In this document: piece by piece, positions 1-54,539 of the stretch | Layout: each line of letters starts with the position of its first letter | How positions within the stretch are numbered: the stretch's first letter is position 1 | Source: Alphaproteobacteria bacterium MarineAlpha12_Bin1 | GTDB taxonomy: Bacteria; Pseudomonadota; Alphaproteobacteria; UBA6615 | Direction: 5' to 3' | Length of the DNA: 54,539 nucleotides | Assembly: GCA_002937505.1 (NCBI GenBank) | Contig: PTJY01000006.1 | Coordinates: 1-54,539, forward strand | Notes under the pieces: generated by a model | The model's input: the letters and a program-made list of their open reading frames with translations, nothing else | Told to the model about the DNA's origin: nothing | Databases searched by the model: none | Position numbers and translations under genes: made by a program

Positions 1-38
1 TTGTACTGTGAAACGGATTACATCACATTCACAACGAC

Positions 39-114
39 GTCCCCATCGTCTAGAGGCCTAGGACACCGCCCTTTCACGGCGGCAACACGGGTTCGAATCC
101 CGTTGGGGACGCCA
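39..114 (+). tRNA. tRNA-Glu (UUC anticodon)
   Basis: A complete cloverleaf can be drawn. The seven-base acceptor stem runs 39-45 with 104-110, the discriminator is G111, and the CCA end is encoded at 112-114. The anticodon stem is 66-70 with 78-82 and the seven-base loop has TTC at 73-75, which reads glutamate codons. The T arm with GGTTCGAATCC is at about 90-100. It lies about 100 bases upstream of typA. Only 38 bases precede it, so its promoter is not fully visible. Confidence 0.97.
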
Positions 115-215
115 TACACAAAACTTTATTAATGAGCCAATCTAAATAAAAGAAGCTCTAATTAACTTATAAGTTCTCATCAACTTCCATTTTTTTGATA
201 AAATCTGCTGGTTAT

Positions 216-2057
216 ATGTCTGACACTGAATCAACCTCGGCTGATAAACTTCGTAATATAGCTATAGTAGCCCATGTAGATCATGGAAAAACGACACTCG
301 TTGATAAATTGTTGAGACAGTCTGGAACTTTGGTTTCATATGGAGAGACTGAAGTACAAGAACGCGTCATGGATTCTAATGATATTGAAAGAGAGCGGGG
401 TATAACGATTCTTTCAAAGAATACAGCTATAGAATGGGATGGCTGGAACATTAATATTGTCGATACTCCCGGGCATGCTGATTTTGGAGGAGAGGTTGAA
501 CGTGTCTTATCTATGGTCGATTCGGTGCTGCTATTGGTCGATGCTGTAGAGGGCCCTATGCCTCAGACTACTTTTGTGACACGTAAAGCACTAGAAGCAG
601 GGTTAAACCCTGTGTTGGTTGTAAACAAAGTAGATAGAGACGGGGCAAGACCTGATTGGGCAGTAGATCAGACATTTGATCTGTTTGTTCAGCTGGGCGC
701 TACTGATGACCAGTTAGATTTTACAACAGTTTTTTCCTCAGCTACTGAAGGGTGGGCTTCATTAAATTCTCAGGAGCGTGGAGATAATATGGAGGTACTG
801 TTTAAAACAATTATAGAGCACGTAAAGGCTCCGTCTGTAGATCGTAATGGACCTTTTCGCTTGCAGGTTTCATCACTAGATTATTCTTCTTATGTGGGAG
901 TTATTGGGATTGGGCGAATAGAACGAGGTTCCGTGGCAAGAAACGATCCTGTTTCGATAATTTCAGTCGATGGAACCACCAGGCAAGGCCGTTTAATGCA
1001 AATATTAGGGTTTAGTGGCCTAAAAAGAATAGAAAAACAAAGGGCGTTGGCGGGGGATATAATTGCCTTCTCGGGAATAGATGAACTTAAGATTTCTGAC
1101 ACCGTGTGTAGCCCCGAGGCGATTGACCCTCTACCACCGCTTACTGTAGATCAGCCAACTATTTCTATGACATTTCAAGTAAATGACTCTCCTTTTGCTG
1201 GTAAGGAGGGAAAGTTTGTTACTAGTCGTAATTTGCGTGATCGCCTAATGGAAGAACTCTTGCATAATGTAGCTTTAAGGGTTGAGGAAATGGAATCTGC
1301 TGATCGATTTAAAGTATCAGGACGTGGTGAATTGCATCTTTCTATACTAGTGGAAAATATGAGAAGGGAAGGATACGAACTAGCAATTTCAAGACCCGAA
1401 GTAATAATAAAAGAAATTGATGGCAAGCAATGTGAGCCTTATGAATCTCTATCTGTAGACATTGACGAAGGACATCAGGGTCAAGTAATGGAGCTTTTTG
1501 GCGAACGCAGAGCTGAACTAAAGAACATGATTCCCGATGGAAGCGGAAGAGTGCGTCTAGATTATATTGTGCCCACTAGAGGTTTGATCGGAGTGCGATC
1601 CTCTTTTCTAACTCTGACTTCAGGAAGTGGCCTCATGTATCATGCGTTTGATCATTATGGGCCCCACTTTTCAGATGATTTAGCTCAACGCCATAGAGGG
1701 GTACTTGTTTCGACAGAAACTGGTATGGCTCGTGGCTACGCCTTGTTCAACTTGCAGGAAAGAGGACAGATGATGGTAGACCATGGGACTCAAGTTTATG
1801 AGGGTATGGTGGTTGGAATTAACAACCGAAATCAGGATCTGAATGTTAATCCTCTTAAAGGAAAACAGTTAACAAATATAAGAGCTTCAGGCACAGATGA
1901 AAATATTATACTCACTCCTCCTATAAAAGTTACTTTAGAGTTTGCACTTGAATTTATAGATGATGACGAATTGGTGGAAGTGACACCAGATTCAATAAGA
2001 GTGAGAAAGAAGTTTTTGAAGGAACATCAAAGAAAACGTGGGGGTCGTCCTAATTAG
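216..2057 (+). CDS. typA: Translational GTPase TypA/BipA
   Basis: Ribosome-associated GTPase of the elongation-factor family, known to help 50S assembly and growth under stress or cold. From the ATG at 216 it has 613 residues, the usual family length. The GTPase motifs are in order: AHVDHGKT (19-26), ERERGITI in switch I (58-65), DTPGHADF (83-90) and NKVD (137-140). EF-G-like domains and the TypA-specific C-terminal region follow. An in-frame TTG at 195 would add seven residues; the ATG is preferred because relatives begin shortly before the [12 protein letters not shown] segment. Neither start has a strong ribosome-binding site. It converges with the unknown gene downstream, and I see no clear terminator between them. 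Confidence 0.95.
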
Positions 2058-2088
2058 CCTGAAGTCCGCCTTGATCTAAGCTTAAATT

Positions 2089-3012
2089 TTAACGTCTGAT
2101 AAACCAAGGAGGTAAGTCACTTTCCTCAACCCCAGAAAAGATACATTGCTTTTGTTCTTTAGCTAGGGTTTGATGATCAATTGCATCGTCCTTCTTGTGA
2201 GTTGCTGTACCTGAAGTGAAAGCAGGAGGGGGAGCATAGCAGGTGGAACAAATTCTTTTCTTTAACTTTAAAGCTGGCTCGCCTTTAATATCAGAGATGT
2301 AACTAATTGCGTCCTCTACATCACTTTGATCACCTTCAACTGCTAGTACCACTGATCCTTCTGATCCAGATACTCCTCCACCTCCAACATGAACTGCGGG
2401 GAGATTAAATAGAATCTTAAAGGCTTGTATTTCTGTTATTACCTTGGCGTTTATTAAGGGAAGCATTCCTATTTTTGTTCCATAAAAATAATCAACTCTT
2501 GAATGTCCTAATTCTGTACAAGCGGATTTAACTGAAGGTATCAACTTTTCAAGGCCAACGGGTACAATTAATGGAATGCCCATTCCGCAAATTTTACCAA
2601 AAGCAAAACCTATTGTTCCTGCTCCTGGGTGTGCGTTAAAAATTGCAGCGTTAAATTCAGGATCAACAGCGTTAGCGCCCTTAATGAACAAACATGTCTC
2701 GTCCCATCCATCCATAGTTTCATCCATTGTCGGAACAGGGGGAACCGGTTTTCCTTTAACTAACCTAAGTATCGCAGGTTTTTCTTCAGGTTGTGTTTGG
2801 CATAAAGTGCCATTAATTACTTGACCTGAGACGTAACGATCTCTTTCAGGGCAATATCCTAGAGCTTCTTCTGCTACGTAAACATTTGTTGATCCATGGG
2901 CTATGATCACTTGTGAATGTTCAAGTGCATATTGAACCTCAGGTAAGTTTGCTACTGCACGTCCAATTAATCTTTTTGATTCCCAAGGAGTTACTGAAAA
3001 TACGGCTCTCAT
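2089..3012 (-). CDS. Conserved protein of unknown function, paralogue A
   Basis: I do not recognise this 307-residue family. It has no signal peptide or membrane segment, so it looks cytoplasmic. Notable features are an AHGSTNVYVAEE segment (38-49), a very conserved core with KGANAVDPEFNAA (111-123) and PLIVPVGLEKLIPSVK (147-162), a glycine-rich HVGGGGVSGSEG loop (208-219), a CxxC pair (C255, C258) and a final segment ending LPPWFIRR. The glycine loop suggests a nucleotide or phosphate site and CxxC a metal or redox site, but both are inferences. The start has AGGA seven bases upstream. It lies 44 bases downstream of a close paralogue on the same strand, so the two are probably co-transcribed. 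Confidence 0.85.
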   Translation of the reverse strand: MRAVFSVTPWESKRLIGRAVANLPEVQYALEHSQVIIAHGSTNVYVAEEALGYCPERDRYVSGQVINGTLCQTQPEEKPAILRLVKGKPVPPVPTMDETMDGWDETCLFIKGANAVDPEFNAAIFNAHPGAGTIGFAFGKICGMGIPLIVPVGLEKLIPSVKSACTELGHSRVDYFYGTKIGMLPLINAKVITEIQAFKILFNLPAVHVGGGGVSGSEGSVVLAVEGDQSDVEDAISYISDIKGEPALKLKKRICSTCYAPPPAFTSGTATHKKDDAIDHQTLAKEQKQCIFSGVEESDLPPWFIRR

Positions 3013-3056
3013 GAATAATCCTATTTATTAAATTAATATTAAAAACAATAAGTTAT

Positions 3057-3953
3057 CTATCTTCTTTTAAACCAATCAGGTAAGTCAGATTCTAGGGTTC
3101 CGCTGTAAATGCAAGTTTTTTTTGTCTTCTCTATTACCTGGGAGCCATCAGTAGTTCTAAGAGCTGGTGTAGAAGGAATGCAGGTCTGACATAATGCTTT
3201 TTTAAGATTTAAAGGGGGCTCTCCTTTAATAGTGTTAATTTCTTTTATGGCTATATCGACAGATTCTTTATCACCCTCCACAGACAAAACAACTGTTCCT
3301 TCAGATCCTGAAACTCCACCTCCGCCAACATGTATGGCGTTTAATCCAAATAGAATTTTGAATGCTTGGATTTCGGTAATTACCGTTGCATTTATCAGAG
3401 GTAACATTCCAATTTTCTGACCATTAAAATAATCGACACGTGCGTGTCCCAATTGTGTAGACGCTTGCTTTACTGAAGGAATGAGTTTTTCCAGTCCCAC
3501 CGGCACAATTAAAGGTATTCCCATTCCACAAATTTTACCAAAAGCAAAACCTATTGTTCCTGCTCCTGGGTGTGCATTAAAAATTGCAGCGTTAAACTCT
3601 GGATCAACAGCATTAGCTCCTTTTATAAAAACACATTTGTCGTCCCAACCTGCAAGGGTTTCATCCATTGTTGGAACTGGGGGAACGGGTCTACCTTTTA
3701 CTAATCTAAGTATTGGAGGTTTTTCACTCGATTCTGTTTGACATAACGTACCATTAATAACTTGACCGGAAGCGTATTTGTCTCGTTCAGGACAATAACC
3801 AAGCACCTCCTCTGCTACAAAAACGTTTGTTGACCCGTGGGCTATGACTAATTGAGCGTGAGATAGAGCATATTCTACTTCTGGAATTTTAGAGACGGCT
3901 CTCCCGATAAAGCGTTTAGACTCCCAAGGGTTCAATGAAAAAACAGCTCTCAT
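3057..3953 (-). CDS. Conserved protein of unknown function, paralogue B
   Basis: A 298-residue protein that aligns with the neighbouring paralogue over its whole length. By eye about three quarters of positions are identical in the first 250 residues; the tails diverge more. It keeps the AHGSTNVFVAEE segment, the KGANAVDPEFNAA core, the HVGGGGVSGSEG loop, the CxxC pair (CQTC) and the LPDWFKRR end. The start at 3953 is chosen because it aligns with the MRAVFS start of the other copy; an ATG two codons upstream (3959) is equally open. Retention of both diverged copies suggests two subunits of one complex or two related substrates. The function is unknown to me. Confidence 0.85.
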   Translation of the reverse strand: MRAVFSLNPWESKRFIGRAVSKIPEVEYALSHAQLVIAHGSTNVFVAEEVLGYCPERDKYASGQVINGTLCQTESSEKPPILRLVKGRPVPPVPTMDETLAGWDDKCVFIKGANAVDPEFNAAIFNAHPGAGTIGFAFGKICGMGIPLIVPVGLEKLIPSVKQASTQLGHARVDYFNGQKIGMLPLINATVITEIQAFKILFGLNAIHVGGGGVSGSEGTVVLSVEGDKESVDIAIKEINTIKGEPPLNLKKALCQTCIPSTPALRTTDGSQVIEKTKKTCIYSGTLESDLPDWFKRR

Positions 3954-3996
3954 GTACATTCTTTCTCGATTTATTCAACTGGGATAGTTTTAAAGG

Positions 3997-4929
3997 TTAG
4001 TTAACATTATTAAACGCAGATTTTAGTGCACTTATAGCATTTTGTACTGCAAGGTTTGCCTGGTCTGAAAAACTTCCAAAATTAAAAAAACCGTGCACTA
4101 CTCCTCTGTATAATTGATAATGCGCTGTGACTCCTGCCTTTTGTAGTTTAGACGCATATGCCCGTCCTTCATCCCTTAAAGGGTCTATATCGGCAGCGAT
4201 AATCAAAGCAGGTGCTAGGCCAGAAACATCTGTTGCATGTATCGGAGATGCTCTTGGGTCTAGGCGGTTATCTCCAGCGTGCATGCTTATTACCCATTGA
4301 AGAGTGCGATCGTCTAAAAACAGAGTTTCTTCAACACGACTGGTAGAAATTCCTGCCATGTCTATCATAGGATAAATGAGTATTTGTAAAATGGGTTGCG
4401 GTGTATTGTTTAGCTTGGCTTCTAGTGATACTGCCGCAGTTAGGTAACCTCCGCCACTGTCACCAGCAATAGCTATTCTAGAAGAATCACCTCCTATGCT
4501 GTCTGCATTCTCTTGTAACCAGCGCAAAGTAGCGTAGCAATCTTCCAGTGGGGCAGGGAAAGGATTTTCCGGCGCAAGGCGATAGTCAGGAACAACAACA
4601 ATACATTTAGCATCATCAGAAATGATTGTATTGGTTCCCTCGAAATCTTCTGGGGACATAAGACACATGCCTCCGCCATGAAAATATGCTAGTATTGGTA
4701 ATGGCCCCGTGGTTCCTTTAGGAACATATAGTTTACACCTTATATCACCAGACGGGCCAGGTATAAAAAGGTCTTCATTTCTTTCAAGTTCACGATTTTC
4801 TGGATTTACCATTCTCCATAATTGACTAAAGCCCTCTCTTGCAGCTTCCAATCCCATTTCAACCGGGTGAGGAGCTTCTTGGCTGGCTAATTCTTCAACA
4901 AACTTTTTAATTTGCGGATCAACGTACAT
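3997..4929 (-). CDS. Alpha/beta hydrolase, hormone-sensitive-lipase-type esterase
   Basis: A 310-residue carboxylesterase-like enzyme of the HSL family (alpha/beta hydrolase fold 3). The oxyanion motif HGGGM is at 84-88, the nucleophile S158 lies in GDSGGG (156-161), and the other triad candidates are D249 in DIDPLRDE and H279 in VVHGFF. There is no signal peptide, so it should act in the cytoplasm. The likely reaction is hydrolysis of short carboxylic esters; the substrate cannot be read from sequence. It lies 43 bases upstream of paralogue B on the same strand, so the three minus-strand genes at 2089-4929 probably form one transcript. The 175 bases before it are shared with a divergent gene. 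Confidence 0.9.
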   Translation of the reverse strand: MYVDPQIKKFVEELASQEAPHPVEMGLEAAREGFSQLWRMVNPENRELERNEDLFIPGPSGDIRCKLYVPKGTTGPLPILAYFHGGGMCLMSPEDFEGTNTIISDDAKCIVVVPDYRLAPENPFPAPLEDCYATLRWLQENADSIGGDSSRIAIAGDSGGGYLTAAVSLEAKLNNTPQPILQILIYPMIDMAGISTSRVEETLFLDDRTLQWVISMHAGDNRLDPRASPIHATDVSGLAPALIIAADIDPLRDEGRAYASKLQKAGVTAHYQLYRGVVHGFFNFGSFSDQANLAVQNAISALKSAFNNVN

Positions 4930-5044
4930 TGGTTCCCCCTTTATTAAGATTTATATTTATCTCGCTTCTTATTATTTTTTAGTCGAGAATTACCTACGCC
5001 CTCTTAATTAAATTTACATATGCCATGAAAGTATCTAATTAATA

Positions 5045-5073
5045 TTTAAAAGACACTCTCCAAACTCTAGAAT
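5045..5073 (+). promoter_or_regulatory. Candidate sigma-70-type promoter for the flavin reductase-like gene
   Basis: TTTAAA at 5045-5050 and TAGAAT at 5068-5073 are separated by 17 bases. This lies in the divergent gap between the esterase gene and the flavin reductase-like gene, about 30 bases before the start codon. AAGGAG at 5089-5094 is the ribosome-binding site. The match is moderate, and the region is AT-rich enough for chance matches. Confidence 0.35.
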
Positions 5074-5104
5074 AACATTTTTCTCTTTAAGGAGACAAAA
5101 ATCA

Positions 5105-5728
5105 ATGCCAGACTATTTAGAATTTAATCCTTCTGAGATAGATCGTCGAGAAGTTTATAGACTTCTAACAGGCTCTGTAGTGCCGAGGCCAATTGGATGG
5201 GCCTCAACTATTGATAAGAATGGTAATACTAATTTGGCTCCATTTAGTTTTTTTACCGTTGTTTGTGTTGTGCCGCCTATGATTTCTCTAACTATCGCAC
5301 GAAATCCAGATGGATCTGAAAAACATACTTTAAAGAATATTAAGGAGACCGGTGATTTTTGCTTTAATGTAGTTACAGAACCTGTTTGGCAAGAAATGGT
5401 AGACACTGGAAACGCCATTCCTGAAAAAGAGAGTGAGTTTGACGCCACTGGTTTAACTCAATTAGCTGCATTAAAAGTGAAATCACCCAGAGTAGGGGAA
5501 GTTCCTATACACTTTGAATGTAAACTACATAATGTTTTCGAGTTTGGTCCGAACAAACACCCATTAGTAATTGGAGAGGTAGTATACTTTCATGTTGATC
5601 CTTCATGTATGGTTAATGGGTACATAAACATGGAGAAACTTTTACCAATTGGCCGTCTAAATGGACACTTTTATTCTAAACTCGGCCAAATCCTTGAACG
5701 TGAGTTCGAGGATGGTCAGCCGAGATAG
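5105..5728 (+). CDS. Flavin reductase-like / flavoredoxin-type FMN-binding protein
   Basis: A 207-residue protein of the flavin reductase-like, FMN-binding split-barrel family. The diagnostic segment GSVVPRPIGWAST is at 23-35, followed by NLAPFSFFTVV, the usual flavin-contacting region. Members bind FMN or FAD and either supply reduced flavin to a monooxygenase or act as flavoredoxin-like electron carriers. No partner monooxygenase lies in this window, so its role in the catabolic block is open. AAGGAG ten bases before the ATG supports the start. It is transcribed away from the esterase gene and converges with the next hydrolase, leaving only 15 bases between their ends. Confidence 0.85.
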   Translation: MPDYLEFNPSEIDRREVYRLLTGSVVPRPIGWASTIDKNGNTNLAPFSFFTVVCVVPPMISLTIARNPDGSEKHTLKNIKETGDFCFNVVTEPVWQEMVDTGNAIPEKESEFDATGLTQLAALKVKSPRVGEVPIHFECKLHNVFEFGPNKHPLVIGEVVYFHVDPSCMVNGYINMEKLLPIGRLNGHFYSKLGQILEREFEDGQPR

Positions 5729-5743
5729 ACAATGAATAAATAT

Positions 5744-6982
5744 TTAATAGGGTGTAACTTCTTGTTGTCCCATAGTGTTAATTAAGACTTTTTCATTCGG
5801 GGCCTCTTTTCCGTTAACTCTATCTTGGCACCAGTCGGCTAGCATCGAATACCAATTTTCTCCAAAATATGCAGCGGATCCTCCCCCTATTGCATGTCTT
5901 TCACCTTCATAATAGACGAGCTTTTTATTAACACTAAGTTTACTAACGACGTCATCAGTGCACTCTATAGGACTAAGCTCCTCATCTTGTCCTGCTTGTA
6001 TTAGAACGGGGCTTTTTATGTCGCTTAATATAGGATCAAGTGAAAACTCGCTAATAAATTTATCAAATTCATCCTCATTATCATAATCACTCATAAACAT
6101 AAAACGAAGTTTAAATGATGGAGCCGCCATATTAAAAATAGTGTAGCAGCCAGGCTCATGACATACAAAAGTTACTGCGGTGCCAAGTACTTTGTCACCT
6201 AGTTGTGCAGCCGCTTGTAATCCAAAAAACGATCCAAAACTTAGGCCAAATATAACCAAGCGGTCTTTGTCAATTGCTGGATGTTGAATTAACCAATCGT
6301 AGACAGCCTGTGCGGCATCCATATGGTTATCTTTAGTTACATACACTCCTTTTACTGGGCATTCGCCTTGTCCGGGGCCATCATATACAAAGGAGGCCAT
6401 ACCTCTCTCTAGCATTTTATCCCCATACATGGAGCACATGATTTCCTTAGAACCATCCATGCCATCGATGCCAATAGCACAAGGAAACTTTTCTCCATCT
6501 TTCGGTGCGTGTGGTAATGCCAAATAGCCAGGCAAAACTCCATCTCCAAATGGAATTTCTACACGTTCGATTGGTCTAGGAGCATATTGTATATACTTGT
6601 CATAGCAGTCATTCATTTTTTGGTTGTATTCGATGTGTAAGTCGTTAGCTTCAAAGATTGGCCATCTTGCCGCTGAATAAAGAAGCGAGGCAATAAAATA
6701 GCTTTCGCGCGCAGACACTAATCTATCTTGCTCTTCGAAAGAGATGGCTTTTGCTTGACGCCTGCTTGCGGCAGCAGCAAACTCTCTATGCATATCGTTA
6801 AACTTTTTAGTGCGCATTCCTACTGTTCGAAAATCTCCTACAGCATCTGGTCCGCAGGGAAACATCGTGTATCCCAGTCGAGGTTGATCCCATTCCATCC
6901 CTACACTGGATATAATTGCGTCCAGTATCCATCTCTGTTCAGCCCAACGCTTCATTTTTTGTTCAGTAAAAGCTCTCATCAT
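5744..6982 (-). CDS. Alpha/beta hydrolase, 2,6-dihydropseudooxynicotine-hydrolase-like
   Basis: A 412-residue enzyme with a helical N-terminal cap of about 140 residues and a C-terminal alpha/beta hydrolase domain. Numbered from the chosen start, the nucleophile is S248 in GLSFGS (246-251), with D333 in AGQDEE and H363 in GERHA completing the likely triad. The cap arrangement and the YDGPGQGE segment resemble 2,6-dihydropseudooxynicotine hydrolase, a C-C bond hydrolase of nicotine breakdown, and FrsA-like esterases. The ATG at 6982 is chosen because GGAGAG lies eight bases upstream; an in-frame ATG at 7060 would add 26 residues but has no ribosome-binding site. It is divergent from the NicX-like gene, and C-C hydrolysis would fit a ring-degradation pathway. 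The exact substrate is unknown. Confidence 0.82.
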   Translation of the reverse strand: MMRAFTEQKMKRWAEQRWILDAIISSVGMEWDQPRLGYTMFPCGPDAVGDFRTVGMRTKKFNDMHREFAAAASRRQAKAISFEEQDRLVSARESYFIASLLYSAARWPIFEANDLHIEYNQKMNDCYDKYIQYAPRPIERVEIPFGDGVLPGYLALPHAPKDGEKFPCAIGIDGMDGSKEIMCSMYGDKMLERGMASFVYDGPGQGECPVKGVYVTKDNHMDAAQAVYDWLIQHPAIDKDRLVIFGLSFGSFFGLQAAAQLGDKVLGTAVTFVCHEPGCYTIFNMAAPSFKLRFMFMSDYDNEDEFDKFISEFSLDPILSDIKSPVLIQAGQDEELSPIECTDDVVSKLSVNKKLVYYEGERHAIGGGSAAYFGENWYSMLADWCQDRVNGKEAPNEKVLINTMGQQEVTPY

Positions 6983-7161
6983 GATGTTATCTCTCCGGCT
7001 ATCCATTATTGGTTGTATTGTTAATTCTTTTAACAAAGCACATGAGTGTTTTGTTGTCATTTATAAATGACTATATATTTTTTTAACAACTGTGTATTAG
7101 GTAATATGAAGTTTACTGTTATCATTATGTCTACTACTTCATCGTTATTTAGGAGATAAAA

Positions 7162-8244
7162 ATGCGCGTTTCGGCAGCAGTTCGACATCAGGAGATTAAT
7201 CCAGCCAAACTCACAGGATTATTCTTAAAACAGTTTACTATGTCGAAAGTTTCTAAAAATGAAACCATAGCTCTTATGAGCGATATAACCACTCGACCTG
7301 AGTACGTTCAGGCTGCATTCGCTGCGTCAGATGAATTGGGTGCAAATGCTTATGAGTTAAAAGTAAATATGGTTCCTTCGTGGACCAAAGTAGGTGTAGA
7401 TACAATAGGTGAAACTAAAGGCATAAAAGAGGCATTAATATCAGCAGATATAGTGGTAGCACTTCATATCCCTTTGTTTACAAGTTGGCTTAAGGAAGTA
7501 ATGGATACTGGTACTAGGTTTTTGATGATCATCGATGCTCCCGATGAGTTAGAGACTCTTTTGGCGCCAAAAGGTCTTAAAGAGGCGGTTTTACATGCGC
7601 ACCAACGCTTGTCAGAAACATTAAAGGTTAGAGTTACTAGTGATTCCGGAACGGATTTAACATATGATTGTGGGGAGTATCCAGTTATGAGCCAGTGGGG
7701 ATACTCTGATGAGCCCGGACACTTTGATCATTGGGGAGTTGGACACACTCATACATTTCCAAATGAACTTTCTGCGAACGGGACCGTGGTGTTTTCTCCA
7801 GGTGATATTGTAGTGCTTCCTTTTTGTCGTTACATACAAGACGAAGTTCGATTAGATATACAAGATGGTTTTATTCGTAGAATAGATGGTGGATTTGATG
7901 CCAAATTGATGACTGATTGGCTAGATGATAACAAACTTTCTGATGATGATTTAGACCCGTATGCCGTGTCTCATTTAGGTTGGGGGCTAAACCCGCAGGC
8001 TCGCTGGTATAATATAGCATTAAATGGCGACGAGCCAGAGAGATCTCACGCTGCTGCTCGGGCATTTCCTGGAAATTTTTTATTCTCAACTGGCCCAAAC
8101 ACTCAGGGAGGGGGTAATAGAAACACCAAAGGTCATTATGATGTTCCGATGCGTGATTGTAGTGTAGTGCTAGATAATGATTTGATCATCGAAAATGGAC
8201 GATTGGTCGACGAATCAATGATTGTTGAAAGGGAAGCTAGATAA
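7162..8244 (+). CDS. NicX-like 2,5-dihydroxypyridine 5,6-dioxygenase family protein
   Basis: A 360-residue protein matching the family of NicX, the non-haem iron dioxygenase that opens 2,5-dihydroxypyridine to N-formylmaleamate in nicotinate breakdown. The fold is related to M29 aminopeptidases. Shared features recalled from NicX are a YSDEPGHFDHW segment (181-191), SHLGWGLNPQARW (270-282) and GNFLFSTGPNT (304-314). H271, H325 and D327 fall where NicX has its iron ligands H265, H318 and D320. AGGAG lies upstream of the ATG. The stop codon directly abuts the ATG of the next hydrolase, so the two are probably translated together. An oxygenase acting on another hydroxylated ring is possible. Confidence 0.82.
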   Translation: MRVSAAVRHQEINPAKLTGLFLKQFTMSKVSKNETIALMSDITTRPEYVQAAFAASDELGANAYELKVNMVPSWTKVGVDTIGETKGIKEALISADIVVALHIPLFTSWLKEVMDTGTRFLMIIDAPDELETLLAPKGLKEAVLHAHQRLSETLKVRVTSDSGTDLTYDCGEYPVMSQWGYSDEPGHFDHWGVGHTHTFPNELSANGTVVFSPGDIVVLPFCRYIQDEVRLDIQDGFIRRIDGGFDAKLMTDWLDDNKLSDDDLDPYAVSHLGWGLNPQARWYNIALNGDEPERSHAAARAFPGNFLFSTGPNTQGGGNRNTKGHYDVPMRDCSVVLDNDLIIENGRLVDESMIVEREAR

Positions 8245-9075
8245 ATGACTTTAAGAAAAATAAACACCTACCCTGAGCAGGAACCATTTTCCGATATAGG
8301 TAAAATATATAATGTTGAAGCTCAGAAACTTAGCGCTGGCATAGAAGGTGAAAATTTTTCTTATGGTGATGATACCTATCAAGAAGTTGCGGTTTTTCCC
8401 TCACCTAATCCAAATGGAAATATTGTTGCGTTCATGCATGGTGGAGGCTGGGTAAATGGATATAAGGAATGGGTTGCATTTATGGCTCCGGCCCTGAATC
8501 AATTAGGAATTACATTTGTCAGCATAGGTTATCGTTTAGCCCCAAAAGTAATGTGGCCTGTAGGAGTTAAAGACATTGCTAAAGCGCTTAAATGGATTAA
8601 AGATAATATTAATGATCACGGTGGTGACTCGGCTCGCTTGTTTATAGGAGGGCATTCAGCTGGAGGACATTATGCCTCTTGGTTGGCTGTAAGAGATGAT
8701 TGGCAGGAGTCAGTTGGATTGGCTAAAGAATTTATTCGTGGCGCATTGCCAGTTTCTGGTGTTTATGATTTTACGCCAGGAAATGGGATGGAGATGAAGC
8801 CAAGGTTTCTAGGTGATTCCAAAGTAAATGAAATTGATGCTAGCCCATTACACACTATTAAAAGGACACCGCCTTTCTTTATTACATGGGGAGATAGAGA
8901 CTTGCCTCCCTTGATACCTCAGGCAGAAAAGATGACGCAGGCCCTTCTTGATTGCGGAGGAAAAGTCGAAACCCTCATTTTGTCCGAATGTGATCATGCA
9001 GAAGCTTCTTACGAATGCGGAAAGTCTAATGGGCAGTGGGTGCCTAAATTAGCGAAGTGGATTGATTCCAGTTAG
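8245..9075 (+). CDS. Alpha/beta hydrolase, formamidase-like (kynurenine formamidase type)
   Basis: A 276-residue hydrolase with HGGGW at 65-69, the nucleophile S138 in GHSAGG (136-141), D217 in TWGDRD and H251 in ECDHAEA. This layout is typical of kynurenine formamidase-like enzymes, which remove formyl groups from N-formyl amides or cleave small esters. It starts one base after the NicX-like stop codon. NicX chemistry produces an N-formyl amide, so a deformylase here would be the logical next step, by analogy with NicD, although it is not the same subfamily. The pathway role is inferred; the fold and catalytic residues are seen directly. Confidence 0.85.
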   Translation: MTLRKINTYPEQEPFSDIGKIYNVEAQKLSAGIEGENFSYGDDTYQEVAVFPSPNPNGNIVAFMHGGGWVNGYKEWVAFMAPALNQLGITFVSIGYRLAPKVMWPVGVKDIAKALKWIKDNINDHGGDSARLFIGGHSAGGHYASWLAVRDDWQESVGLAKEFIRGALPVSGVYDFTPGNGMEMKPRFLGDSKVNEIDASPLHTIKRTPPFFITWGDRDLPPLIPQAEKMTQALLDCGGKVETLILSECDHAEASYECGKSNGQWVPKLAKWIDSS

Positions 9076-9082
9076 GTTACTT

Positions 9083-9664
9083 CTAATTGTCCACGCCCGC
9101 ATCAAACTTAATTCCTATTTCATTCATTTGTTTTACTGTGGCTGCTCCGAACTGTTTTGCTATAGATTCACCTAAGCTTGGTGCAAAAGCCACTTTGTCA
9201 AATTCATCGCCTTCTGGAGTTTGAATAACTACGAATAGGTAACCAATATCATCAGAGATGTTTGTGAAATTACGACTAACTCCAGCTGGAACTGAAATAA
9301 AATCTAGGGGTTCTAGTATAGTGCTGTTCTCTCCGTTATCACCCCAGGTGATATCAAATTTTCCTTTAACACAGAAAAAGTTCTCTATCGCCCTTTCGTG
9401 TGCATGCAATCCAGGATTGTCACCAGGTGGGCATTCGGCAAGAGAGATTGTTATGCCTGGTGCTCCCTTGACAGGGGCAATATTATTTCGACCGGACCAG
9501 CCATCTGGCGACATGACAGGGTAGACGCTTTTTGCAGATACCGCTTCCATTGCAGCTGATGGAATCCCCTTTGCATCATTCTGGGTTTGTTTATAAGGCC
9601 TCAACTCACTAAACTTAGCTGTTCTAACCTTCATTTCTTCAGGTGATACTTCAATTGTTTTCAT
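9083..9664 (-). CDS. Cupin-domain protein with altered second motif
   Basis: A 193-residue protein with one cupin barrel at about 70-150. Motif 1 is intact, with H87, H89 and E94 in place. Motif 2 (126-135) reads PAGVSRNFTN, so Arg131 replaces the usual fourth metal-binding histidine. Relatives include small dioxygenases, isomerases and binding proteins for sugars or aromatic compounds, so catalysis cannot be assigned. It converges with the formamidase-like gene, leaving seven bases between stops. It lies 60 bases downstream of the two-repeat orphan gene on the same strand and may share its transcript. The three remaining ligands could still hold a metal; a non-catalytic binding role is the alternative. 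Confidence 0.82.
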   Translation of the reverse strand: MKTIEVSPEEMKVRTAKFSELRPYKQTQNDAKGIPSAAMEAVSAKSVYPVMSPDGWSGRNNIAPVKGAPGITISLAECPPGDNPGLHAHERAIENFFCVKGKFDITWGDNGENSTILEPLDFISVPAGVSRNFTNISDDIGYLFVVIQTPEGDEFDKVAFAPSLGESIAKQFGAATVKQMNEIGIKFDAGVDN

Positions 9665-9724
9665 CTTAGAATGTCTCCAATAGATTCTTATCCACTTGCT
9701 AAATTTCGATATTTAAAAAAACAG

Positions 9725-10384
9725 TTAGTCTGTAGGGATCAAATTAGGCATTATACTGTTAGCGATATCAAGTAAATAGTTGGCTGCAGTTTCAGACCGG
9801 CTTAATAAATCATCTCTGGTGCATGCTAGGTTTGTAAGCCATGTGAGATGGCCAAATACATTTCCGTCTCCCAACGATGCCCAAATATCTTCCTGATCTA
9901 AATCTTCGTTATTCAAATCGCATAATCTCATTGCAAATGGGGGAGGGGCTAGATTAATTATCCAAGGTCCATCATCAGTTATTTCATTCTCTGCATCGTG
10001 CATAACGCCAATTATAAAACCTAATGGCACATCATTTATTTGAATATCTGCGGATGAAGGATTCATATTATCTCGATTAAGATTTAACCTATTAGAAACG
10101 TCTGAGTTCTCTATAGAATTTATTGCCTCATTAACCAGTCCGGCTATTACTCTAGGATCAGAGGGTTGGGGTTCAAGAAATATTAAATTACCCAACGCCA
10201 AGCTATTATCGTTGCTAAGAGGAAAGTAAATATCGCTCATTTCACCATTTGGGATCTCTTCTGTTGGACGATGTATTACCCTCATGGCAAATGTTGGGTC
10301 TTCGATATGGACTACCCAAACCTCTTCCCCATCGTTTGAGAAGTCATTCCATCCAAATAACCGGCCTATTATAAAATTAGACAT
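9725..10384 (-). CDS. Orphan protein with two internal repeats, function unknown
   Basis: I do not recognise this 219-residue acidic protein. It is an internal duplication: residues 4-91 and 123-211 align. Both begin with FIIG, continue through a WVVHIEDPTFAMR-type segment (23-35) matched by WIINLAPPPFAMR (141-153), pass a hydrophobic stretch, and end in a helix closing with NSI. The link (92-122) is rich in Asn, Asp and Ser. There is no signal peptide, membrane segment or cysteine cluster, so a cytoplasmic binding or scaffold role is possible but unproven. It lies just upstream of the cupin gene on the same strand and is divergent from the dehydrogenase gene. Confidence 0.75.
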   Translation of the reverse strand: MSNFIIGRLFGWNDFSNDGEEVWVVHIEDPTFAMRVIHRPTEEIPNGEMSDIYFPLSNDNSLALGNLIFLEPQPSDPRVIAGLVNEAINSIENSDVSNRLNLNRDNMNPSSADIQINDVPLGFIIGVMHDAENEITDDGPWIINLAPPPFAMRLCDLNNEDLDQEDIWASLGDGNVFGHLTWLTNLACTRDDLLSRSETAANYLLDIANSIMPNLIPTD

Positions 10385-10507
10385 TGTTTGTGATTGCTTT
10401 TGATGTTTATTAGTAAAAGGTAGTAAAGAACCGGTTTACATTTATATTAAGGTATTTATAAGCTTAAATGGCTTATTTTTATATATTATTTATTAGGAGT
10501 ATATCTT

Positions 10508-11551
10508 GTGAAAGCTCAGATCTTATATAAGGGTGGAGAACCATTCTCTCTTGAAGATAGGCCTGATCCTAGTCCAGGTCCGGATGAATCTGTTGCGAAG
10601 GTGCTTGCCTGTGGATCTGGCCTAACCATACATCATGTCAAAGCTGGTAGGGGGGAAGCAAATTTTCCAATTATTATTGGTCACGAAATAACAGGAGAAA
10701 TTGTAGAAGTTGGAAGTAGTGGAGGGGGCGCAGATAGTATAAAAGTTGGTGATCCTGTTACTGCTTATTTTTACCTGATAGATGGCGAGGACAAATGGAC
10801 ACGATCGGGTCGTGCTCCAATATCGACAGTTAATCAAGGTTATATTGGGCGTCAAATTGATGGCGGTTACGCAGAATACATAAAACTTCCAACAAAAAAC
10901 TTTATCAAATTACCCGATGGGCTGGATTATAAAAATAAACCTGCAGCGGTGGGTGTTATTAGCGATGCCATAGCCACACCGTACAAAGTTCTACAAAGGG
11001 CCAGAATAACTCCCACTGATACCGTTGCAATATTCGGATCTGGTGGGGGTCTTGGAGTGCATCAGGTAATGATGTGTAAATGGGCTCACGCAAATGTGAT
11101 TGCAGTAGACGTTATGTCCGATAAATTAAAAGTATGTAAGGATTTAGGCGCAGACATGTTAGTAGATGCTTCAGGCGACAAAGTAGTTGAACAGATCATG
11201 GATCTCACGAATGGCGATGGAGTGGATGTGGCAATTGACTATGTGTCGACTACTGGAACTCAAGAGCAGGCTGTAGGGTGTTTGGGAATAGGCGGCAGAT
11301 TTGTTACCTTGGGCGGAGCGGTTCAACCTTTTATGGCGCCAGCGCAGCAGATGTTAGCAAAAGAATTAGAACTTTTGGGAAGTCGGTATTGCAGTCGACA
11401 ACACGTTATAGAATCATTAGAAATCTGCGCTAGAGGTGATGTATGGCCTCTTGTTACTGAAACATATTCTCTTGAAGAGGCCGAAGTTGTGCACCAAAGA
11501 TTAGATCAGGGGTTAGTGACTGGTAGAGCGGCGATTGTTTTCTCTGACTAA
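10508..11551 (+). CDS. Medium-chain alcohol dehydrogenase-like oxidoreductase
   Basis: A 347-residue MDR-superfamily enzyme that should oxidise an alcohol or reduce an aldehyde or ketone with NAD(P). The GroES-like part has C35 in ACGSG and GHE at 58-60, both expected at the catalytic zinc. The Rossmann part has GSGGGLGVHQ (near 178-187) and a candidate cofactor-selecting acidic residue in VIAVDV. The four-cysteine lobe that binds structural zinc in many family members is missing; the stretch around residues 85-115 has no cysteine. The start is GTG with TAGGAG upstream. It converges with the fumarylacetoacetate-hydrolase-family gene, and their stops share a hairpin. The substrate is probably a pathway intermediate. 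Confidence 0.88.
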   Translation: MKAQILYKGGEPFSLEDRPDPSPGPDESVAKVLACGSGLTIHHVKAGRGEANFPIIIGHEITGEIVEVGSSGGGADSIKVGDPVTAYFYLIDGEDKWTRSGRAPISTVNQGYIGRQIDGGYAEYIKLPTKNFIKLPDGLDYKNKPAAVGVISDAIATPYKVLQRARITPTDTVAIFGSGGGLGVHQVMMCKWAHANVIAVDVMSDKLKVCKDLGADMLVDASGDKVVEQIMDLTNGDGVDVAIDYVSTTGTQEQAVGCLGIGGRFVTLGGAVQPFMAPAQQMLAKELELLGSRYCSRQHVIESLEICARGDVWPLVTETYSLEEAEVVHQRLDQGLVTGRAAIVFSD

Positions 11552-11566
11552 CGGAGCTTAGTCAGA
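11543..11566. terminator. Hairpin spanning the stops of two convergent genes
   Basis: A perfect nine-base stem (11543-11551 with 11558-11566) encloses a six-base loop. The left arm ends in the stop codon of the dehydrogenase gene and the right arm begins with that of the fumarylacetoacetate-hydrolase-family gene. Neither side has a long T run, so intrinsic termination would be weak; pausing or 3'-end protection is as likely. Confidence 0.45.
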
Positions 11567-12436
11567 TTTAATGGTATTCTTTAAAGTACCAATTTTAGTA
11601 ATTTCAACCTCAATTATATCACCCTCTTTTAACCATTGGGGAGGAACCTTTGCATGCCCTACACCGCTGGGAGTACCTGTTACGATAACGTCACCTGGAT
11701 AAATTTCTGTGTATGTTGAAATGTAACTAATAAGTTGCGGGATACTGAAGATCAAATCTGATATTTTTTCTTTCTGCACGGTTAGGCCGTTTAAGCGTGT
11801 TTCCAAAATGAGTTCACTTGGATTAACAATTTCATCAGTTGTTATTAGACACGGACCAAATGAACCAGATTGATAAAAGTTTTTTCCTGGTAGGTATTGT
11901 GAAGAATGTCTTTGCCAGTCCCTCACAGACCCTTCATTGTAACAACTGTATCCAGCAACAAAGTCATAAGCTTTCTCTTCTTTTATTCTTCTTCCCTGTT
12001 TTCCAATTATTACTGCCAGCTCACCCTCGTAATCGAGGAATGCAGACTCTCTTGGTAAAAGTATTGGTTGGGCATGCCCTACATGGCTTTCGGGCCAGCG
12101 TGGAAATAAAATTGGTTTTGTCGGAATTGGATTTCCTGTTTCTTCCGCGTGTTTTTTATAATTTAGGCCAACACAGATGATTTTATGTGGGTTCGTTATA
12201 GGAGGAAGTAACTGGATATCTTTATAAGGAAAATCGGATGTTTTTCCACCTCCACCTCCAAAGCCCGTCCTTAGATAATCATTAACTCTATTTTTGTTTT
12301 TTGTGTCAGATCCTATATAATCCTTGAGGGTTGGTAACGAGTTTATAAACTCCGCTCCTAGATCTATGACCCCGCCGTCCGAGGCATATGTTCCCCAGCT
12401 TTCCCTGTTTGCGTGACTAAAACTTATTAATTTCAT
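11558..12436 (-). CDS. Fumarylacetoacetate hydrolase family protein
   Basis: A 292-residue enzyme of the FAH superfamily, which includes fumarylpyruvate hydrolases, acylpyruvases and 2-keto-4-pentenoate hydratases that act late in aromatic-ring breakdown. An N-terminal domain (about 1-75) precedes the catalytic fold. The metal ligands are E137 and E139 in DYEGELA, but the third position, usually Asp, aligns with E168 in CYNEGSVRDWQ (165-175). The late VTGTPSGVG motif is intact. It converges with the dehydrogenase gene and is divergent from the extradiol-type gene, with 161 bases between. Substrate specificity cannot be read from sequence; a ring-cleavage product is likely from context. Confidence 0.9.
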   Translation of the reverse strand: MKLISFSHANRESWGTYASDGGVIDLGAEFINSLPTLKDYIGSDTKNKNRVNDYLRTGFGGGGGKTSDFPYKDIQLLPPITNPHKIICVGLNYKKHAEETGNPIPTKPILFPRWPESHVGHAQPILLPRESAFLDYEGELAVIIGKQGRRIKEEKAYDFVAGYSCYNEGSVRDWQRHSSQYLPGKNFYQSGSFGPCLITTDEIVNPSELILETRLNGLTVQKEKISDLIFSIPQLISYISTYTEIYPGDVIVTGTPSGVGHAKVPPQWLKEGDIIEVEITKIGTLKNTIKSD

Positions 12437-12513
12437 AATACTACATACATTTATTAATGTTAAAAATTAGAAATATATATTAAGATAAAATAGTAGATTT
12501 AATTTCATCTATC

Positions 12514-12541
12514 TTACGATTCGATTACTTCTCGTTATAGT
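12514..12541 (+). promoter_or_regulatory. Candidate promoter for the extradiol-type gene set
   Basis: TTACGA at 12514-12519 and TATAGT at 12536-12541 are 16 bases apart. The -10 match is good and the -35 match poor. The predicted start of transcription falls inside the adjoining TAA repeat. The gap is shared with the divergent FAH-family gene, so control of both directions could be linked. Confidence 0.35.
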
Positions 12542-12561
12542 AATAATAATAATAATAATAA
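12541..12561. repeat. (TAA)7 trinucleotide microsatellite
   Basis: Seven uninterrupted TAA units lie between a candidate -10 box ending at 12541 and the GGAGG ribosome-binding site at 12586-12590. The tract is non-coding, so changes in copy number would alter the initially transcribed region and leader length, not a protein. It is the only such tract I noticed in the window. Confidence 0.9.
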
Positions 12562-12597
12562 ATTAATTCTGCTTGTTAAATTGATGGAGGATAATTG

Positions 12598-13191
12598 ATG
12601 GATGTACCTATGAAGGTTCCTGAACCTACAACAACTATTTCACCTGCTAAATTTGCTCATATAGTTCTCTATACCAAAAAGTTTAAAGAGATGGTTGATT
12701 GGTATTGTCACTTCCTTGGTGCAAGTTTGACAGGGGCTTCACAAGGATTGGCGTTTTTAACTTATGATGAAGAACATCATAGAATCGCAATAATTGAAAC
12801 CCCTGAATATAAAGATAGGGTTCCCAATACCATTGGCATGGCACATTTTGCCTATTCTTATGAGTCCCTGGCAGATATGATCCATCAATATGAAAGACTT
12901 AAATCATCATCAATTATGCCTGTTCGTACTATTAATCACGGACCAACGACGTCCATGTATTATAGAGACCCGGATGAAAATGCAGTTGAGATACAAGTTG
13001 ATAACTTTCAGAGTGTCAGTGATTTGAACGATTGGTTTTCTACAGGGGCTTTCAATCGAAACCCTGTTGGAATTACGTTTGAGTTTGAAGATCTAATTGA
13101 AAGGCACAAATCGGGTGAGTCAGAGCAATCTCTTTTACGGCCCCGTGAAGGAGATGCTGCCACAATGTTATCGGAAAATCATAAAAATTAA
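12598..13191 (+). CDS. One-domain extradiol-dioxygenase-like VOC protein
   Basis: A 197-residue protein of the vicinal oxygen chelate superfamily, resembling type I extradiol ring-cleaving dioxygenases. The likely iron ligands are H21 in FAHIVLY, H83 in MAHFAY and E131 in NAVEIQ, with the typical YYRDPDEN segment just before the last. Classical enzymes of this type have two VOC domains and nearly 300 residues; this one has a single domain of about 135 residues plus a charged tail. ATG at 12598 is preferred to TTG at 12595 because GGAGG is seven bases upstream of it. It heads a run of three same-strand genes with short gaps. Another VOC activity, such as an isomerase, remains possible. Confidence 0.82.
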   Translation: MDVPMKVPEPTTTISPAKFAHIVLYTKKFKEMVDWYCHFLGASLTGASQGLAFLTYDEEHHRIAIIETPEYKDRVPNTIGMAHFAYSYESLADMIHQYERLKSSSIMPVRTINHGPTTSMYYRDPDENAVEIQVDNFQSVSDLNDWFSTGAFNRNPVGITFEFEDLIERHKSGESEQSLLRPREGDAATMLSENHKN

Positions 13192-13208
13192 GATGAGGTT
13201 ATTTACAG

Positions 13209-14219
13209 ATGGGTATGCTAATTAATAGCGTTTGGCACGAGGGTGATAATCAGGCTCTTGCTAAAGAGTCGGGTTCAGATGGCAACTTTGAGAGAACTGA
13301 AAGTCAATTTCGTAATTGGATAACATCTGACGGAAGCCCTGGCCCCACAGGTGAAGCAGGTTATGTTGCTGAGCCTGATCGATATCATTTGTACGTTGCT
13401 CATACCTGTCCTTGGGCCCACAGAACGTTGCTTTATCTAAGCTTGAAACAACTAGAACCAATTATCACAGTTTCACACGCGATACCCGGTCGCTATCCGG
13501 GGGGCTGGACATATCGTCATGATCCTGATTTTACGGATTGTATTCCAGACACTGTTAATGGTTTTGAGTGTCTTCATCAGGCCTATAGTGCATCTTCGAC
13601 CAACTACACTGGAAAAGTCACGGTGCCAACCCTTTGGGATAAAAAAACGGAACGCGTAATCAATAACGAATCTTCAGAAATAATTCGTATGCTTAACAGT
13701 GAGTTTAATGACTTCACAGACTCCAAAACGGATTTTTATCCTGAAGAGCTCCGGCCTGAGATAGATGTCATTAATAATCTTATTTATGATAACGTTAATA
13801 ACGGCGTGTACCGTTGTGGATTTGCGACTTCTCAGTCGGCCTATGAAACTTCTGTTAAAAGTCTTTTTGAAACGCTCGGTAAGTTAGAATCGTTACTTGA
13901 TAAACAGCGATATCTGGTTGGTAATAAAATAACTGAAGCGGATCTACGACTATTTCCTACCTTAATACGATTTGAAGCCTGCTATTTTGGAGCATTCAAA
14001 TGCAACATTCGTAGTCTTAAAGACTATCCTAACTTATATAATTATACCCGAGACATATATCAGATACCTGGTATATCTCACACATTCAATTTTGATTATG
14101 CAAAGAAGAATTATTATAGTATCGAAAGAATTAATCCGAATGGAATAGTTCCACTTGGACCTATTGATATAGAAAAAGATTATTTGCAAGCACACGATCG
14201 TGATCGGTTTGGTGTTTGA
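13209..14219 (+). CDS. Xi-class glutathione transferase / glutathionyl-hydroquinone reductase
   Basis: A 336-residue enzyme close to the usual length of glutathionyl-hydroquinone reductases (YqjG and PcpF types). The catalytic C67 lies in HTCPWAHR (65-72), the class signature, and GWTYR follows near residues 98-102. An all-helical C-terminal domain makes up the second half. These enzymes use glutathione to regenerate hydroquinones from their glutathionyl adducts, which form when quinones arise during aromatic catabolism. The gene starts 17 bases after the extradiol-type gene and ends 17 bases before the CMD-family gene, so all three are probably one transcript. The family assignment is firm; the physiological quinone is unknown. 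Confidence 0.9.
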   Translation: MGMLINSVWHEGDNQALAKESGSDGNFERTESQFRNWITSDGSPGPTGEAGYVAEPDRYHLYVAHTCPWAHRTLLYLSLKQLEPIITVSHAIPGRYPGGWTYRHDPDFTDCIPDTVNGFECLHQAYSASSTNYTGKVTVPTLWDKKTERVINNESSEIIRMLNSEFNDFTDSKTDFYPEELRPEIDVINNLIYDNVNNGVYRCGFATSQSAYETSVKSLFETLGKLESLLDKQRYLVGNKITEADLRLFPTLIRFEACYFGAFKCNIRSLKDYPNLYNYTRDIYQIPGISHTFNFDYAKKNYYSIERINPNGIVPLGPIDIEKDYLQAHDRDRFGV

Positions 14220-14236
14220 GGCATTATGGGGCATAA

Positions 14237-14617
14237 ATGAATAAAGAAAAATACGAAAGCGGTCTTGCGGTTCGAAAAGAGGTTCTTGGAGATGAGTACG
14301 TAAAAAGAGCCTTTGAAAACATGGATGATTTTAGCCGAGAGTTCCAGGAGCAGTTTGTAACAGAGTATGGATGGGGCAGCACCTGGGCGCGTGGGGTTTT
14401 GAAAAATCGAGAACGTAGTATTCTTAACTTAGGGATGTTGGCTGGCCTAGGTCGATTAACTGAATTTGAAACTCATTTTCGTGGAGCACTTAATAACGGG
14501 ATTACTGAAGATGAAATAAAAGAGATTTTGCTTCAGATTGCTGCTTATTGCGGTATTCCAATGGGAATGGAAGTTTTTAGAGTTGCTAAAAAAGTTTTAG
14601 AAGAAAAAAACAATTAG
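14237..14617 (+). CDS. Carboxymuconolactone decarboxylase family protein
   Basis: A 126-residue protein resembling gamma-carboxymuconolactone decarboxylase of the protocatechuate branch of the beta-ketoadipate pathway. It has the all-helical CMD fold pattern, a conserved H80 in FETHFRGAL and C105 in AAYCGIPMG, where PcaC-like proteins carry a cysteine. The family also includes AhpD-like thiol proteins, but the CxxC of that branch is absent. It is the third gene of the run starting with the extradiol-type gene. No other recognisable pca genes are nearby, so a true 4-carboxymuconolactone substrate is uncertain. It converges with the helicase gene, with 13 bases between the ends. Confidence 0.87.
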   Translation: MNKEKYESGLAVRKEVLGDEYVKRAFENMDDFSREFQEQFVTEYGWGSTWARGVLKNRERSILNLGMLAGLGRLTEFETHFRGALNNGITEDEIKEILLQIAAYCGIPMGMEVFRVAKKVLEEKNN

Positions 14618-14630
14618 AAATTTTTTAAAT

Positions 14631-15956
14631 TTATTTCTGGAGAAATGCTGGAATGTGATCTCCCATTCCTAATGTGTCTTTATCTTTTTCCTGAATATTT
14701 GTTTCCTTCTCCTTATTAACTTTATTATGATATTTGTTTGTTTTATTTTCTCTTTTCTTTTCCCCTTTTAGATTCTTTGCTTGGTTTTTGATTCTTTTTA
14801 TATGTTTGTGTTCGTTGGCTATTTTTTCTTTTTTAAGCTTATGCCCAATATTTTGTTCAATTTGTTGTACGTATTTATCGTCCTCTAATGTTGACAATGT
14901 TATAGCATGACCCCTTTTTCCAGCTCTTCCTGTTCTGCCAATTCTATGAATGTAGTCATCTGCGTTTGTAGGGACGTCATAGTTGAATACATGGCTCATT
15001 TCATTGATGTCTAGGCCTCGCGCCGCAACGTCACTTGCAACCAAAACATTAATATCACCTACACGGAATTTTTCTAAAGTATCTGTTCTAATGGATTGAG
15101 GGAGATCTCCGTGCAGTGCTTGGGAGTTTAAACCACTCTTTCTTAGGGCTTGATCAAGTGTCCTAACATCTCTCTTGCGATTACAAAATACTATGGCATT
15201 TTTAACATTTTCTTTTTTTATTAAATGTAACAGTGTGTTTTGTTTTTCTAATTTACCTCCATCAATAATATAAAGTCTTTGCGTAACGGTTTCCGCTGCG
15301 ATTTTTTCTGGAGCCACCTCAATTTTGATAGGGTTAACCATATAAGAATCAGCCAATCTCTGTACTTCTGATGGCATAGTCGCAGAAAACATCGCGGTCT
15401 GTCTTGTATATGGTAGTAAATTCATTACTTTCTCTATATCAGGAATAAACCCCATATCTAACATCCTGTCAGCTTCATCAACTACTAGTAGTTTTATATC
15501 TGCGAGAAGTATTCTACCCCTTTCGAATTGATCTAATAATCGACCTGGTGTGGCAATAAGAACGTCTACTCCACGATCTAGTTTTTCGTTTTGCTCAACG
15601 AAGGAAACCCCTCCAATTAACAGAGCCATTGTTAACTTATGGTTCTTTCCGTATGTGGAAAAATTTTCAGCAACTTGTGCTGCAAGTTCACGAGTTGGTT
15701 CAAGGATTAGAGATCTTGGCATTCGTGCACGTGCTCTCCCTGCCGCTAAAATTTCTATCATTGGAAGAGTGAATCCAGCAGTTTTCCCCGTTCCTGTTTG
15801 GGCAATTCCGAGTATGTCCTTGCCCTCTAGTAAATGAGGGATTGATTTCAATTGGATTGGTGTTGGGTTTTTGTATCCAGCTTCTCTTACAGCATCTAAA
15901 ACTTCAGATGATAATCCAAGGTCAGAAAACTTATCGCTAATTTTATCAATCGGCAT
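14631..15956 (-). CDS. DEAD-box RNA helicase (RhlE-like)
   Basis: A 441-residue ATP-dependent RNA helicase. Motifs are in order: the Q motif around NPTPIQ (30-35), AQTGTGKT (52-59), PTREL (87-91), DEAD (160-163), SAT (191-193) and HRIGRTGRAG (337-346). A lysine-rich tail from about residue 375 probably binds RNA. It resembles RhlE-type helicases, which act on structured RNA in ribosome assembly and RNA turnover, but I do not assign a symbol because the subfamily is set largely by the variable tail. It lies 79 bases downstream of parE on the same strand. Confidence 0.93.
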   Translation of the reverse strand: MPIDKISDKFSDLGLSSEVLDAVREAGYKNPTPIQLKSIPHLLEGKDILGIAQTGTGKTAGFTLPMIEILAAGRARARMPRSLILEPTRELAAQVAENFSTYGKNHKLTMALLIGGVSFVEQNEKLDRGVDVLIATPGRLLDQFERGRILLADIKLLVVDEADRMLDMGFIPDIEKVMNLLPYTRQTAMFSATMPSEVQRLADSYMVNPIKIEVAPEKIAAETVTQRLYIIDGGKLEKQNTLLHLIKKENVKNAIVFCNRKRDVRTLDQALRKSGLNSQALHGDLPQSIRTDTLEKFRVGDINVLVASDVAARGLDINEMSHVFNYDVPTNADDYIHRIGRTGRAGKRGHAITLSTLEDDKYVQQIEQNIGHKLKKEKIANEHKHIKRIKNQAKNLKGEKKRENKTNKYHNKVNKEKETNIQEKDKDTLGMGDHIPAFLQK

Positions 15957-16035
15957 AATGATTAACCTAAATCAGTATGAAAATTGTTATTTCTAATAAA
16001 TTTTTTTAAAATTTTAGCCTCTGGTGTTTTCAATG

Positions 16036-18066
16036 TTATATATCTACATCGCTTACAAACTGAGCATTCTCTTGGATATAATTAAATCGCTTTTCAGGCT
16101 TGCGACCCATCAGGTGCTCTACTAGTTGGGCAGTGATTTTGGCCTCTTCTTTTTCCTCATTTTTATTCGATAAAAGAGTTGGTAAAACCACCTGTATAAG
16201 AGATCTTTTTTCTGGGCTCATAGTTGTTTCTTTGAGCTGGTTTGGTGGCATTTCACCTAATCCCTTGAACCGACTGATTTCTACTTTTCCGTTACCAGAA
16301 AATTCTTTTGCTAATATTTCTTCTCGTTCGATATCATTTTGAGCATAACGAATGTTTCCGCCACGTGATAACCTGTATAATGGAGGAACCGCGATATATA
16401 AATGACCTTCAGTCACAAGTTTAGGCATTACTCGATAAAAGAAAGTCATCAATAGCGAGGCTATATGTGCTCCATCCACGTCAGCATCGGTCATTATAAT
16501 AACTCGTTCGTATCGTAGTTTATCTATTTGAAAGTCTTTTCCTGATCCACATCCAAGGGCTTGAGTCAGGTCTTTTAGCTCCTGGTTAGTAGCCAGTTTT
16601 TCGGAGGTTGCGCTCGCAACATTTAAAATTTTACCCCTTAATGGAAGTATTGCTTGGGTCTGTCTATTACGCGCCTGCTTTGCAGAGCCTCCTGCGCTAT
16701 CACCTTCTACTATGAATAGTTCTGTTCCTTCGTGAGACCTATTAGCGCAGTCGGACAGTTTTCCCGGAAGTCTTAGTTTTCTTGTGGGTGATTTTCGTAC
16801 TAATTCGCGATCATCTTTTTTTCGTTTTCTTTCTTCAGCTTTTTCAATTACCCATTCTAAGAGATCTTCAGCTGCGTTTGTGTCTGAGGATAAGAACAAG
16901 TCAAAATGATCTTTAATTTGAGATTCAACTAAACGGGCGGCCTCGGGCATTGATAAACGTTCTTTTGTTTGCCCTTGAAATTGGGGGTTGGGAATAAATA
17001 GAGATAAAATTATAATTATACCATCACATACGTCTTCGGCTGTAATTTTATTAACTTTCCTTTTATTTGTTAATTCTCCATAACTTTTGAGGGCTTTTGT
17101 AAGCCCTGATCTCATTCCTATAATATGGCTTCCGCCATTTGGCGTTGGAACTGTATTGCAGTAAGAGCTAACAAGGCCGGTATCGTCTGTAGGCCAGCAA
17201 ACGGCCCACTCCAAACGAGCTTCTGTATTTTCTATATTACTCTGACCTTCAAATATTACAGATCCGACTAAGTTTCTGTTTTCTGTATGCACATGTAGGT
17301 AATCTAACAATCCTCGAGGAAAATGAAACGACTTTTCTGTGGGAGTATCGGAGTTATTATTCTGATTGAGTCCACATGACCAATGTATTTTTACCCCTCT
17401 GAATAGATAGGCTTTGGATTGAGCTATCTCATAAAGTCGCTTTGATGAAAACTGGTTATTTATCCCAAATATTTCGGGATCAGGTAAGAATTTAATTGAG
17501 GTACCTTTCTTTTTTGAGGTGCTCTTGAGTTGTACAAGCTCTGTTGTGGGAATTCCTTTTTCATAACTTTGAACCCACAACTTGTTATTTCTAAAAACTT
17601 TTATTTCAAGTTTTTCTGATAGAGCATTTACAACGCTAACACCAACCCCGTTCAATCCTCCAGATGTTTGATAAACTTTTCCTGAAAATTTTCCACCAGC
17701 GTGGAGAGTAGTCAAGATAACTTCAAGAGCGGATTTATCCTTAAATTTTGGATGTGGTTCTACGGGGATGCCTCTGCCATTATCTGTAATAGTCAAAAAT
17801 CCATCTGCATCTAAATAGATCTCTATATTATTTGCATATCCAGCGACTGCCTCATCCATTGCATTGTCTAACACTTCAGCGGCCAGGTGATGAAGAGAAG
17901 CTTCATCCGTGCCGCCAATGTACATGCCTGGCCTTTTTCTGACAGGTTGTAGGCCCTCTAAGACTTCTATGTCTTCTGCGGTATAACTAACAGTTTTTTT
18001 AGACCTATTGACCTTTTTAGTAGTTAAATAATTGTCAAATAGGTCCGCTGTTCTTTTTTTCGACAT
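16036..18066 (-). CDS. parE: DNA topoisomerase IV subunit B
   Basis: ATPase subunit of topoisomerase IV, which with ParC separates linked daughter chromosomes. At 676 residues it has a GHKL ATPase domain with EVLDNAMDEA (64-73), DNGRGIP (95-101) and GGLNGVGVSVVNALS (136-150). A transducer domain and then the TOPRIM fold follow, with EGDSAGG (454-460), PLRGKILN (475-482) and DADVDG (527-532). ParE is chosen over GyrB because of the length, the RGKILNVASA form of the TOPRIM segment and the SKKR-type N-terminal lead. parC is not in the window. Confidence 0.93.
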   Translation of the reverse strand: MSKKRTADLFDNYLTTKKVNRSKKTVSYTAEDIEVLEGLQPVRKRPGMYIGGTDEASLHHLAAEVLDNAMDEAVAGYANNIEIYLDADGFLTITDNGRGIPVEPHPKFKDKSALEVILTTLHAGGKFSGKVYQTSGGLNGVGVSVVNALSEKLEIKVFRNNKLWVQSYEKGIPTTELVQLKSTSKKKGTSIKFLPDPEIFGINNQFSSKRLYEIAQSKAYLFRGVKIHWSCGLNQNNNSDTPTEKSFHFPRGLLDYLHVHTENRNLVGSVIFEGQSNIENTEARLEWAVCWPTDDTGLVSSYCNTVPTPNGGSHIIGMRSGLTKALKSYGELTNKRKVNKITAEDVCDGIIIILSLFIPNPQFQGQTKERLSMPEAARLVESQIKDHFDLFLSSDTNAAEDLLEWVIEKAEERKRKKDDRELVRKSPTRKLRLPGKLSDCANRSHEGTELFIVEGDSAGGSAKQARNRQTQAILPLRGKILNVASATSEKLATNQELKDLTQALGCGSGKDFQIDKLRYERVIIMTDADVDGAHIASLLMTFFYRVMPKLVTEGHLYIAVPPLYRLSRGGNIRYAQNDIEREEILAKEFSGNGKVEISRFKGLGEMPPNQLKETTMSPEKRSLIQVVLPTLLSNKNEEKEEAKITAQLVEHLMGRKPEKRFNYIQENAQFVSDVDI

Positions 18067-18214
18067 TTTTATTTTGGTTTAAACCTGAGTTATAATTATT
18101 ACGCTTGGTTCTTAATTGTTTTTTCCTAACACTCTATTTGCTCTTATTTAATAGATTCGCCAAGGATTATAGATGATGAATAAATTTAATAACCTAAATA
18201 TAGAGAATAATTTT

Positions 18215-18233
18215 ATAACATGAGATATGTTAT
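18215..18233. repeat. Inverted repeat before the DUF427 gene
   Basis: ATAACAT at 18215-18221 and its exact complement at 18227-18233 flank five bases, ending 18 bases before the ATG. It could be an operator or an RNA hairpin close to the ribosome-binding region. The surroundings are AT-rich, so chance is a real alternative. Confidence 0.35.
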
Positions 18234-18251
18234 TTCTTTTAATTTCTACAA

Positions 18252-19034
18252 ATGAATAATAAACGTCTTTCGAAACATATGTCTGATGCTGATCACATAG
18301 TGAATTATGAGAAATGCCCTAAAAGAATTAGAGGAGTGTTTGCCGATAATTTAATCGTGGATTCAAGTGAAGCACTGATTTTATATGAAACTAACCATGT
18401 CCCAATTTATTATTTTCCAAGGGACAATGTCATTATGGACCATCTAATAAAAACAAAGCATAAAACTTATTGTCCGTACAAAGGTGACGCCAGCTATTTC
18501 TCAATATCTGTAAATGGAAAAACATCTTTAAATGCTGTTTGGAGCTATGAAGATCCTGTTGCAACGGTAAATGGAATAAAGGATTATGTTGCGTTTTATT
18601 GGAATAAAGTGGATCAGTGGTACGAAGAAGATGAAGAAGTTTTTGTTCACGCTAGAAGTCCCTATGTAAGAATAGATATTTTGGATAGTTCAAGAACCAT
18701 TCGTATTGAGCTTGACGGAAAGGTTCTGGCAGAATCCCAACGATCAAGGTTTCTTTTTGAAACTAATCTGCCTCCGAGGTTTTACATTCAAAAAAACTCT
18801 ATGAAAGTTAATATGCTACCATCTAATAAGGAAACATATTGCCCCTATAAAGGTAAGGCTTCATATTACTCGATTGAGGTCGGTGATAAAGTGTATGAAG
18901 ATATATTATGGTGCTACAAAAACCCTGTTTTAGAAAGTTCTAAAATTAAAGGATACGTATGCTTTTTTAATGAAAAAGTAGATATCTATATAGACGGAAA
19001 TATTCAAATAAGACCTCAGTCAAAATGGTCATAG
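18252..19034 (+). CDS. Protein with two DUF427 domains
   Basis: A 260-residue protein of two DUF427 units at about 28-124 and 150-246. Each carries the core YCPYKG (73-78 and 196-201), then a SYFSI or SYYSI strand, a tryptophan-aromatic pair before DPV or NPV, and YVAF or YVCF before a K-V-D turn. DUF427 domains are small beta-rich folds without an agreed biochemical role. There is no signal peptide or membrane segment. It stands alone between divergent parE and convergent glnA, with which it shares a bidirectional terminator. An inverted repeat lies just upstream. Confidence 0.9.
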   Translation: MNNKRLSKHMSDADHIVNYEKCPKRIRGVFADNLIVDSSEALILYETNHVPIYYFPRDNVIMDHLIKTKHKTYCPYKGDASYFSISVNGKTSLNAVWSYEDPVATVNGIKDYVAFYWNKVDQWYEEDEEVFVHARSPYVRIDILDSSRTIRIELDGKVLAESQRSRFLFETNLPPRFYIQKNSMKVNMLPSNKETYCPYKGKASYYSIEVGDKVYEDILWCYKNPVLESSKIKGYVCFFNEKVDIYIDGNIQIRPQSKWS

Positions 19035-19037
19035 CTA

Positions 19038-19072
19038 AAAAGGCCTCGTTCAATAATTAATCGAGGCCTTTT
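19038..19072. terminator. Bidirectional intrinsic terminator
   Basis: AAAAGGCCTCG at 19038-19048 pairs with CGAGGCCTTTT at 19062-19072 around a 13-base loop. The GC stem is flanked by A on one side and T on the other, so it works on both strands. It lies between the convergent DUF427 and glnA genes, four bases after the first stop. Confidence 0.85.
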
Positions 19073-19093
19073 ATTTGTTGCTACTTTATAAGT

Positions 19094-20503
19094 TTATGAA
19101 GAATAATATAGTTGAAACTCTATTGGATGAGGGGTTTGCTCAAACGCTAGCGTTTCCTCTTCTTTAAGTTCTATATAGCCGTCTATTTGGCTATCATTAA
19201 ACACTTCACCTTTTTTAAGAAATTCTCTATCGGCGTCCAAGGCTTCAATGGCTTGACGTAATGATGAACTCACTGTGGGGACGCCTGCTAGCTCTTCTTC
19301 AGACAGTTCGTATAAATCCTTGTCCATAGGGTCTCCAGGGTGAATTTTATTTTCAATACCATCGAGGCCAGCCATTAGCATGGCAGAAAATGCTAAGTAG
19401 GTATTTGCTGTCGCATCTGGAAAGCGAACTTCAACGCGCTTTCCGTTCGGGCTCGCCACAAATGGAATGCGGCATGAAGCTGAACGATTTCTTGCTGAGT
19501 ACGCCAATAAGACTGGAGCTTCAAAACCGGGTATTAGTCTTTTATAGCTATTGGTTGTAGGATTAGTAAAAGCATTAATAGCCCTAGCATGCTTTATAAT
19601 TCCACCAATGTAATACAGTGCGGTTTCCGATAAGTCAGCATAGCCTGAGCCCGCAAAAAGAGGTTTGCCATCTTTCCATATGGATTGATGAACATGCATT
19701 CCAGATCCGTTATCATCTACAACTGGTTTTGGCATAAATGTTGCAGTTTTTCCATACTGATGTGCTACCATTTGCACACAATATTTATAAATCTGTGTCT
19801 GATCAGCCGTTCTAACGAGTGTGTTAAACTTTTGCCCTAGTTCATGTTGGCTTGGAGCGACTTCATGATGGTGTTTCTCCATGTCTAAACCCATCTCGAC
19901 CATTTGAGTCACCATTTCGGCTCTCATGTCAGTCATAGAGTCGACCGGAGGAACAGGAAAATACCCACCTTTTATAGACGGTCTATGCCCATAATTTCCC
20001 TCAGGAAACTCAGATCCAGAATTGTATGGCCCTTCTTCGCTATCTATTTGATAGAAAGTCTGATTCATAGAAACGTCATAACGAACGTCATCAAAGACAA
20101 AGAACTCAGCTTCAGGTCCAAAATAAGCCGTATCTGCCATGTTGGATGATTTCATGTATTGTTCAGCTTTTTTTGCTGTGCTTCGTGGATCTCGTGCGTA
20201 TGGCTCTCCTGTTGACGGCTCTAGTACATCACAGAATATAATCATTTGAGGTTGAGCTGTAAAAGGATCCATGACGGCCGATTCTGGATCCGGCATGAGT
20301 GTCATGTCAGATTCATTAATTGCCTTCCAGCCTGCAATTGAGGAACCATCAAACATTATGCCATCGCTAAAAAAATCATCATTAATCGTTGAAACATGTT
20401 GGGCTGTATGTTGCCACTTGCCTCGGGGGTCAGTAAACCGAAGGTCGATGAATTGAACGTCATGTTCTTTAATCATATCCATAATATTTTGGATATTAGA
20501 CAT
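19094..20503 (-). CDS. glnA: Glutamine synthetase, type I
   Basis: Makes glutamine from glutamate, ammonia and ATP in the cytoplasm, the main ammonia-assimilation step. The 469 residues match the GSI dodecamer subunit. Visible signatures are FDGSSIAGW (51-59), PEAEFF (130-135), [10 protein letters not shown] (265-274), [10 protein letters not shown] (314-323) and RVEVRFPD (356-363). Y398 in DLYELSEEE matches the adenylylation site of the GSI-beta type, so activity is probably tuned by GlnE. glnB lies 80 bases upstream on the same strand, the usual alphaproteobacterial glnBA pair. A bidirectional terminator follows. Confidence 0.97.
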
Positions 20504-20583
20504 CTTGTGAGTACTCCCTATTAATGTGTTAGTTATGTTAGTAATAATCTCAGACAGTTAAGTGTGTTTAATAGCTACATTTT

Positions 20584-20925
<342 letters not shown>

Positions 20926-21059
20926 TTAATTACTCTTTTTTGGCCTGTCATTGCTTGATGACACAAATATCTCATTATGTATCAATTGTTATAGCTTATT
21001 ATCTTATTTGTAGTCCTGCCTCATATTATAGCAACCTGCCTAAAGATTAAGCATATATT

Positions 21060-22226
21060 CTATTGTAAAATTGTTTTAATTCTTTCTAAAGCAATATTAA
21101 TGTTTTCTACTGAGTTAGCATATGAGAATCTAATATATCCTTCTCCCAAGTGACCAAAACTAGTTCCGGCAACTGTTGCAACAGATGCTTCGTCCAACAA
21201 CAAATCCTGTAGTTTGGAGGAACTGAGACCTGTTTCAGCTATATTTGGGAAAGCATAAAAGGCTCCGATAGGCGTTTTACAAGAGAATCCTGTGATCGCA
21301 TTTAAACCATTTACTATGACCGACCGTCTTTCGTTAAAAGCAGACACCATCTTATCTACAGAACCTTGAGGCCCTTCAAGCGCTGAAATACCAGCAAATT
21401 GCGTAGCAGCATTTACGCAAGAATGACAATTGATTGCCAGTTTTGTAGCATGTTCGATTAAACTTGTTGGCCACAAAGAATAGCCTAAGCGCCATCCAGT
21501 CATAGCATATGTTTTACTCCATCCATCAAGCAAAATAAGTCGATCATGAATTTCTTCAAATTCCAAAAGACTCACATGTTCAAAATTGTCGTATGTAATT
21601 CTTGAATAAATCTCATCTGATAATATGGCTACATGTGGATGTTTTTCTAGACCTGCAATTAACTTAACAATTTCTGAACGGGAGATAGCTCCTCCAGTCG
21701 GGTTGGCAGGGGTGTTAATTATAATCAAACTAGTGTTTGGAGAAATCAGTGAAAGGACCTCATCTGCGTCAAATGAAAAGTTATTTTCTTCTCTCAGTGG
21801 TATAGGTATGGGTTTGGCTCCAGAATAATTAATTACAGATTCATAAATAGGAAAACCAGGATTAGGATACATTATTTCTAAACCTTCCATTCCAAACATT
21901 TTAATAGCGAAAAACATGGTTACCTTGCCACCCGGTACACAAAGTAAATTATCTGGATTAACGTTAATTCCCTTATATTTGAAGATGTCAGCAGCGACCG
22001 CTTCCCTTAGCTCAACTATTCCAGGTGCTGGTGTATACCCGTGATGGCCATCGCGAAGTGCTTTTATCGCGGATTCCACAATGTGTTCGGGTGTCTTAAA
22101 ATCCGGCTGTCCGATTCCCAAATTAATTATGTCTTTTCCTTGATGTTTTAGCTTTTCTGCGCGAGCTAAAACCTCAAATGCACTTTCAGTTCCAAGTTTA
22201 GTTATGTTTTTTGATAGTTTAAGCAT
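21060..22226 (-). CDS. PLP-dependent class I aminotransferase
   Basis: A 388-residue fold-type I aminotransferase. LGIGQPDF (36-43) and NPTGG (175-179) are typical of the aspartate aminotransferase subgroup I-gamma, DEIY is at 204-207, and the PLP-binding lysine is K238 in DGWSKTYAMTGWR. The substrate amino acid is not fixed by these motifs; aspartate, alanine or an aromatic amino acid are all possible. The ATG at 22226 is preferred over an upstream TTG at 22268, which has no ribosome-binding site and precedes a non-conserved lead. It stands alone, with glnB 137 bases downstream on the same strand. Confidence 0.9.
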   Translation of the reverse strand: MLKLSKNITKLGTESAFEVLARAEKLKHQGKDIINLGIGQPDFKTPEHIVESAIKALRDGHHGYTPAPGIVELREAVAADIFKYKGINVNPDNLLCVPGGKVTMFFAIKMFGMEGLEIMYPNPGFPIYESVINYSGAKPIPIPLREENNFSFDADEVLSLISPNTSLIIINTPANPTGGAISRSEIVKLIAGLEKHPHVAILSDEIYSRITYDNFEHVSLLEFEEIHDRLILLDGWSKTYAMTGWRLGYSLWPTSLIEHATKLAINCHSCVNAATQFAGISALEGPQGSVDKMVSAFNERRSVIVNGLNAITGFSCKTPIGAFYAFPNIAETGLSSSKLQDLLLDEASVATVAGTSFGHLGEGYIRFSYANSVENINIALERIKTILQ

Positions 22227-22443
22227 TTTTGATACTCTGAGTTTGTAATTAACTGATTGAGAGGTCAACTTGCATTGATATACGTTAAATATTTATATAG
22301 ATAAATTACTTCACTAATTTTGTCTTCATGTTGGTAAAAATATGAATTTAAGAGTTATTATGACGCTGTTTTGCGTTTACATATCATATTAATTATTAGA
22401 CGTTTCTTATTAAACTTTTTTTTGTTGTTAATGATTAACTAAC

Positions 22444-22473
22444 TTGACTGTAAGTCATGCGTGTGATTACTCA
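22444..22473 (+). promoter_or_regulatory. Candidate promoter for tRNA-His
   Basis: TTGACT at 22444-22449 is followed after 18 bases by TACTCA at 22468-22473, placing transcription start a few bases before the tRNA at 22489. The -35 match is strong and the -10 match weak. The rest of the 260-base gap from 22227 shows nothing else I can support. Confidence 0.4.
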
Positions 22474-22488
22474 AAATAACTTCTGGTT

Positions 22489-22566
22489 GGTGGCTGTAGC
22501 TCAGTTGGTTAGAGCGCCTGATTGTGGTTCAGGAGGCCGTGGGTTCAAATCCCATCAGCCACCCCA
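22489..22566 (+). tRNA. tRNA-His (GUG anticodon)
   Basis: The acceptor stem is 22490-22496 with 22556-22562. The extra G at 22489, opposite C22563, is the histidine-specific G-1. The anticodon stem is 22517-22521 with 22529-22533, and GTG is at 22524-22526. CCA is encoded at 22564-22566. It is a single tRNA gene between the aminotransferase and nnr. Confidence 0.97.
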
Positions 22567-22739
22567 ATATGCCTGAATGTCTATAGCCCTATAATATAAT
22601 ATTTTTTATAAGTAATAGATTCTACGATGCTGGTGATATGATAAATGTCATTGCTAATGAATAGATTTATGTCATTGAAATAAAACACATAAGTTGTTTA
22701 GTTTTGTTCCTAATTGTAAATTGGTTTAGGGGTGCGCTA

Positions 22740-24248
22740 TTGATAACAAAATGGATTGATAACCCTCTTGAGGTTTTATCACTATCTGAAATGAAGACAG
22801 CGGATTTAAGAGCTGTTGAACTAGGGTGTTCATCCTTAACCCTTATGGAGTCCGCTGGGCAAGCTGTCGCTGATGCTGTGCAGGAAACATATCCATATGG
22901 AAATGTTCTGGTTTTGTGTGGTCCTGGCAATAATGGCGGAGATGGATTTGTTGCAGCGAGGATTTTAAGAGGATACGGACGAACTGTTCGTTTGGGTTGC
23001 TCACTCGACATAGAGGCATTGAGAGGTGATGCCTATACAAATGCTTTGAGATGGAAATCGGAGGTTTATAAGCTTGAGAATTCTATTTTTGAGGGCATGG
23101 ATATTGTGATTGATGCTTTGTTTGGTGCGGGTCTAAACAAACCTATTGTGGGTCAGGAAAAGAGTGTTATTGAGATAATTAATCAAACAAAATTACCATG
23201 TGTCTCAATAGATGTTCCTTCTGGTGTTGATGGTGACACAGGAAAAGTACATGGGGTTGCTCCAATAGCGAATATTTGTGTTTCTTTTTTTCGCAAAAAG
23301 CGATGTCATTTACTTTATCCGGGCAGAAGTTTTTGTCGAGATATACGTATCGCTGATATTGGAATACCTTCTGCGGTCCTTTCAGAGTTAGCGCCTAAGA
23401 TTCAAATAAATCATCCTTCATCTTGGATAGAGGAATTCCCAAAAGTCGAAGTAACAGAGCATAAATATAGTCGTGGGCACGCAATAGTTGTAGGAGGGGA
23501 TAAATTAACAGGTGCGGCTCGATTAGCAGGGCGTGCTGCGCTTAGAATTGGAGCAGGATTGGTGACTATAGCTTCTCCAATAAAATCAGCTTATATATAT
23601 AGAATTAGTAGTCCATCGATTATGGTATCTGATATTAATAACACTGAAGAGTTTTCAGAGCTCATAGTTGATAAAAGAGTAACAGCCGTATTGGTTGGTC
23701 CAGGAAACGGAATTAATAAGAACACTTTTGATTATGCTTTAAAAGCGATCGAAACGAATCGCTGTGTTATTGATGCTGATGCTTTGACCGTTTTCTCTGA
23801 AGCCCCAAATTTATTTTTTGACGCTTTATCGAATACAACTGCTGGAGTTAGTGTTTTAACTCCCCATGAAGGTGAGTTTTACAAAGTCTTTAGTTCATTT
23901 TCAATAAACGATAAAGAGCTCAGCAAAATTGAACTTGCAATTAATGCAAGTCTACACAATGCAGTTATAGTCTTCAAAGGCCCGGATACAGTTATTTCTT
24001 CACCAGATGGGCGTGTGAACATAAATAATAATTCTCCACCAGATCTTGCTACTGCCGGCTCAGGAGACGTTCTAAGTGGAATTATATTGGGGTTAATAGC
24101 ACAAGGTATGCCCTCATTTGAGGCCGCTAGTGCTGGGGTGTGGATTCATGGAGAATGTGCTAACGAGTTTGGGCCTGGGTTAATAGCAGAAGATATTTCT
24201 GATATAATACCAATTGTGCTTCGTAATTATATATTTAAAAGTCTTTAG
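22740..24248 (+). CDS. nnr: Bifunctional NAD(P)HX epimerase and dehydratase
   Basis: Repairs hydrated, inactive NADH and NADPH. The N-terminal YjeF-N epimerase domain (about 1-215) has GPGNNGGDGF (61-70), and the C-terminal ADP-dependent dehydratase domain, related to carbohydrate kinases, has LTPHEGEF (373-380) and AGSGDVLSG (439-447). TTG at 22740 is chosen because AGGGG is seven bases upstream; a TTG at 22704 would add 12 residues without support. The protein then has 502 residues, normal for the fused form. In many alphaproteobacteria nnr directly precedes glnB-glnA; here it is nearby but reversed, with the aminotransferase and tRNA-His between. Confidence 0.92.
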   Translation: MITKWIDNPLEVLSLSEMKTADLRAVELGCSSLTLMESAGQAVADAVQETYPYGNVLVLCGPGNNGGDGFVAARILRGYGRTVRLGCSLDIEALRGDAYTNALRWKSEVYKLENSIFEGMDIVIDALFGAGLNKPIVGQEKSVIEIINQTKLPCVSIDVPSGVDGDTGKVHGVAPIANICVSFFRKKRCHLLYPGRSFCRDIRIADIGIPSAVLSELAPKIQINHPSSWIEEFPKVEVTEHKYSRGHAIVVGGDKLTGAARLAGRAALRIGAGLVTIASPIKSAYIYRISSPSIMVSDINNTEEFSELIVDKRVTAVLVGPGNGINKNTFDYALKAIETNRCVIDADALTVFSEAPNLFFDALSNTTAGVSVLTPHEGEFYKVFSSFSINDKELSKIELAINASLHNAVIVFKGPDTVISSPDGRVNINNNSPPDLATAGSGDVLSGIILGLIAQGMPSFEAASAGVWIHGECANEFGPGLIAEDISDIIPIVLRNYIFKSL

Positions 24249-24355
24249 TCTGGAACGTTTACTCATTAGCAATGATAGTATAGGAAGCATAATGTTTGCT
24301 TTTTGGTGTAATTGCTGAGTACAACTAACCTTTGGAATAATTAAATAAATTAATT

Positions 24356-24442
24356 GCGGGCGTGGCGGAACTGGTAGACGCGCCAGGTTTAGGTCCTGGT
24401 GACTGAAAGGTCGTGGGGGTTCGAGTCCCTTCGCCCGCACCA
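24356..24442 (+). tRNA. tRNA-Leu (UAG anticodon)
   Basis: A class II tRNA with a long variable arm. The acceptor stem is 24356-24362 with 24432-24438, the anticodon stem 24383-24387 with 24395-24399, and TAG is at 24390-24392. The discriminator is A24439 and CCA is encoded at 24440-24442. Its position just before tig is common in alphaproteobacteria. Confidence 0.97.
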
Positions 24443-24603
24443 CTGAAGTTGTGTAACTACATAGGGTAAATTAGTAAAAATTTTAATAAAGATTATATTT
24501 TAATTGTTAGGATAAAGTATATTGCTCGTTGCTTTGATAGACTTAATGCAATTCTTTTTAGTACATATTATTATTAAAACATAACTAAAGCAGAGTTTTA
24601 AAA

Positions 24604-26082
24604 ATGGAAGTGGTTGAAACGAATTCGGAAAACTTACTTAAGGACTTTAAAGTTACAGTTCCGGCAACAGATATAGAAGAACGCATTAACCTCAGATTAG
24701 ATGAGGTTGGGAAAGGAGCGAGTATTCCTGGATTTCGTCCTGGTAAAGCTCCTGTGAGTGTTTTGAGACAACGCTTTGGCCCATCTATTCGGGGTGAAAT
24801 TTTAGAGACGACTTTAAGGGATAGTACAGAAACCCTTCTATCAGAAAGAGGACTAAGGCCTGCTAGTCAACCAAAGATCGATATTACCTCTTACGAAGAG
24901 GGTAACGATTTGGAATATTCATTGTCTGTTGAGCTGATGCCTGATATTGGGGATGTTGACTTCACATCTATCAAACTAAATAGATATAAAGTTATCGCAT
25001 CTGAGAATGAGATTACTGATACATTAGACAATCTCGCAAAACAAAATAGAACAAGCGAGGCTTTGAAAACAAAAAGAGCGGCCAAAAATGGAGATATAGT
25101 TTTAATTGATTTTGTGGGAAAAATCGATAATGAAGAATTTGAAGGTGGAACTGGTAACGACATTGAATTGGAACTTGGTGCAGAGCAATTCATACCTGGG
25201 TTTGAAAAACAATTGATTGGAGCAAAACCAGGAGAATCTAAGACTGTAAACGTTACTTTCCCAGAAAATTATGGTGGCTCAAAGCTTTCAGGAAAAGAAG
25301 CTGTCTTTGACTGCTCTGTTAAAGAGCTACGTAAAGCAATTATTCCCAAAATCGATGATGCGTTTGCTAGTAAACTAGGAATGGACTCTCTTGATTCATT
25401 AAAACAAGCAATACGCGAACAAATTGAAACAGAGTATTCTCAGTTTTCGAGAGAAAAAGTTAAACGTGAGTTACTTGATGAGTTGTCAGAAAAATACGAT
25501 TTTGAAGTGCCTCCCAGGACTCTAGAATCTGAATTTGAGCAGGTTTGGAATCAGGTTGAGGAGGCTCGTAAAAATGACAAATTAGACCCAGAAGATGTAG
25601 GGAAAAGTGATGAGGATTTAAGGGATCAATATAAGAAGATTTCTGAAAGAAGGGTCAGGCTTGGATTATTGCTAAATCATGTGGGTGAAAGTAACGAGTT
25701 AAGTGTTACTCAAGAAGAGATGAATAAGGCGATTATGGATCATGCAAGGCAGATGCCCGGCCAAGAACAAAAGGTAGTAGAGTTCTATCGAGAGAACGCG
25801 GAAGCTCAGAACTCTCTTAGGGGGCCAATTTTTGAAGACAAGGTGGTTAACTTTATCATTGAAATGGCAGACGTGACAGAAAAAGAAATTACCCCGGAAG
25901 CATTAAGGGCTGAAATAGAAGATGAAGAGAAAAAACCTATTTTAGAAGAAAGCTCAAAAGGGAAAGAAAAGAAGAAAAGCTCAACCAAAAGGAAAGCTTC
26001 GTCTGTTGAAAAAAAATCTGGTGGGGAAAAATCAGAAAAATCTGATAAACCAAAGAAATCAACTAAAAAGGGTAAAAAGTAA
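24604..26082 (+). CDS. tig: Trigger factor
   Basis: Ribosome-bound chaperone and peptidyl-prolyl isomerase that receives nascent chains at the exit tunnel. The N-terminal ribosome-binding domain has the signature PGFRPGKAP (43-51), the FKBP-type domain covers about 155-245, and the helical C-terminal chaperone domain runs to about 440. At 492 residues it exceeds the usual 430-450 because of a tail from about residue 440 very rich in Lys, Glu and Ser. It begins the conserved tig-clpP-clpX-lon block, with its own 160-base leader after tRNA-Leu. Confidence 0.95.
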   Translation: MEVVETNSENLLKDFKVTVPATDIEERINLRLDEVGKGASIPGFRPGKAPVSVLRQRFGPSIRGEILETTLRDSTETLLSERGLRPASQPKIDITSYEEGNDLEYSLSVELMPDIGDVDFTSIKLNRYKVIASENEITDTLDNLAKQNRTSEALKTKRAAKNGDIVLIDFVGKIDNEEFEGGTGNDIELELGAEQFIPGFEKQLIGAKPGESKTVNVTFPENYGGSKLSGKEAVFDCSVKELRKAIIPKIDDAFASKLGMDSLDSLKQAIREQIETEYSQFSREKVKRELLDELSEKYDFEVPPRTLESEFEQVWNQVEEARKNDKLDPEDVGKSDEDLRDQYKKISERRVRLGLLLNHVGESNELSVTQEEMNKAIMDHARQMPGQEQKVVEFYRENAEAQNSLRGPIFEDKVVNFIIEMADVTEKEITPEALRAEIEDEEKKPILEESSKGKEKKKSSTKRKASSVEKKSGGEKSEKSDKPKKSTKKGKK

Positions 26083-26212
26083 TCATTTTAGAGGACTTTT
26101 TATTGTATTACTAAATTTACTTATTTGAAAAACAAAAAAAGAATTCTGTAAATGGGATTTGTCGTGTTATGCAAAGAAATTCCACATTTATGATAAAAGT
26201 TTAGGGGCTGAA

Positions 26213-26848
26213 ATGAACACACTTATACCTATGGTTGTCGAGCAGACGAATCGTGGTGAGCGTTCTTACGATATTTATTCTAGGCTTCTTAAGGAAAGGA
26301 TTATATTTCTCACAGGTCCAATCTTTGATGAAGCGGCCAGCGTTATTTGTGCCCAACTTTTGTTCTTGGAGGCAGAGAATCCTAATAAAGATATTTCTCT
26401 ATATATAAATTCCCCGGGTGGTGTGGTTACCGCTGGACTATCAATCTATGACACAATGCAATACATCAGGCCGGAAGTTACAACTTTATGTATAGGGCAG
26501 GCGGCCTCAATGGGTTCTCTTTTGCTGTGTGCAGGAGCTGAAGGTAAGCGGTTTTCACTGCCTAATTCTAGAATCATGGTTCATCAGCCGTCTGGGGGGT
26601 TTCAAGGCCAAGCAACAGATATTGAAATTCATGCTAAAGAGATTTTATTGCTTCGAGAACGCTTGAATGAGATATATTCTAATCACTCGGGTCAAAAGGT
26701 CTCAGATATTTCAGATGCACTTGAGCGTGATAGGTTTTATACTGCGGAGGAAGCAAAAGATTTTGGCTTAATAGATCAAGTTGTAGTTGAGCGACCAGTT
26801 ATGTCAGATGGTTCGGACGGGGTGGAAAAAGAAGGATCAGTCGATTAG
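26213..26848 (+). CDS. clpP: ATP-dependent Clp protease proteolytic subunit
   Basis: Serine protease subunit forming the tetradecameric chamber that degrades substrates unfolded by ClpX. The triad is S99 in GQAASMGS (95-102), H124 in MVHQPSGG and D173 in ERDRFY, each close to the E. coli positions. ATG at 26213 gives 211 residues and has AGGGG five bases upstream. An open frame continues 18 codons upstream, but that part matches nothing in the family and lacks a ribosome-binding site. clpX follows 138 bases downstream. Confidence 0.96.
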
Positions 26849-26986
26849 TTTTATGTTAATTTTAACAACTATTTGTTGATTCTTTACTGTTAGCTGGTGT
26901 TCAATTAACAAGTTATTCGATTCGGTGTGTCATAATAATAACAATGCGCACGTTAACCTGGAGATCCAAAAGCGGGAATTTTTTTA

Positions 26987-28252
26987 ATGAGTAAGACTGG
27001 AAACAGTGATTCGAAAAATACTCTTTATTGTTCTTTTTGTGGCAAGAGCCAACATGAAGTAAGGAAACTTATTGCTGGTCCTACAGTGTTCATATGCGAC
27101 GAGTGTGTTGAACTTTGTATGGACATTATTAGGGAGGAACATAAATCAACCTTGGTGCAATCACGAGATGGCGTTCCTACTCCCAAGGAAATCTGTCAGG
27201 TTTTGGATGATTATGTTATAGGCCAGAGTGAAGCAAAACGAGTTTTGTCTGTAGCTGTCCATAATCATTATAAACGCTTGAACGCTACTCCTAAAGGAAA
27301 TGACGTTGAGATTGCGAAATCTAATATTTTGTTAGTTGGTCCTACAGGATGTGGAAAGACTTTACTTGCGCAGACACTTGCACGAATTCTGGACGTTCCT
27401 TTTACGATGGCTGATGCCACGACCCTCACGGAGGCTGGTTATGTTGGTGAAGACGTTGAAAACATAATTTTAAAACTTCTGCAGTCTGCTGATTATAACG
27501 TTGAGAGAGCACAAAGAGGAATTGTCTATATTGATGAGGTGGATAAAATAAGTAGGAAATCTGATAATCCCTCTATAACCCGTGATGTATCGGGGGAAGG
27601 TGTTCAGCAAGCTTTATTGAAAATTATGGAGGGAACAATAGCTTCTGTGCCTCCACAAGGGGGAAGGAAGCATCCACAGCAAGAATTTTTACAAGTGGAC
27701 ACGACTAATATTTTATTTATCGTGGGCGGAGCTTTCTCAGGTTTAGAAAAAATTATTTCCTCTAGAGGTAAGGATACTTCGATCGGGTTTGGCGCTGATG
27801 TTAGGAGTGCTGATGATAGGCGTACGGGTGATATTTTAAGTGATGTTGAGCCCGAAGACTTATTAAAGTTTGGTTTAATTCCTGAGTTTGTTGGGCGTCT
27901 ACCGGTTATTGCGACGTTAGGCGATCTTGATGAAGAATCATTGGTCGAAATATTGACCACTCCAAAAAACGCGTTGGTCAAACAGTACAAGCGACTTTTC
28001 GACATGGAAAATGTTGATCTTACTTTTTCTGAAGATGCACTAAACTCTGTTGCGAAGAAAGCTATTTTAAGGAAAACAGGAGCGCGTGGATTAAGGTCTA
28101 TTTTAGAAGATATACTTTTGGACACTATGTATGATTTACCTGAATTAACTGGGGTAGGTGAGGTTGTTGTGAATGCCGAGGTTGTCGAAGGCAACGCAGC
28201 GCCTTTGCATATATATGTAGATAAAAGTGAAGATTTAGAAACAATCGCTTGA
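26987..28252 (+). CDS. clpX: ATP-dependent Clp protease ATP-binding subunit ClpX
   Basis: AAA+ unfoldase that recognises tagged proteins and feeds them to ClpP. The zinc-binding domain has C15, C18, C37 and C40. The ATPase has Walker A GPTGCGKT (118-125), pore loop GYVG (151-154) and Walker B with DEVD (183-186). An IGF-type ClpP-docking loop is expected at about 260-270, where SIGFGADV is seen. Length 421 is standard. It lies between clpP and lon as in most alphaproteobacteria. Confidence 0.97.
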
Positions 28253-28276
28253 TTGTCTCTAACTAATTGAAAAATA

Positions 28277-28313
28277 ATTCACCCTTGAATCAATGTTAGT
28301 TTAACACCAAATA
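28277..28313 (+). promoter_or_regulatory. RpoH (sigma-32-type) heat-shock promoter before lon
   Basis: The -35 region at 28277-28289 (ATTCACCCTTGAA) matches the enteric sigma-32 consensus TNTCNCCCTTGAA at all but one fixed position. The -10 region CACCAAATA is at 28305-28313, with a 15-base spacer, within the 13-17 range; six of nine bases match CCCCATTTA. lon starts 100 bases downstream. The consensus is from established knowledge, and the match was judged by eye. Confidence 0.6.
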
Positions 28314-28412
28314 CACCGTGACGATAAAGAGTTATACTTAAGTAATACAGGTTGCATCTGAAGAAACGACATACGAGCGAACTGTCTTAAATAAACCTTG
28401 TTAGGAACTTAA

Positions 28413-30827
28413 ATGTCTGAGCATGCCATAGAAACAATTTACCCAGTGCTACCATTGCGCGATATTGTGGTTTTTCCGCATATGATTGTACCTCTATTTG
28501 TGGGTCGGGATAAATCGGTGCGTGCTCTTGAGGACGTTATGCGAGACGACAAACAGATTTTGCTGTTAACGCAAAAGAGCGCGGCACAAGACGATCCAGA
28601 ATCTAGTGATTTATTTGAAGTCGGTACAATTGGAACTATCTTGCAACTGCTTAAGTTACCTGATGGTACTGTAAAAGTATTAGTGGAAGGCATAGAGCGA
28701 GCAAACGTCATAAAATTCACTGATAATGTGGATTATTTTCAAGCTCATGCAGGAAATTTTGATTCCCCTGAAACTGATGAAAAAGAACTTGCTGCATTAA
28801 GCCGTAGTGTTGTTAGTCAATTTGAACAATACATTAAGCTTAATAGAAAAGTTCCTCCTGAGGTGCTCGTTTCAATAAACCAGATTGAAGAGCCAAGTAA
28901 ATTAGCCGATACAATAGCATCTCATTTAGCTTTAAAAATTTCTGAAAAACAGGAGCTTTTAGAGGCTGATACAGTTTATTCTCGTTTGGAGAAGATACAT
29001 GGCTTTATGGATGGAGAGATTGGCATATTGCAGGTGGAAAAAAGGATTCGTGGACGAGTCAAACGTCAGATGGAGAAAACACAGAGGGAATATTATTTGA
29101 ATGAACAGCTTAAGGCCATACAAAAGGAACTAGGTGAAAGTGAGGATGGTCGAGATGAAGTTCAGGAACTTGAAGACCGTATTGGAAAAACTAAATTCAG
29201 CAAAGAGGCACGAGAGAAGGCTACTCAGGAACTGAAGAAACTGAGAAACATGAGTCCGATGTCAGCTGAGTCTACCGTGGTTCGTAATTACTTAGATTGG
29301 ATGTTAAACATACCATGGAAGAAAAGATCTCGTGTTAGAAAGGATATTGGCGCTGCAGAAGTAATTCTTAATGAAGATCACTATGGTTTAGAGAAAGTTA
29401 AAGAAAGAATCCTTGAATATTTGGCTGTTCAAAAAAGAATGACAAAGATCAAAGGGCCAATTTTATGTTTAGTCGGGCCTCCAGGGGTAGGTAAAACATC
29501 TCTCGGTAAATCTGTTGCAAGAGCAACTGGAAGAAACTTTGTCCGTATGTCTTTGGGTGGCGTTAGAGATGAAGCGGAAATTAGAGGTCATAGAAGAACT
29601 TATATTGGTTCAATGCCTGGTAAGGTTATTCAAGGTATGAAGAAGGCAAAATCATCTAATCCACTGTTTCTTTTGGATGAAATTGATAAACTTGGAGCTG
29701 ATTGGAGGGGTGATCCCTCTTCTGCGCTGTTGGAAGTTCTTGACCCTGAACAAAATCATACATTCCAGGATCATTATTTAGAGGTTGATTATGATCTCTC
29801 CGATGTGATGTTTGTTTGTACCGCTAACACAATGCGAATGCCACAGCCACTGCTTGATCGATTAGAAATCATTCGATTGCCTGGATATACCGAAGATGAA
29901 AAAGTCGCAATTGCAAAAAGACACTTGCTTCCCAAGCAGTTATCTGAGAATGGATTAAAAGAACAAGAGTGGTCTATATCTGATTCCGCTTTGTATGACG
30001 TAATTCGTTATTATACCCGAGAAGCAGGGGTAAGAAATTTAGAGCGTGAGATAGCTAATTTAGCCAGAAAGGCAGTTAAAGAAATAGCAGTTAATAAAGA
30101 AACAAAAGAAGTAAAGGTAACTGTTAGAAATTTAGATAAGTATGCCGGCGTTAGAAAGTATAGATATGGTGAAGCTGAGGAAAATAACTTAGTTGGTGTC
30201 GTTACTGGTTTAGCATGGACAGAAGTTGGTGGTGAATTACTAACGGTTGAGGCCATATTAGTTCCTGGTAAAGGTAAGATGACAATTACCGGGAAATTAG
30301 GCGATGTAATGCAGGAATCAGTGCAAGCGGCTAATGCTTATGTTCGTTCTCGAGCTGTTGAATTCGGAATCGAGCCTCCATTATTTGAAAAGCGTGATAT
30401 TCATGTTCATGTTCCTGAAGGGGCAGTTCCAAAAGATGGACCCTCTGCAGGTGTGGCGATGATAACAGCTATGGTTTCTGTCTTAACAGGGATACCAGTA
30501 AGAAAAGATGTCGCTATGACCGGAGAAATCTCTCTTCGGGGTAGGGTTCTGCCTATTGGTGGTTTGAAAGAAAAATTGCTTGCAGCAGTTCGTGGCGGAA
30601 TCAAATCCGTTATAATACCAAAAGAGAATGAAAAAGATTTAGCGGATATTCCTGATAACATAAAGAAGGGAATTAAAATAATCGTTGCTTCTACAGTAGA
30701 TGAAGTTTTGGAGCATGCATTAACTAGTTCTCTGGTACCAATTGAGTGGAACGAATCGGAAAACGACTCGGCATCAGTTTCCACTTCAGAAGACGATTCA
30801 GATACACAAAGTGTTGTTAGACATTAG
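28413..30827 (+). CDS. lon: ATP-dependent protease La (Lon)
   Basis: Homohexameric AAA+ protease that removes misfolded and short-lived regulatory proteins. The N-terminal substrate-binding domain covers about 1-210, a helical linker follows, Walker A GPPGVGKT is at 355-362 and Walker B DEIDK at 422-426. The protease domain has the Ser-Lys dyad S678 in KDGPSAG and K721 in GGLKEK. Length 804 is standard. AGGA lies upstream of the ATG. A heat-shock-type promoter about 100 bases upstream suggests induction by misfolded protein. Confidence 0.97.
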   Translation: MSEHAIETIYPVLPLRDIVVFPHMIVPLFVGRDKSVRALEDVMRDDKQILLLTQKSAAQDDPESSDLFEVGTIGTILQLLKLPDGTVKVLVEGIERANVIKFTDNVDYFQAHAGNFDSPETDEKELAALSRSVVSQFEQYIKLNRKVPPEVLVSINQIEEPSKLADTIASHLALKISEKQELLEADTVYSRLEKIHGFMDGEIGILQVEKRIRGRVKRQMEKTQREYYLNEQLKAIQKELGESEDGRDEVQELEDRIGKTKFSKEAREKATQELKKLRNMSPMSAESTVVRNYLDWMLNIPWKKRSRVRKDIGAAEVILNEDHYGLEKVKERILEYLAVQKRMTKIKGPILCLVGPPGVGKTSLGKSVARATGRNFVRMSLGGVRDEAEIRGHRRTYIGSMPGKVIQGMKKAKSSNPLFLLDEIDKLGADWRGDPSSALLEVLDPEQNHTFQDHYLEVDYDLSDVMFVCTANTMRMPQPLLDRLEIIRLPGYTEDEKVAIAKRHLLPKQLSENGLKEQEWSISDSALYDVIRYYTREAGVRNLEREIANLARKAVKEIAVNKETKEVKVTVRNLDKYAGVRKYRYGEAEENNLVGVVTGLAWTEVGGELLTVEAILVPGKGKMTITGKLGDVMQESVQAANAYVRSRAVEFGIEPPLFEKRDIHVHVPEGAVPKDGPSAGVAMITAMVSVLTGIPVRKDVAMTGEISLRGRVLPIGGLKEKLLAAVRGGIKSVIIPKENEKDLADIPDNIKKGIKIIVASTVDEVLEHALTSSLVPIEWNESENDSASVSTSEDDSDTQSVVRH

Positions 30828-30851
30828 TTAAATCTTTAATTTCTTACTTTT

Positions 30852-30871
30852 TTTTCGATTCGAATCGAAAA
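30852..30871. repeat. Perfect 20-base palindrome after lon
   Basis: TTTTCGATTC is followed with no spacer by its exact complement, 24 bases after the lon stop. With T before and A after it could form a weak terminator for either strand, or serve as a binding site for a dimeric protein upstream of the hupB promoter. I saw no second copy. Confidence 0.7.
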
Positions 30872-30907
30872 TACTGCAGAAAGCATAGGTTTTCTGGGCT
30901 ATTTTAT

Positions 30908-30937
30908 TTGACGTGAGTGAAAGTCTCCTTTTAGAAT
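30908..30937 (+). promoter_or_regulatory. Sigma-70-type promoter for hupB
   Basis: TTGACG at 30908-30913 and TAGAAT at 30932-30937 match five of six bases each, with an 18-base spacer. Transcription would start near 30944, giving a leader of about 60 bases before the GTG start of the HU gene. Confidence 0.6.
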
Positions 30938-31002
30938 CGTGTTAATTGGAATATTTAGTTAATCTCCAGTTTTTTAAAGAACAATCCCAAAGGGGACCTA
31001 AA

Positions 31003-31275
31003 GTGAACAAAAATGATCTAATATCTTCTGTATCTAGTTCTGCTAGTCTATCAAAAGCTGATGCTACAAAAGCTGTAGACAGTGTTTTTGGGGCGATCAC
31101 AAACTCTTTGCAAGGAGGAGGTGAAGTTCGTCTTGTAGGATTCGGAACATTCTCAGTTGCACAAAGAAAAGCCACAACCGGTCGTAATCCTCGTACCGGT
31201 GAGGCCATACAAATAGCTGCTTCTAAACAACCAAAATTTAAAGCAGGTAAAGCATTAAAAGAAGCGGTAAATTAA
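31003..31275 (+). CDS. hupB: DNA-binding protein HU
   Basis: A 90-residue histone-like protein that binds and bends DNA as a dimer and compacts the nucleoid. The start MNKNDLISSV, the VRLVGFGTFSV strand pair and the DNA-contacting arm with GRNPRTGE are canonical. The GTG at 31003 has AGGGGA upstream and gives the normal family length; an upstream in-frame start would add 19 unrelated residues. It follows lon with its own promoter and is followed by a hairpin terminator. Confidence 0.95.
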   Translation: MNKNDLISSVSSSASLSKADATKAVDSVFGAITNSLQGGGEVRLVGFGTFSVAQRKATTGRNPRTGEAIQIAASKQPKFKAGKALKEAVN

Positions 31276-31295
31276 ATAAAGTTGTATAGATTTTA

Positions 31296-31333
31296 GGTCG
31301 ACTGCTTGTGTGCAGTCGGCCTTGATCATTTTT
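31296..31333 (+). terminator. Likely intrinsic terminator of hupB
   Basis: A ten-base stem with one wobble pair (31296-31305 with 31312-31321) has a six-base loop. A run of five T is at 31329-31333, seven bases after the stem, which is further than ideal. It lies 20 bases after the hupB stop and before two tRNA genes. Confidence 0.55.
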
Positions 31334-31399
31334 CTTGTTTTAACACTTAGTGTGTAGTTTGAGCTAATGTTGTGGTATATTTACTGAGAAGACCTAATC

Positions 31400-31475
31400 G
31401 GGCGATTAGCTCAGCTGGGAGAGCACCTCGTTTACACCGAGGGGGTCGGCGGTTCGATCCCGTCATCGCCCACCA
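31400..31475 (+). tRNA. tRNA-Val (UAC anticodon)
   Basis: The acceptor stem is 31400-31406 with 31465-31471 and the anticodon stem 31426-31430 with 31438-31442. TAC is at 31433-31435, the discriminator is A31472 and CCA is encoded at 31473-31475. It is followed by tRNA-Asp after 72 bases, the common alphaproteobacterial pair before nuoA. Confidence 0.97.
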
Positions 31476-31547
31476 TTTAGTTTAAAATGCAATGTCTTGA
31501 CTCTAGACTGTCTCGGCAGTACTTAGCTGAGGAAGAGTATTTTGTAT

Positions 31548-31624
<77 letters not shown>

Positions 31625-31766
31625 CTAAAAATGCATAAAAGAGTTGAGGCTACGCTTGCATGTAAGACGAACGTCGTGTATGGCTGATCTTAAATTAGAT
31701 TATTATCTATATTTTGAATATCCGTCGGTTGTGTAGACTGCAAAATAAAAATAGCAGGTCTAAAAA

Positions 31767-32132
31767 ATGGAAGAATTACTAGTAGAATATCTACCGATTA
31801 TAATATTTCTTGGCCTTGCTGTGGGACTGTCAGGTGCGATGGTGGCTGCCTCTTTCATTGTGGGCCCGAGTCATCCCGATGTAGAAAAAAATTCACCATA
31901 TGAATGCGGGTTTGAGCCTTTTGATGATGCACGTATGAAATTTGACGTACGTTTTTATTTGGTGGCTATTCTCTTTATTATTTTTGATTTAGAGGTTGCT
32001 TTTCTCTTTCCTTGGGCAATAACATTATCTGATATTGGAGTTCTGGGGTTTTGGTCTATGTTCGTTTTTCTTTTGATACTGACTGTCGGTTTTGTTTATG
32101 AATGGCGGAAAGGTGCCCTAGAATGGGAGTAG
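31767..32132 (+). CDS. nuoA: NADH-quinone oxidoreductase subunit A
   Basis: A 121-residue membrane subunit of respiratory complex I at the joint between membrane and peripheral arms. Three transmembrane helices are visible (about 9-30, 65-85 and 92-112). The loop between the first two carries the family signature, with the conserved cysteine in PYECGFEPF (44-52). It is the first of 14 nuo genes; its promoter should lie in the 142 bases after tRNA-Asp, where I see no strong consensus. Its end overlaps the start of nuoB. Confidence 0.96.
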
Positions 32133-32677
32133 ATAAAGATACTCGACCATTAGATTTACCAGTTAATATTACTAATAAAGATCAGGATGCGTTGATTAAA
32201 TCAGTAACCGAAGAGTTGACTGATAAAGGGTTTGTTATTGCACAAATGGATAAACTGGTTAATTGGGCCCGAAGTGGTTCCATGTGGCCTATGACCTTTG
32301 GTTTAGCTTGCTGTGCAGTCGAAATGATGCACACTGCAGCATCTAGGTATGACTTAGATCGTTTTGGGGCTGTTTTTCGTCCTAGCCCAAGACAATCAGA
32401 TGTAATGATTGTTGCAGGAACTCTAACGAATAAAATGGCTCCTGCATTGAGAAAGGTTTATGATCAAATGGCTGAGCCTCGCTGGGTTATTTCCATGGGG
32501 TCTTGTGCTAATGGAGGGGGTTATTATCATTATTCGTATTCGGTTGTGAGAGGGTGTGATCGTATTGTTCCAGTTGATATTTATGTGCCTGGATGTCCGC
32601 CTACTGCGGAGGCCCTACTTTACGGCATTATGCAATTACAGAAAAAAATTCGAAGGACTAGCACTATAGCACGTTAG
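32123..32677 (+). CDS. nuoB: NADH-quinone oxidoreductase subunit B
   Basis: Peripheral subunit holding cluster N2, the last iron-sulfur centre before quinone. The ligands are C63 and C64 in [11 protein letters not shown]128 in [11 protein letters not shown] and C158 in [10 protein letters not shown]. The ATG at 32123 gives 184 residues and overlaps nuoA by ten bases; an ATG at 32102 would add seven residues lying wholly inside nuoA and is less likely. The overlap implies coupled translation. Confidence 0.96.
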
Positions 32678-32712
32678 AATCACTAATAAAAAATCAACGG
32701 GTAAGTTAAGTT

Positions 32713-33336
32713 ATGGATCAGGCCCTTAAGGATCTAGGCACTTATATTACAACAACTTTTAAAGAAATAGAGAACATTGAGTTTATCTATGATGAGCTTG
32801 TTCTAACTGTCAGTCCACTCAATTTAAATGAACTCCTGCAATTCTTACGAAGCGATACAAATTGCCAATTTAAGGTTCTAATAGATATCTGCGGTGCGGA
32901 TTATCCTCAGAGAGAAAAACGTTTTGAGGTGATTTATAATCTGCTTTCTATGAGCCAAAATCAGCGTGTTAGAGTAAAAGTAATGGTTGATGAGAATACG
33001 CCCGTTCCGACTTCTACAAATATTTATAGCGCTGCTAGTTGGTTTGAACGAGAAGCTTGGGATTTGTATGGAATAGTTTTTTCCGGACACAAAGACCTAA
33101 GGAGGCTACTCACTGATTATGGGTTTGAGGGTCATCCACTCAGAAAGGACTTTCCTTTAACTGGTAGGGTAGAGGTTCGCTATGACGAAACTCAAAAGAG
33201 AGTTGTTTATGATCCTGTTCAGCTTACTCAAGATTTTCGAACATTTGATTTTCTTAGTCCATGGGAAGGTATGAATAGGCAGCTGCCAGGAGATGAAAAG
33301 GCTATTAATGATGATAAACTAACAGAAGATGGTTAA
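32713..33336 (+). CDS. nuoC: NADH-quinone oxidoreductase subunit C
   Basis: A 207-residue peripheral subunit of the Q-module, corresponding to the 30-kDa subunit. The signatures [20 protein letters not shown] (about 116-135) and [12 protein letters not shown] (145-156) are present. It is separate from nuoD, as usual in alphaproteobacteria; in enteric bacteria the two are fused. nuoD begins two bases after its stop. Confidence 0.96.
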
Positions 33337-33338
33337 TC

Positions 33339-34517
33339 GTGAGTGAAGAACCTATAAAAAACCTAACATTCAACTTTGGTCCCCAGCATCCAGCAGCACA
33401 CGGAGTTTTGCGTTTGGTTTTAGAGATGGATGGTGAGGTGGTTGAACGTGCTGACCCTCACATTGGTTTATTGCATCGTGGCACTGAAAAATTAATTGAA
33501 AATAAGACATACCTGCAGGCTATACCTTATTTTGATAGGTTGGACTATGTATCGCCTATGTGTCAGGAACACGCATTTGCACTGGCTACGGAAAAGTTGA
33601 TGGGCATCAAGGTTCCCGAACGAGGCCAATATATTAGGGTCCTATTTTCGGAAATCACTAGGATACTCAACCATATATTGAATTTAACTACTTATGCTTT
33701 AGATGTTGGTGCTATGACACCTCTTTTGTGGGGCTTTGAGGAGCGTGAGAGATTAATGGAGTTTTATGAAAGAGTGTCAGGTGCAAGATTGCATGCTGCG
33801 TATTTTCGACCGGGTGGAGTACATCAAGATCTGCCTAAGGGATTAATTGAAGATATTTACGAATTTTGTGAGACTTTTCCAAAATTCATTGATGACATGG
33901 AGGAGTTGCTAACTGGTAACCGTATATTTCGTCAACGCACAGTCGACATAGGAGTTATAAATGCTGATGAAGCTCAAGATTGGGGTATGAGCGGCCCTGT
34001 TTTGCGAGCTTCGGGTGTTGCGTGGGACTTACGTAAATCTCAACCATATGACGTCTATGATCGAGTTGATTTTGATGTTCCTGTAGGTAAGACAGGTGAC
34101 TGTTATGCTAGGTATTTAGTTAGAGTCGCTGAAATGAGAGAAAGTCTTCGGATTATAAAACAGTGTCTAAAAGACATACCCGATGGACCAGTTATGTCAC
34201 AAGATCATAAAATAACACCGCCACCTAGATCAGAAATGAAATACTCGATGGAAGCTTTGATACATCATTTCAAACTTTATACTGAAGGTTACCATGTTCC
34301 TATTGGTGAAACGTATACTTCTGTTGAAGCTCCTAAAGGTGAGTTCGGTGTTTATCTTGTCTCTGACGGAAGTAATCGTCCCTACCGCTGTAAAATTCGA
34401 GCTCCAGGATTTGCTTTTATGCAATCAATGGACTTTCTATCTCGTGGCCACATGTTGGCTGATATACCAGCTATTATAGGCAGCCTTGATATTGTTTTCG
34501 GCGAGGTCGATAGATGA
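33339..34517 (+). CDS. nuoD: NADH-quinone oxidoreductase subunit D
   Basis: A 392-residue peripheral subunit (49-kDa type) that forms the quinone pocket with Nuo[15 protein letters not shown] (13-26) contains the conserved quinone-site histidine, and [12 protein letters not shown] (41-52) and the terminal [12 protein letters not shown] are canonical. It starts with GTG two bases after nuoC and overlaps nuoE by four bases (ATGA). Confidence 0.97.
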
Positions 34518-35104
34518 AAAATTTTGATGAATTTGAGTTTACGGAGTCTGGTAAAGAGAAGGTAAAAGAAATCATTTCTTTTTATCCGTCTGGGAGACAG
34601 CAAAGTGCAGTGATTCCTTTATTGGACCTTGCTCAAAACGAATCTGAGGGATGGCTTCCAATGGCTGCTATTGAGCACGTGGCTGATTTGTTAGGAATGG
34701 CAAGAATAAGGGTTTTGGAGGTAGCCAGTTTCTATTCAATGTTTAATTTAGAACCAGTGGGAAAATATTTTGTGCAACTCTGTAGAACGACGCCATGTTG
34801 GTTAAGGGGATCAGAAAGCCTTAAAGAGACAGCCGAGGATATTACTGGTTGTAAGTTAGGTGAGACTAGTAGTGATGGCTTGTTTACTCTTATTGAAGTT
34901 GAATGTTTAGGCGCCTGTTGTAATGCACCTATGGTGCAGATAAATAATGACTATTATGAAGATTTAACCCCAGAGAGCTTTCGTAAAGTTCTTGAGGCAC
35001 TCAAAAGAGGAGAAAAGCCTCCGCCTGGTTCAGTAGTTGGCCGTAAAGGATCTGAGCCGGTTAATGGTGGATTATCATTAAATGCGGATATTGGATCATG
35101 TTGA
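34514..35104 (+). CDS. nuoE: NADH-quinone oxidoreductase subunit E
   Basis: A 196-residue thioredoxin-fold subunit of the NADH-dehydrogenase module with a [2Fe-2S] cluster. The ligands are C90 and C95 in LCRTTPC and C131 and C135 in ECLGACC. A tail of about 35 residues follows the core, a little longer than in enteric homologues. It overlaps nuoD by four bases and nuoF by seven. Confidence 0.96.
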
Positions 35105-36414
35105 CTGATAAGGATAGAATCTTCAAAAACCTTTATGGTCGGGATGATTGGAATCTTAAAGGTGCCTTAAAAAGAGGTGTGTGGGATGACACTGCTAAAC
35201 TTTTATCCCTAGGAAGAGAAAAATTAATAGATGAGATTAAAGAATCTGGACTAAGAGGCCGTGGTGGAGCAGGTTTTCCCACTGGCATGAAGTGGTCCTT
35301 CATGCCCAAGGATGATAGTCGTGATGATCGCCCACATTATCTAGTTGTAAACGCGGATGAATCGGAGCCAGGTACATGCAAGGATAGGGAGATTCTGAGA
35401 TATGATCCACATCTTCTTATAGAAGGATGCCTTGTTTCGGGTTTTGCGATGGGAGCAAATGTTGCCTATATTTATATACGTGGTGAATTTTATTCTGAGG
35501 CTTCTCATTTAAGAACTGCGATAGAAGAAGCCTATGAAAGTGGTTATATTGGTAACAACGCATGCGGCTCGGGTTGGAAGTTTGATGTTTATTTGCATAG
35601 AGGGGCAGGAGCTTATATTTGTGGTGAAGAAACTGCCTTACTTGAGAGCCTTGAGGGGAAAAAAGGACAGCCAAGATTAAAGCCACCGTTTCCAGCAGCT
35701 TGTGGATTGTATGGGTGTCCGACCACCGTAAATAATGTCGAAACTATAGCTGTAGCTCCAACCATTATTAGACGCGGCGCATCTTGGTTTAATAGTTTCG
35801 GACGAGAAAATAATACTGGCACTAAGATATTTTCTATATCCGGGCACGTTAATACTCCGTGCAATGTTGAAGAGGTTATGGGTGTTCCTTTACGAGATTT
35901 AATTGATAAACATGCTGGAGGAGTAAAAGGCGGGTGGAATAACTTGTTGGCTGTTATTCCAGGTGGGTCTTCAACTCCTTGTCTTTCAAAAAGCATCTGT
36001 GATGACGTCCTTATGGATTTTGACTCATTGAAGGAACATAATTCAGGCTTAGGAACAGCTGCTGTTATTGTTATGGATAAATCAACCGACATTGTAGAAG
36101 CGATTTCAAGGCTTAGCCACTTTTATAGGCATGAGAGTTGTGGACAATGTACTCCATGTCGCGAAGGAATGGGTTGGGTTTATAGAGTAATGCAAAGATT
36201 GGTTAGTGGTGAGGCTGATGTAAGTGAAATTGATATGTTGTGGGAATTAACAAAACAGATAGAGGGTCATACAATTTGTGCTTTAGCTGATGGCGGTGTG
36301 TGGCCTGTTCAAGGTTTAATTCGACATTTTAGACCTGAGTTAGAAAGAAGAATTATTTCTAGAAAAACCTCTAATAGTAATTTGATATCAAAACCTGAAA
36401 CGCCGGTATTATGA
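35098..36414 (+). CDS. nuoF: NADH-quinone oxidoreductase subunit F
   Basis: A 438-residue subunit that binds NADH and FMN and passes electrons to cluster N3. The nucleotide-binding segment [13 protein letters not shown] is at 51-63, the FMN-contacting NADESEPGT region near 93-101, and the [4Fe-4S] ligands C348, C351 and C354 lie in [11 protein letters not shown], with a fourth cysteine in HTICALADG. Length and order are normal. The start overlaps the end of nuoE. Confidence 0.97.
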
Positions 36415-36432
36415 CGTTTAGGAGTATTCGTG

Positions 36433-38499
36433 ATGCCTAAGATTATAATTGATGATTTAGATATGGAGGTTCCTGAAGGTATCACTGTACTACAAGCATG
36501 TGAGTTAGCAGGGAAAGAAATACCACGTTTCTGTTATCATGAAAGACTTTCGATTGCTGGTAATTGTCGTATGTGTCTGGTTGAAGTGTCACCAGGCCCA
36601 CCTAAGCCCGCTGCATCTTGCGCGTTACCAGTCGGTGACGGAATGAACATAAAAACTAACTCAGAGATGGTTAAAAAAGCTCGTAACGGCGTTATGGAGT
36701 TTTTGCTTATAAATCATCCTTTAGATTGTCCTATCTGTGATCAAGGTGGAGAGTGTGATTTACAGGATCAAGCTATGGCCTATGGACAAGACAATTCTCG
36801 TTATCGAGAAGATAAAAGAGCTGTCAAAGAAAAGTATATGGGGCCCCTAATTAAAACAATTATGACTAGGTGTATACATTGCACCCGATGCGTAAGATTT
36901 GCGACTGAGATAGCGGGAGTCCCTGAAATTGGGATGTTGGGCAGAGGTGAGCACGCTGAGATTACTACTTATTTGGAAAAGTCATTGAATTCTGAATTAA
37001 GTGCTAATGTCATAGATTTGTGTCCGGTCGGTGCTCTAACGTCGAAGCCTTATGCATTTGTTTCTCGCCCCTGGGAGTTGAAAAAAACAGAATCGATTGA
37101 TGTTTTTGACGCACTAGGAAGTGCCATTCGGGTGGATTCTAGGCAAACAGAAGTTTTAAGGGTTCTGCCCAGGTTAAATGAGGACATTAATGAGGAATGG
37201 ATTACAGATAAATCTAGATTTGCAGTAGATGGTTTATCCAGACAGCGCCTAGATAGGCCCTATTTGCGTTTCGATGGAAAGTTAAAAGAATCCACGTGGG
37301 CGGAGGTGTTTGATTTAATTAAAAGTCGATTTAGCAAGACAGATGGGGACCGTATTGCAGCTATAGCTGGGAACCAATGTGACGCCGAGTCAATGATCGC
37401 TTTAAAGAATCTTATGACTAATTTGGGATCAAATAATATTGACTGTAGACAGGATGGAGCGAAGTTAAGTTCTGAATGTAGATCTAGTTATTTATTTAAT
37501 ACTACTATTTCTAATTTAGAATTCTCTGATGCGGTATTACTAGTCGGGACAAACCCGAGGATGGAAGCTCCTTTAATTAATACTAGACTAAGAAGGGGAT
37601 GGATGACTGATACGACAAAAGTTGCTGTATTAGGTCCCAAAATTGATTTAACATTTCCTGTCGATTATTGCGGAAATGATCCAAGAAAACTTCGATCCAT
37701 TGCAGAAGGGTTAGATCCCTTATCAAGCACTTTGTCTGAAGCGGTAAGACCGTCAATTATTTTAGGAATGGGGGCCCTCACACGTTCTGACGGTTCAGCT
37801 ATTTTGCATTTTGCGAGAACTATAGCTGAAGAATATGGACTCATAAAAGATGATTGGAATGGCTTTAATGTACTCCATACTGCAGCTGCGCGCGTGGCAG
37901 GTATGGATATGGGTTTTCTACCGTCTATTGGTGGGCTAGACATAGAGGGCATTTTATCAGGCGCATCAGCAGGGACTATAGACATAGTTTATTTACTCGG
38001 TGCTGACGAAATAGATATGAGCCGCTTGGGGGATGCATTTGTTATTTATCAAGGTCACCACGGTGATGCTGGTGCGAATAGAGCTGATGTTATACTTCCC
38101 GGAGCAGCATTTACAGAAAAGAATGGTACTTATGTTAATACTGAGGGTAGGGTACAGTTAGCGAAACAAGCTACACAGCCACCAGGGGATGCTAAAGAAG
38201 ATTGGAAAATTATTCGTGCTCTTTCTGATTTATTGGGGGCTGGGCTAGATTTTACGACTCTAGGAGACGTGCGTGCACGGTTAGTAGAAGAAAACTCACT
38301 TTTTGATCATGTGGGTGATATATTATCGTCTTCCTGGGATGATTTTGGTTCTTATGGTGAAATCCTTGGTCAAGAGTTCGAATGCCCTATTAGTAATTAT
38401 TATATGACTTGTTCGATAAGCAGAGCGTCACAAACAATGGCTGAATGCAGCAAAGAGCTTTTTAGTCAATCAAAAGAAGAGAACGCTGCAGATGCTTGA
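36433..38499 (+). CDS. nuoG: NADH-quinone oxidoreductase subunit G
   Basis: The large iron-sulfur subunit, 688 residues. A [2Fe-2S] domain has C34, C45, C48 and C63, a following site has C99, C102 and C108 with a nearby histidine, and a [4Fe-4S] domain has C147, C150, C153 and C197. The C-terminal half is a molybdopterin-oxidoreductase-like fold without its cofactor. The ATG at 36433 is preferred to GTG at 36430 because it sits eight bases after AGGAG. nuoH overlaps its end by eight bases. Confidence 0.96.
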
Positions 38500-39502
38500 G
38501 ATATGGACCGATTATGCTTGGCCTTTGATTTGGATAATTATCAAAATATTACTGATCGTAATTCCTTTATTAATAGCCGTAGCTTATCTCACATACGCTG
38601 AAAGGAAAGTTATTGGTTCTATTCAGCTTCGAATGGGACCTAATGTTGTAGGGCCATTCGGTTTGTTGCAACCATTTGCGGATGGACTGAAATTATTAGT
38701 CAAAGAATCTATCATTCCTACTGGATCAAATAGGGTTGTATTTATTTTAGCGCCAATGCTGACCTTTACTTTAGGCTTGATTGGATGGGCTGTCATACCC
38801 GTTGCCGATGGATGGGTCTTATCAGATATTAATGTTGGTATACTATACCTTTTTGCAGTTAGCTCACTTGGGGTGTATGGAATAATAATGGCTGGATGGG
38901 CTTCAAACTCTATTTACCCATTTCTAGGAGCATTACGGTCTGCCGCACAGATGGTTTCCTACGAAGTGTCCATAGGTTTTGTCATTGTAACAGTTTTGCT
39001 TGCTGTGGGTTCACTAAATATGACGGATATTGTTCTGGCGCAGCAAAAGGTTTGGTTCTTTATTCCTCTTTTCCCTATGTTTGTTATTTTCTTTATTTCA
39101 GGGCTTGCAGAGACTAATCGGGCGCCATTTGATCTGCCTGAAGCAGAGGCTGAACTTGTTTCTGGCTATAATGTTGAGTATTCGGCAATGTCGTTTGCTT
39201 TGTTTTTTCTTGGTGAATACGCCAACATGATATTAGTCAGCGCTATGACTGTAATTTTATTTTTGGGAGGCTGGTTGCCACCGTTTGATTTTACTTTTTT
39301 GTATTGGATACCTGGTGTAATTTGGTTTTCACTTAAGGTTTCTCTAGTTCTTTTTGTGTTTTTATGGGTTAGAGCAACTCTACCACGATATCGTTATGAT
39401 CAACTTATGAGATTGGGATGGAAAGTGTTTCTCCCTTTTTCACTTTTTTGGGTCGTAGTTACTGCAGGCGCAATAGTTGCTTTTGAGTGGTATCCAAAAT
39501 GA
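38492..39502 (+). CDS. nuoH: NADH-quinone oxidoreductase subunit H
   Basis: A 336-residue membrane subunit with about eight transmembrane helices that forms the quinone entry chamber. The segments [17 protein letters not shown] (36-52) and [20 protein letters not shown] (204-223) are diagnostic. It overlaps nuoG by eight bases and is followed after 28 bases by nuoI. Confidence 0.97.
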
Positions 39503-39530
39503 TCTGTTCTTTAAGAGAGGGTTTTCAATA

Positions 39531-40019
39531 ATGGCACTGTTAGATGTAACTACGCGTGGCATTTTGTTGTTAGAAATTGTTCGTGGTATGTGGTTAACCC
39601 TTTGCTATCTTTTTAAGAAAAAGGTGACAATCAATTACCCTTATGAAAAAGGTCCACTAAGTCCTCGTTTTAGAGGTGAACATGTTTTAAGACGTTATCC
39701 TAATGGAGAAGAGAGATGTATAGCATGTAAACTATGTGAAGCTGTTTGTCCTGCTCAGGCAATAACAATCGAAGCCGAGCCACGGGAGGATGGTAGTCGT
39801 CGTACCACGCGATACGATATAGATATGACCAAATGTATATATTGTGGTTTTTGCCAGGAAGCTTGTCCTGTAGATGCAATTGTTGAAGGTCCGAATTTTG
39901 AATTTGCAACTGAAACTCGTGAAGAGCTCATGTACAATAAAGAAAAACTATTGGAAAATGGAGACCGATGGGAAGCAGAAGTAGCTGCGGCACTCACGGC
40001 TGATGCTCCATATAGATAA
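39531..40019 (+). CDS. nuoI: NADH-quinone oxidoreductase subunit I
   Basis: A 162-residue ferredoxin-like subunit with two [4Fe-4S] clusters, N6a and N6b. The ligands are C63, C66, C69 and C73, then C102, C105, C108 and C112. An amphipathic N-terminal helix anchors it to the membrane. The ATG at 39531 is chosen because the family begins just before this helix and GAGAGG lies upstream; the frame is open into nuoH but that part is unrelated. Confidence 0.97.
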
Positions 40020-40028
40020 GGTCAAGAA

Positions 40029-40643
40029 ATGATCATCTCATCATTAGCGTTTTATCTTTTTTCGTTCATTACTATTTTTTCTGCAGTCATGGTTATATCT
40101 GCACGAAACCCTGTCCATTCAGTTTTGTTTCTTATATTGGCTTTTTTTAATTCTGCTGGTTTATTCGTTCTACTTGGTGCAGAATTTTTAGCCATGATTC
40201 TGGTTGTGGTCTATGTAGGGGCCGTAGCTGTTTTGTTTCTTTTCGTTGTAATGATGCTAGATATAAACTTTGTAGAGCTTAGAGAAGGCTTTCTTCAATA
40301 CCTACCTATTGGTGCCCTTGTCGGTATCATTTTAATGGCCGAGTTAGTTTTGATTTTTGGTAGTTGGGTAATTAACCCTTCATCAGAAAGCATTGTTACG
40401 ACTAGTATTGTTTATAACTCTGATACAACTAATACACATGCTTTAGGTCAACTCATCTATACCCACTATATTTATTTGTTTCAGGCAGCTGGGTTACTTC
40501 TCTTAGTGGCTATGATCGGAGCAATTGTATTAACAGTACGTAAGCGGCCTACAGTCAAAAGACAAAATATATCCGAGCAGGTTGCAGTTAGAGTGGACGA
40601 TGTAATTGAAGTGAAAGATGTTACCTCAGGGAGTGGTATATGA
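40029..40643 (+). CDS. nuoJ: NADH-quinone oxidoreductase subunit J
   Basis: A 204-residue membrane subunit with five predicted helices. The pattern [20 protein letters not shown] (25-44) and the [17 protein letters not shown] helix (60-77), which carries the family's bulge region, are characteristic. The charged C-terminal tail is cytoplasmic. Its stop overlaps the start of nuoK (ATGATG), implying coupled translation. Confidence 0.96.
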
Positions 40644-40954
40644 TGCTTGAAATAAGTCTTGCTCATTATCTAATTGTTGCGGCAATTCTTTTTACTATTG
40701 GTGTGTTTGGCATTTTTCTTAACAGAAAAAACGTGATTATTATTTTAATGTCTATAGAGCTAATGCTGCTTTCAGTTAATATCAATTTAGTATCGTTTTC
40801 GGCTTACCTAAACGATCTTGTGGGTCAGGTTTTTGCTATGTTTGTTCTAACTGTGGCTGCAGCTGAAGCGGCAATTGGTTTGGCAATTTTGGTTATTTAT
40901 TTCCGCAATCGTGGCTCTATAAGCGTCGAAGACGTCAATATGATGAAAGGATAA
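40640..40954 (+). CDS. nuoK: NADH-quinone oxidoreductase subunit K
   Basis: A 104-residue subunit with three helices, related to the MrpC antiporter subunit. The conserved membrane glutamate lies in [12 protein letters not shown] (36-47) and a second in [10 protein letters not shown] (73-82); both belong to the proton path. Two adjacent ATG codons (40640 and 40643) are possible starts. nuoL follows after seven bases. Confidence 0.97.
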
Positions 40955-40961
40955 TGGTACG

Positions 40962-42887
40962 GTGCTGACGGCAACTATATTTCTGCCGTTACTTGGTGCT
41001 ATAATTGCCGGTCTTTTTGGCAATCGCCTAGGTAGCAGGGTTTCTCAATTAGTAACAGTAATACCGCTCCTGGTCTCAGCGATACTCTCATGTTTTTTGC
41101 TTTACCATTTTGGATGGACAGGTGAAACCCAAACAGTGAATCTGTTTACATGGATCAATGTTGAATCCTTAGAGATCAGTTGGGTAATTTATTTCGATAC
41201 GCTAACAGCCGTAATGGTGTTTGTTGTCACTTTAGTTTCAGGGATGGTTCATGTCTATTCGATTGGTTATATGTCTAAAGATCCACATATTCCGAGATTT
41301 ATGTCGTATTTAAGCCTGTTCACTTTTTTTATGCTTATGCTTGTCACTTCGAATAATCTTTTGCAGATGTTTTTTGGTTGGGAAGGAGTGGGCCTTTGTT
41401 CTTATTTGCTTATCGGGTTTTGGTTTAAAAAGAATAGCGCGAATGCTGCTGCTATAAAGGCATTTATAGTAAACCGGATAGGGGATTTTGGTTTTATATT
41501 AGGTATTCTGGCAGTCTTCTATTTCTTTGAAACTCTGCAATTTGCTGAGATCTTTAAGATCGCTCCTGATATTGCAGGGAAAACGTTTTTATTTCTAGGA
41601 ATGGAAGTTGATATACTTACTACTATTTGTTTGCTGTTGTTTGTTGGAGCCATGGGGAAATCTGCTCAGATTGGTCTTCATACCTGGCTTCCTGATGCTA
41701 TGGAGGGTCCGACGCCTGTTTCAGCGCTAATTCATGCTGCGACGATGGTAACAGCAGGCGTTTTTATGGTAGTTCGCTTGTCCCCGATGTTTGAATATGC
41801 TCCCTTTGCTTTGACCATTATTACTATAATTGGTGCATCAACGGCATTTTTTGCGGCAACAATAGGTCTAACCCAGTGGGACATAAAGCGGGTTATAGCT
41901 TATTCAACATGTTCTCAGCTTGGATACATGTTTTTTGCGGTTGGAGTAGGTGCATATCCAGCGGCTATTTTTCATCTAATGACACACGCTTTTTTTAAAG
42001 CTCTTCTATTCCTCGGCTCTGGTAGCGTTATACATGGCATGCATGATGAGCAGGACATGAGAAAAATGGGTGGATTATTTTCAAAAATGAAAATTACTGG
42101 CTCTCTTATGTGGATTGGTAGCCTTGCACTGGCTGGAGTTCCATTATTCTCTGGTTATTATTCGAAAGATATAATTCTTGAATCCGCATTTGCTAGTCAT
42201 ACAGGAGCAGGATTATTAGCTTACTGGGCTGGGATTATGGCTGCTTTTATGACTGCATTTTATTCATGGAGATTATTGTTTCTCACATTTCATGGAAGTA
42301 GTCGAGTTGAAGAAAATGTTCTAGATAAGGTCCATGAATCTCCGCCAATAATGCTTATTCCATTGTTAGTCCTAGGCCTGGGCGCAGTTTTATCTGGTTG
42401 GTTTGCAGTTGATTATTTTGTAGGAGATAAAATGGATCAGTTTTGGGGATCTTCAATATTAATGCTGGATGACATTATTGAGAAAGCTCATCATATTCCG
42501 GGTTGGGCAATATTACTTCCCACTGTAGTAGGTGTAATAGGAATAATTTCTGCATGGGTCCTATATATTAAAAGTCCAAGTATAATTCCTAGGATTACCG
42601 CAATGACCGGTCCTGTATATAAATTTATTTATAATAAGTGGTATTTCGATGAGTTGTATGAGTTACTTTTTGTCAGACCATGTTTCTACTTGGGCCGAGG
42701 TTTTTGGAGATCGGGAGATGTATACGTTATAGATACAGTTGGTCCGAATGGTATTGCAGAATCAGTCCTAAATTTAGCTAAACGAGCAGGAAAAGTGCAG
42801 TCGGGATACCTATATCATTATGCTTTTGCCATGATGATAGGGGTGTTAATTTTGATTACGTGGTTCCTTTTTGGGTTTTTTCAGTAA
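40962..42887 (+). CDS. nuoL: NADH-quinone oxidoreductase subunit L
   Basis: A 641-residue proton-pumping, antiporter-like subunit with about 16 helices and the long lateral helix near the C-terminus. FFGWEGVGLCSYLLIGFW (about 137-154) carries the conserved glutamate, and HTWLPDAMEGPTPVSALIHA (about 240-259) is the discontinuous-helix signature. The start is GTG; an ATG at 40954 in another frame stops at once. nuoM follows after 12 bases. Confidence 0.96.
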   Translation: MLTATIFLPLLGAIIAGLFGNRLGSRVSQLVTVIPLLVSAILSCFLLYHFGWTGETQTVNLFTWINVESLEISWVIYFDTLTAVMVFVVTLVSGMVHVYSIGYMSKDPHIPRFMSYLSLFTFFMLMLVTSNNLLQMFFGWEGVGLCSYLLIGFWFKKNSANAAAIKAFIVNRIGDFGFILGILAVFYFFETLQFAEIFKIAPDIAGKTFLFLGMEVDILTTICLLLFVGAMGKSAQIGLHTWLPDAMEGPTPVSALIHAATMVTAGVFMVVRLSPMFEYAPFALTIITIIGASTAFFAATIGLTQWDIKRVIAYSTCSQLGYMFFAVGVGAYPAAIFHLMTHAFFKALLFLGSGSVIHGMHDEQDMRKMGGLFSKMKITGSLMWIGSLALAGVPLFSGYYSKDIILESAFASHTGAGLLAYWAGIMAAFMTAFYSWRLLFLTFHGSSRVEENVLDKVHESPPIMLIPLLVLGLGAVLSGWFAVDYFVGDKMDQFWGSSILMLDDIIEKAHHIPGWAILLPTVVGVIGIISAWVLYIKSPSIIPRITAMTGPVYKFIYNKWYFDELYELLFVRPCFYLGRGFWRSGDVYVIDTVGPNGIAESVLNLAKRAGKVQSGYLYHYAFAMMIGVLILITWFLFGFFQ

Positions 42888-42899
42888 GGTAGTCACGTA

Positions 42900-44414
42900 A
42901 TGCAAACATTTCCTGTCCTCTCGTTAACAATTTTTTTACCGCTAATAGGAGTTTTATTTATACTTCTTGTTAGAGGAAATGATGAAACAGCCGCACGTAA
43001 CGCTCGTTACGCCGCACTTTGGACATCAATCGCAACTTTTATTGTAAGCATATTTCTTTGGATTAATTTTGATGTTGGAACGGCTGATTTTCAATTTGTT
43101 GAAAAACATCAGTGGATTCCTGCTTATCAAATTTATTACCACCTTGGTGTTGACGGTATATCAATGCTTTTTGTTTTGCTCTCGACAGCGCTGACGCCCT
43201 TATGTGTTCTCGCTTCATGGAAGGTTATTAAAGAGCGTGTACGAGAATATATGATCGCATTTTTAATTCTTGAAACTATGATGGTAGGGACATTCTCTTC
43301 TCTAGATTTTCTTCTTTTCTACGTTTTCTTTGAGGGCTCACTAATACCAATGTTTATAATCATTGGAGTTTGGGGCGGTGAAAGAAGAGTATACTCTGCA
43401 TTTAAGTTTTTCCTCTTCACCCTAACTGGATCTGTTTTGTTATTAGTGGCATTGATGACTATTCATTTTCAAGCTGGAACAACAGATATACCCACCCTTT
43501 TGAATTTTGATATTCCGGTTGAGATGCAACCTTGGTTATGGATTGCATTTTTTGCATCTTTTGCGGTTAAAATGCCTATGTGGCCTGTTCACACTTGGTT
43601 GCCTGATGCACATGTCGAAGCTCCTACGGCTGGATCAGTTATATTAGCTGGCGTTTTGTTGAAAATGGGAGGCTATGGATTTCTTCGATTTTCTCTACCA
43701 ATGTTACCAATAGCGTCAGAGCAGTTTACACCACTTATATATACCTTGTCTGTCATAGCTATAATATATACGTCTTTAGTTGCTCTAGCCCAAGAAGATA
43801 TGAAGAAGCTGATAGCTTATTCCTCTGTCGCACATATGGGTTTTGTGACTATTGGTATTTTTACGAGCACGGTATATGGCATCCAAGGTGGTATATTTCA
43901 GATGTTAAGTCATGGTGTTATTTCTGCTGCGCTCTTTTTATGCGTAGGTGTTGTTTATGACAGAATGCATACAAGAGAAATATCACGTTACGGTGGCTTA
44001 ATTGAGAGAATGCCAAAATACTCAGTGGTGTTCATGGTGTTTATGTTGGGAGCGGTCGGGTTACCTGGAACTGGTGGTTTTATTGGAGAATTTTTAGTTT
44101 TGTTAGGCGCCTTCCAAGTTAACACTTGGGTGGCTCTACTTGCCACCAGCGGAATAGTGCTTGGTGCTGCGTATATGTTGTTTATGTATAGAAGGGTAAT
44201 ATTTGGTGAATTAAAACGGGTAGATCTCAAAGGTATTATGGATCTTGAAGCCAGAGAGATTGTCATTTTTACTCCACTTATAATTCTTGTTTTATGGATG
44301 GGCTTATGGCCTCAACCCTTTCTTCAGGTTATGGATGCGAGCGTGTTAAATTTAATGCATAACTATCAAAACGCTTTAAGCGCAGTAGATGTTACTGGCT
44401 TGTCTAATCGTTAA
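42900..44414 (+). CDS. nuoM: NADH-quinone oxidoreductase subunit M
   Basis: A 504-residue antiporter-like subunit with about 14 helices. [18 protein letters not shown] (about 140-157) holds the conserved glutamate and [18 protein letters not shown] (about 227-244) is the family signature. Length and order in the operon are normal. Confidence 0.96.
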
Positions 44415-44431
44415 TCTTTGGAATTTAAAAC

Positions 44432-45880
44432 GTGAATATATTAACAGAAATTAATTTAATTTGGCCGGAGTTATGTATTGCATTATCAGCGATGTGTTTA
44501 TTAATGATTGGAGCTTTTAGGGGGGATAGTTCCAACAAGACAATTACTTGGGTTTCGATATGCGTGATGGGTGTTGCTTGTCTATTGGTCCTACTAGGTC
44601 CCAATAATCCATCTTCTGCATTTAATAATCTATTTATCGTAGATCAATTTTCTAATTATTCAAAAATACTCATACTTATGGGTGCAATTTTAACACTTAT
44701 TCTTGCACTACCCTACAATCTTAGAGAGGGCATACACCAATTCGAATTTCCAATTCTTCTATTGTTTTCTGTGCTTGGAATGATGATGATGGTGTCAGCA
44801 AATGATTTAATAGCACTTTATTTGGGTATCGAATTACAAAGTCTCTCATTATACGTCCTCGCAGCAATACGTCGAGATTCAATCAAATCAGCGGAAGCAG
44901 GGTTGAAATACTTCGTTCTTGGAGCATTAAGCTCAGGTATTCTTCTCTATGGAATGACTATGGTTTATGGATTCACTGGAGCTACAGGCTTTAATGAATT
45001 GGAGTTAGCTTTTTCTAACGGCGTTGCGAAGAACCAGTTTATAGGAGTTACCGTCGGTTTAGTATTTATTCTTTGTGCACTGGCTTTCAAAGTATCTGCG
45101 GTTCCATTTCATATGTGGACACCGGATGTCTATGAAGGTGCGCCAACGCCGATAACAGCATTCTTCTCCATCGCACCAAAAATAGCTGCTATGATATTAT
45201 TGTCCAGGGTTTTGCTAGAACCATTTGGTGGTTTATTTATTCAGTGGCAGCAGGTTATATGTTTTATATCTATAGCCTCCATGGCGTTTGGGGCATTCGC
45301 TGCTATTAATCAAACTAATATTAAACGTTTGATGGCTTATAGTTCTATAGGTCATATGGGTTTTGTTTTAGTTGGTCTTGCCTCTGGTTCTATAGCTGGC
45401 CTACAGGCTGTCCTTCTCTATTTGACAGTTTACCTCTTTATGAATGTTGGTACCTTTGCTTGTATTTTAGCGATGAAGAGAGATGATCGAATGGTTGAAG
45501 AAATTAACCAACTTGCTGGTTTAAGTAGGACTAATCCTAAAATGACAATTGCGTTAACTGTGTTTATGTTTTCAATGGCAGGGATACCTCCTCTTGCGGG
45601 TTTCTTTGGTAAATATTTTGTTTTTAAAGCTGCCATTGATGCTGAGTTGTATACGCTTACAGTCATTGGTTTGCTGGCAAGTGTTGTTTCGGCATTTTAT
45701 TATTTGAGAATAGTCAAGCTTATGTATTTTGATGAAGCGGTTGACAAGTTTGATAGGTCTATAGGCAAAGAGATTTCTTTCATAACAATAGGCATGAGCT
45801 TTGTTACGACACTTTTTATAATTATATTGTGGCCCGTTTTGGATTTTGCGGCGATCGCAGCGTCATCTATATTTTTATAA
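44432..45880 (+). CDS. nuoN: NADH-quinone oxidoreductase subunit N
   Basis: A 482-residue antiporter-like subunit with about 14 helices, the third proton-pumping paralogue. LYLGIELQSLSLYVLAA carries the membrane glutamate, and PFHMWTPDVYEGAPTPITAF (about 227-246) is diagnostic. It starts with GTG 17 bases after nuoM and ends the operon proper; the birA start codon shares its last base. Confidence 0.96.
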   Translation: MNILTEINLIWPELCIALSAMCLLMIGAFRGDSSNKTITWVSICVMGVACLLVLLGPNNPSSAFNNLFIVDQFSNYSKILILMGAILTLILALPYNLREGIHQFEFPILLLFSVLGMMMMVSANDLIALYLGIELQSLSLYVLAAIRRDSIKSAEAGLKYFVLGALSSGILLYGMTMVYGFTGATGFNELELAFSNGVAKNQFIGVTVGLVFILCALAFKVSAVPFHMWTPDVYEGAPTPITAFFSIAPKIAAMILLSRVLLEPFGGLFIQWQQVICFISIASMAFGAFAAINQTNIKRLMAYSSIGHMGFVLVGLASGSIAGLQAVLLYLTVYLFMNVGTFACILAMKRDDRMVEEINQLAGLSRTNPKMTIALTVFMFSMAGIPPLAGFFGKYFVFKAAIDAELYTLTVIGLLASVVSAFYYLRIVKLMYFDEAVDKFDRSIGKEISFITIGMSFVTTLFIIILWPVLDFAAIAASSIFL

Positions 45881-46641
45881 TGAGTAAATTTTTAGTTGAA
45901 ACGCCGACGAATTGTAATCTCTTATTCTACGAAAGTGTCGGGAGCACAAATGAAGAGGCAAAAAGGCTTGCTGTATCGGGCGTTGATTCGGGCACTGTGG
46001 TGTGGGCTAGGGAGCAGTTGTCTGGGAAAGGTAGGCATGGACGCACTTGGAGCTCTCCTCCGGGAAATTTATACGCGTCAATTGTACAAAGACCTAGTTG
46101 TAAACTATCAGAAGGACCTCAGATTGGATTTGTTACATCAGTTTCTCTTATTGAATCAATTCAAAGTTTAACGGGAATAAATGCAACTCTTAAATGGCCT
46201 AATGATTTATTAATTAATGAAAAGAAAGTAGCTGGTATTTTGCTTGAAAGCTTTGCATCTGAAAATGATAAATTAGACTGGATTATTATAGGTGTGGGCG
46301 TAAATATTATGAACTGCCCAAGTGATATAAAGAATACGACCTGCTTATATGCGGAGGGTGGAAAGGTATCTGTAGAAACATTACTGCAGGGTTTTCTGGT
46401 GAATCTTTATACTAAAATTAGTGAGTGGGATGAACATGGGTTTGAAAGAGTTAGAAATCAATGGATGATGTATGCACCAATTCAGGGTAGTAGTGTTCGT
46501 GTTCGATTACCTATAGGAGAAGTCACAGGAAAATATTGTGGTTTAGATAGTAGTGGCAATCTTATTATCGAAACTGAAAAAGGTATTAAAAGTATTGAAA
46601 CTGGTGAAGTGTTCCCTGTAGTTTCTAATTATAATGAGTAA
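45880..46641 (+). CDS. birA: Biotin--[acetyl-CoA-carboxylase] ligase
   Basis: A 253-residue ligase that activates biotin with ATP and attaches it to biotin carboxyl carrier protein. The biotin-AMP loop reads GKGRHGRTW (49-57), and KWPNDL (105-110) and KVAGILLE (116-123) are the catalytic signatures. There is no N-terminal DNA-binding domain, so it should be a ligase only, not the E. coli-type repressor. The ATG at 45880 overlaps the nuoN stop by one base; an open extension inside nuoN is not credible. coaX overlaps its end by eight bases. Confidence 0.94.
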   Translation: MSKFLVETPTNCNLLFYESVGSTNEEAKRLAVSGVDSGTVVWAREQLSGKGRHGRTWSSPPGNLYASIVQRPSCKLSEGPQIGFVTSVSLIESIQSLTGINATLKWPNDLLINEKKVAGILLESFASENDKLDWIIIGVGVNIMNCPSDIKNTTCLYAEGGKVSVETLLQGFLVNLYTKISEWDEHGFERVRNQWMMYAPIQGSSVRVRLPIGEVTGKYCGLDSSGNLIIETEKGIKSIETGEVFPVVSNYNE

Positions 46642-47419
46642 AGCTATGCTCCTTGCAATAGATTGCGGTAATTCAAATACAGTATTCGCTGTTTACAATA
46701 GTAAAGAGCAAGTCGGTCGTTGGAGTTTGTCAACTGACCCAAATCGAACAGCTGATGAATATGCTGTTTGGTTAACTCAGTTGCTTTATCTGAAATCTTT
46801 AAGTGTTGATAACATAACCGAAGCTATTATTACCACAGTTGTTCCGGGGACACGTCGAAACTTATCTACACTCGTTCAGAATCATTTTTCAGTTGAGCCG
46901 TTAGTAGTTAGAGATAAAAATGTAGACCTGGGAATTCGAATAAAAGTGGATAGACCTGAACAGGTGGGTGCCGACAGATTAGTTACTGCGGTTGGAGCGC
47001 ATCTTATATACCCAGAGGATCTAATTGTAATTGATTTTGGTACAGGAACAACTTTTGATGTTATTGATTCAGAAGGTGACTGGTGTGGAGGTATTATTGC
47101 TCCAGGTGTGAATTTATCTGTAGAAGCATTAACCATGGCTGGTGCCTTGTTGCCACGAGTAAATGTAGAAAAACCCGATTCAATTATTGGCGGTAATACG
47201 GTTTCAGCTATGCAATCAGGTATCTTTTGGGGGTATGTATCCATGATTGAGGGAATGGTTCCCAGAATCAAAAAAGAATATGGGAGTAACATGAGTGTTA
47301 TTGCAACAGGAGGTCTTGCGCCTCTGTTTGTGAATGAAACTGATTTAATAAAGGCAGTCGAACCTGACTTAACCTTAATTGGCTTGGTTGAAATAAATCG
47401 ACGTAATCGAAGTAAATGA
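46634..47419 (+). CDS. coaX: Type III pantothenate kinase
   Basis: A 261-residue enzyme phosphorylating pantothenate, the first step of coenzyme A synthesis. It belongs to the ASKHA fold: the phosphate loop is DCGNSNTVF (10-18), and GADRLVTAVGAH (115-126) and VIDFGTGTTFDV (136-147) are typical of CoaX. This type does not respond to CoA feedback in characterised members. It overlaps birA by eight bases and rnj by four, the standard alphaproteobacterial arrangement. Confidence 0.95.
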   Translation: MSKAMLLAIDCGNSNTVFAVYNSKEQVGRWSLSTDPNRTADEYAVWLTQLLYLKSLSVDNITEAIITTVVPGTRRNLSTLVQNHFSVEPLVVRDKNVDLGIRIKVDRPEQVGADRLVTAVGAHLIYPEDLIVIDFGTGTTFDVIDSEGDWCGGIIAPGVNLSVEALTMAGALLPRVNVEKPDSIIGGNTVSAMQSGIFWGYVSMIEGMVPRIKKEYGSNMSVIATGGLAPLFVNETDLIKAVEPDLTLIGLVEINRRNRSK

Positions 47420-49128
47420 ATTCATCTATAAATTCTGATTTGTCTTTTACCAAAACATCACCTGCTGATGATGAACTATTATTTTGCCCTCTAGGAGGGG
47501 CTGGTGAGATAGGAATGAATCTTAACGTATATGGTCATGCAGGAAAGTGGCTAATGATAGATTGCGGAATAACCTTTGGTGATGAAAAAAATACTGGTGT
47601 TGAAATAGTCATGCCAGATGTGAGGTTTATTGAAGAAAGAAAAACTAACTTAATTGGAATAGTTTTAACTCATGCTCATGAAGATCACTTTGGTGCAGTG
47701 CATCATTTGTGGAATAGACTGCGTTGTAATATATACGCCACGGCGTTTGCTGCAGAGCTTTTAAAAAAAAAATTAGAGGAAGTTGGTCTACTTAAAAAGG
47801 TTAAAATAAATTTAATTAAACAAAATCAAAGGTTAGATATCGGACCATTTCAGTTAAGACTATTTGGAACAACGCATTCAATTCCTGAACCAAATTCTGT
47901 AGTTTTAAAAACATCTCTTGGTACTGTTCTTCATACAGGAGATTATAAGCTTGACCCATATCCATTGATTGGAAAAAAAACTGACCTTAAAGCTTTCGAA
48001 TCACTTGGGGATGATGGTGTGCTAGCTCTTGTAGGTGATTCAACAAATTCCCTTATTGATGGTAGTAGTGGCTCAGAAAAGGAAGTACGAGATAGTTTAT
48101 TTAGATTAGTTGGTCAGCTCAAAGGCAGGGTTGTTGTTGCCTGTTTTGCAAGTAACGTTGCTAGAATACAGACCATTATAGAAAGTGCAGAAAGAAATGG
48201 GAGATCAGTTGTTTTATCAGGTAGGTCTCTGAAGAGAGTTACCGATGCTGCTAAGTCTGTCGGGTACTTGAGGGATGTTCCTGCTTTTATAAAAGAAAAA
48301 GAAGCAAAATCACTTCCTCGTGAGAACGTTCTTATAATCGCAACGGGCAGTCAAGGTGAACCACGGTCTGCCTTATCAAGAATAGCAAGAGACGATCATT
48401 CACATATAAACCTAGATGAAGGAGATGTCGTTATATTTTCTTCTAGAATCATTCCAGGCAATGAGAGAGCAATCTCGAAACTTCATGAGCAGCTTGCAAA
48501 GAAACTCGTCACAGTTATAACTGAGCATGATCATTTGGTTCATGTGTCAGGGCATCCAGCTCGTGAAGAGATAAAAAAAATGTATGAAGTTGTTCGACCA
48601 ACAATTTCTATTCCCGTTCATGGTGAATCTCATCATTTGCGCGGTCATGCGGAACTAGCGAAGAGCTGCGATGTTCCATTCGTTAAAGAAGTGCGTAATG
48701 GTGATGTTATAGCATTAAGTTCCAGTGGTCCCGAATTTATTGGTCGTGTTCATACTGGTCGTTTAATGCTTGATGGAAATGATTTAATTAGTATGAATAG
48801 TAATAAAGTTGTTAAGAGAAACCACATGCAGGTAAATGGTTTTTCTTTTTTAACAATAGTCATTGATCAATCTGGTGCAATTATTGATACTCCTATGCTT
48901 GCTGCTCCTGGACTATTAGATAATGAGCCTGACGATATTCGCATTAAAAACCTTATAATTGAAGGTATTCTCGTTTTAATAGACGATTTACCTCCGCGTG
49001 ATCTACGTGATGATGAAGTTCTTGTCCAAAAAATTGAAGAGAAAGTATTAAAGGGTTTTAAAAGGTTAAAAAGAAAGTCACCATCGATTGAAGTGCATTT
49101 AGTTCGGGTTAAAGGTAGAGAGCTTTGA
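47416..49128 (+). CDS. rnj: Ribonuclease J
   Basis: A 570-residue metallo-beta-lactamase/beta-CASP nuclease that matures and degrades RNA with 5'-exonuclease and endonuclease activity. The zinc motif HAHEDH is at 86-91, GDST near 206-209, a beta-CASP domain follows, and HVSGHPAREE plus PVHGE complete the active site. In alphaproteobacteria RNase J works beside RNase E and helps 23S rRNA 5'-end maturation. It overlaps coaX by four bases. Confidence 0.95.
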   Translation: MNSSINSDLSFTKTSPADDELLFCPLGGAGEIGMNLNVYGHAGKWLMIDCGITFGDEKNTGVEIVMPDVRFIEERKTNLIGIVLTHAHEDHFGAVHHLWNRLRCNIYATAFAAELLKKKLEEVGLLKKVKINLIKQNQRLDIGPFQLRLFGTTHSIPEPNSVVLKTSLGTVLHTGDYKLDPYPLIGKKTDLKAFESLGDDGVLALVGDSTNSLIDGSSGSEKEVRDSLFRLVGQLKGRVVVACFASNVARIQTIIESAERNGRSVVLSGRSLKRVTDAAKSVGYLRDVPAFIKEKEAKSLPRENVLIIATGSQGEPRSALSRIARDDHSHINLDEGDVVIFSSRIIPGNERAISKLHEQLAKKLVTVITEHDHLVHVSGHPAREEIKKMYEVVRPTISIPVHGESHHLRGHAELAKSCDVPFVKEVRNGDVIALSSSGPEFIGRVHTGRLMLDGNDLISMNSNKVVKRNHMQVNGFSFLTIVIDQSGAIIDTPMLAAPGLLDNEPDDIRIKNLIIEGILVLIDDLPPRDLRDDEVLVQKIEEKVLKGFKRLKRKSPSIEVHLVRVKGREL

Positions 49129-49143
49129 GGGGGTTTTTGCTAT

Positions 49144-49548
49144 ATGATAGGAAAATTAAATCACGTTGCTATAGTTGTTCCTGATTTAGAGGTTGCAGCT
49201 TTATCATACTCCACTGTGCTTGGTGCTGAGGTGTCAGATCCAGTTGATTTGCCAGCACATGGTGTAACAACAGTGTTTGTTTCTTTGCCAAATAGTAAAA
49301 TAGAATTGTTGTATCCACTGAATTCAAGTTCTCCTGTGCAGCCATTTCTTGATCGCAATCCAGGTGGAGGGATACACCATATTTGTTTTGAAGTGGAAGA
49401 TATTTTTTATGCTCGTGATCAGCTTTTGAAAGAAGGGTCTACGGTGCTCGGTGACGGAGAACCTAAGGAGGGTGCACACGGAAAACCTGTTATATTTATT
49501 CATCCTAAAGACTTTTTCGGAACTTTAATCGAGTTAGAACAGGTTTAA
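49144..49548 (+). CDS. mce: Methylmalonyl-CoA epimerase
   Basis: A 134-residue VOC-fold enzyme that interconverts the two epimers of methylmalonyl-CoA on the propionate-to-succinate route. The metal ligands expected for the family are present: H7 in NHVAI, a histidine in GGIHHICFEV (74-83) and E130 in LIELEQV. It starts 15 bases after rnj, its usual neighbour. Its stop overlaps the end of the oppositely transcribed chromate transporter gene by four bases. Confidence 0.92.
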   Translation: MIGKLNHVAIVVPDLEVAALSYSTVLGAEVSDPVDLPAHGVTTVFVSLPNSKIELLYPLNSSSPVQPFLDRNPGGGIHHICFEVEDIFYARDQLLKEGSTVLGDGEPKEGAHGKPVIFIHPKDFFGTLIELEQV

Positions 49549-50807
49549 AACTGTAAACCTATTAAACTTAGGATTACGTTCGTGTTATACGTGTGAAATA
49601 AGGCTCCTAATGCTATTGTGAGGACGACAACCAACCACACAGGTGCTTTCTTGAAGGCGAGTAGAACTAATCCACAAAGCGCGATTATACAATCTTCGAA
49701 TGACAGTAAGGATCTTGTTATTACTGGATCTATAAATACAGCTAGAAGTAAACCGACCACTGCCGCGTTCACACCAGAAATTGATGATTTTAATGATGGT
49801 TTTACTCTGAGGATTTGCCAATAAGGGAGGGCAGCTGTAAGGATCAAAAAGGAAGGTAAAAAAACGGCTATAATTGCTATTAATCCTACTGCCCATGGTT
49901 TTAGATAATTAAATCCCATTTCCGATACGGTTCCAAGATATCCAGCAAAAGCAAACATTGGCCCGGGGATAGCTTGTGCAGCTCCGTAGCCCGCAAGAAA
50001 AGTGTTTTGATCAACCCAACCAGTTGTTACTACCTCGTTTTGAAAGAGCGGCAGCACAACATGGCCACCACCAAAGACTAGATAACCAACTCTATAAAAG
50101 CTTGAAAATAACTCAATTTCTTTTAGGGTTGTAAAAGTGACTAGAATTGGAAGGGAAATTAAAAGAGATACAAATATACTTATGCTTGTTATCGATAGAG
50201 CTTTTGAAACTGGATTATAAATTAGTGTTTCATTAGTTCTGCTGTCTGCCGTTATGAAGAATTTTCCAACTAACGCCGCTAAAATAATTAGACCTATCTG
50301 TACTGGTATAGAATTTGTAATTAACATCAGAAAACACGTTATCAGTGCAAGTGTTGTTTTGATTATGCTTCCACATGACATAATCCCCATTTGATATAGA
50401 GCCAACGCTACAATTGGCACAGCAGCTAGTTTTAGGCCATGTACTATTGAAAGTGGAATGCCATCTTCAATTATATAAGTGCTAATACCGAAACCGATCA
50501 TTAAGATCGCAGATGGGGCTGTGAATCCTAACCAGGCTAAAAATCCACCGAGGAGACGTCCTTTTAATATACCAATGGTGAATCCTACTTGACTGGACAT
50601 CGGTCCTGGAAGAAATTGACATAGAGCAACAATGTCATGGAACTCTTCATTGCTTAGCCACTTACGGCGAACTACAAAGTCGTTTCGGAAATAGCCAATA
50701 TGAGCAACAGGACCACCAAAAGATTTTAATCCGTGTATAAGAAATATTATAAATATTTTCCAAGGCCTAATATAATTCATATATTGTGTTTGCTTTTGGT
50801 GGTTCAT
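49545..50807 (-). CDS. chrA: Chromate transporter family protein (ChrA)
   Basis: A 420-residue inner-membrane protein of the long CHR family with two homologous halves. The first has FGGPVAHIGYF and LPGPMSSQVGFTIG and the second FGGGHVVLPLF and AIPGPMFAFAGYLG; the repeat of the GG and PGP motifs shows the internal duplication. About ten to twelve hydrophobic helices are visible. Characterised members export chromate, but many environmental homologues have unknown anion substrates. It is reversed relative to its neighbours and separates mce from proS, with no regulatory gene beside it. Confidence 0.9.
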   Translation of the reverse strand: MNHQKQTQYMNYIRPWKIFIIFLIHGLKSFGGPVAHIGYFRNDFVVRRKWLSNEEFHDIVALCQFLPGPMSSQVGFTIGILKGRLLGGFLAWLGFTAPSAILMIGFGISTYIIEDGIPLSIVHGLKLAAVPIVALALYQMGIMSCGSIIKTTLALITCFLMLITNSIPVQIGLIILAALVGKFFITADSRTNETLIYNPVSKALSITSISIFVSLLISLPILVTFTTLKEIELFSSFYRVGYLVFGGGHVVLPLFQNEVVTTGWVDQNTFLAGYGAAQAIPGPMFAFAGYLGTVSEMGFNYLKPWAVGLIAIIAVFLPSFLILTAALPYWQILRVKPSLKSSISGVNAAVVGLLLAVFIDPVITRSLLSFEDCIIALCGLVLLAFKKAPVWLVVVLTIALGALFHTYNTNVILSLIGLQF

Positions 50808-50848
50808 TTTTTTTACATTTATTAAATACTAATTAAGAGTTAGTTCTT

Positions 50849-51388
50849 ATGCCAGATTACTGTGATATAGCACCTGAGCATGAAATTCATGGACCGTACC
50901 ATGACAATGAATATGGATTCCCTGAAAAAGATGATTCAAAATTATTTGAGAGATTAGTTCTCGAAATAAATCAGGCTGGTTTAAGTTGGCTAACAGTATT
51001 GAAAAAACGTGATAATTTTTACAGAGCATTTAATGGCTATAACATCGAATTAATCGCTAATTATGGGGATTATGATAAAAAGCGTTTAATGTCAGATAAT
51101 AGTATTATTCGAAATAAATTAAAAATTAATTCAGTTATATATAATGCTAATAAAATTATGATCATAAAAAAAGAGCATAGTACGTTTTCGAACTGGTTAA
51201 ACAATTATCATCCACTAAAAAAATCTCAATGGGTTGCGTTGTTTAAAGATAATTTCAAATTCACTGGAAAAGAGATCACTGGAGAGTTTCTTATGAGCAC
51301 TGGTTATTTGTCTGGAGCGCATAGAGAGGATTGTCCAATTTTTAAAAAGATTCTAGAGCTGAAGCCTCCATGGATGAATATTGATTAA
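50849..51388 (+). CDS. tag: DNA-3-methyladenine glycosylase I
   Basis: A 179-residue base-excision repair enzyme that removes 3-methyladenine. The zinc ligands of the Tag family are all in place: C5, H18, H158 and C162. The base-pocket segment LEINQAGLSWLTVLKKR (38-54) contains the conserved glutamate (E39) and tryptophan. The C-terminal part is shorter than in E. coli Tag but ends after the zinc site. It is divergent from chrA, with 41 bases between, and very AT-rich. Confidence 0.93.
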   Translation: MPDYCDIAPEHEIHGPYHDNEYGFPEKDDSKLFERLVLEINQAGLSWLTVLKKRDNFYRAFNGYNIELIANYGDYDKKRLMSDNSIIRNKLKINSVIYNANKIMIIKKEHSTFSNWLNNYHPLKKSQWVALFKDNFKFTGKEITGEFLMSTGYLSGAHREDCPIFKKILELKPPWMNID

Positions 51389-51501
51389 AGTATAAATAAG
51401 AAGATTAGTAGTGCTAAAACGTTATATATAAACTCTTATTGAGAGAAACAGTCGCTAATAATGATTAATTAATACTTATTAATTTAAGGATAAATAAAGC
51501 A

Positions 51502-52830
51502 ATGAGACGAACACAGTTGTTTATGCCAACTTTGAAAGAAAATCCATCAGAGGCTCAAATTGTTTCGCATCGACTCATGCTACGTTCAGGGATGATTAGG
51601 CAGTCCACAGCGGGTATTTATTCGTGGTTGCCTGCAGGTTACCGTGTTCTTCAAAAAATTACTGAGATTGTCAGAGATGAACAGAATGCCACTGGCGCTC
51701 AAGAATTACTAATGCCAACAATTCAATCAGCAGATTTATGGCGAAAATCAAAGAGATATGATGATTACGGAAAGGAAATGCTCAGGATTACCGATCGTCA
51801 TGGTAGGGATATGCTCTATGGGCCGACTAATGAAGAACTAATTACGGATATTGTCGCAAATGAAATAAATAGTTTTAGAGAGCTGCCTAAAAATCTCTAC
51901 CATATACAATGGAAATTCCGAGATGAAGTTCGTCCTCGATTTGGTGTTATGCGGGGAAGAGAATTTTTAATGAAAGACAATTACTCTTTTGACTTAGATT
52001 ATGAGGGTGCGAAACATTCATACAACAAAATGTTTGTATCCTATCTACGAACTTTTGCTCGTATGGGTCTTAAGGCAATACCAATGGCTGCTGACACTGG
52101 GCCTATTGGAGGAGACTTAAGCCATGAGTTTATTGTGTTAGCTGACACAGGTGAAAGTGAAGTTTTTTGCGATCAAGAGCTGATTAATATGAAGCCACCG
52201 GGAGAAGAGTTAGATTTTACTTTGAACTTACAAACAATTGTTGATGAGTGGACACAATACTATGCAGCAACTGATGAAAAGCACAATCAGGATGATTGTC
52301 CAATTTCAGATGATAAATTAGTTAAGGCAAGAGGTATAGAAGTAGGGCATATATTTTATTTTGGTTCAAAATATTCTGATGCGATGGGAGCAAATATTCA
52401 GAATTCTGATGGTGAGTTAGTTTCTATAGAGATGGGTAGTTATGGCATAGGTGTTTCTAGATTAGTTGGTGCAATTATTGAAGCATCACACGATGATAAA
52501 GGTATTATTTGGCCAGAATCTGTGTCCCCATGGAAAATAGGTTTAATAAATCTAAATATAGATGATAAGGGTTGTAATGATATCTGTGAGTCACTTTACA
52601 ATCGAGCACTTCGAAATCAAGTAGAGATTCTCTATGACGATAGAGTTGATAGAGCTGGAGCTAAATTTGCCGACATGGATTTAGTGGGACTTCCATATCA
52701 AATAATTGTTGGTCCTAAAGGGCTTGAGGAAGGCTTTGTTGAGCTTAAATATAGAGCTACTAATAAAGTTGAAAAACACAATGTTGATGAGATAGCATCC
52801 TGGATTCTAAGCAAAGCACCCAATTCTTAG
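51502..52830 (+). CDS. proS: Prolyl-tRNA synthetase, short alphaproteobacterial type
   Basis: Charges tRNA-Pro with proline. The class II motifs are [10 protein letters not shown] (139-148) as motif 2 and [10 protein letters not shown] (about 312-321) as motif 3; GPTNEE (107-112) and MKDNYSF (157-163) bind substrates. At 442 residues it lacks the editing insertion found in the roughly 570-residue bacterial type, as usual in alphaproteobacteria, so clearing of Ala-tRNA-Pro must rely on a separate protein. lolC follows 50 bases downstream. Confidence 0.96.
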
Positions 52831-52880
52831 ATAAGAGTAATGTAAGTGAATATTAGTGATAACTACCATAGGTGTTATTT

Positions 52881-54122
52881 GTGTTTTCGAAAGTAGAATG
52901 GCTAATTGCGGGCCGGTATATAAGGACCAGAAAATCAGAAGGGTTTATTTCTGTAGTTGCTTGGTTCTCATTGCTTGGGATTATGCTCGGCGTTGGGACA
53001 CTAATTATAGTTCTGTCGGTACAAAACGGCCTTAGAGCTGAATTAGTAAAAAGTTTATTAGGTTTTAAAGGGCACATATCTATAGTTTCAAATGACGAAA
53101 GCATATCTGACTACGACAAATTTATAGATAGTATTCGTCTGGTAAACAATGTTGCTTATATAGATCCTATTATTGAGGGGCAATTATTAGCGTCCTATGA
53201 TTCTCGTTCAGAGGGTATTTTGGCGCGAGGTATTAATAAAGACAATTTAGAAAATAGACTAATCATTACAGAAAATTTAATAAAAGGATCAATTGATAAT
53301 TTTTCAGGTGATGCATTAATCATAGGTTCAAGATTAGCTTCGAGTTTAGGCGTCAAGGTTGGGGACAAGTTAACATTAATATCTCCACAAGGGCTAATTA
53401 CAGTCTTTGGCTCTGTGCCACGGACTAAAGCATTTACAGTAAAGGGAATATTTGAGGTTGGTCATTATCAATTTGATCGAATTTTTATATTTATGCCTCT
53501 TAAGACAGCTCAAAATTTTTTTCGAATGAAAGATCAAATATCAAAAGTTGAAATCTTTCTTCAAGACCCCGATGAGCTCATTCTTCCAAAGAGATCGATT
53601 AAGAGCATTTTAAGATCAGGGTTATTCGTATATGATTGGCAACAAGAAAATAGTTCCATATTTTCTGCTATGCAGGTACAAAAAAATGTAATGTTTTTAA
53701 TTGTCATGCTGATTATTTTGGTTGCCGCCTTTAACATAATCTCAAGCTTAATAATGATGGTTAAAGATAAAGAATCAGCGATTGCTATTCTCAGAACTAT
53801 TGGAGCGTCGCGTGGTATGATAATGAGAATATTTTTAATTGCAGGAACAAGTATTGGATTTGCTGGAACGCTCTTAGGTGCTTTGGCGGGTGTTGTTATC
53901 ACTTATTATCTTGTTGATATTCAAAGTTTTCTTGAGAGGCTTACAGGTGAATCGTTTTTTTCCGCCGAAGTTTTTTTCTTTAGTCAATTGCCATCCAAAA
54001 TAGAGTTTTATGAAGTTCTTATGGTGTCAGGTCTGTCCCTTATGATCTCATTTCTGGCAACTCTCTATCCAAGTTTCAAAGCAGCTAGAACCGACCCAGC
54101 AGAAGTTTTGCGGAATGACTGA
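52881..54122 (+). CDS. lolC: Lipoprotein-releasing ABC transporter permease (LolC/LolE type)
   Basis: A 413-residue inner-membrane protein that, with LolD, releases lipoproteins for transfer to the outer membrane. One helix lies near residues 25-48, a large periplasmic domain follows, and three helices lie near 270-400 in an FtsX-type domain. The start MFSKVEWLIAGRYIRTR aligns with family N-termini, so GTG at 52881 is preferred to GTG at 52872. Many alphaproteobacteria carry a single LolC/E protein; no second one is visible here. Its last eight bases overlap the start of lolD. Confidence 0.92.
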   Translation: MFSKVEWLIAGRYIRTRKSEGFISVVAWFSLLGIMLGVGTLIIVLSVQNGLRAELVKSLLGFKGHISIVSNDESISDYDKFIDSIRLVNNVAYIDPIIEGQLLASYDSRSEGILARGINKDNLENRLIITENLIKGSIDNFSGDALIIGSRLASSLGVKVGDKLTLISPQGLITVFGSVPRTKAFTVKGIFEVGHYQFDRIFIFMPLKTAQNFFRMKDQISKVEIFLQDPDELILPKRSIKSILRSGLFVYDWQQENSSIFSAMQVQKNVMFLIVMLIILVAAFNIISSLIMMVKDKESAIAILRTIGASRGMIMRIFLIAGTSIGFAGTLLGALAGVVITYYLVDIQSFLERLTGESFFSAEVFFFSQLPSKIEFYEVLMVSGLSLMISFLATLYPSFKAARTDPAEVLRND

Positions 54123-54539
54123 GCCAGCTTTAGCATTAAGAGATATAGCTCAATCCTTTGACCAAGGAGGAAATACTATAGATGTTCTAAATGGCGTTTC
54201 TTTAGAGGTTATGCCTGGTCAAATCATTGCGTTAGTGGGCCCATCCGGGGCTGGCAAAACATCTTTATTACAAGTCGCGGGTTTGTTGGATACTCCAAAA
54301 AGAGGAGAGGTGAATATACTAAAATTCACTTCACTGGGATTGAATGACGCGCAAAAAACATTAATTCGACGAGATAATATGGGATTTGTTTATCAGTCTC
54401 ATTATTTGTTAAAAGAATTTACTGCGCGAGAAAATATTATGCTCCCTCAGATGCTATCAGGAATATCAACAAGTCAGGCAGGATTAAGGGCGGATTTTCT
54501 TCTTGAAAGAATGTCGCTCAATCATCGAAGTTCTCATCG
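54115..54539 (+). CDS. lolD: Lipoprotein-releasing ABC transporter ATP-binding subunit (partial)
   Basis: ATPase of the LolCDE complex, cut off by the window end after 141 codons. The translation starts MTEPALALRDIAQSF, has Walker A GPSGAGKTS at about 42-50, and the Q-loop in FVYQSHYLLKEFTA near 90-103, where LolD proteins typically read FVYQFHHLL. The ABC signature and Walker B lie beyond the edge. The ATG at 54115 overlaps lolC by eight bases, so translation is probably coupled. Confidence 0.92.
   Translation, partial: MTEPALALRDIAQSFDQGGNTIDVLNGVSLEVMPGQIIALVGPSGAGKTSLLQVAGLLDTPKRGEVNILKFTSLGLNDAQKTLIRRDNMGFVYQSHYLLKEFTARENIMLPQMLSGISTSQAGLRADFLLERMSLNHRSSH

Follow-up and report, generated by a model that had tools for sequence, protein, structure and literature searches.

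A NicX-like oxygenase gene and a tandem formamidase-type hydrolase gene in an alphaproteobacterium: a putative pair for N-heteroaromatic ring breakdown

Described ring-opening pairs and the layout of the locus

To our knowledge, few enzymes that open the rings of N-heteroaromatic compounds have been described. In one known arrangement, the dioxygenase NicX and the alpha/beta-hydrolase deformylase NicD act in series (PMC7910607). A similar series is reported for the Kpi pathway of 4-hydroxypyridine in Arthrobacter IN13, where the ring-opening dioxygenase KpiC is followed by the alpha/beta-hydrolase deformylase KpiB, 21% like NicD, and where a last step by a fumarylacetoacetate hydrolase (FAH)-family enzyme is proposed (PMC7356986).

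We analysed a stretch of 54,539 nucleotides (the window) from contig PTJY01000006.1 of Alphaproteobacteria bacterium MarineAlpha12_Bin1, in which the gene for a NicX-like protein is directly followed by an alpha/beta-hydrolase gene (Table 1). In this the window hydrolase resembles the N-formylmaleamate deformylases NicD and NdpF, which also adjoin a ring-opening dioxygenase. The Kpi pathway shares the same logic of dioxygenase, deformylase and proposed FAH-family last step, but KpiC is an amidohydrolase-family dioxygenase and not NicX-like. The action in series of NicX with NicD and of KpiC with KpiB was counted in favour of reading the window pair as dioxygenase plus deformylase. From the sequence comparisons presented below, we hold with moderate confidence that the pair acts on a hydroxylated N-heteroaromatic, probably one other than plain 2,5-dihydroxypyridine. 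A NicX-superfamily Fe(II) dioxygenase would first open the ring beside the nitrogen using O2, leaving an N-formyl amide, and the hydrolase, equipped with an HGGGW oxyanion loop and a catalytic triad of Ser, Asp and His, would then release the formyl group as formate. Compared with the nicotinic-acid route of bacteria, to which it is related, this uncharacterised pair has another partner enzyme and probably uses another ring as a food source.

The open reading frames lay as given in a preliminary description of the locus: 5744-7060 on the minus strand, and 7162-8244 and 8245-9075 on the plus strand. The NicX-like stop codon occupies 8242-8244 and the hydrolase ATG begins on the next base, so that zero intergenic bases separate them and the tandem start noted earlier is correct. 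The word "fused", applied earlier to the formamidase, does not fit, as these are two separate genes.

Table 1. Features of the window around the NicX-like oxygenase gene
Feature	Position	Strand	Basis
Hormone-sensitive-lipase-type hydrolase, conserved neighbour	3997..4929	-	PF07859 7.1e-63; 65-96% in 11 loci
Flavin reductase domain protein, conserved neighbour	5105..5728	+	PF01613 2e-23
Divergent FrsA-like alpha/beta hydrolase, AntI/Ayg1/DHPON-hydrolase group	5744..6982 (likely start M27; listed ORF to 7060)	-	FrsA-like 2.7e-13, PDB
Presumed shared regulatory region	6983..7161	.	Between divergent gene starts
NicX-like protein of 360 aa from a distinct subfamily, predicted mononuclear Fe(II) dioxygenase for ring cleavage	7162..8244	+	PDB 7cn3, ligands, tree
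Q178 codon, at the NicX E177 position (contacts substrate N1, O1)	7693..7695	+	Alignment
Iron-ligand codons H271 (7972-7974), S309 (8086-8088), H325 (8134-8136), D327 (8140-8142)	7972..8142	+	NicX alignment
Putative deformylase of the ring-opening product, 276 aa, an alpha/beta hydrolase of the HSL/kynurenine-formamidase type	8245..9075	+	Abhydrolase_3 1.1e-24, BD-FAE 9.4e-21
Fumarylacetoacetate-hydrolase-family protein, same syntenic block	11558..12436	-	NCBIfam relatives, all under their cut-offs

Family, iron site and substrate pocket of the NicX-like protein

Against PDB sequences, the 7162-8244 protein matched NicX of Pseudomonas putida KT2440 (7cn3) at E = 6.7e-67 with 36% identity over its whole length (residues 12-349 on NicX 3-342), and the remaining 16 matches listed were antibody chains with E-values of 0.0022 or worse. 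The iron of NicX is bound by His265, Ser302, His318 and Asp320 (PMC7910607). These align with H271, S309, H325 and D327 of the window protein, which upholds the three ligands named earlier (H271, H325 and D327) and supplies S309 as the fourth. NicX R293 aligns with R300. The ligands and this arginine were retained in 53-54 of 55 aligned subfamily segments, the exceptions being truncated or poorly aligned loci. Judged by its sequence, the product is a member of the NicX superfamily of mononuclear Fe(II) dioxygenases.

A phylogeny with NicX, suggested earlier as a check, was computed without Hpo, VppE and PicD and without proven M29 peptidases. The window subfamily, with 50 rows, formed one side of a 100/100 branch, and nine NicX/NdpE-type rows stood apart beside it. 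Many NicX relatives in plasmid records are labelled "Leucyl aminopeptidase" or "peptidase M29", and on these labels the gene would encode an M29-family aminopeptidase with an unrelated neighbour. We regard this as highly improbable. A Pfam search of the protein found no family at 0.001, M29 peptidase included (Pfam includes an M29 model), and the full set of NicX iron ligands is present. The sole M29-type row in the tree, a Haladaptatus protein that is an aminopeptidase by label and not a proven peptidase, has E and A at the positions of H265 and S302 and occupies a very long branch; as NicX was again its only PDB match, it represents M29 poorly. Placement among M29 aminopeptidases with peptidase ligands, named earlier as the outcome that would count against a NicX-like identity, was not seen in comparison with this label-only row. 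An M29 identity was thus set aside on the Pfam result, the ligands and a tree without a proven M29 peptidase, and many public "leucyl aminopeptidase" labels fall on relatives of a ring-cleaving dioxygenase.

NicX H189 is also retained in the window protein; three other positions differ from NicX. The E177 position was Q in 51 of the 55 subfamily segments, V in three (divergent second copies) and a gap in one, whereas E177 was retained in all nine rows of the NicX/NdpE-type group. Gln at this position is not unique to the subfamily, because two further rows on the NicX/NdpE side (Thioclava and Neorhizobium) carry it too. Q also replaces E308, and NicX H105, a substrate contact, corresponds to F106; we did not accept the latter change as demonstrating a new substrate, F being likewise found in 7/9 NicX/NdpE-type rows (NdpE and six others). 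At the H189 position, H was present in 47 of the 55 segments and Q in seven. Retention of the iron site and, in the window protein, of the H189 histidine makes a 5-hydroxy-2-pyridone-type compound the probable ring. Gln at the E177 contact across the whole subfamily, together with the missing nic partners, makes a substituted or otherwise patterned form of it probable. This assignment combines one contact residue with gene context.

The tandem hydrolase and candidate substrates of the pair

H65-G-G-G-W69, G72-W76, S138, D219 and H251 were invariant in 21/21 aligned hydrolase sequences, and D219 is likely the catalytic acid beside the invariant S138 and H251. We take the HGGxW-type oxyanion motif to be linked to formamidases, kynurenine formamidase included, and to be partly common to esterases. 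The predicted model (pLDDT 91.5) shares the fold of Drosophila kynurenine formamidase 4e15 (TM 0.77), in keeping with a predicted Ser hydrolase, but at 20% identity. In the fold search, 4e15 scored Z 25.2, within the 24.6-28.0 range of the 50 matches listed, which were mostly esterases with equal or better scores and included no NicD label. Unlike that of kynurenine formamidase, the partner oxygenase is NicX-like and not a tryptophan dioxygenase. The hydrolase is of the HGGGW HSL/formamidase type, unlike NicD and NdpF, and blastp against seven NicD-type neighbours, which resemble one another at 45-69%, gave no match up to E 1; NicD membership was rejected on this result, in agreement with the earlier assignment outside that subfamily. 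The formamidase function proposed in the preliminary description is read from gene order, the fold being tied with many esterases, and the deformylase role is given here as putative.

Conservation of the NicX-like/formamidase pair was surveyed, as had been suggested. An oxygenase with 75% identity or higher turned up in 18 of the 24 genomes examined from the window's family, and in 18/18 of these the hydrolase lay directly 3′ on the same strand. A wider set of 50 related loci (L002-L051) overlaps in part with the family genomes, so the two counts are not independent; many of its loci end at contig ends, neighbour gene calling was crude in GC-rich loci, and Pfam/NCBIfam labels of neighbours come from one or two members per cluster, extended to the rest by similarity. 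A hydrolase homologue was near the oxygenase in 26 of the 50 loci (13 directly adjacent, two no more than 0.6 kb away, 10 separated from it by Mo-hydroxylase genes and one divergent) and absent at the search threshold in 24, some of them ended by the contig. Eleven loci (L017, L024, L027-L030, L036, L037, L042, L043 and L046) have 10 kb downstream without a hydrolase; eight of these carry a gentisate-dioxygenase-like cupin, three of the eight together with a salicylyl-CoA-5-hydroxylase-type flavoenzyme. In view of these hydrolase-less loci, often with a cupin, some members of the subfamily may have a different ring as substrate, or a product that needs no deformylase.

The subfamily occurs in Pseudomonadota, many of them marine by record name, and in some Rokubacteria. 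Two named species in culture, Neopusillimonas maritima (17-4A, locus L038) and Eoetvoesiella caeni (DSM 25520, locus L039), have it too. A literature search found no paper treating it by title or start of abstract. Conservation of such a NicX-like subfamily would suggest that a ring substrate has gone unrecognised. We consider it an even chance that the subfamily, across the Pseudomonadota and those Rokubacteria, represents a separate, uncharacterised branch of aerobic N-heteroaromatic breakdown, marked by the E177-to-Q change in the substrate pocket and acting on a ring that is not plain 2,5-dihydroxypyridine. Mo-hydroxylases or flavin monooxygenases would supply this branch, and a formamidase-like hydrolase with no sequence relation to NicD would carry out its closing step.

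That the protein is instead an ordinary 2,5-dihydroxypyridine 5,6-dioxygenase, with NicD swapped for an unrelated hydrolase and the other nic steps elsewhere or replaced, is consistent with its whole-length identity to NicX and complete iron site, and F at position 105 is compatible with this substrate in view of NdpE and the six other group rows. Q at the E177 position could moreover pair with a lactam N-H and C=O, and the genome contains three isochorismatase-family genes, two of which are 29-30% like NicF. We nevertheless judge this reading fairly unlikely, given E177 in all nine rows of the NicX/NdpE-type group against Q in the window subfamily, the separate branch of that subfamily and the gene context. 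At this locus, unlike that of NicX, the partner is not NicD and nic genes are not beside the oxygenase. Since the PF17645 maleate isomerase profile matched nothing, controls included, a NicE protein query and a control record were used instead; NicE was not found in the genome and the control was positive. Across the 50 loci, NicD, NicE and NicF matches numbered one, two and one, all weak. These results bear out the earlier statements that a maleate isomerase is missing and that the pathway differs from the known nic route. The reported absence of a hydroxylase holds within 5744-9075 only, as the genome encodes 11 Mo-hydroxylase large subunits and related loci have Mo-hydroxylase genes inside the pair, although the subunits of those loci score under NCBIfam curated cut-offs and are named to broad family only.

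The gentisate-dioxygenase-like cupin, found in 14 of the 50 loci, and the flavoenzyme, found at 57% or more in five (L027, L029, L042, L043 and L044), suggest by family names 2,5-dihydroxybenzoate chemistry. They count for an alternative in which another kind of ring is cleaved (an indole or a pyrrole, a gentisate-like carbocycle, or an aryl-CoA) and the pairing serves another hydrolysis, for example of an ester or lactone; a hydrolase fold equally near esterases and kynurenine formamidase would suit this as well. However, only two of the 50 loci (L038 and L041) have both the cupin and a formamidase-like hydrolase matched by the L040-type query, so the window's gene pair mostly occurs in loci other than those with the cupin. 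The predominance of H at the H189 position, despite Q in seven segments, also counts against this alternative, and the characterised NicX relatives known to us all cleave 2,5-dihydroxypyridine. A ring of another class is thus unlikely, and a dioxygenase and deformylase pair for a hydroxylated N-heteroaromatic is the reading that we prefer.

The divergent hydrolase and other conserved neighbours

The divergent 5744-7060 product is related in sequence to AntI (6hxa, E = 2e-14), to Ayg1-type entries, 8qd1 included (1.3e-12 and 1.6e-12), and to 2,6-dihydroxypseudooxynicotine hydrolase (2jbw, 3.2e-12). The resemblance to the last of these, noted earlier, is thus real but remote, and it carries no preference for the nicotine enzyme, because AntI and Ayg1 types score at least equally. 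Its nucleophile Ser and His align with those of AntI, but the alignment does not place the acid clearly; the predicted model, with a pLDDT of 54, is unusable. Orthologues in 11/14 relatives match the frame only from residue 22-27 on. Translation therefore probably begins at M27 (base 6982), in which case ~180 bases separate the divergent starts. A scan of 5000-9800 found no excess of promoter-like matches over shuffles. Orthologues at 79-96% adjoin the oxygenase in 15 of the 18 family genomes, the window's own included, and the gene adjoins it in 11 of the 50 wider loci. Close orthologues do not extend beyond the window's clade, and on this ground the putative C-C hydrolase was rejected as a member of the conserved core.

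In four sister-clade loci, a luciferase-type gene takes the place of the window's flavin reductase, with the label drawn from PF00296 (1.2e-48) for the L009 member and assigned by clustering in L007, L008 and L031. The FAH-family protein is a candidate for a putative later step of the pathway, and its homologues, at 60-95%, were present in 8/11 family loci.

Iron site, substrate pocket and phylogeny of the oxygenase

The genome to which the window belongs, as contig 9, measures 2.34 Mb; the closest named relatives are alphaproteobacterial MAGs, many of which are marked as marine by their isolate names. The three open reading frames that the preliminary description had placed at 5744-9075 were all present there, and the hydrolase gene follows the oxygenase stop directly, as that description had held (table). 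Among the PDB matches listed for the oxygenase, P. putida NicX was the sole real one (E 6.7e-67, nearly full length), the remaining 16 being antibody chains. According to the NicX structure study, iron is bound by H265, S302, H318 and D320, D320 is positioned by R293, and the substrate is contacted by E177 (N1 and O1), H189 (O1) and H105 (hydrogen bond) (PMC7910607). The three iron ligands originally claimed for the oxygenase are three of these four, and the fourth, S309 (NicX S302), is also present.

Features of the window and of related loci
Record	Positions	Strand	Feature
Window	39-114		tRNA-Glu
Window	195-2057	+	Translation GTPase, presumably typA/bipA
Window	2089-3012	-	Tandem paralogue, ~300 aa
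Window	3057-3959	-	Tandem paralogue, ~300 aa
Window	5744-7060	-	Divergent hydrolase
Window	7162-8244	+	NicX-like oxygenase; AGGAG a few bases upstream of start 7162; closes with TAA
Window	8245-9075	+	Hydrolase; 8245 is the A of its ATG
Window	9725-10384	-	219 aa protein
Window	11558-12436		FAH-family gene
L002 (closest relative)	8583-9896	-	Divergent-hydrolase orthologue with in-frame stop
L032	1165-3357		Tandem NicX-like genes of the subfamily
L045	3010-5286		Tandem NicX-like genes of the subfamily

In an alignment of 55 segments from 50 related loci, H265, H318, D320 and R293 were each conserved in 54 segments and S302 in 53, the exceptions being a truncated locus (L050) and a poorly aligned one (L051). 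The E177 position carried Q in 51/55 segments and V in 3, and the H105 position F in 51/55 and H in 3; L051 was gapped at both. Q occupied the E308 position in 50/55, and the H189 position was H in 47/55 and Q in 7/55. V at E177 and H at H105 both belong to the second copies that L027, L029 and L042 carry; these copies are divergent and represent another protein of NicX type, with 34-35% to the window's oxygenase. The tandem subfamily genes in L032 and L045 showed 55% and 59-63% to the window's oxygenase.

The comparison set was enlarged with NicX relatives from plasmid records, giving a NicX/NdpE-type group of nine (NicX and L052-L059). In six of these records (L052, L053, L055, L057, L058, L059) the neighbours included a hydrolase of NicD type and an amidase of the isochorismatase type, to which we assign the label 'N-carbamoylsarcosine amidohydrolase', and five of the six also had a racemase-type or maleate isomerase. 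L054 is annotated as a DHP dioxygenase and occurs with a hydrolase and an amidase; L056 (Peribacillus) is labelled leucyl aminopeptidase, and its sole neighbour of this kind is a more distant NicD-like protein (30-33%). Leucyl aminopeptidase or peptidase M29 labels were found on many plasmid NicX relatives, some adjoining NicD/E/F-type genes (e.g. L059).

H105F was dismissed as an informative pocket change because 7/9 NicX/NdpE-type rows also carry F. Since all nine keep E177, E177Q is, as judged from sequence, a change that separates the window's subfamily from them. In a tree of 67 rows, for which the tool warns of long branches, the 50 subfamily rows were split from the rest by a branch supported at 100/100, and so were the nine NicX/NdpE-type rows once rows in no group were set aside. 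The phylogeny proposed in the preliminary description thus sets the subfamily apart, but Q at the E177 position is not exclusive to it: this residue also occurs in L082, which belongs to the window's family and is a 49% relative, and in Thioclava, Neorhizobium and Rhodococcus relatives. The Thioclava and Neorhizobium rows group on the NicX/NdpE side, where support is 92/89.

The hydrolase and its pairing with the oxygenase

The hydrolase is an Abhydrolase_3/BD-FAE member. Its earlier exclusion from the NicD subfamily was borne out, as no similarity was detectable (E up to 1) to seven NicD-type proteins, which resemble one another at 45-69%. H65, G66, G67, G68, W69, S138, D219 and H251 were invariant in 21 aligned sequences (window and 20 loci). 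The confident model (pLDDT 91.5) matched kynurenine formamidase 4e15 with TM 0.77 at rank 12, and its Z of 25.2 lay inside the 24.6-28.0 span of the 50 rows listed. Because esterases matched equally well or better, we infer the formamidase function from gene order.

In the survey of pair conservation, 18 of 24 family genomes, the window's own included, had the oxygenase at ≥75%, although in G022 a contig end leaves just a fragment of it. All 18 have the hydrolase directly behind it on the same strand. G004 had two oxygenase copies of 46-49%, one with a hydrolase ~0.6 kb on, G012 had a 37% relative only, and 4/24 genomes gave no oxygenase match. A hydrolase homologue was near the oxygenase in 26/50 wider loci: directly adjacent in 13 (L002-L011, L018, L031, L039), within 0.6 kb in 2 (L019, L041), divergent in L038, and separated by Mo-hydroxylase genes in 10 (L013, L015, L016, L021, L033, L034, L035, L040, L045, L048). 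In L040 the intervening genes encode a hydroxylase of the xanthine-dehydrogenase family (FAD, [2Fe-2S] and molybdopterin subunits) together with a CoxG-like protein; tblastn found the same kinds of subunit in the other nine, and did not find CoxG in L013. Xanthine-dehydrogenase-family hydroxylases hydroxylate pyridine rings.

The other 24/50 loci had no homologue at the threshold used; several of them end too soon, and L020 and L025 had 30-32% matches to the window's hydrolase. In 11 loci (L017, L024, L027-L030, L036, L037, L042, L043, L046) there was no hydrolase within 10 kb downstream, and 8 of these had a gentisate-dioxygenase-like cupin instead (14/50 overall), which counts against one product for the entire subfamily. 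Several cupin loci also had a second, CoxL-like Mo hydroxylase or a salicylyl-CoA-5-hydroxylase-type flavoenzyme.

Divergent hydrolase and candidate hydroxylases

The likeness of the divergent hydrolase to DHPON hydrolase held as a remote relationship, but AntI and Ayg1 are also remote relatives, and the own genome contains eight members of this FrsA/AntI-like family. The gene lay beside the oxygenase in 15/18 family genomes; the contig of G022 starts inside the oxygenase, and none was found in the 1.5 kb beside it in G005 and G020. Close orthologues occurred in 11/50 wider loci, all of the window's clade; L019 gave a match of 24%, to a remote relative. The in-frame stop in the L002 orthologue may reflect assembly error or decay.

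Because a luciferase-type gene takes the place of the window's flavin reductase in four sister-clade loci (L007, L008, L009, L031), the neighbourhood hints at a flavin-dependent hydroxylation step. The own genome had 12 FAD_binding_3 matches (10 above cut-off) and 11 Mo-hydroxylase large subunits at 11 places; at eight of these the L040-type partner had no close relative (best 31%), and a 50% relative of the CoxL-type partner was among the eight. The claimed absence of maleate isomerase was upheld across the own genome, where NicE was not found and a control plasmid record was positive. Three isochorismatase-family genes were present, two of them 29-30% like NicF.

Precedent and genomic setting

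NicX-type ring opening with deformylation is of a known kind (for the ndp cluster, PMC5343071). The Kpi pathway (PMC7356986) begins its attack on 3,4-dihydroxypyridine with a ring-opening dioxygenase unrelated to the NicX-like oxygenase; removal of the formyl group is the probable task of an alpha/beta hydrolase, and the final reaction has been proposed for an enzyme of the FAH family. The window has an FAH-family gene in the same conserved block. PMC12746152 proved unrelated. Judged by titles and abstract openings, no treatment of the subfamily was found in the open-licence literature, and within the literature covered neither the subfamily nor its pocket change or partner appears to have been described.

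The module seems to occupy a fixed, vertically inherited site, because the translation-GTPase gene borders the block in 7/11 family loci. The tandem paralogues had no match in Pfam or NCBIfam, and a PDB search with the 2089-3012 product gave a best E of 0.39, which is not meaningful; homologues occur in L002-L005. A Pfam search assigned no family to the 219 aa protein, which shows 51-92% conservation in 8/11 family loci.
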